Below, piece by piece: positions 1 to 39,889 of a stretch of 39,889 nt of DNA. Origin of the DNA: a virus. Where the stretch lies: positions 1-39,889 of IMG/VR virus record IMGVR_UViG_3300033571_007047. One strand, given 5' to 3'. The first letter of the stretch is position 1. The number at the start of each line of letters is the position of its first letter. The position numbers and the translations under genes were made by a program. The notes beneath the pieces are model-generated. The model worked only from the letters and a program-made list of their open reading frames with translations, made no database searches and had not been told where the DNA came from.

Positions 1-87
1 AAGCAGAGCACCGCCGCGACGGTCGTTCTTGGCCCGTTCTTGGACGACACAGACGGTAAGACGCCAGAAACTGGGCTGACGATCTCG
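1..87. repeat. Left copy of 87-bp terminal redundancy (circle closure)
   Basis: These 87 bases are identical to 39803-39889. The duplication falls inside a gene and keeps its frame, which is what an assembler leaves when it closes a circular or circularly permuted genome. It is not expected to be a biological terminal repeat. Confidence 0.95.
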
Positions 88-756
88 CAGGCCGATGTGC
101 GGCTGTCGAAGAACGCAGGCACCTTTGCACAGGCCAACGAAGCAACGAGTGCGACGGCGATGGAGAACGGCTACTACTCGAAGCCGTTAAACACGACGGA
201 CACTAACACGCTTGGCCGCCTGGTCGTCGCGGTGACCGAAACGGGCGCGTTGCCGGTGCGGCAGGATTATGTCGTCGTCACGGCTGACGAGTTTGATCGC
301 CAGTTTGACACCGTGGGCGCGGTCCCTGCGATGGGCATCATCGACCGGGGCACGGCGCAGAGCGCGACCTCGACCACGTTGGTGTTGCGGTCTGCCGCGA
401 CGTTCGCGGACGACACCATCATTGGGGCCACACTGATGGCGTACGGCTCCACGCAAGGCTACTGGCAGGCACGCAGCGTCACGGACTTTGTGCTGAGTAC
501 GGACACGGCGACGGTAGATGCGTGGAGCGTCACGCCCTCTGGCACGATTACCTACGTCCTGTTTGCGGGTGCGCCGAATGGTACGTCGAGCTTGACCGCG
601 ATTGCCAACGCCGTCGTGGAAGCTGAGATCGACGCGCTCGAGACGTATAACCGCACCACCAACACGGCAGCAACGATCACGGGGCCGACGAGCGGAGCGA
701 ACACGCTGACGATCACGACGGACGCCTCGTACCTGCCGATCAAGAGCATTACCTGA
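1..756 (+). CDS. Putative virion/baseplate-associated protein (5' end lies at the other edge of the window)
   Basis: Codon-level reading is open from base 1 to the TGA at 754-756. Because bases 1-87 recur at 39803-39889, the true start is the ATG at 39782, which adds seven residues (MAIAGIL) and gives a 258-residue protein. The N-terminal part has the pattern GPFxDxxDGxTxETGLTIxQxDxRLSK, which I recognise from many uncharacterised tailed-phage structural proteins. The rest is Ser/Thr/Ala-rich and likely beta-structured, with a short helical stretch near residues 207-218. It lies between the receptor-binding candidates and the portal, and its stop overlaps the next start (TGATG). A role in the tail or head-tail region is inferred from position; no enzymatic motif is visible. 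Confidence 0.8.
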   Translation, partial: KQSTAATVVLGPFLDDTDGKTPETGLTISQADVRLSKNAGTFAQANEATSATAMENGYYSKPLNTTDTNTLGRLVVAVTETGALPVRQDYVVVTADEFDRQFDTVGAVPAMGIIDRGTAQSATSTTLVLRSAATFADDTIIGATLMAYGSTQGYWQARSVTDFVLSTDTATVDAWSVTPSGTITYVLFAGAPNGTSSLTAIANAVVEAEIDALETYNRTTNTAATITGPTSGANTLTITTDASYLPIKSIT

Positions 757-872
757 TGCTAATCTGGATCACGCTGCTGCTGCTGGGTGAGGAAGCCGCT
801 GGGGGCGGCGGCTCGGTCACCGTGAGCATGTTCTCGCGCCGTCGCCGCCGGAACTGGACGCCCACGGCATGA
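756..872 (+). CDS. Small membrane-anchored basic protein (38 aa)
   Basis: The ATG at 756-758 overlaps the upstream TGA, and the TGA at 870-872 overlaps the next ATG (ATGA), so the frame is held by coupling on both sides. The product starts with a strongly hydrophobic run (MLIWITLLLL), followed by a short Gly linker and a penta-arginine run (FSRRRRRNW). One short membrane segment with a basic cytoplasmic tail is the simplest reading. No family is recognised. It could be a lysis accessory, a membrane-docking peptide or a small virion component; the overlaps are the main evidence that it is translated. Confidence 0.65.
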   Translation: MLIWITLLLLGEEAAGGGGSVTVSMFSRRRRRNWTPTA

Positions 873-1153
873 TGCCGCTGCTTGAGATCGTGGTATGGCC
901 CCTGGTCGCACTCTTTGCTATTGTGCGGCTGGGGGAGGTTGTTGCCTTGTTTGCGCCCGTTCGTGAAACGAAGCAAGTCGAGGAAGACCCGTACGACATG
1001 GCCGTGCCAGAGGATTTGATCGCGGTGGCGATGCAATATCCTGACGCATGGGCGCAAGAAGACATGGTGAAGGCGATTCGGGAAAAGTACGACACACTCC
1101 GTGACTGGAACTTGGTCCGAGCCGCCTTTGGCGTAGGGAGAGTTGACGCATGA
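869..1153 (+). CDS. Hypothetical protein with N-terminal membrane segment (94 aa)
   Basis: The start ATG at 869 overlaps the preceding stop as ATGA, and its own stop overlaps the portal start (ATGA at 1150-1153). Residues 3-30 are hydrophobic (PLLEIVVWPLVALFAIVRLG), consistent with one transmembrane helix or signal anchor. The remainder is charged and helical (AMQYPDAWAQEDMVKAIREKYDTL). No catalytic motif or family is recognised. Tight linkage to the portal gene suggests a morphogenesis or head-associated role, but this is inference from position alone. Confidence 0.7.
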   Translation: MMPLLEIVVWPLVALFAIVRLGEVVALFAPVRETKQVEEDPYDMAVPEDLIAVAMQYPDAWAQEDMVKAIREKYDTLRDWNLVRAAFGVGRVDA

Positions 1154-3444
1154 CAGGCCCAGTATTCTTCGATGACGCCGATCCGATGGGGATGTTGGAC
1201 GAGGGGAGTGCCACAGTGCCGACCCTTGAAGGGCCGATCCTTGAAACGGAGATGCTCCGTGCGATGGAAGGCCTGTCAAACGACCCGCTTGGCCCGAACG
1301 AGAAGGTGGCACCGAATCCTCCAGCGAATAACACGAACACGGCGTCGGAAAATGACGCGCTGTTGCGGAGGGCACTGTACGGCCATGACTTCCCCGCTGC
1401 CGATGACGTAGAAGACATCGACTCGTCTGCGTGGGCATCGTGGTGTCGCGGCTTGTGGGAGAGTCGGCGTGAAGCCGTGCAGATGCACTTGCACTTGGTC
1501 GAGCGGAACCGCCTGTTTCGGGCAGGACAGCAGTGGATTTCGGCCAGCGGCTTAGGCCCGTGGCGCGAACCGGCTCGTCCGCGTGATGCCGCTCGCGTGG
1601 TCTACAACATGATTGACAAGGCGCTGGATCAGCGGCTCCAGATCATGATGGATCAGAAGCCGGGGTTCTCGGTCACGCCCGTCACGCAAGACCCAGAAGA
1701 TCGTCGCAAGGCCCAAGCTCAACAGATGGCGCTGGAGTACCAGTATGAGCAGCAGGAAATGCCGCGTATGGCGCGGGAGGCCAGTTTCTGGGCGCAAACG
1801 GACGGCATTTCCTTCTGGCACGAATACTGGGACCCAAATCGTGGCCCGTGGGACGAGCGTATGGGCGACATCGCTGGGCAGAAGAAGCCCATGGGGGATA
1901 TTGGCTGCCAAACGCTTCGGGTGGAGCAGGTTCGTGTCTCGCCTAACGCCACCGCCACTCAAAAACCGCATTGGGTCATTATTCGGGAGGTGATCTCGCG
2001 TTCCGAAGCAGCGTATCGGTACGGCGTCACGGGTCTTGATGCGGCCAATACGATGATGTCCACGGGCAACGGCCCGACGTACAGCGGCAGTGAAGGCATT
2101 GGCGCATGGGTCCTCTCGCAGACGACGATTGGCGAAGGCCAGCGGCTCCGCGATGAGGATGTGACGGAGCGGTTCACGGTTTATCTGGAGCCGCACCCCG
2201 ATGTGTTGCCCGAAGGGATGCAGATGGTGGTCGTTGGCGATGAAGTCGTGTTCGGACCCTCGCCCTTAATGTGGAACGTGATTCCCGTGGTCCCGATCCG
2301 CGACGGTTCCAGCGACCCCAGTTACTACCCGCGCCCGATCATGGAGCAGTGGGTAGACCACCAGATGCGGGTTAATGCGTTGTTGTCCAAGTGGATCGAG
2401 AACATCCGCGTCAATGCGGGTGGGCGATTCCTGACGCGGCCCAATGCGATTGCCACCGAAACGTTCATGGGTGGCGTGACCTCCATGATCGAAATCCGTG
2501 GCGCTGGTCCGATGTCCGACAGCATCCAGCCCGTGCAGGGGTTCAGCGTGGGCAACGATGTCAAAGAGGCGCTGGCGCTGGAGAAGAGCGCATTTGAGAA
2601 CGCTTCGGGCTGGAACACGGTCAGCCGTGGTCAGGTGACCGGCGAATCGGGCCGTGCCATCATTGCCAGCCGTGAGCAGCTTGAGCGGGTGTTCAGCCCG
2701 TGCGTGAGCGCGTTGGCGCTGGCCTATACGGACTGGGGCAAGATCACGTTGGCAGGCATGGCGTGGGGCTACGATATGCCCCGCTCGCTGGGAGCCATTG
2801 GCAAAGGCCGTCCTGACCTCGCCCGCGCCGTGTCGTCGTCGGACTTTGACGGCCAGAGCGATGTGAAGGTGGAAGCGACGAGCATGATGCCCATGCCGAT
2901 GGCGTTCCGTATGTACTTGCTGGACAACTGGCTCCAGACGGGCGTGATCGACATGAAGGAGTACCGTCGTCGCCAGATGTTTGCCGTGGCCACCAACATC
3001 GCGTCACCAGACGACGATCAGGAGTCGCGAGCCAAGCGGGTGGCTGACGCGATTCGTATGCAGACAGAAGTGCCTGAGATGCGGTGGCAGGATAACGAGT
3101 CAATCCACCAGGACGTATTAGAGCGAGAACTGCTTCTGCAAGATGACGTTGATCCAGCCATCATCGCCGCCGCGCAGGAGCGGTGGACGGCGCTGGCCAA
3201 TCAGGCAGGACAGAAACAGGGAGGAGGACCGCCACCCGCTCAGGGCGCGGCACCTCCCGCTGGTGCTGGCCCAGCAAGCGGACCTTCCGCTGCCAGCGTA
3301 CCGAATTTCCCACCGGGACAGTTACCGCTCGCTTCCGGCAATCCTCCGCTCGGAGTCACCAACCTACTCCAACAGAGTTTGGCTGGCATTCCAGAAGAGG
3401 AACAAGCCGCGCAGCAAGCTGACATCTTATCCCGACAGCAATAG
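1150..3444 (+). CDS. Portal protein (P22-like)
   Basis: At 764 residues this matches the long portals of P22-type short-tailed phages. The portal forms the dodecameric DNA channel at one capsid vertex, docking terminase during packaging and the adaptor afterwards. Diagnostic features are the early RNRLFRAGQQW segment, the conserved VVYNMIDKALDQRLQIM region (about residues 150-166), the QPxFSVTP-like strand that follows, and the QWVDHQMRVNALLSKWIENI helix in the central body. The C-terminal 80 residues are Pro/Gly/Gln-rich (GGGPPPAQGAAPPAGAG) and probably disordered or barrel-like. Its order between small proteins and a scaffold-like gene is the canonical late arrangement. The start is fixed by the ATGA overlap; the stop is TAG. 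Confidence 0.93.
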   Translation: MTGPVFFDDADPMGMLDEGSATVPTLEGPILETEMLRAMEGLSNDPLGPNEKVAPNPPANNTNTASENDALLRRALYGHDFPAADDVEDIDSSAWASWCRGLWESRREAVQMHLHLVERNRLFRAGQQWISASGLGPWREPARPRDAARVVYNMIDKALDQRLQIMMDQKPGFSVTPVTQDPEDRRKAQAQQMALEYQYEQQEMPRMAREASFWAQTDGISFWHEYWDPNRGPWDERMGDIAGQKKPMGDIGCQTLRVEQVRVSPNATATQKPHWVIIREVISRSEAAYRYGVTGLDAANTMMSTGNGPTYSGSEGIGAWVLSQTTIGEGQRLRDEDVTERFTVYLEPHPDVLPEGMQMVVVGDEVVFGPSPLMWNVIPVVPIRDGSSDPSYYPRPIMEQWVDHQMRVNALLSKWIENIRVNAGGRFLTRPNAIATETFMGGVTSMIEIRGAGPMSDSIQPVQGFSVGNDVKEALALEKSAFENASGWNTVSRGQVTGESGRAIIASREQLERVFSPCVSALALAYTDWGKITLAGMAWGYDMPRSLGAIGKGRPDLARAVSSSDFDGQSDVKVEATSMMPMPMAFRMYLLDNWLQTGVIDMKEYRRRQMFAVATNIASPDDDQESRAKRVADAIRMQTEVPEMRWQDNESIHQDVLERELLLQDDVDPAIIAAAQERWTALANQAGQKQGGGPPPAQGAAPPAGAGPASGPSAASVPNFPPGQLPLASGNPPLGVTNLLQQSLAGIPEEEQAAQQADILSRQQ

Positions 3445-3452
3445 GACCACGC

Positions 3453-4505
3453 ATGGACGTCGCTGAAGCCATTTCCAGTGCCATCGAAAGCGCCCTCCCC
3501 CCACAGCAAGACACGGCTGTGGTTGAGGATGCCGACGAGACACTGGCCCCCGATGCAGAAGGTGATGCGTCAGAAGGTGCTGCGGAATCAGAAGAGAACG
3601 ATGCGCCAGTCGATATGCCAGAAGGCTATGTGGCCGTCCGCACGGTCACGGACGACTTGGCGACAGAGTTCACGCTCCGTGATGCAGAGGGAGAAGTAGA
3701 AGTTCCTGATTTGATGGTGGAGTACAAGGCCAACGGGAAGGTGCGGACGGATCGCTTGGATCAAGTGGTCAAGTTGGCACAGTGGGGCGTGTACAATCAG
3801 GAACGCGAGCAGAAAGTCCAGCAGGTTGAGCAAATCGCTCAACAGGTCTATCAAGAGCGCGAAGAATTCGCTGCCTTGCTGTCGGAACGAGAAGCACAGA
3901 TTGAAAAGCTGTTGTTAGATGACGACTTCTTATTGGCTGTACGCGATGCGTATGGCGAACAGAATTCGCCAGAAAGCAGGGCCACACGCGCAGAACAGCG
4001 AGTTGAAGACCTTCGGGTCGAACAACAGATGTCTGCTATTGTGGATACGGGTCAGCGGTTTTACGAGAACGAAGTAGCGCCAGCCCTCGACATGATTGCC
4101 GAGGCACTGCCGTCCGTTCCCGTAGAAGAGCTGGCTGAGAAGTTCCAGATGGCGATGTACGCGCACGTCGAACGCGCTCCGAACGGAGAGGCGTATATCC
4201 CGGCGTCACGCTATAACGCGGTCAGGCAGTACATCCTCGATGATTTGGCTGTATGGGCACAAGCGCAGCATGGCCGTCGCTCTCGCACAACCACCTCGTC
4301 TTCCCAGCGGGAGACACAGAAGGCGTTGGCAGAACGGGACCGCGCTCTTGTTGAGTCACAGAAGGCCAAACGCGCCGTAGGACAGAAGACCCTCCCCGTT
4401 GGCAGTGCCGGCAAGTCGTCTGGCAAGCCGAAAGCCTATACGGGTAACACCATTGATGATGCCGTAGCCAGTGCGTTGAGTACGGCGTTGTCGTCATTCC
4501 GTTAA
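3453..4505 (+). CDS. Putative capsid scaffolding protein
   Basis: The 350-residue product lies directly between portal and major capsid protein, where scaffolds are encoded. It has an acidic, low-complexity N-terminus (residues 20-55, Glu/Asp/Ala-rich), a small folded segment (GYVAVRTVTDDLATEFTL), and then a long predicted coiled coil rich in Gln, Glu and Lys (about residues 105-195, with repeats such as QQVEQIAQQVYQEREEF). The tail is basic and flexible (QKAKRAVGQKTLPVG). This architecture is typical of scaffolds that drive procapsid assembly and leave the shell. No protease motif is seen, so scaffold removal would be by exit or by another protease; function is inferred from position and composition. 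Confidence 0.75.
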   Translation: MDVAEAISSAIESALPPQQDTAVVEDADETLAPDAEGDASEGAAESEENDAPVDMPEGYVAVRTVTDDLATEFTLRDAEGEVEVPDLMVEYKANGKVRTDRLDQVVKLAQWGVYNQEREQKVQQVEQIAQQVYQEREEFAALLSEREAQIEKLLLDDDFLLAVRDAYGEQNSPESRATRAEQRVEDLRVEQQMSAIVDTGQRFYENEVAPALDMIAEALPSVPVEELAEKFQMAMYAHVERAPNGEAYIPASRYNAVRQYILDDLAVWAQAQHGRRSRTTTSSSQRETQKALAERDRALVESQKAKRAVGQKTLPVGSAGKSSGKPKAYTGNTIDDAVASALSTALSSFR

Positions 4506-4525
4506 TTCATATCAAGAGGTAACCC

Positions 4526-5836
4526 GTGGCTAACCCCACTTTGATCACCGATGCCGAACTAACCGGCCTCCTGAAGAACGTGTACTCGCAGTTCCGTGAG
4601 AAGGTGCAGAACCTCGTCACGCCCCTCCTCGCGCAGTTGGAGAAGGGACGCTCTGGTGGCCCGCGCAATATGCGTTGGGGCGGTAACAACGTGTTCTTCG
4701 ACGTGGTGACTGGCCGTCCGGCTGGTGCCACCTTCTTGCAGGCTGGCTACTTCCCGCCCGACACGACGGCGACCGAAGTGCAGGCGAACGTCGGTATCGT
4801 CCGCGCTTACACCACCCGTCAGGTGGACGGTCTGGCGTTTGTCGGCACGCAGTCCAAGGATGCGGCCTTCACGACCATCGCCAGCAAGACGATGGAAGAA
4901 ATCAAGGACGCCTCCATGCTGCTCATGCAGCAGGCGCTGCACAACAAGGCGGACGGTGTGGTGGCCTTGATCGGTACGGCGTCGTCAACGACCTCGATTA
5001 TCGTGTCCTCGCCCTACGGCGTGGCCTCGGCGGGTCAGGGTTCGCTGCTGCTGTCGGTGGGCGACTACATCGCGGTGCTGGATACGTCCTCGTCGGACGC
5101 GGTGCTTGGCCGCTCGGCCATCACGGCGATCAGCAACAGCGGCGACAACGCCACTCTGACGCTGGGCACGGCCATCGCTGGCATGGCGGCGACGGACAAG
5201 ATCGTCAAGGCGACGGCGAGCGATACGTCGTTCAACGCCGCGATGAACGGTCTGATCAACATCACGAACCGTGGCAACGCCTACGCCTCGCTGCACAACA
5301 TCAGCAACGCGACGTACAGCATCTGGGATGCCACCCGCATGACGGCGGGCACGGACACGCCTGACGCGACCCAGCCGACCGAATCGGACATCTGGGACTT
5401 GATCCAGAAGATCTCTGGCCGTTCTGGCAAGGACGCCAACGTGAAGCCCAAGGACTTCCTGCTCATGACCACGCCTGGTCTGGCCAAGAAGCTCATGGAG
5501 AGCATGGTGGCGCAGCGTCGGTTCACGAGCAACGAGTTCAGCACCACGATCAAGGGTGGCTACAAGGCCATCGAAATCTGTGGCATCCCGTGCGTGACGG
5601 ACTACTACGTCCCCGCTGGCACGATCTACCTCCTGCACATCCCGTCGCTGGCGTGGGTGGACGCGAAGGACTGGGGCTTCGTGGAGTTCGAGGGTGCGGG
5701 TCCGTGGCGTTGGTTGCAGGGTCGCGATGCGTTCGAGACGACCTACGGCTGGTACGGCAACCTCGCCTGCCTCGCCCGTAACGCGCACGGCAGCATCACC
5801 GGCTACACCGACACGGCTCGCTACAGCCACATCTAA
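4526..5836 (+). CDS. Major capsid protein
   Basis: The 436-residue protein follows the scaffold candidate and is preceded by an AGAGGT Shine-Dalgarno sequence seven bases before the GTG start at 4526. The sequence has a helical N-arm (LLKNVYSQFREKVQNLVTPL), a long mixed alpha/beta body and a C-terminal strand region (KDWGFVEFEGAGPWRWLQG, then AFETTYGWYGNLACLARNAHG) of the kind seen at the end of HK97-fold shell proteins, where FExxYG-type motifs are common. A Ser/Thr/Ala-rich segment at about residues 150-235 may be an inserted surface domain. Codon usage is strongly biased to C-ending codons compared with neighbours, as expected for the most highly expressed gene. The call rests on position and fold-like features. 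Confidence 0.88.
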   Translation: MANPTLITDAELTGLLKNVYSQFREKVQNLVTPLLAQLEKGRSGGPRNMRWGGNNVFFDVVTGRPAGATFLQAGYFPPDTTATEVQANVGIVRAYTTRQVDGLAFVGTQSKDAAFTTIASKTMEEIKDASMLLMQQALHNKADGVVALIGTASSTTSIIVSSPYGVASAGQGSLLLSVGDYIAVLDTSSSDAVLGRSAITAISNSGDNATLTLGTAIAGMAATDKIVKATASDTSFNAAMNGLINITNRGNAYASLHNISNATYSIWDATRMTAGTDTPDATQPTESDIWDLIQKISGRSGKDANVKPKDFLLMTTPGLAKKLMESMVAQRRFTSNEFSTTIKGGYKAIEICGIPCVTDYYVPAGTIYLLHIPSLAWVDAKDWGFVEFEGAGPWRWLQGRDAFETTYGWYGNLACLARNAHGSITGYTDTARYSHI

Positions 5837-5844
5837 AGTCGCGG

Positions 5845-5878
5845 TGGGGGGTGGTCGCACTTCGGCGGCTGCCCCCCA
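5845..5878 (+). terminator. Hairpin after the major capsid gene (partial terminator or RNA stabiliser)
   Basis: A 13-pair stem (5845-5857 with 5866-5878; core TGGGGGG/CCCCCCA plus three G-U pairs) closes an eight-base loop, nine bases after the capsid stop. It is followed only by a weak T-run, so full termination is doubtful. Such a structure between capsid and downstream genes would lower read-through or protect the capsid mRNA 3' end. Confidence 0.6.
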
Positions 5879-5902
5879 TTGGGATCAACATGGAGACTTC
5901 AG

Positions 5903-6334
5903 ATGGCCTATAACTTCTTTGCTCCGAAGCCCGGTCGCTTTGGGACAATCCCTGTTCCGCTGACCAGTGGCCGCTTGAACACGGGCACACTGGCGGCTGG
6001 CACGGACAACCACAACATTGGCGGGTTTCCTGCCAAGGCGTATGTCAATCGGGCGACCCTGTGTGCGGGGACGTACCCGACCGCCGCGACGTCGTGTGTC
6101 GTCACGCTGTTTGAAATGACGGGCGCGACGGCGGTGGCCCTGACGGCGGGTCTGGACATCAACGCCAAGACGGCCAACGAGCCGTTGCAGTTTGTGTTCC
6201 TGACTACGACCACAGACGCCGAACGGACCCTGACCACGGCGAGCAGCCTTCGGGTGGCGATGGTGACCGTGGGTGCTGTGTCGGTGCAGCCCGACGACAT
6301 CACGGTGACCGTCGAACTGCTGGTGCAGGAGTAA
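5903..6334 (+). CDS. Putative capsid decoration / minor head protein (143 aa)
   Basis: The ATG at 5903 is chosen because a GGAG sequence lies seven bases upstream; an in-frame TTG at 5879 would fall on the preceding hairpin. The product is rich in Thr, Ala and Val with alternating hydrophobic residues, suggesting an all-beta fold, and ends with a strand-like DDITVTVELLVQE. There is no enzymatic motif. A small beta-rich protein directly after the major capsid gene is a common place for a head-decoration or minor head protein, so this is a positional inference. Confidence 0.7.
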   Translation: MAYNFFAPKPGRFGTIPVPLTSGRLNTGTLAAGTDNHNIGGFPAKAYVNRATLCAGTYPTAATSCVVTLFEMTGATAVALTAGLDINAKTANEPLQFVFLTTTTDAERTLTTASSLRVAMVTVGAVSVQPDDITVTVELLVQE

Positions 6335-6335
6335 C

Positions 6336-6782
6336 ATGGCATCGCCCGTGATTCTGGTGAATCCTGCGGGCATCCCCGAGCCGTCGCCTGAGATTCAGCG
6401 GCGGCTTCGGGCGGTGCATGGTGGACTCAAGTTGCGACTAATTGATACGGGTGTCCCGACATGGGGCGTCTGCATGGAGTGGCAACCCGACGACCGTCGC
6501 TGGGAGTGGGTGCAGAACGAGAGTTATGACGCCCAGATGGCCTACGACATTATCGGCTATCTTCCGCTTGGCTGCTCTGTAGACGAAGCGCCAGCGTACT
6601 TGAGCCGAATGGTCCGTGCCTTCCCACGGGAAGACATCCAGCGGCTGTCAAACGCGGTGGAGAGTTACAACACGGGTGTGGTCAGTGCCGCCGTGGAAGA
6701 AGCTATTGGGGATATGCTGGACAGCGCCGATCCGTCTACGATCCGTCGTGGCCGTGGCCGTCCTCGTAAGATCATCTCGTAG
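6336..6782 (+). CDS. Hypothetical head-region protein with AT-hook-like C-terminus (148 aa)
   Basis: The ATG at 6336 lies one base after the preceding stop, with GCAGGAG upstream. The protein has a hydrophilic folded body (RLRAVHGGLKLRLIDTGVP, then WGVCMEWQPDDRRWEW) and a helical C-terminal half. It ends in RRGRGRPRKIIS, which matches the GRP core of AT-hook DNA-binding peptides. Proteins with a conserved WxxxxxWxxxDxR-type core are common in phage structural blocks, but I cannot name the family. The basic tail could contact packaged DNA. Confidence in the gene is high and in the function low. Confidence 0.75.
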   Translation: MASPVILVNPAGIPEPSPEIQRRLRAVHGGLKLRLIDTGVPTWGVCMEWQPDDRRWEWVQNESYDAQMAYDIIGYLPLGCSVDEAPAYLSRMVRAFPREDIQRLSNAVESYNTGVVSAAVEEAIGDMLDSADPSTIRRGRGRPRKIIS

Positions 6783-6792
6783 GAGATAGTTC

Positions 6793-7497
6793 ATGGCCCA
6801 TGCGGCAACGTTTCAGAATCTGATTGACGGGACGCTTCAGTACATGGACGCCGAGTATTCTGCTGCGAGCCTGTCTCCTCGGTGGACATCAGCGACCGTT
6901 CAAGCCGTACTCAACTCGGTGTTTGACGCAGAGTGGTCGAACATCTTGAACGCTGCGCCGTACTACACGTTCTCTCAGCGTCTGTTGACCACGAATGCCG
7001 ATGGGCAAATCCCGTTTGCTGACATGAACAGCGGGAGCGGAGACAACGAGAAGAATATGTACCGCATCTTGTCGATCAACGACGGCAGTGTGCTGTACAC
7101 GGAAACCAGCTTCCAGAGCGTACCGCTGGCAACGACGACCAACTATCTGCCAACGTATCCACGGATGTACTATGTGGCAGGACAGGCGGTGCAGCTTTTG
7201 CCGGTCAGTGCGGGCACCCAGGTGTATGTGGCGGTGAACTACAAGCCGACGCCGCTGTCAGAGCTGGCAAGCACTGCGTCATCCATCGACTTCCCCCCGA
7301 ATAGCGAGTACATCATTATCTGGACGGCAGCATCGCAGTTGCTGCTCAAGGGTGGTGCGGAGTCTCGCGCAGCGGCTGACCTGAAGCGTTTGGCTGACGA
7401 CGAGCGAAAGAGTTTGCTGGACGACATCCGTCGCCGCACGATCAACCCGACCCGCATGGCGTACCCAGACCAGAAGTATGACTGGGGTGGCGGCTAA
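6793..7497 (+). CDS. Head-tail adaptor (SU10/P22 gp4-type adaptor-like)
   Basis: An AGGAG sequence precedes the ATG at 6793. The 234-residue product has the pattern of podoviral adaptor proteins: an N-terminal helical part (FQNLIDGTLQYM, then RWTSATVQAVLNSVFDAEW), a beta-rich middle ending in a strand with VYVAVNYKPTPLSEL, and a C-terminal helical region containing LPPNSEY-like and AAADLKRLADDERKSLL segments. Adaptors of this type bind under the portal after packaging and extend the channel. It sits between head genes and the large stopper-like protein, and its stop overlaps the next start (TAATGG). Family assignment is by resemblance; no catalytic function is expected. Confidence 0.75.
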   Translation: MAHAATFQNLIDGTLQYMDAEYSAASLSPRWTSATVQAVLNSVFDAEWSNILNAAPYYTFSQRLLTTNADGQIPFADMNSGSGDNEKNMYRILSINDGSVLYTETSFQSVPLATTTNYLPTYPRMYYVAGQAVQLLPVSAGTQVYVAVNYKPTPLSELASTASSIDFPPNSEYIIIWTAASQLLLKGGAESRAAADLKRLADDERKSLLDDIRRRTINPTRMAYPDQKYDWGGG

Positions 7498-9020
7498 TGG
7501 CGCGGGATGTCATCACGGACTCGCAGTCGTCCATGAGTGGTGGGCTGAACACGGTCAGCGATGACTCGGCGTTGCAGCCCAACCAGTTGCGGCGTACCGA
7601 GAACGCCCGTTTGACAGACGTTGGCGCAATTACCAAGCGCGGGGGAACCCAGCGGCTTTCGACTGCCGCGATTGCCGCATACCCTGTGGCAAACGGGTTC
7701 ACCTGGAACAAGGCAGACGGCACCTCGCAGATCATGGCGGTGGTCAACGGAGTGCTAAATACCACCACGTTTGGCGCGTTGCCCATGGCGTGGACGGCCC
7801 AGTCTGGCGCGCTGTCTACCTCGACGCAGCCGACCTTCGCCCAGTTCCGTGACGCCTCGGCTGATGTGGTCTATATCAGCGATGGCGGGCTGCTAAACAA
7901 GTGGAACGGCACGACGTTGACCACGGATATTTCTGGCACGGTCAATACGTCTATCTCTGTCGTCCACAATCAACGCTTGTGGGGAGCAGGCAACGCGACG
8001 TTCCCCAACAGTATTTTCTACTCGGCGCTGAATAACGGCGATAGCCTTGGCAACGGGTCAAGCAGTGGCGGGCAGATCATTGTCCGCACCTTTGGCAACG
8101 AAGGCATCATTGGCCTTGTCAGCCTTGCCACCTCGCTGCTGATCTTCCACCGTCGCGGCGTGTCCCGTTTGACCGGCTACGGGCAGGACGACATTACCGT
8201 CGCCCCGGCTGGCATTGCCTCAGACGTTGGACTGATCGCGCCGAAGAGCATCGTGCCGGTGGGATCGGTGGCGTACTTTATCTCCGAGCGCGGGATGTAC
8301 CGCTGCAACGAGTCAGAAGTTGCGCCCGTGGCAACGGTCGATACGCCAGACCCGCTGCTGCCGATCATCAGAACGCTGAGTGCCACAGACTTTGGCAAAA
8401 TCCGCGCTGGCATCAACCGAGCCACCCGCGAACTGTGGATCACGATCCCTGGCATTGGCTGCTATCAGTACCACACGCTGCTTCAGGCGTGGAGCGGCCC
8501 GTGGAATACGGGGTGGGTGAGTCCTGACACCACAGCCTTGTTTGAGGCGTCCGATACGTCAGGCTTGCCCATCATGCTGCGAGGGGATGCGTCGGGCTGG
8601 GTCTCGCGCTGCGATGCGCCCTCGATCAACCAAGATAACGTCAGCGCCAATGGCACGGGCGGCACCACCTACACGATGGTGGCCCAGCTTCGTCGGATGT
8701 ACTGTGGCGATGGGTCGCTGGCAAAAGCCTTTCGGTTCGGGTACATCACGGCCAAGCTGAACGGGTCAGCCGACTGCACGGTGGGGTGGAGTACGGGGCA
8801 ATATGCCAACAGTATCGCCCTGCCAACCTCGACGTTCGGCCAGTGGGGCACCGGCACATGGAATTCGGCTACGTTCTGGGGTGGTGCCAGCAGCCAGAAC
8901 TATCGGGTGCAGATGGGCGGGACGGGGTATTACGCAGACATGAGCATCATCGACACCAGCATCTACTTGCCAGTTTTTAGTCAACTCCAGCTTCAGACTT
9001 TTGCACTTGGGAGGCGTTAA
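7497..9020 (+). CDS. Tail stopper / stabilisation-type protein (P22 gp10-like)
   Basis: The 507-residue protein starts with the recognisable pattern SMSGGLNTVSDDSALQPNQ followed by ENARLTDVGAITKRGGTQ, typical of large beta-rich proteins that plug the neck of short-tailed phages. The rest has repeating beta-blades (VVNGVLNTTTFG, VVYISDGGLLNKWNG, LLIFHRRGVSRLTGYG, GSVAYFISERGMYRCN), consistent with a beta-propeller as described for this class. It follows the adaptor and precedes fibre-like genes. Start ATG overlaps the upstream stop by one base. In P22 the equivalent protein closes the portal and carries the needle or fibres; the same role is inferred here. Confidence 0.8.
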   Translation: MARDVITDSQSSMSGGLNTVSDDSALQPNQLRRTENARLTDVGAITKRGGTQRLSTAAIAAYPVANGFTWNKADGTSQIMAVVNGVLNTTTFGALPMAWTAQSGALSTSTQPTFAQFRDASADVVYISDGGLLNKWNGTTLTTDISGTVNTSISVVHNQRLWGAGNATFPNSIFYSALNNGDSLGNGSSSGGQIIVRTFGNEGIIGLVSLATSLLIFHRRGVSRLTGYGQDDITVAPAGIASDVGLIAPKSIVPVGSVAYFISERGMYRCNESEVAPVATVDTPDPLLPIIRTLSATDFGKIRAGINRATRELWITIPGIGCYQYHTLLQAWSGPWNTGWVSPDTTALFEASDTSGLPIMLRGDASGWVSRCDAPSINQDNVSANGTGGTTYTMVAQLRRMYCGDGSLAKAFRFGYITAKLNGSADCTVGWSTGQYANSIALPTSTFGQWGTGTWNSATFWGGASSQNYRVQMGGTGYYADMSIIDTSIYLPVFSQLQLQTFALGRR

Positions 9021-9022
9021 CG

Positions 9023-10018
9023 ATGGCAGAAACAGTTGGTCAGCATGGGCTGGCGGCTTTTGTAAATCCGTCCAACGGTGACGCACTGGATGCGACGGTC
9101 GTGAAGGCGAACGACAACACCATGCGGACGGCCTATGTCTCGCATGACGACGATGGCGGCATCCATGTGCAGTCGTCGTTGCTGGCCTCCCGCCCTGCGG
9201 CTGGCACAACGGGTCGGAAGTGGCTGACGACGGACACGGGCAGCGTCAAGCTGTGGTATGACAACGGGTCAGCGTGGCAAGAGATCAGCTATCTCAACGC
9301 CGCGTATTTTACGACCATTGCGTCAAACGTTGTCCCAACAGCGACGAACACCTACGACATTGGCACAACCTCGCTCCGCTGGAAAGATGCGTATTTGTCT
9401 GGCACGGTAACCGCGACGGGCAATGTGGTTGCTGGCGGCTCTGTGTCGGCTGCGTCATTGAGCGGGACACTTGCCGCATCAAGCCTGACAGGGACAACCC
9501 TTCCGTCGAGCATTGTCACCTCCTCGCTGACCAGCACGGGGACGCTGACCGCGCTGACGGTCACAGGCGCAACGGCCCTGAACTCGACGGCGACGGTTGC
9601 CTCAACTCTGAGCGTTGGCAGCACGTTGACGTTGCAGCAGGCGCTGGAGAAAGCGACGATCTCCGCAACGGCAGCGACCGGCACGATCAACTACGATGCG
9701 CTGACGCAAGCGGTGCTGTACTACACCTCCAACGCCTCGGCCAACTGGACGCTGAACATCCGTGGCTCGTCTAGCGTGGCGTTGTCAACGATGATGTCCG
9801 TTGGACAAAGCCTGACGGTGGTGTTCTTGGTAACCAACGGCGCAACGCCGTATTACCCGTCTGTGCATCAGATCGACGGCAGCACGGTCACCCCGAAGTG
9901 GCTGTCTGACACAGCGGTTGTCGCTGGCAACGCCAGTGCCATTGACGTATACACCTACACGGTGATCCGTGCGTCGGGCGGGTTTACGCTGTTGGCCTCA
10001 CGGAGCTACTACAAGTGA
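9023..10018 (+). CDS. Fibre-like structural protein with neck-module N-terminus (331 aa)
   Basis: A GGGAGG Shine-Dalgarno lies eight bases before the ATG at 9023. Residues 1-85 form a module (AAFVNPSNGDALDATVVKANDN, DDDGGIHVQSSLLASRPAAG, VKLWYDNGSAWQEI) that is repeated in the separate gene at 10845. A central region is Ser/Thr/Ala-rich with short repeated strands (TATGNVVAGGSVSAASLSGT), typical of trimeric fibre shafts that carry 'YLSGTVTATGNV'-like register signals. The C-terminus looks like a compact head domain. It probably forms a short fibre or needle attached to the stopper. Receptor specificity is not deducible. Confidence 0.78.
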   Translation: MAETVGQHGLAAFVNPSNGDALDATVVKANDNTMRTAYVSHDDDGGIHVQSSLLASRPAAGTTGRKWLTTDTGSVKLWYDNGSAWQEISYLNAAYFTTIASNVVPTATNTYDIGTTSLRWKDAYLSGTVTATGNVVAGGSVSAASLSGTLAASSLTGTTLPSSIVTSSLTSTGTLTALTVTGATALNSTATVASTLSVGSTLTLQQALEKATISATAATGTINYDALTQAVLYYTSNASANWTLNIRGSSSVALSTMMSVGQSLTVVFLVTNGATPYYPSVHQIDGSTVTPKWLSDTAVVAGNASAIDVYTYTVIRASGGFTLLASRSYYK

Positions 10019-10845
10019 GTCCGGTTCTGGGGACATTTGCCGCATCCTCGGCGCGGGGATATGGCTCCAGCTTTAGTGGTCCGGGCCAGTCTGCGTATAC
10101 AACGGCGGGCACCTACACGTTTACGGTGCCAGATGGGGTGACCAGCCTTGTCGGTCTTGCGGTTGGCGGTGGGCAGAGCGGGACAGTACGAACTGGCGGG
10201 GCTGGCGGGTCGCTGTCGTATAACAACGCCATTGCTGTCACAGCGGGAGAGTCTCTGACCGTCACGGTCGGCGTTGGCGGCACTGGCACCACCAGCACAC
10301 GCAATAACGGTGGCGATTCTAGCATTGCGAGAAGCGGGACGCCCCTGCTCCGCGCCAAAGGTGGTGGCAGCGCCAGCGCCAACCTTGGGTCGGTCAGCTA
10401 TGTGGGTGGCGCTGCTGGTGGCGGTGGCGGTGGGGCTGCTGGCTATGCTGGGAACGGAGGCGCTGGTGGAGCAAGCCCGACTCCCCCGAATTCTGGCAAC
10501 GCTGGTACTGCGGGGACAGGGGGCAGTGGCGGTGGTGGGAGTAGCGGGGACAGCGACACGACCCCGTACACTTATTGGCTCCCCAGCGGTGGTGGCGGTG
10601 GCGTTGGACTGCTCGGACAAGGGGCGAACGGCACGGCTGGCGGTGGTGGCGGTTCTGGTGGATCGGCTGGGCAAGCGCCCCCAGACATCTACCTCGGTGG
10701 GAACGGCGGGGCGTATGGTGGTGGCGGGGGTAGTGGCCGCGACGAGCCTACCACGCCAGGAGCGGGTGGCAGCGGTGGTGTTGGCGCAGTCCGTATTCTG
10801 TGGGGCGACTCTCGCAGCTATCCCAGCAACGCCGCAAACGTCTAA
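10015..10845 (+). CDS. Glycine-rich tail protein (polyglycine-sandwich-like adhesin)
   Basis: The GTG at 10015 overlaps the upstream stop (GTGA). After a short N-terminus, residues 28-60 match the conserved entry of glycine-rich phage tail domains (TTAGTYTFTVPDGVTSLVG then LAVGGGQSG). From about residue 55 to 270 the chain is dominated by Gly runs (GGGGG, GGAGG, GGGSSGDS) separated by short strands. Such domains are known in phage tail fibre tips (T2/T4-like gp38 adhesins use glycine-rich loops to bind receptors) and in sheet-stacked polyglycine folds. A receptor-contact role is inferred. It lies between the two copies of the duplicated module described at 9023 and 10845. Confidence 0.75.
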   Translation: MSPVLGTFAASSARGYGSSFSGPGQSAYTTAGTYTFTVPDGVTSLVGLAVGGGQSGTVRTGGAGGSLSYNNAIAVTAGESLTVTVGVGGTGTTSTRNNGGDSSIARSGTPLLRAKGGGSASANLGSVSYVGGAAGGGGGGAAGYAGNGGAGGASPTPPNSGNAGTAGTGGSGGGGSSGDSDTTPYTYWLPSGGGGGVGLLGQGANGTAGGGGGSGGSAGQAPPDIYLGGNGGAYGGGGGSGRDEPTTPGAGGSGGVGAVRILWGDSRSYPSNAANV

Positions 10846-11102
10846 TGGCAGGCCAACATCAGGTGGCGCTCTTTCTTAGCCCGACCAACTCGGCTGGGGG
10901 CATCGACGCCAACACGGTACGAACGAACGACAACATCACGGTACAGGCGCTGAACGCGCATGACGCGGATACGTCAATCCATATCCAGTCAGGGCTGCTG
11001 GCCTCTCGTCCTGTGACGGCAACGGAAGGGAGCGTGTTCGTAGGGACTGACACGCTGTTCATGTACATTTTTACAGGCGGGTCATGGAGTCGGGTGCTGT
11101 GA
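10845..11102 (+). CDS. Stand-alone copy of the fibre N-terminal module (85 aa)
   Basis: The ATG at 10845 shares its A with the previous TAA (TAATG), which sets the start over an upstream in-frame TGG-side candidate at 10800. The whole product aligns with residues 9-85 of the 331-residue protein at 9023: VALFLSPTN / LAAFVNPSN, NTVRTNDN / TVVKANDN, IHIQSGLLASRP / IHVQSSLLASRP, and a closing YIFTGGSWSRVL / LWYDNGSAWQEI. It is therefore a paralogue lacking the shaft. Possible roles are a capping subunit that occupies the same docking site or a heteromeric partner. The gene's existence is well supported by homology and coupling. Confidence 0.8.
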   Translation: MAGQHQVALFLSPTNSAGGIDANTVRTNDNITVQALNAHDADTSIHIQSGLLASRPVTATEGSVFVGTDTLFMYIFTGGSWSRVL

Positions 11103-11272
11103 AACCAAAGCGAAAGGTGGCCTTCTGGAAGAAGCCCGCTCCCAAGGGGGACACGCCGTCCCCGCTGACGGACAAGCAGAAGGCGCAAGCCAAGGCCAGA
11201 GCCAAGGCGGCTGGACGACCGTATCCCAATCTCGTAGACAACGCCGCCGTAGCGCGGACAGCAGCCAAGTAA
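11099..11272 (+). CDS. Small basic Lys/Ala-rich phage protein (57 aa)
   Basis: GTG at 11099 is preferred: it overlaps the previous stop as GTGA like several neighbours and has GGAG ten bases upstream. An in-frame ATG at 11084 would overlap the upstream gene by 19 bases. The product is highly basic (KPKRKVAFWKKPAPKG, TDKQKAQAKARAKAAGRPYP) and ends NLVDNAAVARTAAK. I recognise the SPLTDKQKAxAKARAKxAGRPYPNLVDN pattern as a recurrent uncharacterised protein of phage late regions. It may bind DNA or act inside the head; no function is established. Confidence 0.72.
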   Translation: MKPKRKVAFWKKPAPKGDTPSPLTDKQKAQAKARAKAAGRPYPNLVDNAAVARTAAK

Positions 11273-11295
11273 CACTCAACACACAGGAGAAACAC

Positions 11296-12246
11296 ATGGC
11301 AAAGAAGCGTGGTGGGTTGGCGGGGCTGTATGACCGCAACAAGGGCATTATCAAGAAGGCGGCTCCCGTCCTTGCGGGTATGGTCGGTGGCCCGTTGGCT
11401 GGCGCGGCGGTTGGCGCAGCGATGCGTGGGCTTGATCGAGAAGGGAAGAGCGGGATCGGGTTTGATGTGGGGCAGGGAGTGCGTGGCGGCTTGGAGGGCT
11501 ACGCTGGTGGTGCGGCTGGCAAAGGACTCAAGGGGATGTTTACTGCTGGCATGAAGAAGATGGGCGCTGCGTCTGCCGCCAAAAGGCTTGCTGCTAATGA
11601 GCTTACTGGCGCACCTACTGTTGGCCTCACGGCTGGGGCACCCTCTTCGTATGGAGCCATTGGCAGCATGACTCCCAGCGTTGGCCGCACTGCCGCAGCC
11701 ATGCCCGGACCTGCGTCGTCTGCGTCCATGTACGGGAAAATCCCTATGCCTAAGATCGGCGCTATGCCAAGCATTGCTACGCAGACGGGATCGGTTGCTG
11801 GCGGCGGCGGTGCGGGCAGCATGGCCGGCGCAGCCAAGGATGCCGCGAAGAAGGCGGGCGGCTATATTGAGCGGAACCAGCAGATGCTAGGTGGTGCCGC
11901 TAAGGGCATCGCTGGCGTCCTTGGCTCCCGTGCTGAAGGCGAAGCGGCGGCTGGCAAACTTGCCCTAGAGCAGAGCCAGTTTGACTACTTGAAGGAACAG
12001 AACAAGGCAGAACAGGAGAAGCGCCGTCGCCTCGCGCAGTTGACAGGCCAGATGTTTGCCCCGCAGATGGCGAATATCAACGCTTCTGGCCGTGGAACGC
12101 CTGCGATGACTCTGGAAGAGTACATCAACGCCAGCGGAGCCAACGCTACGCCAGAAGAGTTTGGCCCAGAGCTGATGGAGTACATTAATAACCGTCCCAC
12201 TCGTCCTCCTCGTCCCAGCCCAGTCACCGCATTTGGCCCGGCCTGA
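11296..12246 (+). CDS. Internal virion / DNA-ejection protein candidate (316 aa)
   Basis: An ACAGGAG sequence precedes the ATG at 11296. The N-terminal half is Gly/Ala-rich with an amphipathic or membrane-active look (APVLAGMVGGPLAGAAVGAAM, residues 23-43), followed by a low-complexity Ala/Ser/Pro/Met part and a C-terminal coiled coil (about residues 205-245, LEQSQFDYLKEQNKAEQEKRRR). This pattern, and the run of four such genes in a row, resembles ejection proteins of short-tailed phages, which leave the capsid with the DNA and form a channel across the cell envelope. The role is inferred from composition and context. Confidence 0.68.
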   Translation: MAKKRGGLAGLYDRNKGIIKKAAPVLAGMVGGPLAGAAVGAAMRGLDREGKSGIGFDVGQGVRGGLEGYAGGAAGKGLKGMFTAGMKKMGAASAAKRLAANELTGAPTVGLTAGAPSSYGAIGSMTPSVGRTAAAMPGPASSASMYGKIPMPKIGAMPSIATQTGSVAGGGGAGSMAGAAKDAAKKAGGYIERNQQMLGGAAKGIAGVLGSRAEGEAAAGKLALEQSQFDYLKEQNKAEQEKRRRLAQLTGQMFAPQMANINASGRGTPAMTLEEYINASGANATPEEFGPELMEYINNRPTRPPRPSPVTAFGPA

Positions 12247-12281
12247 ACAACTACATCAACGACCGTCGATAGGGGATCATC

Positions 12282-14402
12282 ATGGCGACGTATAACACGG
12301 CATTTGGGTCGCTGCCTAGCACCCGTGATTTGACGGGGCAAAACAACGCGACGGCGGGTGGGACTCAGCAACGTGCCCGTCGCCAGCAACCTGACGACGA
12401 GCGGGAGCAAGCTCAGAGCCAGACGTTTGCTGATATGCAGAAGGCTGGTCAGGCTCGTCCTGCCCCGCCTCCTGCGGTCGGGAATCAGGCGCAGCAAGTC
12501 GAGCCTGACAACCAGCCGCAAAACAATATGCTGGGCGAACTTCGTGATCGCTTGTCGGAGAACCAGCCGCCGATGGACCCACAGCGGCAGGCACAGAAGG
12601 CGTATGCAGCGGCAAACCCCGCTGCGACGACGACGCCAGAGCAGGATATGCAGAGCATGATGGCGCAGCGCCAGCGGCAGCAGCAACAGGCTGCGCCTTC
12701 TGCACAGGGCGATGTGCAAAACGTGTATGACAAATACCGTGCCTCGCAGGGTCAAACTCCTGCTTTGACCGTTGAGCAGCAAGCGGCACAGGCTCAGACT
12801 CTTCGCCAGAAGCAGGAGTCTGCTGGTGACGCTGGCGACCAAACACAGGGGGACGTTAGTGCTCGTCTAGAGGCATTGCTCGGTCAGCCTGCGACTGCTC
12901 CAGTAGAAACGCAGACGGCCCAGCCTGACTTCTTGAGTCGAGTCAGTCAGGTCGTTGCGCCTCCTGCGGCGGCAACGGCTCCTGCTGCTACTCCTGCCCC
13001 TGCTCCTGCTCCTGCCCCGGCTGCTGGGTCAGCCCCTCCAGCGGCTGCTCCTGCTCCTACAGCGGCTCCTCCAGCGGCTCCAGCAGCAGCACCGGCTCCT
13101 ACTCCATCTGCCCCATCTGCCCCACCTGCACCGCCAGCAGCCGCACCAGCGGCTCCAATGGCTGCGCCAATGGCCCCTCCGACAGCCCAGCCCTCTGCAC
13201 AGCCCCCCGCAATGGCGGCGACTGGGGCAACGCCACAGGGTGCGGCATACGAGCGGTTTGGTGGCAGCAGCATTGGCAACACGATGATGGCGCAGTTGCA
13301 GCAGCAGTTGCAGCAGATGCAAAACGCACCCTCTCGATTTGAAGACCCCGCATACAAGGCATCCCGTGATGCAGCACTGGCAAACATGGAAGCCGAAGCT
13401 GGGGCGCAGCGGTCCAAGCTGGAAGAAGAGTTGGCAGCACGCGGTTTGTCAGCTTCCTCTATCGGTGCTGGTCGCTTTGGTGATCTGGCGGGTCAGCAGG
13501 CCAGAGCGAGAGCGACGCTGGAAGCGGACCTCTTGAAGGAACAGGCGCAGACATCAGCACAGGACCGTCAGTTGCTCCTGTCGTCAATGGGCGACTTGGC
13601 AAAGACGGCAGGCGCTCAGGACTTGGGTGCGTTCAGTGCCAACATCGAAAGCATGAAGGCGACGGGCCAGTTGGATATGGCGGCGAAGGAACTCATGCAG
13701 AAGGCGCAGTTGGAAGGCCGCTCGCTTGATCTGCAACAGGCGCGAGACCAGGTGGCGAAAGAACTGGGCCGTGCGGACATTGGCTTCAAGTACGCCAGCT
13801 TGGCGCAGGAGAAGGGGATCGAAGAAGGCCGTCTTGCCGAGACGAAGGCGCTGCGGTTGCAGAACTTGGGCATCTCCAATCAGGAGTTGGAACTCAAGAC
13901 GGCTGAGTTGATGGGCGCTGACAAGACGGGCAAGCTGACCCGTCAGGCGGCAACAGATAAGGCTGAGTTGGAGATCAAGACCAATCAGTTGCTGCAAACG
14001 GATCGGTCGTTGTCTATCACGGAAGCGCAGAACTTGGCGCAGAACATGATTGACAGGGAGCGCATTACATCTCAGGAGACTATTGAAAGGAACAGGCTCA
14101 CAGAGACAACCCGCGCCAACAAAGCGCAAGAAGAGCAGTCTAAGCTTGACCTCACGCTGCGGGAAACGCTTGGCATGGGGACGTTGGCGCTTGACGAACG
14201 CAGAACAAAGGTTTCTGAAAACGAGTTCTTGCGTGACTTGGGCAAGATCATTGCTGACGGCAATTTGTCTCCAGAAGAAACCAACGCAATCTATGCTCGC
14301 TATGGGTACACGCCTCCCCCTCGCACTCAAACTCCATCGACCCCGCCGACGACGACTCGCGTAAGTAGCCCGTATGTTGGCGGCACCGACAACAGCCTCT
14401 AG
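12282..14402 (+). CDS. Large internal virion protein with Pro/Ala linker (706 aa)
   Basis: An ATG at 12282 preceded by GGGGAT-like purines starts a 706-residue protein. Residues about 1-210 are Gln/Ala-rich and disordered; residues about 225-315 are an extreme Pro/Ala tract encoded by degenerate GCTCCT repeats (12956-13215). From about residue 330 to 670 it is nearly all helix, with long coiled coils rich in Leu, Gln, Glu and Ala (ELMQKAQLEGRSLDLQQARD). A flexible linker between a head-bound part and a long helical part suits an ejection protein that unfolds through the portal. No lytic transglycosylase motif is apparent. Stop TAG, followed directly by AGGAGG for the next gene. Confidence 0.72.
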   Translation: MATYNTAFGSLPSTRDLTGQNNATAGGTQQRARRQQPDDEREQAQSQTFADMQKAGQARPAPPPAVGNQAQQVEPDNQPQNNMLGELRDRLSENQPPMDPQRQAQKAYAAANPAATTTPEQDMQSMMAQRQRQQQQAAPSAQGDVQNVYDKYRASQGQTPALTVEQQAAQAQTLRQKQESAGDAGDQTQGDVSARLEALLGQPATAPVETQTAQPDFLSRVSQVVAPPAAATAPAATPAPAPAPAPAAGSAPPAAAPAPTAAPPAAPAAAPAPTPSAPSAPPAPPAAAPAAPMAAPMAPPTAQPSAQPPAMAATGATPQGAAYERFGGSSIGNTMMAQLQQQLQQMQNAPSRFEDPAYKASRDAALANMEAEAGAQRSKLEEELAARGLSASSIGAGRFGDLAGQQARARATLEADLLKEQAQTSAQDRQLLLSSMGDLAKTAGAQDLGAFSANIESMKATGQLDMAAKELMQKAQLEGRSLDLQQARDQVAKELGRADIGFKYASLAQEKGIEEGRLAETKALRLQNLGISNQELELKTAELMGADKTGKLTRQAATDKAELEIKTNQLLQTDRSLSITEAQNLAQNMIDRERITSQETIERNRLTETTRANKAQEEQSKLDLTLRETLGMGTLALDERRTKVSENEFLRDLGKIIADGNLSPEETNAIYARYGYTPPPRTQTPSTPPTTTRVSSPYVGGTDNSL

Positions 14403-14410
14403 GAGGTAGC

Positions 14411-15760
14411 ATGGCACGACGAGGGATGATGACGGCTCTCCAAGCGGCGCTGGCTGGCTTCTCTGGAGGCATTGAAGGCCGCGTACAGCAGCAAGCGGCT
14501 GAAGACGAGAAGAAGCGGTTGAACGATGCTTTGATACGGCAGCAGAACATGGATATTGAAGCGTCAAAGTACAAGGCAATGGATGCCGCACTGGCGCTTG
14601 GAGATCGTGGGTTCACCGAAGCGGGTGTTCGCCAAGAGCGGACCAAAGCGGCGACTCCTGCCATTGGCGCGATGATGAGTCAAGCCATGTCGATGGGCCG
14701 TGGAGCCGTACCGTCTGGTGTGCTGCCTGATATGTCAGCCATTGAGAAGTCAACAGGGATGTACGGCAAGCCCTTGCAGAGCTTTGAGGTTGGCGGCAAG
14801 ACCTACGAGAAGACGCTGACCAGGGAGCAGGAATCAGCGATGGGCACTGCTCGCGAGGAAGAGGCTAGGGGCCGTCAGTTGCAGCAAGCGGAGCGGGTCA
14901 AAGCCGCAGAAGCCCAGCGGGTGGCAGAGGCCAAGAACGCTGAGATGTCGGCAATGAAATCGGCTTGGGAGGCGGCTGGACTGTCTCCTGCTAAGGCTGA
15001 TGTTGCGGCACGGACTGGAGCCAAGTACGGCGATGTCTACATGAGCGACAAGGATTTGCAATCCCTTGGCATCTCACGCGGACAACTCAAGCTGGCGCAA
15101 GATCGATTTAAGTTTGATCAAGAAAAAGTCAATGCGACTAGCCCTGCCAGCGAGATTGAGAAGCGACTGCCAGTTGGCGCACGGAACGACATTGCGGATT
15201 ACAACGCGGCTATTCGGACGTTGCAAGAAGCAGAAAAGGAAGTGGCAAACAATCCCGGTGCCTTTGGCATTAGGCCAGTGTTGTACGCGAAGGGTGGCAT
15301 GTTGGGTCGATCTATGCGGGAAAAGTCAGAGGGGGAGAAGTCAGAAGCCTACACCAAGGCGCGAGCGCAGATGCAGTCCGCACTGATGAAGCTGCGGAAG
15401 ACGCAGTTTGGTACGCAGATGACCAAGCTGGAAAAAGATACGGGGGAAGAAGTTTTCCCGAGTGGGGCAGAAAGCTCAAAGCGGCTAACGCAAATGTTGT
15501 CCGTTCTGGTTGGTAACGCTGAACAACTGCGTCGAGGCGTGTATGAGGCGAACAATGCGCCTGACCTGTACACTCCCATCGCTCCAGATACGCAGACAAC
15601 CACTCCTGCTCCTCCTGCCGCTAAACCTGCTCTTGCGGGGTCTGGTGGTCGCAAACCCGCTTTAACTATAGACCAGTGGATGGACGCTAACCCGCAGCGT
15701 GCTGGAGAATCTGACGAAGCATATATGGCTCGCGCCAGAACTTCTAGGGAAGGCAAATAA
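14411..15760 (+). CDS. Internal virion protein candidate (449 aa)
   Basis: A strong AGGAGG lies three to eight bases before the ATG at 14411. The protein begins with a hydrophobic/Gly helix (TALQAALAGFSGGIEGRV), then long helical stretches (QAERVKAAEAQRVAEAKNAEM at about 155-175 and RNDIADYNAAIRTLQEAEKE at about 258-277). The C-terminus after a Pro/Ala linker has a small motif (ALTIDQWMDANPQRAGESDEA). It is flanked by other helical giant proteins and overlaps the next gene by one base. Ejection or inner-core function is inferred; no domain is recognised with certainty. Confidence 0.7.
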   Translation: MARRGMMTALQAALAGFSGGIEGRVQQQAAEDEKKRLNDALIRQQNMDIEASKYKAMDAALALGDRGFTEAGVRQERTKAATPAIGAMMSQAMSMGRGAVPSGVLPDMSAIEKSTGMYGKPLQSFEVGGKTYEKTLTREQESAMGTAREEEARGRQLQQAERVKAAEAQRVAEAKNAEMSAMKSAWEAAGLSPAKADVAARTGAKYGDVYMSDKDLQSLGISRGQLKLAQDRFKFDQEKVNATSPASEIEKRLPVGARNDIADYNAAIRTLQEAEKEVANNPGAFGIRPVLYAKGGMLGRSMREKSEGEKSEAYTKARAQMQSALMKLRKTQFGTQMTKLEKDTGEEVFPSGAESSKRLTQMLSVLVGNAEQLRRGVYEANNAPDLYTPIAPDTQTTTPAPPAAKPALAGSGGRKPALTIDQWMDANPQRAGESDEAYMARARTSREGK

Positions 15761-18096
15761 TGGCACAAGACCCTTACGCAGAAGCACTCGCTCGCCGCAA
15801 GCAGAAAGCGACTGCTCCATCAGACCCTTACGCGGAAGCACTTGCTCGCCGCAAGACAAGTCCTCAACGCCCATACACCGAAGAGGAAGCCTTAGTCAAG
15901 CCGCGCATGGGGCCAGTAGAATCAATTGGCACCGTCTTGGCAACAGGCTTCCCCGGCGCTCCAGCCATAACATCTGCGCTTGGGGCAGCATTTGGCGAGC
16001 GCGAGGGTGCAGAGGGGTTTACGGAAGCCTACCAGCGGAAGATGCGCGACCTTGGCGAAAAGGAGCGTCAGGCCAAGGAAGAACTGTATCCAGGCATAGG
16101 CACCGCCTTGCAGATCGGCGGCTCTGGTCTTGCCCTCACGAAAGCGCCATTGGTTGGAGCGCGAGTAGCAAAGGACGCTACAGCACTGGCAAAAGCTCTC
16201 GCAGGCGGGAAGCGCGTTCTTGGAGCTGGGATAGTTGGTGGGGTTGAGTCTGCTGGTCGGCAGGGGATGAGCGATAAGGAGTTGTCCACCGCACAGTCTG
16301 CTGCTCTCGCGTCTGGGGCAACTGCTGCGCTTGAGCTTGGGTTCCCTTTGGCTGGGGGGGCAATCCGTGGCATATCACGAATCCCTGTGGTTGGGCAAGG
16401 GCTAAAGCAAATGGCTATCGGTGCGGTTGAGCCGATTGCCGCAGCCGCCACGCAGGCTCGTCGTGGTGTGTCAGACTACCTTGCCCCCCGCTTCCCGCAG
16501 ATGGCCCAAGCCATTGAGCCGTCTGATGTGATCAAGATGCAGCGGATGTCCGCAGGGGCACTGCCAAGCGGGATGACCGCAGAAGCCGTGGGTGAATCGG
16601 CAGGGAGGGCGAAGCAAGCGGCTGAGGACATTGGCACGGCACTCAAGACCGCAGAAGAAACAGTCAGTACGGCAACAAAACGTGCTGGCGCACGGGTCAA
16701 GCGCGTCCTCTCGATTGGCAAAGATCAAGCCAAGCGGGAGGCCCAGCGCATCTTGGGTGACGCGGAAACGCAGGCACAAGATTTGATTGGTGGAATCCGT
16801 GGAGAAACGCCCAACACCAGCGCCATTCAGGATGTGGTGCGCTCGTTCCAGTTGAATGAGGGCAAAGTCTCGTACGATTTGGTGCGAAAGATCGGTCGCC
16901 CTCCTGAAGTAGACCCTGAAGTGTATCGGGAGATGACGCGCGATCCCAGCCTTCGGTCTGCCTATCAAAGCGCGGCGGGGATCATTCGCGGGGAAGCGCA
17001 AGAGGCTGCGCCGGGCATGGCGATCCGTGAAGGACTGCCGTCGATTAAAATTGATGGCGTTGAAGTTCCTGAGTTGTCGCTAGAGATGTTTGACCAGATA
17101 CGTCGAAATATCCGTGAAGGGGTTGGCGCTCCGCCTGGGACTACTGGGCTTCCACTGTCTGCTCAACGCCGTGCGCTCAAGCAAATCAATCGCTTAGAGG
17201 AGCGATTCCTTGCTGGGTATGGCAAGGACGATGCTGCCACGGCGATTAAGAACGCTCGATCGCAATACCGTGATCGCTTTGAGCAGCTTGAAGCACTACA
17301 GGACGGCCTGTCGATTGGGATGGCAAAGGCTGGCAAAGCCGCGAAGGTGGTCGGCAAGAACCGCATGGAGCTTGACGAGTTTGTTCGTCGCGCTGAAGCG
17401 TACCAAGGGGCATCTAAGGAGATGTTCAAGGCTGGCGCGGCTAAGTGGTTTGACAACCTTGTCACCGAAGGACTTGGCAACGATGCCGTCAAGTTCTTGG
17501 GCACCGCGACTAAATCTGAAGGGCAGTTGCGCCGACTGCGGTTGGTCTTTGACGACGAGACGATTGCCAAGATGCAGCAGTTTGCCGGTGCGCCGTCTGT
17601 TGCAGATAAGGCCGAGGCAGCAATCACCGCTCGCGCTGGTGGCATTGCTGGGCGGGTTACGGCGCGGGGGCAAGAGCAAGCCGCAAAGGCGACGAGCGAG
17701 GCGCAGTCATTGGCCGAGCAGTTGTCGGCACAGCGGGATCGTGCTGCCCAGTTGCTTAACACGTCTCGCCGCGCCCAGTTAGTGGAACGGGCACTTGGCG
17801 ATACGCCAGAAGCCATGCGGGCACAAGACACCTTTATGGGGACCGCGATGGGCCGACTTGGTGAGCAAGGAAAGCGCACGATGCAGGAGGTGGCTGGCAG
17901 CGACATTCAGCGGCTGTTGGCTGGGCTGACGCCAGCCGAAGCCCGGAAGCGGATTCAGGTGTTGCAGCAGAACCCTGTCGCCCGTCGCCTTGTCGGGCCG
18001 CAGCTTGATGAGCTGTTTGCCAAGACGGAGCAGCGCCAGAGTCTCGTAGGCCCACTTCGTGCCGCATTGATCGGACAAGCAGCGGGGAGATTCTAA
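15760..18096 (+). CDS. Largest internal virion protein candidate (778 aa)
   Basis: The ATG at 15760 overlaps the previous TAA. The N-terminus carries two copies of DPYAEALARRK (residues 4-14 and 22-32). Next come a Gly/Ala region with hydrophobic helices (about residues 55-80, 108-130 and 170-215, e.g. SAALASGATAALELGFPLAG) and a long helical body (about 270-700) rich in Ala, Glu, Arg and Gln. Membrane-compatible helices plus coiled coil suggest that it takes part in forming the ejection conduit. It is the last large gene before the lysis pair. I see no peptidoglycan-hydrolase motif. Confidence 0.72.
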   Translation: MAQDPYAEALARRKQKATAPSDPYAEALARRKTSPQRPYTEEEALVKPRMGPVESIGTVLATGFPGAPAITSALGAAFGEREGAEGFTEAYQRKMRDLGEKERQAKEELYPGIGTALQIGGSGLALTKAPLVGARVAKDATALAKALAGGKRVLGAGIVGGVESAGRQGMSDKELSTAQSAALASGATAALELGFPLAGGAIRGISRIPVVGQGLKQMAIGAVEPIAAAATQARRGVSDYLAPRFPQMAQAIEPSDVIKMQRMSAGALPSGMTAEAVGESAGRAKQAAEDIGTALKTAEETVSTATKRAGARVKRVLSIGKDQAKREAQRILGDAETQAQDLIGGIRGETPNTSAIQDVVRSFQLNEGKVSYDLVRKIGRPPEVDPEVYREMTRDPSLRSAYQSAAGIIRGEAQEAAPGMAIREGLPSIKIDGVEVPELSLEMFDQIRRNIREGVGAPPGTTGLPLSAQRRALKQINRLEERFLAGYGKDDAATAIKNARSQYRDRFEQLEALQDGLSIGMAKAGKAAKVVGKNRMELDEFVRRAEAYQGASKEMFKAGAAKWFDNLVTEGLGNDAVKFLGTATKSEGQLRRLRLVFDDETIAKMQQFAGAPSVADKAEAAITARAGGIAGRVTARGQEQAAKATSEAQSLAEQLSAQRDRAAQLLNTSRRAQLVERALGDTPEAMRAQDTFMGTAMGRLGEQGKRTMQEVAGSDIQRLLAGLTPAEARKRIQVLQQNPVARRLVGPQLDELFAKTEQRQSLVGPLRAALIGQAAGRF
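15769..15855 (+). repeat. 33-bp in-frame duplication encoding DPYAEALARRK
   Basis: Bases 15769-15801 and 15823-15855 encode the same 11 residues and differ only at synonymous positions (for example GCA/GCG, CTC/CTT). Synonymous drift with perfect amino acid retention suggests both copies are under selection, perhaps as a docking or packaging tag at the N-terminus of the internal virion protein. Confidence 0.85.
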
Positions 18097-18099
18097 CCC

Positions 18100-18369
18100 A
18101 TGACCGCTGAAACCAGTACCGCACTGCTGATCGGTGCCGCCTCTGCCGCTGGGACGGCCTTTGCTCAGACCAGCCCAGCAGGGACCATGACCATGCCGAT
18201 TGTGTCAGGCATCATTGGCATCGCCGTGTCATGGGGCATGATGCGGGTGACCGTGAAGGTGGTCGAGCGGGACGTCAAGGGAATGCGGGAAGACATCCGC
18301 GACATCTACAATCTCAGCCGCGAGATCAGCGATAGGGTGAGCAAGATGGAAGGGAGGATCGAGCGGTGA
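18100..18369 (+). CDS. Holin candidate with C-terminal coiled coil (89 aa)
   Basis: The ATG at 18100 follows GGGGAGA. The product has a short hydrophobic N-terminus ending in a signal-peptidase-like AFAQ (about residues 8-23), one clear membrane helix (PIVSGIIGIAVSWGMM, residues 33-48) and a charged C-terminal coiled coil (REDIRDIYNLSREISDRVSKMEGRIE). Length, membrane helices and direct coupling to the endolysin gene (GTGA overlap) fit a holin, which would permeabilise the inner membrane at lysis time. A tail-associated membrane protein is the main alternative. Confidence 0.7.
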   Translation: MTAETSTALLIGAASAAGTAFAQTSPAGTMTMPIVSGIIGIAVSWGMMRVTVKVVERDVKGMREDIRDIYNLSREISDRVSKMEGRIER

Positions 18370-18881
18370 GTAAGCTGCCCTTTCCTCCTGCTGAAGTGCC
18401 GGTGCAGTCGGATATCCTCGCGCTGGCTCCTCGATTCAAGGACGCTGTCAACCGGGTCATTGAGGACATGAAGGCGTGGGGATACACCCCGCAGGTCTTT
18501 GAGACCCTCCGCACCAACGAGCGGCAAAAGTTCTTGTACGGCTTTGGGCGGGACTACGACGATGGCCGTGGGATGGTCACCCAGAGCGCCACCGCGCATG
18601 ACACCTGGCACGGCTACGGGTTGGCCGTGGACATCATCTGTATGCGAAGGAAGTGGTCCGCTGCCCCTGACTTCTGGCACGTACTGGGGACATCCGCCAG
18701 ACGGCATGGCTTGGTCTGGGGCGGGGACTGGAACGGCGACTGGTCGATCTCAGATGAGACCTTCGTGGACCGCCCCCATATCCAGTGGGGTGCGATGCGG
18801 AGGAGTCCCTCCAGTCGAGCGGTGGAACTCAAGAAGAGCGGTGGACTGGTCGCTGTGTGGAGTGCTGTCAGCGCCCTATAG
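18366..18881 (+). CDS. Endolysin, M15-family peptidoglycan peptidase
   Basis: GTG at 18366 overlaps the holin candidate's stop. The 171-residue protein carries the M15 (VanY / L-alanyl-D-glutamate peptidase) zinc signature: H82 and D89 in WHGYGLAVDI, and H138 in RPHIQW. The WGGDW element at 118-122 precedes the third ligand, as in T5-type endolysins. The N-terminal half contains the usual TPQVFETLRTNERQKFLY segment that forms the substrate groove. It would cleave stem-peptide bonds in peptidoglycan after holin opening. No signal peptide or separate cell-wall-binding domain is present. It ends the late block. Confidence 0.92.
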   Translation: MSKLPFPPAEVPVQSDILALAPRFKDAVNRVIEDMKAWGYTPQVFETLRTNERQKFLYGFGRDYDDGRGMVTQSATAHDTWHGYGLAVDIICMRRKWSAAPDFWHVLGTSARRHGLVWGGDWNGDWSISDETFVDRPHIQWGAMRRSPSSRAVELKKSGGLVAVWSAVSAL

Positions 18882-18909
18882 TAGTAGCTGAAAATAGACA
18901 GAGCAGTCC

Positions 18910-18942
18910 AAGGGGTCACTGAAATAATATCAGTGGCCCTTT
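18910..18942 (+). terminator. Rho-independent terminator after the endolysin
   Basis: A 13-pair stem with two G-U pairs (AAGGGGTCACTGA at 18910-18922 with TCAGTGGCCCTTT at 18930-18942) closes a seven-base loop AATAATA and ends in TTT. It closes the late transcript and isolates the following replication block. The remaining bases to 19020 hold a TTGACT at 18976-18981 but no convincing -10 box at the right distance, so the early promoter was not located. Confidence 0.8.
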
Positions 18943-19020
18943 GCCACTTGCGGAGATAGTCAACGCCAGTTACTCTTGACTCTCAGGCAACACACCCCAC
19001 CACTGCACTTGGGAGAAGCG

Positions 19021-19482
19021 ATGATTCACAAGCTCGCCACTGGACCTTGCACGTTGGAGATTGCGTCGGCGGTTGAAAGCATGGGCAACTTCGGCCCGCA
19101 GGTTTGCTTTACCGGCGCGGATGGCACGTCGGTGTACGTCAACGAAGGACCGGCCAAGCGTGGGCTGGAACGGTTGTCGCTGGACATGGAGACGGCGATT
19201 GGGGCCACGATCCGGTTCAGCCAGGTGAAGAAGGACGGCAAGACCTTCACCAACCTCGACCATGCTGGTGAAGGCACGGCCACCACGCCGGCGGCAGCGG
19301 CAGCGGCTCCGGTGGCCCAGAAGGCTCCCGTGGACCTCGCCGCGTTGGCGGTGCTGTACAGCGAGTGTGTCAGCATTGCGATGGCGACGTTGGGCACCAA
19401 GTGCGAAGAGGCCGGTGTCCCGTATGACGCCTCGGCGTTGCAAGCGGCAGCGGCGACGATCTTCATCAAGGCGACCCGATGA
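19021..19482 (+). CDS. Putative ssDNA-binding protein (OB-fold-like) (153 aa)
   Basis: ATG at 19021 is chosen for its GGGAGA Shine-Dalgarno; a TTG at 18976 would add residues with no support. The N-terminal 80 residues are beta-rich with a nucleic-acid-contact look (GNFGPQVCFTGADGTSVYVNE, IGATIRFSQVKKDGKTF), followed by an Ala-rich linker (residues about 85-103) and a helical C-terminal domain (LAALAVLYSECVSIAMATLG). The same two-part layout occurs in uncharacterised early proteins of related phages that are often suspected to bind ssDNA. It is the first gene of the replication block. The functional call is tentative. Confidence 0.65.
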   Translation: MIHKLATGPCTLEIASAVESMGNFGPQVCFTGADGTSVYVNEGPAKRGLERLSLDMETAIGATIRFSQVKKDGKTFTNLDHAGEGTATTPAAAAAAPVAQKAPVDLAALAVLYSECVSIAMATLGTKCEEAGVPYDASALQAAAATIFIKATR

Positions 19483-19673
19483 GTGAACTCACCAAACTCC
19501 TGACCACGGCAGAGGCCGCAGCGTATATGCGGCTGAAGCCTCAGACCCTCGCCAAGTGGCGGAGCCACGGCAAGGGACCACACTTTGTGCAACTCGGCGG
19601 GAAGGTGTTTTACCGTGTGGCCGAGTTGGACGCCTACGTTGAAGCGGGTGTGACGACCCCGGAGGCCAAGTAA
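19479..19673 (+). CDS. Small MerR/excisionase-type helix-turn-helix protein (64 aa)
   Basis: ATG at 19479 overlaps the previous stop (ATGA). Nearly the entire chain is one winged HTH of the HTH_17/excisionase type: LLTTAEAAAYMRLKPQTLAKWR forms the HTH and the GPHFVQLGGKVFYRVAELDAYVE part forms the wing. Such proteins bind DNA as recombination directionality factors or as transcriptional regulators. No integrase is present in this genome, so a role in early gene control or replication is more likely than excision. Confidence 0.82.
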   Translation: MSELTKLLTTAEAAAYMRLKPQTLAKWRSHGKGPHFVQLGGKVFYRVAELDAYVEAGVTTPEAK

Positions 19674-19909
19674 TGGAGAAGGCGATCACGATCAACCTCA
19701 ACATCCAGATGTTCGCCGTGCTGTCAGCCCTCACCGGCCTCGCGGTGGCAGTTATGTCGGACGACAAGGAGTCGGCACAGGGCTTTGCCACGATGCTGTC
19801 GGAACCGGAGATGGAGCCGATTGCGATGGAGGTCATTGACCTGTTGCAGTCCGTCTCCCGCGACCTGCGAGACGGGCCGTCCCGCCCCAAGATCGAGATC
19901 GTGAACTGA
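19673..19909 (+). CDS. Small hypothetical early protein (78 aa)
   Basis: The ATG at 19673 shares a base with the preceding TAA and the TGA shares a base with the next ATG, so expression is coupled on both sides. The protein has an N-terminal strand (AITINLNIQMF), a moderately hydrophobic helix (AVLSALTGLAVAVMS) and an amphipathic helical C-terminus. No family is recognised. It lies between an HTH protein and a nuclease, in a block devoted to DNA metabolism. Confidence 0.65.
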   Translation: MEKAITINLNIQMFAVLSALTGLAVAVMSDDKESAQGFATMLSEPEMEPIAMEVIDLLQSVSRDLRDGPSRPKIEIVN

Positions 19910-20742
19910 TGGGCACGCTGACGAACGTACACAACCTGCCCGCCGCGATCGTGGCGGCGGTGCAGAACGACCCCTACGTCGGTGGGGGGGACATCTCGAC
20001 CACCAAGCTCATCGATTCCCCGCGAGTGCGGGTGCTGGGCGGGAAGCACAAGGACCAGATCACGGTGGACGTATCGGAGCGGGTGTGGGCGCTGCTGGGT
20101 CAGGCGGTCCACACCATCTTGGAACGGGCTGGGCTGCGTCAGGAAGGCATGGTGGTGGAAGAACGGTTGTATGCGGATGTCGATGGATGGCAGGTGTCTG
20201 GTCAGGTGGACAGTATGCACCTAGAGATGCAGAAGCTGTCGGACTACAAGGTCACCACCGTCTGGAAGAAGAACGGCTCGGACTCGTGGACCCGGCAATT
20301 GAACGTCCTCCGGTGGTTGGCGCACCAGAATGGGCACACCATAACGACACTAGAGGTCATCGGCATCTTCCGTGATTGGCGCAAGTCGGAAGCCCTCCGT
20401 GATCCGTCCTACCCGCAGTCGGCCATCCAGACGATCGATGTCCCGCTGTGGACGCTGGAGGAGACGGAAGACTATGTGCGGGAGCGGGTGGCGATCCACC
20501 AAGCGGCCAGCAAGGGCATCGACATCCAGTGTACGGACGAAGAGCGGTGGATGTCGCCGTCCAAGTTCGCGCTGATGAAGGACGGGGCGAAGCGGGCCGT
20601 GCGGGTGGCCGACCGTGCCGAAGACCTTGGGGAGGCAGGGGAAGGCTACAGCATCGTCGAGCGGAAAGGCGAGGCGAAGCGGTGCCAGATGTACTGCGAT
20701 GTGGCCGCATTCTGCACCCAGTGGGCAGCGGAGCAGCCATGA
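19909..20742 (+). CDS. Cas4/RecB-like PD-(D/E)XK nuclease with four-Cys cluster
   Basis: The 277-residue protein shows the PD-(D/E)XK nuclease core: a helix with GQAVHTILE (H68), E84-E85, the metal ligand D101 in SGQVDSM, and the D112-Y-K114 motif in KLSDYKVTTVW, followed by QLNVLRWL as the alpha-helical motif. Four cysteines (C208, C259, C263, C269; the last three spaced in RCQMYCDVAAFC) resemble the iron-sulfur cluster of Cas4 and AddB nucleases, which stabilises the fold. It would process DNA ends or branched intermediates in replication and recombination. It is linked to a primase-helicase and RusA in the same operon, with ATGA overlap downstream. Confidence 0.85.
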   Translation: MGTLTNVHNLPAAIVAAVQNDPYVGGGDISTTKLIDSPRVRVLGGKHKDQITVDVSERVWALLGQAVHTILERAGLRQEGMVVEERLYADVDGWQVSGQVDSMHLEMQKLSDYKVTTVWKKNGSDSWTRQLNVLRWLAHQNGHTITTLEVIGIFRDWRKSEALRDPSYPQSAIQTIDVPLWTLEETEDYVRERVAIHQAASKGIDIQCTDEERWMSPSKFALMKDGAKRAVRVADRAEDLGEAGEGYSIVERKGEAKRCQMYCDVAAFCTQWAAEQP

Positions 20743-20969
20743 CCGAGAAGAAGGTACGGTTCAGCTACTTCCCCCATACGGGGAACAAGCCCAACGACGA
20801 GAAGCGCCAGATCGTGAAGATGCTGTACTACTCCGGGCTGTCGATGCGGGAAGTCGCCGACCGCATGGGCGTGACCTTCCAGGCGGTGCATTCGATGCTC
20901 CACCGGATGGGCGCGACCGTGCGGGACTCTGGAGGATCAACCGGCAGCCATAGCCGTCGCAAGAAATAA
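20739..20969 (+). CDS. Small helix-turn-helix protein (76 aa)
   Basis: ATG at 20739 overlaps the nuclease stop as ATGA, which favours it over longer upstream reading of the same frame. Residues about 20-58 form a Trp-repressor/sigma-region-4-like HTH (KRQIVKMLYYSGLSMREVAD, then MGVTFQAVHSMLHRMGA), with a basic tail (GSHSRRKK). The pattern resembles the DNA-binding part of homing-type and resolvase-type proteins but has no catalytic domain. It could be an early regulator. Confidence 0.75.
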   Translation: MTEKKVRFSYFPHTGNKPNDEKRQIVKMLYYSGLSMREVADRMGVTFQAVHSMLHRMGATVRDSGGSTGSHSRRKK

Positions 20970-20990
20970 CCACCCCTCACCGCCACCGCC

Positions 20991-21710
20991 ATGCCTACCC
21001 TCTGCATTGTCCCAGCCGCTGCTGTGGCTGATCCTGACCTGACCGACACCCAAGTTCGTGTCCTCTGTGCCATTGGCACCTTCACGAACCGCTTGGGTGG
21101 CAATGTCTGGGCCAGCGTAGAAACGCTTGCCAAGCAGTGCAACCTGAACCCCCGTACCGTGCAGCGAGCGATGCCGGTGCTGATTGACCGAGGCTATCTC
21201 AAAGGGATGCCGCGTGTCGGTCGCACCACCCTGTACGAAGTCGTGCTGCAACCGACCGAGCGGGGGGTGACGCAGGAGTCACTGGGGGATGACTACGTAG
21301 TCACCCCACCCCCGACTCAGTTGAGTCACCCAAACGGTAAGAAGAACGGTAAGAAGACTGGTAAGAAGAACGATAGCGCGATGATGGCACGAGCGGTGTG
21401 TAATGCGATATGGGATGCGTACCCCAAGCGGGAGACGCCACACCTTTACGGTCCTGCGCTGAAGGCCATCACCATGTGCCTGACGGATGGCGCTGACCCA
21501 GAACGCCTCTTCAACGCGGCGGTTCTCTACGCGCAGGACGTGCAGAAGAAGCAGACTGAACCTCGCTACGTGAAGACGATCCACAAGTTCTTCTGGGATG
21601 GCACATGGGAGCATTACACGCAGATCGTCCTGGTGCATGGCCGCACCCGTGAAGAATGGGCACGGTCAGGGCAGGACGTTGCCGAGTTTGACCGGCTGGT
21701 GTCCGCATGA
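20991..21710 (+). CDS. Replication-initiation-like winged-HTH protein (239 aa)
   Basis: Residues 15-85 form a winged helix of the kind in phage replication initiators (LTDTQVRVLCAIGTF, ASVETLAKQCNLNPRTVQRA, LIDRGYLKGMPRVGRTTLYEV). A disordered basic linker follows (about residues 108-126), made of a GKK repeat, then a C-terminal helical domain (AVCNAIWDAYPKRETPHLYG, FFWDGTWEHY) resembling those that recruit helicase loaders or helicase. The layout recalls lambda O, whose linker region contains the origin. It is upstream of the primase-helicase gene. No Shine-Dalgarno is obvious, so the start could differ slightly. Confidence 0.72.
   Translation: MPTLCIVPAAAVADPDLTDTQVRVLCAIGTFTNRLGGNVWASVETLAKQCNLNPRTVQRAMPVLIDRGYLKGMPRVGRTTLYEVVLQPTERGVTQESLGDDYVVTPPPTQLSHPNGKKNGKKTGKKNDSAMMARAVCNAIWDAYPKRETPHLYGPALKAITMCLTDGADPERLFNAAVLYAQDVQKKQTEPRYVKTIHKFFWDGTWEHYTQIVLVHGRTREEWARSGQDVAEFDRLVSA
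21336..21371 (+). repeat. Three tandem 12-bp repeats inside the initiator-like gene
   Basis: GGTAAGAAGAAC (21336), GGTAAGAAGACT (21348) and GGTAAGAAGAAC (21360) lie head to tail and encode a GKKN/T repeat. Position in the linker of an O-like protein suggests possible origin iterons, but the repeat may merely encode a basic linker. Confidence 0.8.
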
Positions 21711-21922
21711 AAGTCACGCGACAGTCCCGCCTGACCAAGCAGTGGCATACGCTGGATATTGAAGTCACACCCGATGAGTTGATCAAGATTGACAACCCGA
21801 ATCGTCGGGAGTTGATCCAGCACATCGTCCCGCATCTCAACCCTTCAGAACGTGAGTTTCTCATGACCGGCATCACCGATGCCGAATGGGACATGATCAA
21901 GGAGCCTGACGATGAGTCATAA
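21707..21922 (+). CDS. Small hypothetical early protein (71 aa)
   Basis: ATGA overlap with the initiator-like gene sets the start at 21707; the next gene begins inside its last codons. The protein is hydrophilic with an N-terminal strand (KQWHTLDIEVTPDEL) and a helical end containing PSEREFLMTGITDAEWDMI, a pattern I recognise from small phage proteins of replication regions (FLMTGIT-EWD). Function is unknown. Confidence 0.68.
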   Translation: MKVTRQSRLTKQWHTLDIEVTPDELIKIDNPNRRELIQHIVPHLNPSEREFLMTGITDAEWDMIKEPDDES

Positions 21923-22469
21923 CATCAGCTTGCCCCGCCACCGCTACGTTTACGTCGTCCCCAGCTTCGTCTTGCGTGATCCGCTGCGGACGGCGCTGAT
22001 CCCTGCCATGTGGGTGGGCGTGAGTGTTTCTCCCGGAAGATCGCTTGGCTGTCACGTCCTGCTGGAGAACGGGGCGCTGGTCGTGGACCTCCCGCTCCAT
22101 GCCCTACGGGGGGCGATGGTCGAGTACGGCCCGCTGCCGCTGTCGGAACTGGTGTCATGGGATTGCTTCGGGTGGAGTGCCGAAGCATGGCAACCGGAAG
22201 CCATCTCTGGCCTCTCCTGTGCCATTCTCAGCCCAGATCACAAGCGGGCGATGGGGAAGGGCACCCTCTGGTTCTGCATCGACCACATGGGCGATGGGTA
22301 CTCGATGGCACCAGAGCAGCACAAGCACCTGTGGATCGTGGAGAGAGAAGCGGACCATGCGCTTCTCCTCTTGCCGCAGGACCGGATGCTGATCGAAGAC
22401 AGCAGCTTCACCGTGATTGACGGCATCCCGCCGATCAAGCGGCAGTCGCACATCTGGTACGCTGAGTGA
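21912..22469 (+). CDS. Hypothetical early protein (185 aa)
   Basis: ATG at 21912 overlaps the preceding gene by eleven bases, and GGAG lies upstream. The protein is globular and beta-rich (RYVYVVPSFVLRD, VGVSVSPGRSLGCHVLLENG, GTLWFCIDHMGDGYSMAPEQ), with EHK/QHKxLWIV-like segment near residue 135-142. No domain is recognised. It is coupled to the PP-loop gene by a GTGA overlap, so the two may act in one pathway. Confidence 0.65.
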   Translation: MSHNISLPRHRYVYVVPSFVLRDPLRTALIPAMWVGVSVSPGRSLGCHVLLENGALVVDLPLHALRGAMVEYGPLPLSELVSWDCFGWSAEAWQPEAISGLSCAILSPDHKRAMGKGTLWFCIDHMGDGYSMAPEQHKHLWIVEREADHALLLLPQDRMLIEDSSFTVIDGIPPIKRQSHIWYAE

Positions 22470-23266
22470 AACGCTACCTCTCTCTCGGCGCGGGCGTTCA
22501 GTCGTCCACGCTCGCGCTGATGATTGCCAAGGGGGAAATCCCGATGGTGGATGGCGCGATCTTCTCGGACACGCAGTGGGAGCCAGCCGCTGTGTATAAG
22601 TGGCTGGACTGGCTGGAAACGCAATTGCCGTTTCCAGTCCACCGCGTGACGGCGGGGTCTATCCGCGACAGCATTTTAGCGAAGCAGGGCAAGAACTCGG
22701 CCAGATACACCAGCGTGCCGTGGCATCTGAAGCATCCGAACGGGGAACACGGCATGGGCCGTCGCCAGTGTACGCGAGAGTTCAAGATTGCGCCGATCAC
22801 CAAGGCAAAGCGGACACTGATGGGCTACCCACCACGGGTGCGGATTCCTGTGGGATCATGCGAGACGCTGATCGGGATCAGCACCGACGAAGCCAGCCGC
22901 ATGAAGGAAAGTAGAGAGCGGTGGAGCGTCAACGTGTGGCCGCTAATCGAACTCGGGATGTCGCGCAACGATTGCCTCCGCTGGATGGAGCGGAACGGCT
23001 ATCCGACGCCACCGAAGTCAAGCTGCATTGGGTGCCCGTTCCATTCGGACACGGAGTGGCGGCGTATCCGTGATACCGATCCCGAAGCGTGGGCTGACGC
23101 CATTGCACTGGATGAGATTATCCGTGCCCCGGCTCGCGGGATGAAGTCCCAGCAGTTCATGCACCGCAAGCTGCTCCCCTTAGCGCAGGTTGATCTGTCC
23201 ACCGACGAGGAGAAGGGTCAGGTCAATATGTTCGAGAACGAGTGCGAAGGGATGTGTGGCCTGTGA
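22466..23266 (+). CDS. PP-loop ATPase, PAPS-reductase/sulfotransferase-like
   Basis: The GTG at 22466 overlaps the preceding stop. The first 20 residues contain a PP-loop variant (LSLGAGVQSSTLALM) that binds ATP through its pyrophosphate. Other family marks are IFSDTQWEP (residues 32-40), RRQCTREFKIAPI with C102, and a C-terminal CIGCPFHSDTEWR zinc-type pair (C187, C190). PP-loop enzymes adenylate a substrate before sulfur or amine transfer; relatives include PAPS reductase, the DndC DNA-sulfur enzyme and tRNA thiolases. In phages such genes are frequent but of unproven role. Proximity to a C5 methyltransferase makes DNA or tRNA modification plausible, not shown. Confidence 0.8.
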   Translation: MKRYLSLGAGVQSSTLALMIAKGEIPMVDGAIFSDTQWEPAAVYKWLDWLETQLPFPVHRVTAGSIRDSILAKQGKNSARYTSVPWHLKHPNGEHGMGRRQCTREFKIAPITKAKRTLMGYPPRVRIPVGSCETLIGISTDEASRMKESRERWSVNVWPLIELGMSRNDCLRWMERNGYPTPPKSSCIGCPFHSDTEWRRIRDTDPEAWADAIALDEIIRAPARGMKSQQFMHRKLLPLAQVDLSTDEEKGQVNMFENECEGMCGL

Positions 23267-25008
23267 ACACGCTCGACGCGCATGGCGTGCTGAAGTCGGC
23301 CCTTCTTCGTGGCCGCTACGGCGCGAAAAAGAGCGGCAAGGCCATCGCCTTCCGCTGCGTCCGACACACCGACAGCACCAGCAGTGCATGGCTGGGTGAC
23401 CATGCTTGGGGATGCAGCGCCTGTGGCTTCACCGAGCCGCTGGCAACGCTGGGTGAGGCGCTGGGGGTGACCCTGCCTGACGATGCCGCCCCCTCTGGCC
23501 TGACGCTACAGGAGTACGCCGAGCGGAAGGGGCTGTCGCTGGCAGGACTGGCGAAGGCGGGCGTTGAGCAGAGAACCGGCAAGTTTGGCGATGCCATCAT
23601 TGCCATGCCGTACCGTCGTGCTGATGGCAGCGTGATCCGTACCAAGTGCCGCACCCGCAAGGGCACGTTCTGGGACAGAGACGGGGAAGGGACGCCCCTC
23701 TATGGGCAGGATGTGCTGGCCGCATCGACCGGCCCTGTGCTGATCGTTGAGGGGGAGAGCGACTGTCATGCCGGATGGCAGCGGGGCGTGACCGTGGTGG
23801 GTCTCCCAGGCGCAAGCCAGTGGAAGCCTGACTACGCTGCGCTGCTGGCAAACCGTGAGGTGATCGTATGGCAGGAGCCTGACGAGGGTGGGGCGACAAT
23901 GGTGTCAGCGATCTCGGCCTCGCTGCCCAAGGCCCGTGTCCTCCGCGAAGTGAAGCATCACGGGGAAATCGTAAAGGATATGTGCGATCTCCACCAATCG
24001 GTGCAATCGCATGGCGACGACTGGGCGACGGTGTGGGCTGGCATCCTCACGACCGCCACGCCCATCGGGGCCGAGCCGCCTGCCGTGGCGTTCGACAGCA
24101 TCACGGGTGACACGCTGTTGCAGATGCTGGACGAGAAGCTCGCGCCCGTGGATGCCGTCCCCACGCCGTTGGAGTTGTGGAACAAGGCGTGTGGGTCGAG
24201 CGGGGGTGGGGTGGGCATTGCGCGGAGTTGGCTGATCACCATTGGCGCCAACACCGGCACGGGCAAGTCGCTGATCGGCATTAACCTCGCCGCTCGCGCC
24301 ATTGAACACGGCGAGACGGTGACCTTCATCTCGCTGGAGATGGGGAGGAGTGAGTTGGCGACTCGACTGCTGTCGGTGGTCAGTGGAGAGTCGGTGGTAG
24401 AGCTAGAGCAAGGCCCCGCGTTCAACCAAGAGGCGTACAAGCGAGCCGCACGGTGCCTGGACGAGACCCGCGAGCGCACAGGGGGCCATGTGCTGGTCAA
24501 CCGTCGTCCGTTGAGCAAGATGTCAGATGTCGCGGCGTGTATTAAGCACCATGCGGAAGTCAGTGGGTCCAGTTATTTCGTGATGGACTACATCCAGTTG
24601 GCGAGTGTGAGCAACATGGCGAGCATCCATGACCGCATCGAAGCCGTCTCGCATCAACTCCGCGAACTCACGCAGCGGCTGCACGTGCGGATGGTCACGC
24701 TGTCACAGTTCAATCGGCAGACCAGTGCGAACCGAGCCGAGCGACCGATTAGTCAGGGCTTGATGGGTGGGTCAGCCATTGAGAACGACAGCCACCAGGT
24801 GCTGCTGTTCGATCACTCCCGCTTTACCCGTTCAGGCAACTTGGCGGACACATGGCTGATCATTGACAAGAACCGCGTGGGCGGAGTGCATGATATCCCT
24901 TGTTGTTGGGACTTCCGCACTCTGCGCTTGACACAGCGGACGATCAGCATCCGCGAAGCCGAAGAGAAGCATGGCCCGATGCTCCCCAAGTGGAAGGAGA
25001 GAAATTGA
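23263..25008 (+). CDS. Primase-helicase fusion (TOPRIM + DnaB-like), T7 gp4-like
   Basis: The GTG at 23263 overlaps the PP-loop stop (GTGA); a GTG at 23242 is possible but less coupled. The 581-residue protein has an N-terminal zinc-binding site (C32, H35, C51, C54), a TOPRIM core (LIVEGESD at 160-167, EPDEGG at 205-210) and a RecA-fold DnaB helicase part: Walker A GANTGTGKS (328-336), SLEMGRSELATRLL, Walker B-like YFVMDYIQL, and QFNRQ and GSAIENDSHQVLLF further on. It would unwind DNA 5'-3' and make RNA primers for lagging-strand synthesis at the replication fork. No phage DNA polymerase gene is seen, so the host polymerase is presumably used. Confidence 0.93.
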   Translation: MNTLDAHGVLKSALLRGRYGAKKSGKAIAFRCVRHTDSTSSAWLGDHAWGCSACGFTEPLATLGEALGVTLPDDAAPSGLTLQEYAERKGLSLAGLAKAGVEQRTGKFGDAIIAMPYRRADGSVIRTKCRTRKGTFWDRDGEGTPLYGQDVLAASTGPVLIVEGESDCHAGWQRGVTVVGLPGASQWKPDYAALLANREVIVWQEPDEGGATMVSAISASLPKARVLREVKHHGEIVKDMCDLHQSVQSHGDDWATVWAGILTTATPIGAEPPAVAFDSITGDTLLQMLDEKLAPVDAVPTPLELWNKACGSSGGGVGIARSWLITIGANTGTGKSLIGINLAARAIEHGETVTFISLEMGRSELATRLLSVVSGESVVELEQGPAFNQEAYKRAARCLDETRERTGGHVLVNRRPLSKMSDVAACIKHHAEVSGSSYFVMDYIQLASVSNMASIHDRIEAVSHQLRELTQRLHVRMVTLSQFNRQTSANRAERPISQGLMGGSAIENDSHQVLLFDHSRFTRSGNLADTWLIIDKNRVGGVHDIPCCWDFRTLRLTQRTISIREAEEKHGPMLPKWKERN

Positions 25009-25457
25009 CCCTCACGTTTACGGTCCCCTGGGCTGCGCTCTGCTCTGACAATCGCAAGTTCAAGTACCGCTACGTCCTCTCTCCGCAGTACCGAGCCGCC
25101 AAACTCTTGGTGGGGACCATCGCCAAAGAGGCGGCAAAAAAAGCTGGCTGGCCCCTTGTTGTCCTTGACTTGGGGCTGTACGTTCTGGTCCGTGAGCCTG
25201 ACCGCCGCCGGCGCGACTTGAACTTCAGCAAGAATCTGAAAGACGGGATCACGGACGTTGGCGGGGTGTGGGTGGATGACCGGCAAGTGCGGGATGAACG
25301 ATGGGTGTTTCAGCCTGCTGAGAAAGGCAAGACGGCAGGCGCAACGATCACGATCTGGAGGTTGGATGCTGTGGCAGATGTGGGTGTTCTGGCTGCTGGT
25401 GCTAGTGGCGTTGCTAGTCGCCGCCGAAACCGCCCATCTCGACGCACGGGCGCGTGA
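25005..25457 (+). CDS. rusA: RusA-like Holliday junction resolvase
   Basis: The TTG at 25005 overlaps the preceding TGA (TTGA), has AAGGAG upstream, and begins a chain directly at the first strand of the RusA fold (LTLTFTVPW), so I prefer it to the remote upstream start at 24900. RusA hallmarks follow: SPQYRAAK helix, PDRRRRDLNFSKNLKD (residues 65-80) and VWVDDRQV (88-95) with the acidic metal ligands D71, D91 and D92. The enzyme resolves four-way junctions made during recombination-dependent replication or before packaging. The C-terminal 30 residues (after about 120) are Arg/Ala-rich and not conserved; they overlap the next small gene. Confidence 0.85.
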   Translation: MTLTFTVPWAALCSDNRKFKYRYVLSPQYRAAKLLVGTIAKEAAKKAGWPLVVLDLGLYVLVREPDRRRRDLNFSKNLKDGITDVGGVWVDDRQVRDERWVFQPAEKGKTAGATITIWRLDAVADVGVLAAGASGVASRRRNRPSRRTGA

Positions 25458-25494
25458 GATGGAAGACGACCTCGACAAGGAGATGATGCCGTGA
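25366..25494 (+). CDS. Small membrane protein overlapping rusA (42 aa)
   Basis: An ATG at 25366 preceded by GGAGG (spacing four to five) opens a different frame inside the rusA 3' end. The product has one strong hydrophobic helix (MWVFWLLVLVALLVAAETA, residues 5-23) and an acidic helical tail (LDARAREMEDDLDKEMMP). Its TGA overlaps the next GTG. The single membrane helix plus charged helix resembles small spanin or holin-accessory proteins, but its place in the replication block argues against a lysis role. The second methionine (25378) is another possible start. Confidence 0.55.
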   Translation: MLWQMWVFWLLVLVALLVAAETAHLDARAREMEDDLDKEMMP

Positions 25495-25658
25495 GCTATG
25501 ACGATTGGGACATCCAGACCGAAGCTGATGAGTTTGCCTACGAGCGGGCGCAGGACGAAGCGATCAAACGGAGAGCCAAAGCACAGTGGCAAGAGGACCG
25601 CGACACGGGGATGGAGTTGGACCCGCTCCTCTTTGAAGAGCCAGAGGAAGAGGCATGA
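25491..25658 (+). CDS. Small acidic protein (55 aa)
   Basis: GTG at 25491 overlaps the previous TGA (GTGA), and TGA at 25656-25658 overlaps the methyltransferase ATG. The product is hydrophilic and helical, with a Glu-rich end (LLFEEPEEEA) and an alternating acidic/basic centre (YERAQDEAIKRRAKAQWQED). It is too short for a recognised domain. Its existence rests on coupling on both sides and on SD-like GGAGATG upstream. Confidence 0.6.
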   Translation: MSYDDWDIQTEADEFAYERAQDEAIKRRAKAQWQEDRDTGMELDPLLFEEPEEEA

Positions 25659-26803
25659 CCTACGCCGAGTTGTTTGCGGGGGCGGGTGGCATGAGTCTGG
25701 GCCTTGAGGCCGGTGGCTTTCACGCTGCCGCCCACGCCGAGATTGAGCCACACGCTCGCGCCGTGTTGCGGCACCGTTGGCCTGACACGCGGCTGGATGG
25801 CGATGTCATGCAGATCAACGGTGCAGACTACACCGGCATCACCCTGCTGTCTGGCGGCTCGCCGTGCCAGGACTTGTCCGTGGCTGGCAAACGGGCAGGG
25901 CTGACCGGCTCACGTTCGTCGCTGTTCCATCAACAAGTCCGCATCTGGCACGAGTCCGGTGCGCCATACCTTCTCTGGGAGAACGTGGCCGGTGCCCTCT
26001 CTAGCAACAAAGGACGGGATTTCGCCACCGTCCTATCAACCATCGTGGGTTCCACCGTCGCTGTTCCAGCAGACGGTTGGCGAGGCGGCGGTGGTGTGGT
26101 TGCAGGCCGTGACGCCGTGGCCGCATTCCGCGTGCTTGACCTGCAACACTTCGGCCCCCCTCAACGCCGGGTGCGTGTCTTTGTCCTCTGTTCTCGAGCC
26201 GGTGGATGCGATCCCGCCGAAGTTCTTTCTCTCGCAGAAGGCGTGTGTGGGCATCCTTCGCCGCGCCAACAGTCGCGGGAAAGCACTGCCGCCCGCGTTG
26301 GAGGCGGCGTTGACAGCAGTGTAGCCTTTCACCACACGCAGACGCCGATCAGCGGGGAGGTGTCGCCTGCCGTTGGTCGGACGACCAACGGCATGGGAGT
26401 GATGGAGGTGGTCGTCGGCAACAGCGGGATGGAGTCGTGGAAGACCGTCGATGTAGCGATTGGGTTGGCGGCACGGGATGCGAAGGGTACCAATAACGAC
26501 GTTATTGGTACCTTGGACTTCGGTGGGCACGGGGGGAGTTACAACGGGCAGGATGCGTACAGTGGGCGCATCCTGCCGAGCGGTGGTCGCCCTCGTCGCC
26601 TCACGCCGCTGGAGTGCGAACGGCTGATGTCATGGCCCGACCAGTGGACCGCGACGGGCCGTAAGGACGACGGCACCGAGTACCAGCTATCGGACACCGC
26701 TCGGTATCGGCTGTGTGGCAACGGGGTGGGGTCGGTGTGTGCGGAGTGGATCGCCAGGAGGCTGCATGATGCCATACAACGTCAAGAGGGTACTGCGGGG
26801 TGA
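25655..26803 (+). CDS. DNA (cytosine-5) methyltransferase
   Basis: The ATG at 25655 overlaps the preceding stop. Motifs of C5-methyltransferases are in order: I (ELFAGAGGMSLG, SAM binding, residues 5-16), IV (GGSPCQDLS with catalytic C71), VI (ENV, 109-111), VIII (PQRRVRV, about 169-175), IX (RRLTPLECERLM) and X (GNGVGSVCAEWI). The target-recognition region between VIII and IX (about residues 180-300) contains three perfect inverted repeats in its DNA and shows reduced complexity. It would protect phage DNA from host restriction or regulate it. No partner restriction endonuclease was found, so it is a solitary phage enzyme. Specificity cannot be read from sequence. Confidence 0.93.
   Translation: MTYAELFAGAGGMSLGLEAGGFHAAAHAEIEPHARAVLRHRWPDTRLDGDVMQINGADYTGITLLSGGSPCQDLSVAGKRAGLTGSRSSLFHQQVRIWHESGAPYLLWENVAGALSSNKGRDFATVLSTIVGSTVAVPADGWRGGGGVVAGRDAVAAFRVLDLQHFGPPQRRVRVFVLCSRAGGCDPAEVLSLAEGVCGHPSPRQQSRESTAARVGGGVDSSVAFHHTQTPISGEVSPAVGRTTNGMGVMEVVVGNSGMESWKTVDVAIGLAARDAKGTNNDVIGTLDFGGHGGSYNGQDAYSGRILPSGGRPRRLTPLECERLMSWPDQWTATGRKDDGTEYQLSDTARYRLCGNGVGSVCAEWIARRLHDAIQRQEGTAG
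26369..26392. repeat. Inverted repeat 1 in the methyltransferase gene (11-bp arms)
   Basis: GCCGTTGGTCG at 26369-26379 is perfectly complementary to 26382-26392 across a two-base centre (GA). It starts exactly on a codon boundary and encodes AVGRTTNG. Confidence 0.95.
26486..26512. repeat. Inverted repeat 2 in the methyltransferase gene (13-bp arms)
   Basis: GGTACCAATAACG at 26486-26498 and its exact reverse complement at 26500-26512 flank a single A. The 27 bases are nine whole codons (GTNNDVIGT). The arms end in GGTACC. This is the strongest palindrome I found in the window. Confidence 0.97.
26547..26577. repeat. Inverted repeat 3 in the methyltransferase gene (11-bp arms)
   Basis: GGCAGGATGCG at 26547-26557 pairs perfectly with 26567-26577 across a nine-base loop. 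Unlike the first two, it is not aligned with codon boundaries. Confidence 0.95.
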
Positions 26804-27015
26804 CTGACGCCAGTGACGCGCAACTCCGCAAGCACATCCGCGTCCTCGCGCAACACGCCGAGACGATCGCCGTGCGGTGCCGAGCGATTGAAGAGGCGCT
26901 GACAAAGGGCGAAATGTTTGGGTGCCCCGTGCCAGAGAAGAAAATCGAGAAGGCGATCAAAGACATAGAAACCAGATTTATCCAAGCCGCCGCCATGATA
27001 GGGATCAAGCCATGA
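26800..27015 (+). CDS. Small hypothetical helical protein (71 aa)
   Basis: GTG at 26800 overlaps the methyltransferase stop (GTGA) and the stop overlaps the next ATG (ATGA). The product is mainly helical (LRKHIRVLAQHAETIAVRCR, EKKIEKAIKDIETRFIQAAA) with two cysteines. No family is recognised. Conserved linkage suggests accessory early function. Confidence 0.62.
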   Translation: MTDASDAQLRKHIRVLAQHAETIAVRCRAIEEALTKGEMFGCPVPEKKIEKAIKDIETRFIQAAAMIGIKP

Positions 27016-27473
27016 CAGACGAAGAGTTGACAGCGATAGAAGCACGGGCAAACGCCGCTACGCGAGAGCCGTGGAGCGTGGGAGACGCTTATGTGCCAAC
27101 GGCATCGCTATCGGCGGTGTCGGTGTACGGCATGGGCATGGAGATCGCGGAGTGCCAGATGCCCGAAGACGGAACGTTCATCGCCGCTGCCCGTGTCGAT
27201 GTCCCCGCGCTGGTGGCCGAGGTGCGGAGACTCCGTGCCGAGCGCGATGCACAGCACGCCACCTACACCGCATTGCACGACGCACTCATCGTCGCGGAAG
27301 GCCAGCGAGATCAGGCGAAGATGCGAGCGGAGAAAGCCGAAGCCGAACGCGATGCGCTGCGGCACTTGGTGAAGGTGGCGTTTTTTGAGGGGGCACGCAC
27401 GGTTGGACCAGACGCGAGTAAGCGCGAATGGATGTGCTCCGACGCTCGTAAGGCGCTGGAGGTGCAGCCGTGA
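27012..27473 (+). CDS. Ead/Ea22-like protein (153 aa)
   Basis: ATG at 27012 overlaps the previous stop. The sequence starts DEELTAIEARANAATREPWS and continues with GTFIAAARVDVPALVAEVRRL, the classic pattern of Ead/Ea22-like phage proteins, followed by a coiled coil (ALIVAEGQRDQAKMRAEKAE) and a short C-terminal tail. The family is widespread in accessory phage regions; its biochemical role is not established. Start is well fixed by coupling and by the conserved N-terminus. Confidence 0.82.
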   Translation: MTDEELTAIEARANAATREPWSVGDAYVPTASLSAVSVYGMGMEIAECQMPEDGTFIAAARVDVPALVAEVRRLRAERDAQHATYTALHDALIVAEGQRDQAKMRAEKAEAERDALRHLVKVAFFEGARTVGPDASKREWMCSDARKALEVQP

Positions 27474-28303
27474 GAGAGGTACTGGAGGCCGAGGGCGAGG
27501 CGGTGCGGAAGCTGAAGGACGCCCTGTTAATCGCACAGGGGAGCCTGAAGCAGACCACCCTAAAGTCGGCCCGAGCGGTGAGTCTCCGCGAGGAAATAGC
27601 GGCACTGAAGGCCGAGATTGCGATTCTCACGCACGAACGGGACGAGGCAAGGATTGACCCTCGTATCGACCCGAAAATGCCGCACATCGCCGTGGTGCAG
27701 CGGATCGTGAGCATTATCCGCACCCACGGGCCGATCCCGTTCACCGAAATCTTCTCGCATTTGCCCAAAACGACGGGATTAACGGGCAGCTACATCTCGT
27801 TCGTCTTGAAGAAGCTCAAAAGCTTTCGGGTGATCGAATGCACCCGGAAAGGCTACCCGAAATTCGTGTGGGTGTTCATTCCCGAAAACCAATCGCCCCA
27901 ATTTACGCCCCAAAAGAGTGAAAAAAGCGTGATGCTGCGGCACATGGGCATCTATCGGGTGATCTGTACGGACGGGCGAAGATTCGACCGGCTCGAATTC
28001 CACCGGCCAGACCTGACATGGAGCAACAAGCACACGACGGTCGAGATGGATGAGATCGCGGAGTTGGCCTATGTGCCAGACCATGCCACCCACAAGAGCG
28101 GGGTCAAGCACTTAGACATCTACGCGCACGCCTTTGTCAGCATCGACGACTGCATCATCCCGAAGCTGAAGCCTTCGGACGGGACGTTGCCCAAGTGGGT
28201 CCACCCGATCCGGGCGAGGGCACTGAATGCGAAAGCAGCCCGTCCGAGGCCAGAAAGGCCCGTAGAACCGGCCAAAAAGGACTTTGGCGACCCGTTCCTA
28301 TGA
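27470..28303 (+). CDS. Coiled-coil plus winged-helix protein (277 aa)
   Basis: GTG at 27470 overlaps the previous stop (GTGA). Residues about 1-62 are a coiled coil (EALRKL-like EAVRKLKDALLIAQGSLK, then LREEIAALKAEIAILTHERD). Residues about 72-140 resemble a winged helix (VVQRIVSIIRTHGPIPFTEI, GSYISFVLKKLKSFRVIECT, KGYPKFVWVFIPE). The C-terminal half is beta-containing with no recognised domain, ending in a Pro/Arg-rich tail. It could be a transcription or replication regulator. It is the last gene of the rightward replication block. Confidence 0.7.
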   Translation: MREVLEAEGEAVRKLKDALLIAQGSLKQTTLKSARAVSLREEIAALKAEIAILTHERDEARIDPRIDPKMPHIAVVQRIVSIIRTHGPIPFTEIFSHLPKTTGLTGSYISFVLKKLKSFRVIECTRKGYPKFVWVFIPENQSPQFTPQKSEKSVMLRHMGIYRVICTDGRRFDRLEFHRPDLTWSNKHTTVEMDEIAELAYVPDHATHKSGVKHLDIYAHAFVSIDDCIIPKLKPSDGTLPKWVHPIRARALNAKAARPRPERPVEPAKKDFGDPFL

Positions 28304-28308
28304 ACCGC

Positions 28309-28341
28309 AAACCCCAGCACTCTCGAGAGTCGCTGGGGTTT
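28309..28341. terminator. Bidirectional rho-independent terminator
   Basis: AAACCCCAGC (28309-28318) pairs perfectly with GCTGGGGTTT (28332-28341); the loop contains a second palindrome, ACTCTC/GAGAGT. A-tracts on the 5' side and T-tracts on the 3' side allow termination in both directions, between the convergent rightward and leftward blocks. Confidence 0.92.
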
Positions 28342-28345
28342 CGTG

Positions 28346-28660
28346 TTACAGGGTTGGCGTAGGATCGGTGGGGTTCCGCAGGGGCGGGACACGCCGCTTG
28401 ACCATAGGAACATACCCTTCCTTTGCCGGCTCGCGGACCAGTTCGCCCCTCGACTCGACCTGTTTCGCCAGTTCACGGTATTTTCGGGCCAGTTCACGGT
28501 TCGCTGCGGCTTGGTCCGCTTCCTGCGCCCGTTCCGGCGACCGGACCCGCCGCACCTGTTCTTTCCGAGTTTCCTTCCCGTGCAGGAACTCGCGAACGGC
28601 CTGGTGGTGGGCCTGATCCTGTCTCCGAGCTTCAGCGTCGAGGTCCGTTGTTGGCGTCAT
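28346..28660 (-). CDS. Hypothetical charged helical protein (104 aa)
   Basis: Reading leftward, the ATG at 28660 overlaps the stop of the preceding leftward frame (ATGA). A TTG at 28678 is an alternative. The product is rich in Glu, Arg, Gln and Ala and probably a long helix (RRQDQAHHQAVREFLHGKET, SPERAQEADQAAANRELARK), with a basic Pro-rich end (VKRRVPPLRNPTDPTP). No Shine-Dalgarno is evident. It ends next to the bidirectional terminator, which supports leftward transcription. Function unknown. Confidence 0.55.
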   Translation of the reverse strand: MTPTTDLDAEARRQDQAHHQAVREFLHGKETRKEQVRRVRSPERAQEADQAAANRELARKYRELAKQVESRGELVREPAKEGYVPMVKRRVPPLRNPTDPTPTL

Positions 28661-28890
28661 AAGGTTACGGCGTGACAAGGTTTATCCGGCACTAGGACGC
28701 CGGAATAGGTCGTGTGGTGGAAACGAACGCCGTAGCCAGCCCTTCCCGGTGCGCTGCTCTCCCGCTTGTCATGGCGGTACCCCTTGCGCTGCGTCGTGGC
28801 CGCTGTCGCCACTTCCTGCCCACTTCCCCTATGGTGCCGGTCCCGTTGCTCCTCAGCAGCGCGGGAATTTGAGTTCGGGGGAGCGTTCAT
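28657..28890 (-). CDS. Possible small protein (77 aa), weakly supported
   Basis: The frame ends at a TGA overlapping the next ATG. The best start is the ATG at 28890; the frame stays open to 28989. The product is Arg/His/Ser/Thr-rich (NSRAAEEQRDRHHRGSGQEV, TTQRKGYRHDKRE) and ends in a beta-like VRFHHTTYSGVLVPDKP. There is no good Shine-Dalgarno and a terminator-like hairpin lies upstream. The overlap with its neighbour is the main support. Confidence 0.4.
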   Translation of the reverse strand: MNAPPNSNSRAAEEQRDRHHRGSGQEVATAATTQRKGYRHDKRESSAPGRAGYGVRFHHTTYSGVLVPDKPCHAVTL

Positions 28891-28987
28891 CCCGTTATTC
28901 GTGCCGCTCCGGCGGGAAGCGGCAGCGGGAAACGGTGTCAGAGTCCCACCGCAACAGTATGGCGCGAACAGCGATCCCGCAAGCCAC

Positions 28988-29017
28988 AAAAGGCCCCCAG
29001 CGACTGCCAGGGGCCTT
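28988..29017 (-). terminator. Leftward terminator-like hairpin 1
   Basis: On the minus strand AAGGCCCC pairs with GGGGCCTT across a twelve-base loop, followed by TTTT. The 14 bases GGGGGCCTTTTGTG (minus strand) recur exactly at the next leftward terminator (29141-29173). Confidence 0.7.
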
Positions 29018-29078
29018 CCGTGTTTGTATTCCCCACACCCAAGTGTGACCTTGGCGCACCACCGCCACAGCAGCGCGT
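28988..29078 (-). ncRNA. Candidate small RNA (about 90 nt) between promoter and terminator
   Basis: A promoter-like pair at 29085-29114 would start leftward transcription near 29078, and a hairpin with T-run ends it at about 28988. No open reading frame with a ribosome-binding site lies between. This could be a small regulatory RNA or a leader with attenuation for the genes further left. It is a prediction from signal spacing only. Confidence 0.3.
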
Positions 29079-29084
29079 GCGGGG

Positions 29085-29114
29085 AATATACGGGAACCTG
29101 CGGGGCACCGGCAA
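29085..29114 (-). promoter_or_regulatory. Leftward sigma70-like promoter (TTGCCG-18-TATATT)
   Basis: On the minus strand TTGCCG (29109-29114) is followed after 18 bases by TATATT (29085-29090), a five-of-six match to the -10 consensus. It lies between two terminator-like hairpins. Confidence 0.5.
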
Positions 29115-29140
29115 GGCTCTACAATGCCCCCAGGAGGCAC

Positions 29141-29173
29141 AAAAGGCCCCCGCCGGTATGGTGGGAGCCTTTC
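29141..29173 (-). terminator. Leftward terminator 2, after the zinc-ribbon gene
   Basis: On the minus strand AAAGGC pairs with GCCTTT, with further CCC/GGG pairing inside, followed by TTTT. It lies 27 bases beyond the stop of the leftward gene ending at 29200 and shares its 3' arm and tail with hairpin 1. Confidence 0.7.
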
Positions 29174-29199
29174 GAGGGAGTGCGGTGGCGTGGGCTGGA

Positions 29200-29394
29200 C
29201 TAGAACTCCCCGCCCCGCTCGATCGCGTCCGCGCAGGCGTCGCAGTAGGCGTAGTGGGCCTGAATCCGCACCTTGCGCTTGCACCCGGCACACACTTTCA
29301 AGACGTTCGTCCGTTGAACCTGCGCGTAAAAATTGCGGGTGTCGTCGTCGTCCGAGCGGTCCCAGTGGCCGAAATTGTCGTCATATAGGCTCAT
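29200..29394 (-). CDS. Small zinc-ribbon protein (64 aa)
   Basis: The leftward ATG at 29394 overlaps the upstream gene's stop (ATGA). The product has an acidic N-terminus (SLYDDNFGHWDRSDDDDTRN) and a C-terminal four-cysteine set, CAGC and CDAC (C35, C38, C51, C54), spaced as in zinc ribbons. Such small proteins bind nucleic acid or protein partners. A terminator follows the stop. I do not recognise a named family. Confidence 0.72.
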   Translation of the reverse strand: MSLYDDNFGHWDRSDDDDTRNFYAQVQRTNVLKVCAGCKRKVRIQAHYAYCDACADAIERGGEF

Positions 29395-29588
29395 GCGCCC
29401 ACCTCCTCGACCGCGTACTGTGCGTAGATCAGGCCGTTGGTGGCCGTGTCGAGGGTCATGTGCCGACATTCCCTCTCGGCAGCCTTCCGGCTCCCGTAGG
29501 TGCGGGTGTAGGCGTCCCCCAGCACCTCGGGGGACAGTTGCGACTCGCCGGTCCGGCTGTCGGTAGCGGTGATGCGATAGCGTGGCAT
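29391..29588 (-). CDS. Small hypothetical protein (65 aa)
   Basis: The leftward ATG at 29588 has GGAGA eight bases upstream, the best ribosome-binding site of this block. The protein begins with a strand (PRYRITATDSRTGESQL) and continues with a helical part (YGSRKAAERECRHM) and a final strand (GLIYAQYAVEEVGA). The layout suggests a compact alpha/beta fold. No known function. Confidence 0.7.
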   Translation of the reverse strand: MPRYRITATDSRTGESQLSPEVLGDAYTRTYGSRKAAERECRHMTLDTATNGLIYAQYAVEEVGA

Positions 29589-29602
29589 GGTCAGTTCTCC
29601 GG

Positions 29603-29797
29603 TTAATCAAGTGGGCGGGACAGGTCCCGCGAGAGAGACGGATAGCCGTCCGCCAGGAGGCTTCGGGCGACTTCGGGCAATACGTCGAAGTGCGGGTAAA
29701 TGTCGGCGGTCGCGGGATCGTCGGCCCCGGCGAATGAGTAACTGTGTCGCGACAGGGCCGCATCGTGCGCGAGCTTGCGGCGTGACCAAGTGATCAT
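29603..29797 (-). CDS. Small hypothetical protein (64 aa)
   Basis: The leftward ATG at 29797 overlaps the stop of the upstream gene (ATGA), which favours it over the ATG at 29815. The product (MITWSRRKLAHDAALSRHSY... to PLD) is hydrophilic, with Arg, Ser, Asp and Ala abundant and an end rich in Ser/Arg/Leu (YPSLSRDLSRPLD). No motif is recognised. Confidence 0.6.
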   Translation of the reverse strand: MITWSRRKLAHDAALSRHSYSFAGADDPATADIYPHFDVLPEVARSLLADGYPSLSRDLSRPLD

Positions 29798-30072
29798 GCG
29801 GCCCCCTCCTCGCATCGATGCCCCTCTTGCTCGACCGCCTCAGCCCAGCAATAGCAATCCGGGAACCCTAGGTCCCATGCACTTCCGGCCACGGTAATGA
29901 TGGAACCGTCGTCAAACGTAAACCGACACTTATCGCGCCAGGGTTGGATATATGCGCCGTGCTGCTCGACGAGATCGCCAAACGTTACCGGTTCGCTATC
30001 GTCGCTCGGGCGCGTTTTAAACTGCTGGCCGTCGTTGTCGAGGGCGTCGGCGATCTGTTGGGCGATGCTCAT
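29794..30072 (-). CDS. Small hypothetical protein (92 aa)
   Basis: The leftward ATG at 30072 has AAGGA upstream, and a promoter-like pair lies 48-76 bases before it. The protein begins with a helix (SIAQQIADALDNDGQQF), then a beta-rich part (DKCRFTFDDGSIITVAGSAW) and a Cys/Trp-rich end (DLGFPDCYCWAEAVEQEGHR) with four cysteines in total. Pattern DDGSxIxxxxxxWD suggests a small beta fold; function unknown. Confidence 0.72.
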   Translation of the reverse strand: MSIAQQIADALDNDGQQFKTRPSDDSEPVTFGDLVEQHGAYIQPWRDKCRFTFDDGSIITVAGSAWDLGFPDCYCWAEAVEQEGHRCEEGAA

Positions 30073-30119
30073 AACGGTATCCTTAGAGAGAGTGTGGGTG
30101 TAGTGCGACAGTCAACAAC

Positions 30120-30148
30120 AGAATACGTGCAAACCTGCAGCGCGTCAA
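30120..30148 (-). promoter_or_regulatory. Leftward promoter (TTGACG-17-TATTCT)
   Basis: On the minus strand TTGACG (30143-30148, five of six) and TATTCT (30120-30125, four of six) are separated by exactly 17 bases, about 50 bases ahead of the ATG at 30072. It would drive the four-gene run to 29200. Confidence 0.7.
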
Positions 30149-30155
30149 GAGCAGA

Positions 30156-30359
30156 TTACAAGGGAACGATACGAATGCCGGTCGGAGGAACGTCCACATA
30201 GCGCCACAACGTGGAACGTGGCGCTCGAACTGGCGCGGTAAACCGGCCACAATCGCGCCAGGTGCCGTCTGGCTGCAGGTAGTGGGCGTGGAACGTGGCG
30301 ACCTTCTCGCCGTTGAATACGCCCCGTTGAATACGGGAAATGCGGTAGTGTGATGGCAT
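30156..30359 (-). CDS. Small hypothetical protein (67 aa)
   Basis: Leftward ATG at 30359. The chain looks like a compact beta-rich domain (YRISRIQRGVFNGEKVATFH, YLQPDGTWRDCGRFT, STLWRYVDVPPTGIRIV) with aromatic residues and few low-complexity stretches, which supports real coding. No Shine-Dalgarno is visible and a terminator precedes it, so its expression is unclear. Confidence 0.6.
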   Translation of the reverse strand: MPSHYRISRIQRGVFNGEKVATFHAHYLQPDGTWRDCGRFTAPVRAPRSTLWRYVDVPPTGIRIVPL

Positions 30360-30379
30360 GAGCTAGGACCAAGTAAGGG

Positions 30380-30414
30380 AAAAAGGAACGGGGCTAGAGA
30401 GTTTCTCTAACCCC
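30380..30414 (-). terminator. Leftward terminator after the GP88-family gene
   Basis: On the minus strand GGGGTTAGAGA pairs with TCTCTAGCCCC (one G-U pair) around an AAC loop at 30390-30414, and TTTTT follows at 30380-30384. It lies ten bases beyond the stop at 30424. Confidence 0.85.
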
Positions 30415-30423
30415 ACGTTGCGC

Positions 30424-31131
30424 CTAGTGCTCGAGATAGGCGACCGGTTCGGCACCATCAAAGCAGGATCGGCAGTCCTCGCAATTGTTCCGGCCATCGC
30501 GAGGATCGGTCTTCGGACACAGGCGAACGCCCGGCGGCAGACTGTCCAGCACAGGCAGCGACCGGATAACCGTGGTTCCTGCTGCCAGGCCGTCCACTAC
30601 GGGCGGAAATTCGTCGAATGCCAATGCTGACGGACGGACGACCACGTTCGGGCGAGCGGCAAGCTTGCGGATGGAGTCGAGAAGGAGCGGCAATGTGTGC
30701 GAACGAGTAGGAATCCAAAATTGCACATCCGGTAGCGCATCGGCGATCCGTCCCCATGCATTGACGTATGCATGGTTGAATAGGTCGCCACTATCGTGCA
30801 CCCTGAAAATTGGCTCGCCGCGTTCGTTCACGTCGTCGGAAATCATGCGGACCAATGCCGAAACGAATTCGTCGCCATTATCTTGCACGAGGGACGACAT
30901 AACCCACGAGAACCGTGACGCTTGCGCGTCCTTTACATTGGTCATCCGGTAAAACCCTGACATGGCGTAGCACGACCCGCAGACGGCGCTCCCACCATGC
31001 TTGACGACGCTGGCCTTGCTCGCTGGACAGCTTTTCTCGGCAGGAAGGGACCAGCTCCGGCATGGCATGGATGACGTGGCGGTGAGCTTAACCGTGATAC
31101 CTTCGGTCGTGACGTAGGAGGGAACGGACAT
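30424..31131 (-). CDS. GP88-family protein (mycobacteriophage gp88-like)
   Basis: The leftward ATG at 31131 starts a 235-residue protein matching the GP88 family of phage proteins: a Cys-rich N-terminal part (C24, C35, C51, C54 in SCPASKASVVKHGGSAVCGS), the signature IFRVHDSGDLFNHAYVNAW at 109-127, a central region with WIPTRSH, and a C-terminal cluster of cysteines (LCPK, NNCEDCRSCF) that may hold metal or an Fe-S group. The family is frequent in phage accessory regions and of unknown function. The cysteine layout is reminiscent of radical-SAM or iron-sulfur proteins, but this is only a resemblance. Two 12-bp tandem repeats lie just upstream. Confidence 0.85.
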   Translation of the reverse strand: MSVPSYVTTEGITVKLTATSSMPCRSWSLPAEKSCPASKASVVKHGGSAVCGSCYAMSGFYRMTNVKDAQASRFSWVMSSLVQDNGDEFVSALVRMISDDVNERGEPIFRVHDSGDLFNHAYVNAWGRIADALPDVQFWIPTRSHTLPLLLDSIRKLAARPNVVVRPSALAFDEFPPVVDGLAAGTTVIRSLPVLDSLPPGVRLCPKTDPRDGRNNCEDCRSCFDGAEPVAYLEH

Positions 31132-31143
31132 AGTGGGGACCTA

Positions 31144-31167
31144 GTGGCGGTGAGTGTGGCGGTGAGT
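31144..31167. repeat. Two exact 12-bp tandem repeats upstream of the GP88-family gene
   Basis: GTGGCGGTGAGT occurs at 31144-31155 and 31156-31167, thirteen bases upstream of the GP88-family ATG. It could be a binding site or structural element in the leader. Confidence 0.9.
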
Positions 31168-31179
31168 GGACAGCGTGGA

Positions 31180-31281
31180 CTAGTAACCGAGCGATTCAAG
31201 GACACCCATAGCGGACCACGCGACAAGGATGAGCGCCAACAATGCGAGGGGGTGGCGATCAAGAAAGGACGGGCGCGTCAT
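31180..31281 (-). CDS. Small membrane protein (33 aa)
   Basis: The leftward ATG at 31281 overlaps the stop of the upstream gene (ATGA) and the frame ends at TAG (31180-31182). The product is MTRPSFLDRHPLALLALILV followed by AWSAMGVLESLGY: a basic/polar start and a single hydrophobic helix. It is shorter than most gene finders accept. Coupling plus a clean transmembrane profile support translation. Confidence 0.5.
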   Translation of the reverse strand: MTRPSFLDRHPLALLALILVAWSAMGVLESLGY

Positions 31282-31463
31282 TTAGCGGCACCACTGCGCA
31301 AGTCACGCAAGCCAATCGCGTGCAGCTCTCGGAAAAGCCGGGTGGCTTCTTTCTTAGTGTGCCCGTAGTACGCATGAGAGACTAGACGGCCATCAATGAT
31401 AGTTGACACTACCCAAGCGCCAGAAATAGGGTGACGTTCGGTAGCAATTGATAAGCGGGGCAT
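31278..31463 (-). CDS. Small hypothetical protein (61 aa), first leftward gene
   Basis: The leftward ATG at 31463 has AGGA eight bases upstream and a promoter-like pair 55-80 bases ahead. The protein has two strands (RLSIATERHPISGAWVVSTI, IDGRLVSHAYYG) and a helix (TKKEATRLFRELHAIG), a simple beta-beta-alpha layout. No family is named with confidence. It heads the leftward block. Confidence 0.7.
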   Translation of the reverse strand: MPRLSIATERHPISGAWVVSTIIDGRLVSHAYYGHTKKEATRLFRELHAIGLRDLRSGAAK

Positions 31464-31516
31464 GGCGGTAGTCCTATCTAATAGGGTGAAAGGTCCGGTA
31501 TGTCCGGCACACCCTA

Positions 31517-31545
31517 TGTATACGACCGTCTAACGGAAAGCGCAA
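31517..31545 (-). promoter_or_regulatory. Leftward promoter candidate (TTGCGC-17-TATACA)
   Basis: On the minus strand TTGCGC (31540-31545) and TATACA (31517-31522) are 17 bases apart and lie upstream of the first leftward gene. The -35 match is weak; the -10 is fair. Confidence 0.5.
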
Positions 31546-31580
31546 TAGGTATTTTTCGTATCGTGCAATCTAGTCGGATG

Positions 31581-31656
31581 GCGCTAGGATCGCACGCTGT
31601 CGCTAGGCTCGCGCTAGGCTCTCGGTAGGCTCACGGGTACGCTCTTGGGTACGCTC
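31581..31656. repeat. Array of six degenerate 11-12 bp direct repeats
   Basis: Units: GCGCTAGGATC (31581), TCGCTAGGCTC (31600), GCGCTAGGCTC (31611), TCGGTAGGCTC (31622), CGGGTACGCTC (31634) and TGGGTACGCTC (31646). The spacing of about 11-12 bases, one DNA turn, is typical of iterons or of binding sites for a multimeric protein such as small terminase. Location 320 bases before the small terminase gene supports a packaging or origin role. Confidence 0.8.
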
Positions 31657-31725
31657 CCTCGCTTCCAGTGTCCTCCCTGGCGCGCACGAGTCTACTAGTC
31701 GCACCCGCTACGTTTGACGCGCGGC

Positions 31726-31782
31726 GCTCGTGGCTCGTGACTGCGCAGCATGGCTCGTGGCCGTCGCTCGTGGCGCTCGAGC
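31726..31782. repeat. Cluster of GCTCGTGR motifs
   Basis: GCTCGTGG or GCTCGTGA occurs at 31726, 31733, 31753 and 31766, followed by the palindrome GCTCGAGC at 31775-31782. The motifs are irregularly spaced. Confidence 0.7.
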
Positions 31783-31828
31783 GGGTCGGCGGACGCGCGT
31801 GCGGATCGCGCTCGGCGTTCGAGCGGCC

Positions 31829-31857
31829 CGCCAGGGGGGTATCCCCCGGCGCTGGCG
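31829..31857. repeat. Nested hairpin (CGCCAG...CTGGCG with GGGGG/CCCCC core)
   Basis: CGCCAG (31829-31834) pairs with CTGGCG (31852-31857); inside, a run of Gs faces CCCCC across TAT. It is not followed by a T-run, so termination is not the obvious function. Confidence 0.7.
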
Positions 31858-31895
31858 ATGGCGATACCGATCCCACCCCCACACGGCCAGATGTC

Positions 31896-31910
31896 CCTCG
31901 TTACTTGTCA
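31896..31910. repeat. Left arm of a 15-bp inverted repeat flanking terS
   Basis: CCTCGTTACTTGTCA here is exactly complementary to 32748-32762. The arm ends in TTGTCA, a -35-like hexamer for the rightward small-terminase promoter candidate. Confidence 0.9.
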
Positions 31911-31934
31911 AGAGCAGCAGGAGGGGGATATGTT
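31905..31934 (+). promoter_or_regulatory. Rightward promoter candidate (TTGTCA-18-TATGTT)
   Basis: TTGTCA (31905-31910, five of six) and TATGTT (31929-31934, four of six) are 18 bases apart, ending 39 bases before the small terminase start. The -35 lies in the inverted-repeat arm, so a protein bound there could switch late transcription. Confidence 0.4.
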
Positions 31935-31953
31935 GCCTGTACCGAGATGCTAA
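31930..31953 (+). other. Seven-residue leader-like frame
   Basis: ATG at 31930 follows AGGAGGGGG and reads MLPVPRC before TAA. If the promoter above is right, transcription would start at about 31941 and exclude this ATG, so the two calls compete. It may be chance. Confidence 0.2.
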
Positions 31954-31973
31954 AAAAACAGAGGGGGCAACTA

Positions 31974-32489
31974 GTGTCAAAGACAGTAGCGGGAGAGAAG
32001 CAAGCAGAGATCGTGGAGGCGGTGCTCGACGGCATGGCGGAGGGCCACACGTTGCACGAGACGGTGAAACGGGTCGCCAAGGCACGTGGAGAGCCACTGA
32101 CGCCTGGAGCCGTCCGACGCTGGATTGTGGCGGATGAAGGCTATTTCCTCCGCTACCAGCGGACCAAGACGCTGCTGGGGCAGGCGTTTGCGGAGGAGGC
32201 GATCTTAGTGGCGCGGGAGAGTACGAGTAGCACCACCTCGACGGATCGCGTGCTGATCGAGACGCTGAAGTGGGCGGCAGCGAAGGCCAATCCCGTGGAG
32301 TATGGGGAGAAGCAGACCATCGAACACGCTGGTTCTCAAACGCTGTCGGTGAAGATTGTGGAAGACGATGCGCCTGTCAGAAATGTGATGGCGCTGAATG
32401 CAGCGGGGAAAGATGCGTTGGTCAGCGCGGTGATCGCCCCGTCAGGGATGGCGTATCTCCCAGCGCAAAACACATCACAGGACACATAA
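31974..32489 (+). CDS. terS: Terminase small subunit
   Basis: The GTG at 31974 is preferred because GAGGGGG lies seven to fourteen bases upstream; an ATG at 31947 lacks a Shine-Dalgarno. The 171-residue product has an N-terminal helix-turn-helix-like part (KQAEIVEAVLDGMAEGHTLH, TPGAVRRWIVADEGYFLRY), a helical oligomerisation part and the tell-tale C-terminal pattern DRVLIETLKWAAAKANPVEYGEK shared by Sf6/P22-type small terminases. It would recognise the packaging site and form a ring that loads large terminase. Repeats just upstream may be its sites. It is the first gene of the late block, but two other genes separate it from the large subunit. Confidence 0.88.
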   Translation: MSKTVAGEKQAEIVEAVLDGMAEGHTLHETVKRVAKARGEPLTPGAVRRWIVADEGYFLRYQRTKTLLGQAFAEEAILVARESTSSTTSTDRVLIETLKWAAAKANPVEYGEKQTIEHAGSQTLSVKIVEDDAPVRNVMALNAAGKDALVSAVIAPSGMAYLPAQNTSQDT

Positions 32490-32718
32490 ACCCGAACATT
32501 CCCCGTAGCTTAGATTAAGATAGCATTACGTTTTGATTAACATTCACAATCCACCCCTACCCCCCACTTGACGCACTTTTTGGTTGGCGCTTGGTTGGGG
32601 GGGTATGGGGGGGCGTTTGAGGAGTGTGAGCGTAGCAGCGGATGCTGTGAGCGAAGCGAACCATCCGATGCGTTAAACGCGAATGCGACGAAAACGGGAG
32701 GAACGAGGAAGTGAAACG

Positions 32719-32757
32719 ATGAACGAGTACAAGTGTCACTTACCGAGTGACAAGTAA
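32719..32757 (+). CDS. Possible 12-residue peptide gene
   Basis: ATG at 32719 is preceded by GAGGAAG at a spacing of about seven bases and reads MNEYKCHLPSDK to TAA. The frame overlaps the hairpin at 32734-32752, so it could be a leader peptide controlling the downstream gene. Such short frames with purine-rich lead occur by chance, so support is low. Confidence 0.2.
   Translation: MNEYKCHLPSDK
32734..32752. repeat. Hairpin / operator-like dyad
   Basis: TGTCACT (32734-32740) and AGTGACA (32746-32752) are complementary around TACCG. It overlaps the right arm of the 15-bp inverted repeat. Confidence 0.75.
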
Positions 32758-32762
32758 CGAGG
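32748..32762. repeat. Right arm of the 15-bp inverted repeat flanking terS
   Basis: TGACAAGTAACGAGG is the exact reverse complement of 31896-31910, 837 bases away. The two arms enclose the small terminase gene and its gap region. Confidence 0.9.
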
Positions 32763-32799
32763 AACTAGTCCTCTAGCGCGTGTCTTTAACCCCGGCCAT

Positions 32800-33909
32800 G
32801 TGCCAACCAAACGACACCAAGCCTGGTCTGCGGAAGAAGAGGAGTTGCTACAGCAGTACACCGACAAAGGGATGTCGATTGCGGAGATTGCTGAAACCCT
32901 CAACCGCTCGTTTGCGTCGATTGCCAATAAACAGAGCGCACTGAATATTGGCGTTCTCCGGTCGGTTCGGACCCCGTATCGGGAGGGGACGGAAAACCGA
33001 ACCACGCTGGATGCGGCCATCTTTGCTGGGGCCACCAACGGCAATATCCCAGACTGGGTCGATGCCCTCCGCCCCGTTGCCCTCCCCGCTCCGCCGATCC
33101 CGACCGTCACCACCCGCGCCAACAACGTGACGATCGTGGCCGGGGATTTTCATTTCCCGCAACACTGCCCCGCCAGTATCGCCGTGTTGCTGGAGACGAT
33201 CCGGGTGCTCAAGCCGAAGCGGCTGATCTTGAACGGGGACACGGTTGATCTGCTGGCAGTGAGTCGGTACCCGAAAGACCAGCGGCATACGTACGACTTG
33301 CGACAGGAAGCGGTGGCGTTCCATGAGTTTCTGCACCAGGTCGTCACCATCTCGCGGGGGTGGGGGATGGAGATCGTGGAAACGGAGGCCAACCATTCTG
33401 GCAACGGGACTGCCTCCCGCTGGCATCGCTACCTGTCCGACCGCGTGCCGGTGCTGTACGGGCACCCCAAGGCCGAGGAACTGCTGCGGTACGAGACGTG
33501 GTTCTATCCTGAGTGGGCACCGATTCGGTTAACGGAATCCGTTATGATTGCCGATGATTTGCTGGTGTTACACGGGGATTTGGTGCGGAAACACGCGGCC
33601 TATTCGGCCAGAGGCCATGCCGAGAAGTGGCATTCCAGCGTGATGCACTCCCACACCCACCGCATGGGGTCGAGCTTAGAGCGGATTCCGGCGGTCGGGA
33701 GCAGATTCGAAGCGGTGCGAAGGGCGTACGAGATTGGATGCCTGTGCAATTTGCAGCCCAGTTACGTCAGCGCCCCCAACTGGACGAACGGGTTCGCCAT
33801 TGTGAGCCACGACGCCGACGAGCAAGACTACGGAGTCGAGTTGGTCAATATCCAACGGGGACAGGCCGTGGTAGCAACGGCAGGCATGACGATCCGAGCG
33901 GGGACATGA
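32800..33909 (+). CDS. Metallophosphoesterase with N-terminal Myb/GcrA-like DNA-binding domain
   Basis: GTG at 32800 begins a 369-residue protein; no Shine-Dalgarno is visible, so the start is not certain, but it lies just before a conserved domain. Residues 7-50 form a SANT/Myb- or GcrA-like helix-turn-helix (QAWSAEEEELLQQYTDKGMS, IAEIAETLNRSFASIANKQS). From 110 on is a calcineurin-like phosphoesterase core with the usual metal motifs: GDFHF (D116, H118), NGDTVD (D147), ANHSGNG (N198, H199), LHGD (H258) and MHSHTHR (H283-H287). It would cleave phosphoesters, perhaps of DNA, RNA or proteins. It lies between the terminase subunits, where such enzymes could act on DNA ends or concatemers; this is inference. 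Confidence 0.85.
   Translation: MPTKRHQAWSAEEEELLQQYTDKGMSIAEIAETLNRSFASIANKQSALNIGVLRSVRTPYREGTENRTTLDAAIFAGATNGNIPDWVDALRPVALPAPPIPTVTTRANNVTIVAGDFHFPQHCPASIAVLLETIRVLKPKRLILNGDTVDLLAVSRYPKDQRHTYDLRQEAVAFHEFLHQVVTISRGWGMEIVETEANHSGNGTASRWHRYLSDRVPVLYGHPKAEELLRYETWFYPEWAPIRLTESVMIADDLLVLHGDLVRKHAAYSARGHAEKWHSSVMHSHTHRMGSSLERIPAVGSRFEAVRRAYEIGCLCNLQPSYVSAPNWTNGFAIVSHDADEQDYGVELVNIQRGQAVVATAGMTIRAGT
33530..33544. repeat. 15-bp palindrome inside the phosphoesterase gene
   Basis: TAACGGA and TCCGTTA flank a single A. Seven-base perfect arms in 40 kb can occur by chance, but the odd-centred layout matches that of inverted repeat 2 in the methyltransferase gene. Confidence 0.7.
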
Positions 33910-34208
33910 AGACCCTCCCCCTGCTCCCCAAAACCGTCGAAGCCCCCGGTGGCACGATTACGATCCTGTTCAAGCCGACCCTCCGCCACGGCGACGGCAC
34001 CGAGTGCTGGGGCCTGTGGGACGCGGCCAACCGTACGATCGAGCTGGCGACCACAGCCACCAGACGGCATCAGTGGCGGACACTGTACCACGAATTGTGC
34101 CATGCAGCGCTGGACGATTCGGGGATCAGTCAGGGGATGACCGAGGCGATGCAGGAAACGCTGTGTGAGGCGCTGGCGACAGCGCGGATGCGGGAGAAAT
34201 TCGGCTGA
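33906..34208 (+). CDS. Small HExxH zinc metallopeptidase-like protein (100 aa)
   Basis: The ATG at 33906 overlaps the phosphoesterase stop (ATGA). The product has a beta-rich N-terminus (GTITILFKPTLRHGDGTECW) and the motif TLYHELCHAALDDSG at 59-73 (H62, E63, H66), followed by a helix with possible third ligand (E84 or E88 in MQETLCEALA). This resembles minimal ImmA/IrrE-type or SprT-like metallopeptidases that occur in phages as solitary proteins, often of unknown substrate. It could process a virion protein or a host repressor. It is coupled by one base to the large terminase. Confidence 0.75.
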   Translation: MKTLPLLPKTVEAPGGTITILFKPTLRHGDGTECWGLWDAANRTIELATTATRRHQWRTLYHELCHAALDDSGISQGMTEAMQETLCEALATARMREKFG

Positions 34209-35542
34209 TGGCAAGTGTCCGTGGCAAACACAAAAAGGGCGGGACCGAAGTGGAAGTCCGCCTCCACCGCCGCCATCCTGGTCAGGTGAAGATTGCCGAG
34301 CACCCGGCACGGTTCCGCGTCGTCATGTGCGGACGCCGCTGGGGCAAGTCGGCCTGTGGCATCCGTGAAGCCTGTGATCTGGCGCTGGCCGGCCAGCCGG
34401 TGGGGTGGTTTGCGCCGTCGTACAAACTGGCGCTGGAGGCGTGGCGGGAACTCGTCGACCGCCTCTCGCCCGTTACGGCCCGTATGAACGAGCAGGACAA
34501 GCGGTTGGAGCTGGTGACCGGCGGGGTGATCGAAATCTGGACACTGGACACCCCAGACCCAGCCCGAGGGCGCAAATATGCGCTGGTGATCATCGACGAG
34601 GCCGGTATTACACGGGACTTGCTGGAGGTCTGGCAAGCCGCCATCCGCCCCACACTGGTCGATCTCAAGGGTCGGGCGCTCATCCTCGGCACCCCCAAGG
34701 GCCGTAGACACGGGTTTGTGGTGTTATTCAACCGTGGGCTAGGGGAAGACCCTGATTGGGCATCGTTTCGTGCCTCGACGCTGGAAAACCCCTACATCCC
34801 CGCCGAGGAAGTTGAGGCCGCTCGAAAAGAGTTGCCGCCCGAAGTGTTTTCGCAAGAATTTGAAGGCATCCCCACGGACGATGGCGCGAATCCGTTCGGT
34901 CTAGAGGCCATTCGTGCCAGCCTTGGCCCCCTCTCCGACCAGCCGGTGGTGGTCTACGGGGTGGACTTGGCGCGGAGTATGGACTTTACCGTGCTGGTGG
35001 GGTTCGACGCCTACCGCCGGGTGGCCTTCCTCGACCGCTGGCAGGCCCCGTGGGCCGTCACCAAGGCCAAGATTAAGGCCAAGGTCGAGGACACGCCGAT
35101 TGTGGCCGACGCGACGGGTGTGGGCGATGCGATTGTGGCCGATTTGCAGACCATGGGCGTAAATGTCACGCCCCATGTGTTCACCCAATCGTCCAAGCTG
35201 CGGCTCATGCAGCGGTTGGTGGCGGCATTTCAGGGTAAGGAATTGACGCTGCCTGACGCCGAGGATGCCCGCTGGCTGACCTCCGAGATGGAGGCGTTTG
35301 AGTTCACCTACACGGCGACCGGCGTCCGCTACGAGGCGCCGAGCGGGTTCCATGACGACGGCGTGATGGCGGTGGCGCTGGCGCTGCACGGCTGGGATCG
35401 TGTCCAGGGGGCGGTGCCTGAAGCGCCTGTAGGCTTGCGAAAAAACGGCGACGATCCCTATGTTTCCCCAGAGAACGGCCCAGCGATGGCGTTTCAGCCA
35501 GCGGGCGACTTCCAATCGCAACTGCCCGGATCGGGCTGGTAA
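34208..35542 (+). CDS. terL: Terminase large subunit
   Basis: The ATG at 34208 overlaps the previous TGA. The 444-residue protein has the ATPase domain with Walker A CGRRWGKS (41-48), Walker B YALVIIDEAG (catalytic E131) and coupling motif LGTPKG (160-165), and the RNase-H-like nuclease domain with its acidic residues in VYGVDLARSMDF (D253), VADATGVGDA (D301) and SGFHDDGVMA (D383/D384). It powers headful packaging into the prohead through the portal and cuts the concatemer. The C-terminal 40 residues are Pro/Gly-rich. It is transcribed together with terS but separated by two enzymes. Confidence 0.95.
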   Translation: MASVRGKHKKGGTEVEVRLHRRHPGQVKIAEHPARFRVVMCGRRWGKSACGIREACDLALAGQPVGWFAPSYKLALEAWRELVDRLSPVTARMNEQDKRLELVTGGVIEIWTLDTPDPARGRKYALVIIDEAGITRDLLEVWQAAIRPTLVDLKGRALILGTPKGRRHGFVVLFNRGLGEDPDWASFRASTLENPYIPAEEVEAARKELPPEVFSQEFEGIPTDDGANPFGLEAIRASLGPLSDQPVVVYGVDLARSMDFTVLVGFDAYRRVAFLDRWQAPWAVTKAKIKAKVEDTPIVADATGVGDAIVADLQTMGVNVTPHVFTQSSKLRLMQRLVAAFQGKELTLPDAEDARWLTSEMEAFEFTYTATGVRYEAPSGFHDDGVMAVALALHGWDRVQGAVPEAPVGLRKNGDDPYVSPENGPAMAFQPAGDFQSQLPGSGW

Positions 35543-35545
35543 CGC

Positions 35546-35902
35546 ATGGAGAACACCGGCATGGACGCGGTACTGGCAAAGCTGGGCAAGAAGCTCGGGC
35601 GCAAGCCCATGCTCAAGCGGAAAGGCTTGACTGACAGCAGCCCGATGAAGGAATCGGGCATGACCGTCGTCATTGGCATGGGCAAGCCGATGCGCGAGCG
35701 TGGTGCGCTGGCCAAGCGCGATGACAAAGGCTATCCGCTGGACGATCAGGGCGATGAGCCGATCAAGGAGGAAAGCCTCGAAGGCTTGTCGGCCAAGCTC
35801 GACGCGCTGATGGAGCGGATGGACGCGCTGGAAGCCAAGCTGAACAGCGATGACGACGAGATGGACGACGAAGAAGACGACGACATGGAGGAGGAAGACT
35901 GA
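35546..35902 (+). CDS. Small protein with acidic coiled-coil tail (118 aa)
   Basis: ATG at 35546 lies four bases after the terL stop. The N-terminal part is basic (KLGKKLGRKPMLKRKGLTD); the middle is polar; residues about 77-100 form a coiled coil (LEGLSAKLDALMERMDALEA), and the end is almost pure Asp/Glu (DDDEMDDEEDDDMEEED). Such a charge-polarised small protein may be a packaging accessory or a DNA mimic. Its stop overlaps the next gene start. No family is recognised. Confidence 0.72.
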   Translation: MENTGMDAVLAKLGKKLGRKPMLKRKGLTDSSPMKESGMTVVIGMGKPMRERGALAKRDDKGYPLDDQGDEPIKEESLEGLSAKLDALMERMDALEAKLNSDDDEMDDEEDDDMEEED

Positions 35903-36210
35903 TGCTTGAATCCGCTGCCCTTTCTCTCGCGCTGAAGGTCATCTCGCCCATTGTCATTGGTCTTATCACGCCCTTTGCGGTTGATGGGATTAAGAACATG
36001 GTGGGCTTTGTGGATAAGTCGCCCGCCTACGTCAAGCAAGGCCTCGCCATCGCCATCGCCGCTGTCGGCACGGCGTTGACGGATTTTGTCGGCGCGGATA
36101 TTCCGGTTGATCTGGCGCTGTGGGACGGCGAAGTGATCAAGACCCTCTTGGCAGGCTTCTTGGCGATTGCGGTTAAGCAGCACAAGCAGCTCAAGAAGGC
36201 CAAGCGGTAA
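35902..36210 (+). CDS. Membrane protein, second holin candidate (102 aa)
   Basis: ATG at 35902 overlaps the stop of the preceding gene (TGATG). The product has two to three hydrophobic segments: LALKVISPIVIGLITPFAV, LAIAIAAVGTALTDF and TLLAGFLAIAVKQ, with a basic end (KQHKQLKKAKR). This length and layout fit a class II or III holin. It lies away from the endolysin, so two holin-like proteins (with 18100) are present. It might also be a virion or superinfection protein. Confidence 0.65.
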   Translation: MLESAALSLALKVISPIVIGLITPFAVDGIKNMVGFVDKSPAYVKQGLAIAIAAVGTALTDFVGADIPVDLALWDGEVIKTLLAGFLAIAVKQHKQLKKAKR

Positions 36211-36211
36211 C

Positions 36212-36481
36212 GTGGCGTCTCCCGCCTGGCAGCGCAAAGAAGGACAAAATCCAGAAGGTGGACTTAACGCCGCCGGTCGGGCAAGCTTGCGGGCGGCTGG
36301 CAAAGACATCAAGCCGCCGGTCAAAGCCGCCGAAGCTGCCAAAAGCCCAGCCAAAGCCAAGCGCCGAGTGGCATTTTGCCGAAGGATGTTTGGTATGCGA
36401 AAGAAGTTGACCAGCGCCAAGACGGCGAACGATCCCAACTCACGCATCAACAAAAGCCTTCGGGCTTGGGACTGTAACTAA
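36212..36481 (+). CDS. Small basic phage protein of the AWQRKEG type (89 aa)
   Basis: GTG at 36212 is two bases after the previous stop; ORF reading from 36167 would add residues that overlap the upstream gene. I recognise SPAWQRKEGQNPEGGLNAAG, then KAKRRVAFCRRMFGMRKKL and NDPNSRINKSLRAWDC as the pattern of a small basic protein found near structural genes in many phages (a DUF of unknown function). It is Lys/Arg-rich and may bind DNA. The C-terminal CN ending is typical of the family. Confidence 0.8.
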   Translation: MASPAWQRKEGQNPEGGLNAAGRASLRAAGKDIKPPVKAAEAAKSPAKAKRRVAFCRRMFGMRKKLTSAKTANDPNSRINKSLRAWDCN

Positions 36482-36807
36482 TGGGCCAGATGAAGATCGT
36501 TGCGACCGGCACGTTGGGCGCACTCAACAACGCCGTCACCGCTGAGTTCCGGCACCTGTCCAACGGAGCCGCTGGCGTGCAGATCACGGGCACGTTCTCG
36601 GCCACGGCGTTGATCGAAGTCACGATGGACGGCACGAACTGGACCGCCTACGCCTATATCAACTGCGCGAGTGGCGCGACCGAGACGAGCATCACGGCAG
36701 CGGGCCAGTACCGCACCGAGTTGGTGGGCGTGTCGAGTGTACGGGTGCGGTGTTCGGCGTATACGTCAGGATCGGCAGTCGTCACGTTGGTCTTGCTATC
36801 TAACTAG
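36481..36807 (+). CDS. Small beta-rich structural protein (108 aa)
   Basis: The ATG at 36481 shares a base with the previous TAA. The product is beta-rich and short: NAVTAEFRHLSNGAAGVQIT, TALIEVTMDGTNWTAYAYIN, TELVGVSSVRVRCSAYTSGS. The pattern VxxTMDGTNWxAYxxxxxxSGxxxTSxTAxGxYRxELVGxxxVRVR occurs in tail-region proteins of many phages. It precedes the receptor-binding candidates and is probably a fibre-attached or base component. Confidence 0.75.
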   Translation: MGQMKIVATGTLGALNNAVTAEFRHLSNGAAGVQITGTFSATALIEVTMDGTNWTAYAYINCASGATETSITAAGQYRTELVGVSSVRVRCSAYTSGSAVVTLVLLSN

Positions 36808-36811
36808 ACCA

Positions 36812-38197
36812 ATGAGTCCCCTCGTCGTTACCAACAGCAGCCCAGCAGGACGGGTGAGCCGCGTGAAAGCACCGCCGCCAACCCCGCCACCTGCGACCGC
36901 TGCGGTGGGCTTTAACTTTCGGGCGTCGGCTGGTGCTGTGACAGATAGCCCGAATTACGGCTATTTCGGCGGGACGTTGCCGTATCAACCTGTGGCAAAC
37001 GGCGCGTCGATTGTGTTTAAAGACTTTGGGACTGGCGGCGGGACGTTTAACGAAAGCGGCACCGACGCACGGTTTAAAGGGCGCTTCACGTTTGGTAATA
37101 GCGCCGGAACAGGAACCGGAGTGATGCGGTTTACGCTGCCAGCCGTGGGCGCGTACAACATCACGCTCGTTCTTGGGTATCCTGCTGGGGCCAGCCCTGA
37201 GCAGTATGTCCGTCTGTACGACAACACGACGTTGTTCAAGACGGTCAGCAACGGGGCGAACGCCAACATTTTGGACGCCAACGGCGCAGGCTTTGCCAGC
37301 GAGGCGGCGTGGATTAGCGGACAGACCGCACTGCAACACACGTTTACCAGCACCACGTTTGAGATTCGGCTCGATGGCGATTTCGACATTGGCTTTTACG
37401 GTTCCCTGAGCCATGTCCGCATTGAGCCGACGACTGAGCCCACTCTGAACTGGGAAATTTACCGCAACTTTAACGTCGGGACCATTGGCGTTGCTGCGAA
37501 TACTCCCGGTGGAAACGGATTTGACGACATTGCTGGGAACTCGCGGTACACCGACGAGCAGGTTCAAGAAGGTCCGTTGGCGTGCAAGCTAAACATCAAT
37601 GCTGGGTCAGAAGGGTTTGGGACATGGGGTGGTGCGATCGACTTCCCCACAGACCTCGTCAAAGGCGACACGCTTTGGCTTGACCAGTGGATTTATATGC
37701 CGCCAAATCCAACATTCATTGTCGATGTTGGAGGCAGCACCTCGCTCAAGTACATCCGGTTTCGGAGTAGACAGAGACCGAGTGATGCCAATGCTGGGTA
37801 TATCGACATCCAGCCGATAAACGATAACAGCACATCTTCGTACGAATTTCGCATGATCAAGGAAGGGCAAGATATCTGGGAGAACTTTGGATTAAATATC
37901 CCGTGGCCACGCGGACAGTGGGTGCGTCACTCTGTGTGCGTAAACGTGGACAACGTTGCTGTGTCCTCTGGAGGCACATCGCGTGTCCGGTTCTGGCAAA
38001 ACGGGACACTGCTATATTCTAGCACTGGACTAAAGACGATCGTTCGCGCCACAGATATTCTGAACTCGCTATATCTGTTTACAAACTGGAATGGCGGTTC
38101 TCCGCAAACGCAGTCGCTCTACATGGACGACATCAAGATGGCAGCAAGCAGCGACGGCGGTGTTCCGTCGTGGGCTCTTGATCTTCCGGGAGTGTAG
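36812..38197 (+). CDS. Receptor-binding / tailspike-like protein A (461 aa)
   Basis: ATG at 36812 is chosen because its N-terminus (MSPLVVTNSSPAGRVSRV) is repeated in the next gene. After a Pro-rich linker (about residues 20-35), the middle (about 38-215) looks like a beta-sandwich carbohydrate-binding module, and the C-terminal half (about 220-445) resembles a concanavalin/LamG-type or polysaccharide-lyase jelly roll, with WLDQWIYMPPNPTF, VRFWQNGTLLYSSTG and SLYMDDIKMA as strand signatures. The protein likely recognises or degrades a surface glycan. No catalytic residues can be assigned. There is no clear Shine-Dalgarno. Confidence 0.75.
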   Translation: MSPLVVTNSSPAGRVSRVKAPPPTPPPATAAVGFNFRASAGAVTDSPNYGYFGGTLPYQPVANGASIVFKDFGTGGGTFNESGTDARFKGRFTFGNSAGTGTGVMRFTLPAVGAYNITLVLGYPAGASPEQYVRLYDNTTLFKTVSNGANANILDANGAGFASEAAWISGQTALQHTFTSTTFEIRLDGDFDIGFYGSLSHVRIEPTTEPTLNWEIYRNFNVGTIGVAANTPGGNGFDDIAGNSRYTDEQVQEGPLACKLNINAGSEGFGTWGGAIDFPTDLVKGDTLWLDQWIYMPPNPTFIVDVGGSTSLKYIRFRSRQRPSDANAGYIDIQPINDNSTSSYEFRMIKEGQDIWENFGLNIPWPRGQWVRHSVCVNVDNVAVSSGGTSRVRFWQNGTLLYSSTGLKTIVRATDILNSLYLFTNWNGGSPQTQSLYMDDIKMAASSDGGVPSWALDLPGV

Positions 38198-38199
38198 GC

Positions 38200-38835
38200 A
38201 TGACTCCTATTATTGTTACCAATAGCAGTCCTGCTGGACGTTTAAGTCGTGTACCATCGCAGCCGCCATTACCGCCAGCAACGCCGTTCTTTCAAGACAG
38301 TTTTGAGAACGGGCAAATCAATCCGTATGGCGGGTTCACATGGCAGACTATCGGTGGACGCAAGCAGATCGTGGCAAATGCGGCATCGCCAAGCGGTTAT
38401 TCGTTAGCTATCCGGTGTGGTCCAAACCCGCCTGATTCTATCGGAGAACAAAACGAAATTGAGCAGTCGTACACATTTGGGCGCACATTGAGTGAGTTCT
38501 GGGCAGAATGGAACTGGACGATCCCGTCCAATTTTACGCATCGCAAGCGTGCAGGATCGCCAGACAACAACAAGTTGGCGATATGGTATTTCAATACGTA
38601 CAGCGCCGACCCAGAACGCGCTCAAGTGTTTGGTTTAGAGTTTTGGCCCATTGCAACAAACGGTGAAACCTTACCAGCGTCATCACTCCGTGTTATGCAG
38701 CGTGTTGACTACGGGGAACCAACGGCATTAATAAGCGACATACCTGATCCTTCTCAATTTGCGTTTATCGGTGACAGATTAGGAGTTTCTGGGCCAATGA
38801 TCGTCGGTGCAAGAAACAGATTGCAGGCGCATTAG
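38200..38835 (+). CDS. Receptor-binding / tailspike-like protein B, ending at an in-frame TAG
   Basis: ATG at 38200, two bases after the previous stop. The N-terminus (MTPIIVTNSSPAGRLSRV) copies that of protein A, so both likely dock at one site. The body resembles a LamG/jelly-roll lectin-like fold (FFQDSFENGQINPYGGFTWQ, SFWAEWNWTIPSNF-like strand). Translation stops at TAG (38833-38835) after 211 residues, in the middle of what should be a strand. The same frame stays open to 39072 with a matching C-terminal part, so either the gene is broken, or the amber codon is read through. AT content is higher than in flanking genes. Confidence 0.75.
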   Translation: MTPIIVTNSSPAGRLSRVPSQPPLPPATPFFQDSFENGQINPYGGFTWQTIGGRKQIVANAASPSGYSLAIRCGPNPPDSIGEQNEIEQSYTFGRTLSEFWAEWNWTIPSNFTHRKRAGSPDNNKLAIWYFNTYSADPERAQVFGLEFWPIATNGETLPASSLRVMQRVDYGEPTALISDIPDPSQFAFIGDRLGVSGPMIVGARNRLQAH

Positions 38836-39072
38836 AAAGCATCGTCGGCTCAGGGTGTCAACGATGGCGTTATCGAAATGTGGGGAAACAACGTTAAGTT
38901 CGTCGATCGTTCTGGACTTGCGTTGTACCCACCATCGTGGTCGTCTCTGAACGGGCAGCGTTCTGCCTTAAAACAGTGCCGATTTTTTGGATCGTCAAAC
39001 TCGGGCTACACGGAAGAAACTACGTTTATGTTTGACAGTTTCGTGTTTTACGATGTAAATCCTGGATGGTAA
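38833..39072 (+). pseudogene. Continuation of protein B frame beyond the amber codon (78 aa)
   Basis: After TAG the frame continues with KASSAQGVNDGVIEMWGNNV and ends EETTFMFDSFVFYDVNPGW before TAA. GVIEMWGNN corresponds to SRVRFWQNG of protein A, and TFMFDSFVFYD to SLYMDDIKM, both of which are the last strands of the same fold. So the segment belongs to protein B, and TAG interrupts it. An internal ATG at 38878 gives a 64-residue product but lacks a ribosome-binding site. Confidence 0.75.
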
Positions 39073-39091
39073 CGATGAACTGGGGCGTGTA

Positions 39092-39775
39092 ATGGCAACT
39101 TTTGTACAAGCAAAAGCAAGTACGGCCACGACAGTTGACCAATCGCTGGCGTTTACTGACCCCGTCGTGGCGGGAAATCTGCTGGTGATGGGTATGCGTG
39201 AAGGGGCGACGCCATCAGGCAATCCCACGATCACGGATTCGCTCGGCAATACATGGACACTCGCACAGGCGTTTACAAATCAGTTTGTGTATTACACCAA
39301 AACCGCGTCGTCGGGTGCGTGCACCGTCACGGTCAACTCGCAGGGCACGGTGAGTACGCGCATGATGATCTTAGAGTTTAGTGGAACGTTCGGCACGGCT
39401 CCATTTCATACGGCGGCTACGGGAGTCCAACAAGCTGGGTCTCCGATTACATCAAATGCGGTGACGCCATCTGCGGCCAATGGTGTTATGGTGGCGCTGT
39501 TTGCAAACGAGGGGGCCACTTCAGGGACGATTGCAGTCACCAGCGGAGGATACACGCTTGGCCCGTGTGCCGAGGGCGGTGTAAATACTGGTCGCGTCGG
39601 CCCTGCATACCTCACGTTTAGTAGCGCGTCAGCTTATTCAGTCACGATGAGTATAAGCGCACCGGGCAACGGGACACGGATACAAAATATCGCGTTTGTG
39701 GAAAGCGGTGGTGGTGGCGGTTCTGCTATCGCTGCGATCTCTTCTGGCTACCACGTTCGCAACATTAACAGGTAA
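39092..39775 (+). CDS. Beta-rich tail protein / adhesin C (227 aa)
   Basis: ATG at 39092 follows TAA of a five-codon frame (TAATGG). The product opens FVQAKASTATTVDQSLAFTD and continues with VVAGNLLVMGMREGATPSGN, TDSLGNTWTLAQAF and IQNIAFVE, a pattern I recognise from beta-sandwich phage proteins that accompany fibres. The tail is Gly/Ser/Ala-rich (ESGGGGGSAIAAISSGYHVR). It is the third receptor-binding-type gene in a row. Function inferred from context. Confidence 0.7.
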   Translation: MATFVQAKASTATTVDQSLAFTDPVVAGNLLVMGMREGATPSGNPTITDSLGNTWTLAQAFTNQFVYYTKTASSGACTVTVNSQGTVSTRMMILEFSGTFGTAPFHTAATGVQQAGSPITSNAVTPSAANGVMVALFANEGATSGTIAVTSGGYTLGPCAEGGVNTGRVGPAYLTFSSASAYSVTMSISAPGNGTRIQNIAFVESGGGGGSAIAAISSGYHVRNINR

Positions 39776-39781
39776 CGACTC

Positions 39782-39889
39782 ATGGCGATTGCAGGCATCC
39801 TTAAGCAGAGCACCGCCGCGACGGTCGTTCTTGGCCCGTTCTTGGACGACACAGACGGTAAGACGCCAGAAACTGGGCTGACGATCTCG
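39782..39889 (+). CDS. 5' end of the gene continued at 1-756
   Basis: ATG at 39782 lies seven bases after the preceding TAA and starts MAIAGILKQSTAATVVLGPF, running off the window edge in frame. Joined across the circle junction this gives the 258-residue protein described at 1-756. GACTC-like sequence upstream is a poor ribosome-binding site, but the N-terminus MAIAGILKQSTA matches the usual start of this phage protein type. Confidence 0.85.
   Translation, partial: MAIAGILKQSTAATVVLGPFLDDTDGKTPETGLTIS
39803..39889. repeat. Right copy of 87-bp terminal redundancy
   Basis: Identical to bases 1-87. It shows that the window covers a closed genome of 39,802 bp. Confidence 0.95.

Follow-up and report, generated by a model that had tools for sequence, protein, structure and literature searches.

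Template switching as the probable source of perfect palindromes in the target-recognition region of a phage C5-methyltransferase

The 39,889-nt viral record IMGVR_UViG_3300033571_007047, analysed over its full length and referred to here as the window, carries a DNA methyltransferase gene with three perfect inverted repeats (IRs) inside about 210 bp of its target-recognition region (TRD). This raises the question of what process places several palindromes within the stretch of a protein that specifies DNA recognition. All three IRs had been reported by a first-pass annotation of this DNA and all three were present; its arm lengths of 13 and 11 bp were correct for IR2 and IR3, while the 11 bp given for IR1 is in fact 12 bp (Table 1). 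Its codon remarks also stood, in that the inner 24 nt of IR1 begin on a codon boundary and IR2 occupies whole codons exactly. Below, W denotes the gene of the window's phage and L-numbers denote relatives.

Table 1. Features of the methyltransferase locus in the window
Feature	Position	Strand	Description
RusA-like Holliday-junction resolvase gene	24900..25457	+	Upstream of the methyltransferase gene, context only; phrog_34, E 2e-13
DNA cytosine-C5 methyltransferase gene (W)	25655..26803	+	382 aa; PF00145, E 3e-39; PHROG DNA methyltransferase families; PDB matches M.HhaI, M.HaeIII
Target-recognition region (TRD)	26171..26593	+	141 aa, between motif VIII (PQRR) and motif IX (RRLTPLEC); from alignment and a low-confidence AF2 stretch
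IR1	26368..26393	+	12-bp arms TGCCGTTGGTCG / CGACCAACGGCA, 2-nt centre (ga); encodes (P)AVGRTTNG(M)
IR2	26486..26512	+	13-bp arms, 1-nt centre (a); nine codons, GTNNDVIGT
IR3	26547..26577	+	11-bp arms, 9-nt loop; encodes GQDAYSGRILP

The PF00145 profile match spans residues 1-370 of W, which is the whole catalytic core, the motifs SPCQDLS, WENV and PQRRVRVF are readable in the sequence, and the nearest solved structures are M.HhaI and M.HaeIII. Judged by these family features, the product is a C5 cytosine DNA methyltransferase. Alignment with relatives showed that the TRD is hypervariable and modular. TRDs are strings of modules of ~25-45 residues each, whose order and number vary among relatives with the same catalytic core and which recur even in very distant phages; W itself has few. 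A row of several such modules between motifs VIII and IX gives, at the level of sequence, the tandem-TRD layout of multispecific-type phage methyltransferases. The multispecific phage C5-methyltransferases of SPR, phi3T and H2 (cited in PMC8936443) share this plan, with a core, consecutive modules between motifs VIII and IX and TL-type cores; palindromes inside their modules are not described in the literature searched. An AF2 model of the W protein has low confidence over residues 198-312, with pLDDT <50 in the TRD, so the residues encoded by the IRs cannot be placed on it.

With spacers of up to 20 nt allowed, IR1, IR2 and IR3 are the three longest perfect IRs of the window, followed by one with 10-bp arms at 28309. 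That IR spans 28309-28341, has arms AAACCCCAGC and GCTGGGGTTT with a 13-nt loop and begins 5 bp past an open reading frame ending at 28303; it looks like an intrinsic or bidirectional terminator. The earlier annotation had judged a 13-bp palindrome very unlikely by chance and had proposed a genome-wide count and a shuffled-codon control, and both checks, at arms of at least 10 or at least 11 bp, put the IRs far above expectation. Under a first-order Markov null, the whole window should hold 0.17 IRs with arms of at least 11 bp and a spacer of at most 12 nt, and none of 120 simulations gave more than 2; the window has 3, and a single stretch of 210 bp contains them all. Synonymous-codon shuffling of the W TRD gave 0.02 expected IRs of at least 10 bp against 3 seen.

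The excess was shared by relatives, which were drawn from scans of viral contigs and bacterial genomes. The TRDs of 23 related genes, one of them from a more distant phage (L378) and the others from the window's relatives, contained 29 IRs of at least 10 bp in 13.7 kb, against 0.42 expected from the synonymous shuffle. The catalytic parts of the same genes held 1 such IR in 17.7 kb, and flanking DNA of the window's group held 13 IRs in 200 kb. A set of 158 more distant methyltransferases had no clear excess (9 IRs in 119 kb of TRD versus 56 in 776 kb of flank), and two of those nine lie in L019 and L028, which belong with the window's relatives but escaped the sorting pattern. IRs were also found in genes of Stenotrophomonas and [Pseudomonas] boreopolis genomes and of phage contigs (L091, L092, L436-L438), and the feature thus extends beyond one clade, though it occurs chiefly in one phage group. 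With one mismatch allowed, 1 IR of at least 11 bp was observed against 1.8 expected; IRs are either perfect or absent. Short-palindrome counts are somewhat raised in GC-rich genomes, which might suggest chance, composition or an assembly artefact, but both sets of controls argue otherwise. The same IRs recur in contigs and samples that are independent of one another, cultured Xanthomonadaceae carry them in their genomes (L091, L092), three separate records (L023, L024, L025) carry identical IRs, and whole IRs, at 20-37 bp, are far shorter than a read. We regard a chance or artefactual origin as vanishingly improbable.

The longest palindrome among these TRDs lies in a module named EIARC, where the arms of L438, perfect over 18 bp at position 794 of its open frame, are an extended form of the 12-bp arms in L436. 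Looking for this module in a single bacterial genus and in one collection of phages gained little, a search for further copies of the IR1 module returned just the two contigs already known, and a collection scan for CGAGCGT-N6-ACGCTCG was discarded as too unspecific. Palindromes outside methyltransferase genes were seen in L004 (and L005), where a dense cluster of overlapping IRs built from CACACGTG and CTCGAG units, with arms up to 14 bp, lies downstream of the methyltransferase at 7527-7954, and in L181, which has a 16-bp IR with a 7-nt loop at 5049-5087.

Many modules hold one IR. Many IRs overlap the (T/S)-(L/V/I/M) core and others lie a few residues off. In M.HhaI and M.HaeIII, DNA is read by loops made up of the TL motif and its neighbouring residues on either side (PMC2413257). 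IR2 stops at the T of the presumed TL core of W, whose VIGTL falls over the ITL (T250-L251) of M.HhaI in a weak alignment. The symmetry centre lies on a codon boundary or a middle codon base in IR1, IR2 and IR3, so that codons pair with codons; by a hand count that is suggestive and stands outside the main argument, this holds for 11 of 19 distinct IRs, where one third would be expected.

The first-pass annotation had offered the repeats as recombination seams left by the swapping of recognition modules between phages. Modules are indeed exchanged between phages, and their number and order clearly differ among genes with a nearly equal catalytic part, but the IRs sit inside modules and not between them. 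In distant IR-free phages (L178-L194, L409-L413) the corresponding modules have the same length and keep their left and right halves together, DARGNGDGSTVNTLTGDHQNRVTDY in L181 being an example, and therefore the palindromes reflect substitution within modules and are neither inserted DNA nor joints. Different modules also carry unrelated arms, hence share no homology at which exchange could occur, and we consider seams a very improbable account indeed. A mobile palindromic element was ruled out on the same observation of substitutions at unchanged length. The suggestion that the IRs are binding sites for the enzyme itself did not hold up, as arm sequences and spacings (0-10 nt) vary between IRs with no common motif.

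We then compared homologous IRs, with the comparison limited to perfect IRs and ancestral states read from homologues. Under that limit, all differences between arms were both-sided, with up to two pairs changed per comparison: two for W against L009 and for L091 against L378, and one each for L023 against L172, L030 against L172 and L019 against L028. A single T.G pair occurred at two related sites, in L026 and L032. Relative to synonymous sites in the flanks the arms appear slow-changing, for which selection on the stem or protein constraint on both arms are alternative accounts. The left arm of IR3 is identical in L007 and close in L004 while the right arm is absent from both; because these relatives share the left arm without the right, the right arm is probably a newly made reverse-complement copy of the left. 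The proposal that relatives be examined for loss of arms thus gave a mixed result: arms are absent from L003, L004, L008 and L089, and other relatives retain them with both-sided changes.

The centres of homologous IRs differed in a second way, by inversion. In the module KGPLLSAER.., L023 has tcgctg where L014 and L172 have cagcga, L028 has tcgctc where L019 has gagcga, and L026 and L030 have tcg where L417 has cga. In the module DARGNG.., L030 has tcgt (encoding VV) and L019 has acga (DD), and in HHTQTPISG.. the ga centre of IR1 in W is tc in L009, beside the two arm changes given above. Between L023 and L014, both 10-bp arms match exactly, as do the 36 nt that follow, and the sole difference is a flip of the six bases at the centre. 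L013, L014, L172 and L023, which the flips separate, group together in the tree and have catalytic DNA with 89-92.5% identity. Counted together, the inversion pairs with centres of 2-6 nt number five and come from three module types, one of which has IRs with two unrelated sets of arms; to these may be added a one-base centre (t/a, L091/L437), for which a point change is equally possible. The flips exchange SL for QR, SL for ER, KSL for KRL and VV for DD. A search for a flipped copy in a close relative of the window's own phage found none. Most of the changed residues fall immediately on the N-terminal side of TL, in the interval that separates the two contact trimers described in PMC2413257, and by analogy with those enzymes an effect on methylation specificity is plausible.

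We suggest, with a probability of about 0.8, that recurrent short-range template switching by DNA polymerase within TRD modules creates, perfects and flips these palindromes and rewrites residues where divergence is free. In copying a short, imperfect IR, a polymerase would leave one side for the nascent or opposite strand, copy the other arm as its reverse complement and then return. Either the arms would become perfectly complementary, so that a palindrome is created, extended or repaired, or a few central bases would be flipped. Each event would leave the frame intact and exchange one or several adjacent residues that surround the TL core of a recognition module or lie next to it, and the agent would presumably be a replicative polymerase. 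This explanation is preferred because arm homogenization together with spacer inversion at arms >9 bp is the published footprint of the process. In coding genes of S. cerevisiae, spacer inversion was seen only at arms >9 bp, can be undone and alters no more than two residues (PMC8604942). In RNA-gene hairpins, perfect stems can arise and be maintained by template switching, which makes compensatory changes at several bases at once (PMC8794818), and quasipalindrome correction, whose first examples came from yeast CYC1 and phage T4, has been well studied in E. coli (PMC7202029). Both parts of that footprint are read from the sequences of the relatives, where arms are perfected by multi-base changes and spacers are exact reverse complements between kept arms, and of the origins put forward by the earlier annotation, template switching is the one that the comparison bears out.

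Paired changes and the near absence of broken stems would also be expected if the IRs were nucleic-acid hairpins under selection and kept by compensatory mutation, whether for mRNA pausing or control or as single-stranded DNA or cruciforms in packaging or recombination. The stems are predicted to be strong, with an RNA fold z of -4.1 and DNA hairpins of -10 to -13.6 kcal/mol, and the control of synthesis by mRNA hairpins, raised by the first reading, may be an added role of the IRs. Selection on a stem, however, gives no reason for a loop to turn into its exact reverse complement, as found in several modules. Pairing is almost entirely Watson-Crick, and mRNA-strand G.U is not enriched at stem ends (4 GT/TG against 2 CA among 18 mismatches). 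The near-identical genes L018 and L022 have no palindromes, and no Rfam family matched at the gathering threshold, which gives no grounds for assigning the IRs to a known structured RNA. Selected hairpins therefore seem to us an improbable explanation, and as a caution for other data, paired changes in a stem need not signal selection on that stem.

Exact micro-inversions could alternatively be the work of a dedicated enzyme, either a site-specific invertase or a RusA-type nuclease acting on an extruded cruciform, in which case inversion would be programmed. Invertible segments are known in bacterial genes, and a RusA-like resolvase gene lies upstream of W. Centres of 1-10 bp between unlike arm sequences do not suit a sequence-specific invertase, though, and the window record had no match to serine recombinase/invertase (PF00239) or tyrosine integrase (PF00589) domains, which leaves the locus outside the definition of an inverton. 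It likewise had no match to reverse transcriptase (PF00078), the mark of a diversity-generating retroelement. The RusA-like gene also adjoins the methyltransferase in L030, L019 and the IR-free L004, with a fragment in L002, and it was not found near many IR-bearing genes within the flanks examined. A link between this neighbour and IR-bearing genes was dropped, as the association is inconsistent across relatives, and a dedicated enzyme appears very unlikely. A change of DNA specificity by inversion at inverted repeats, which could occur here, is known from phase-variable methyltransferases such as pneumococcal Type I hsdS (PMC4190663), but there whole domains are exchanged, in contrast to the 1-10 bp centres and lack of a detected invertase domain here.

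Template switching should act genome-wide, yet the IRs cluster in one gene and mostly in one phage group. Such events would become fixed in the TRD, which is free and perhaps favoured to change, and be discarded by the rest of the gene and genome. We infer that the TRD, especially the stretch beside TL, tolerates or rewards blocks of changed residues that are purged elsewhere, and diversifying selection on methylation specificity would explain the confinement. It is possible, though doubtful, that the palindromes are themselves kept by selection as a reversible switch in which template switching often flips the 1-10 nt centres, at high frequency, and so toggles the residues around the TL core. 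Were this so, a phage population would hold several methylation specificities and escape restriction without a dedicated recombinase.

The palindromes described here resemble published template-switch cases (PMC8604942, PMC7202029, PMC8794818) in several respects: the arms are homogenized and exceed 9 bp, the short centres are exactly inverted, a single event changes several amino acids, and events recur. Those cases are scattered single genes, whereas here the IRs are concentrated in one functional region of one phage gene, several to a gene and spread over many independent modules. The mitochondrial coding palindromes of Nematomorpha (PMC6649704) are likewise perfect IRs retained in protein-coding sequence with both arms coding, but they reach 284 bp and lie in conserved respiratory genes, as opposed to 10-18 bp, a hypervariable recognition region and flipped centres. 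A literature search of open-licence papers found the mechanism described, though not for the recognition domains of methyltransferases, and turned up no account of palindromes that cluster and flip in phages. We view this as a known kind of mutation in an unexpected and functionally pointed place. If the template-switching reading is right, phage methyltransferase recognition domains would be natural records, and perhaps users, of palindrome-driven multi-residue rewriting with back-and-forth flips, a mechanism known so far mostly from scattered cases, and phages would have a simple route to change which restriction enzymes they resist.

Two further observations concern the phage itself. The closest relative of the methyltransferase in a bacterial genome is on a Gemmatimonas MAG contig (L089, JAAVWC010000025.1), with 64-67% identity and a TRD without an IR, and from this relationship Gemmatimonadota may be among the hosts of the W phage group. 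Phage genes at 21912-23266 of the window have matches to a ferredoxin family and to phosphoadenosine phosphosulfate reductase, functions of auxiliary sulfur metabolism.
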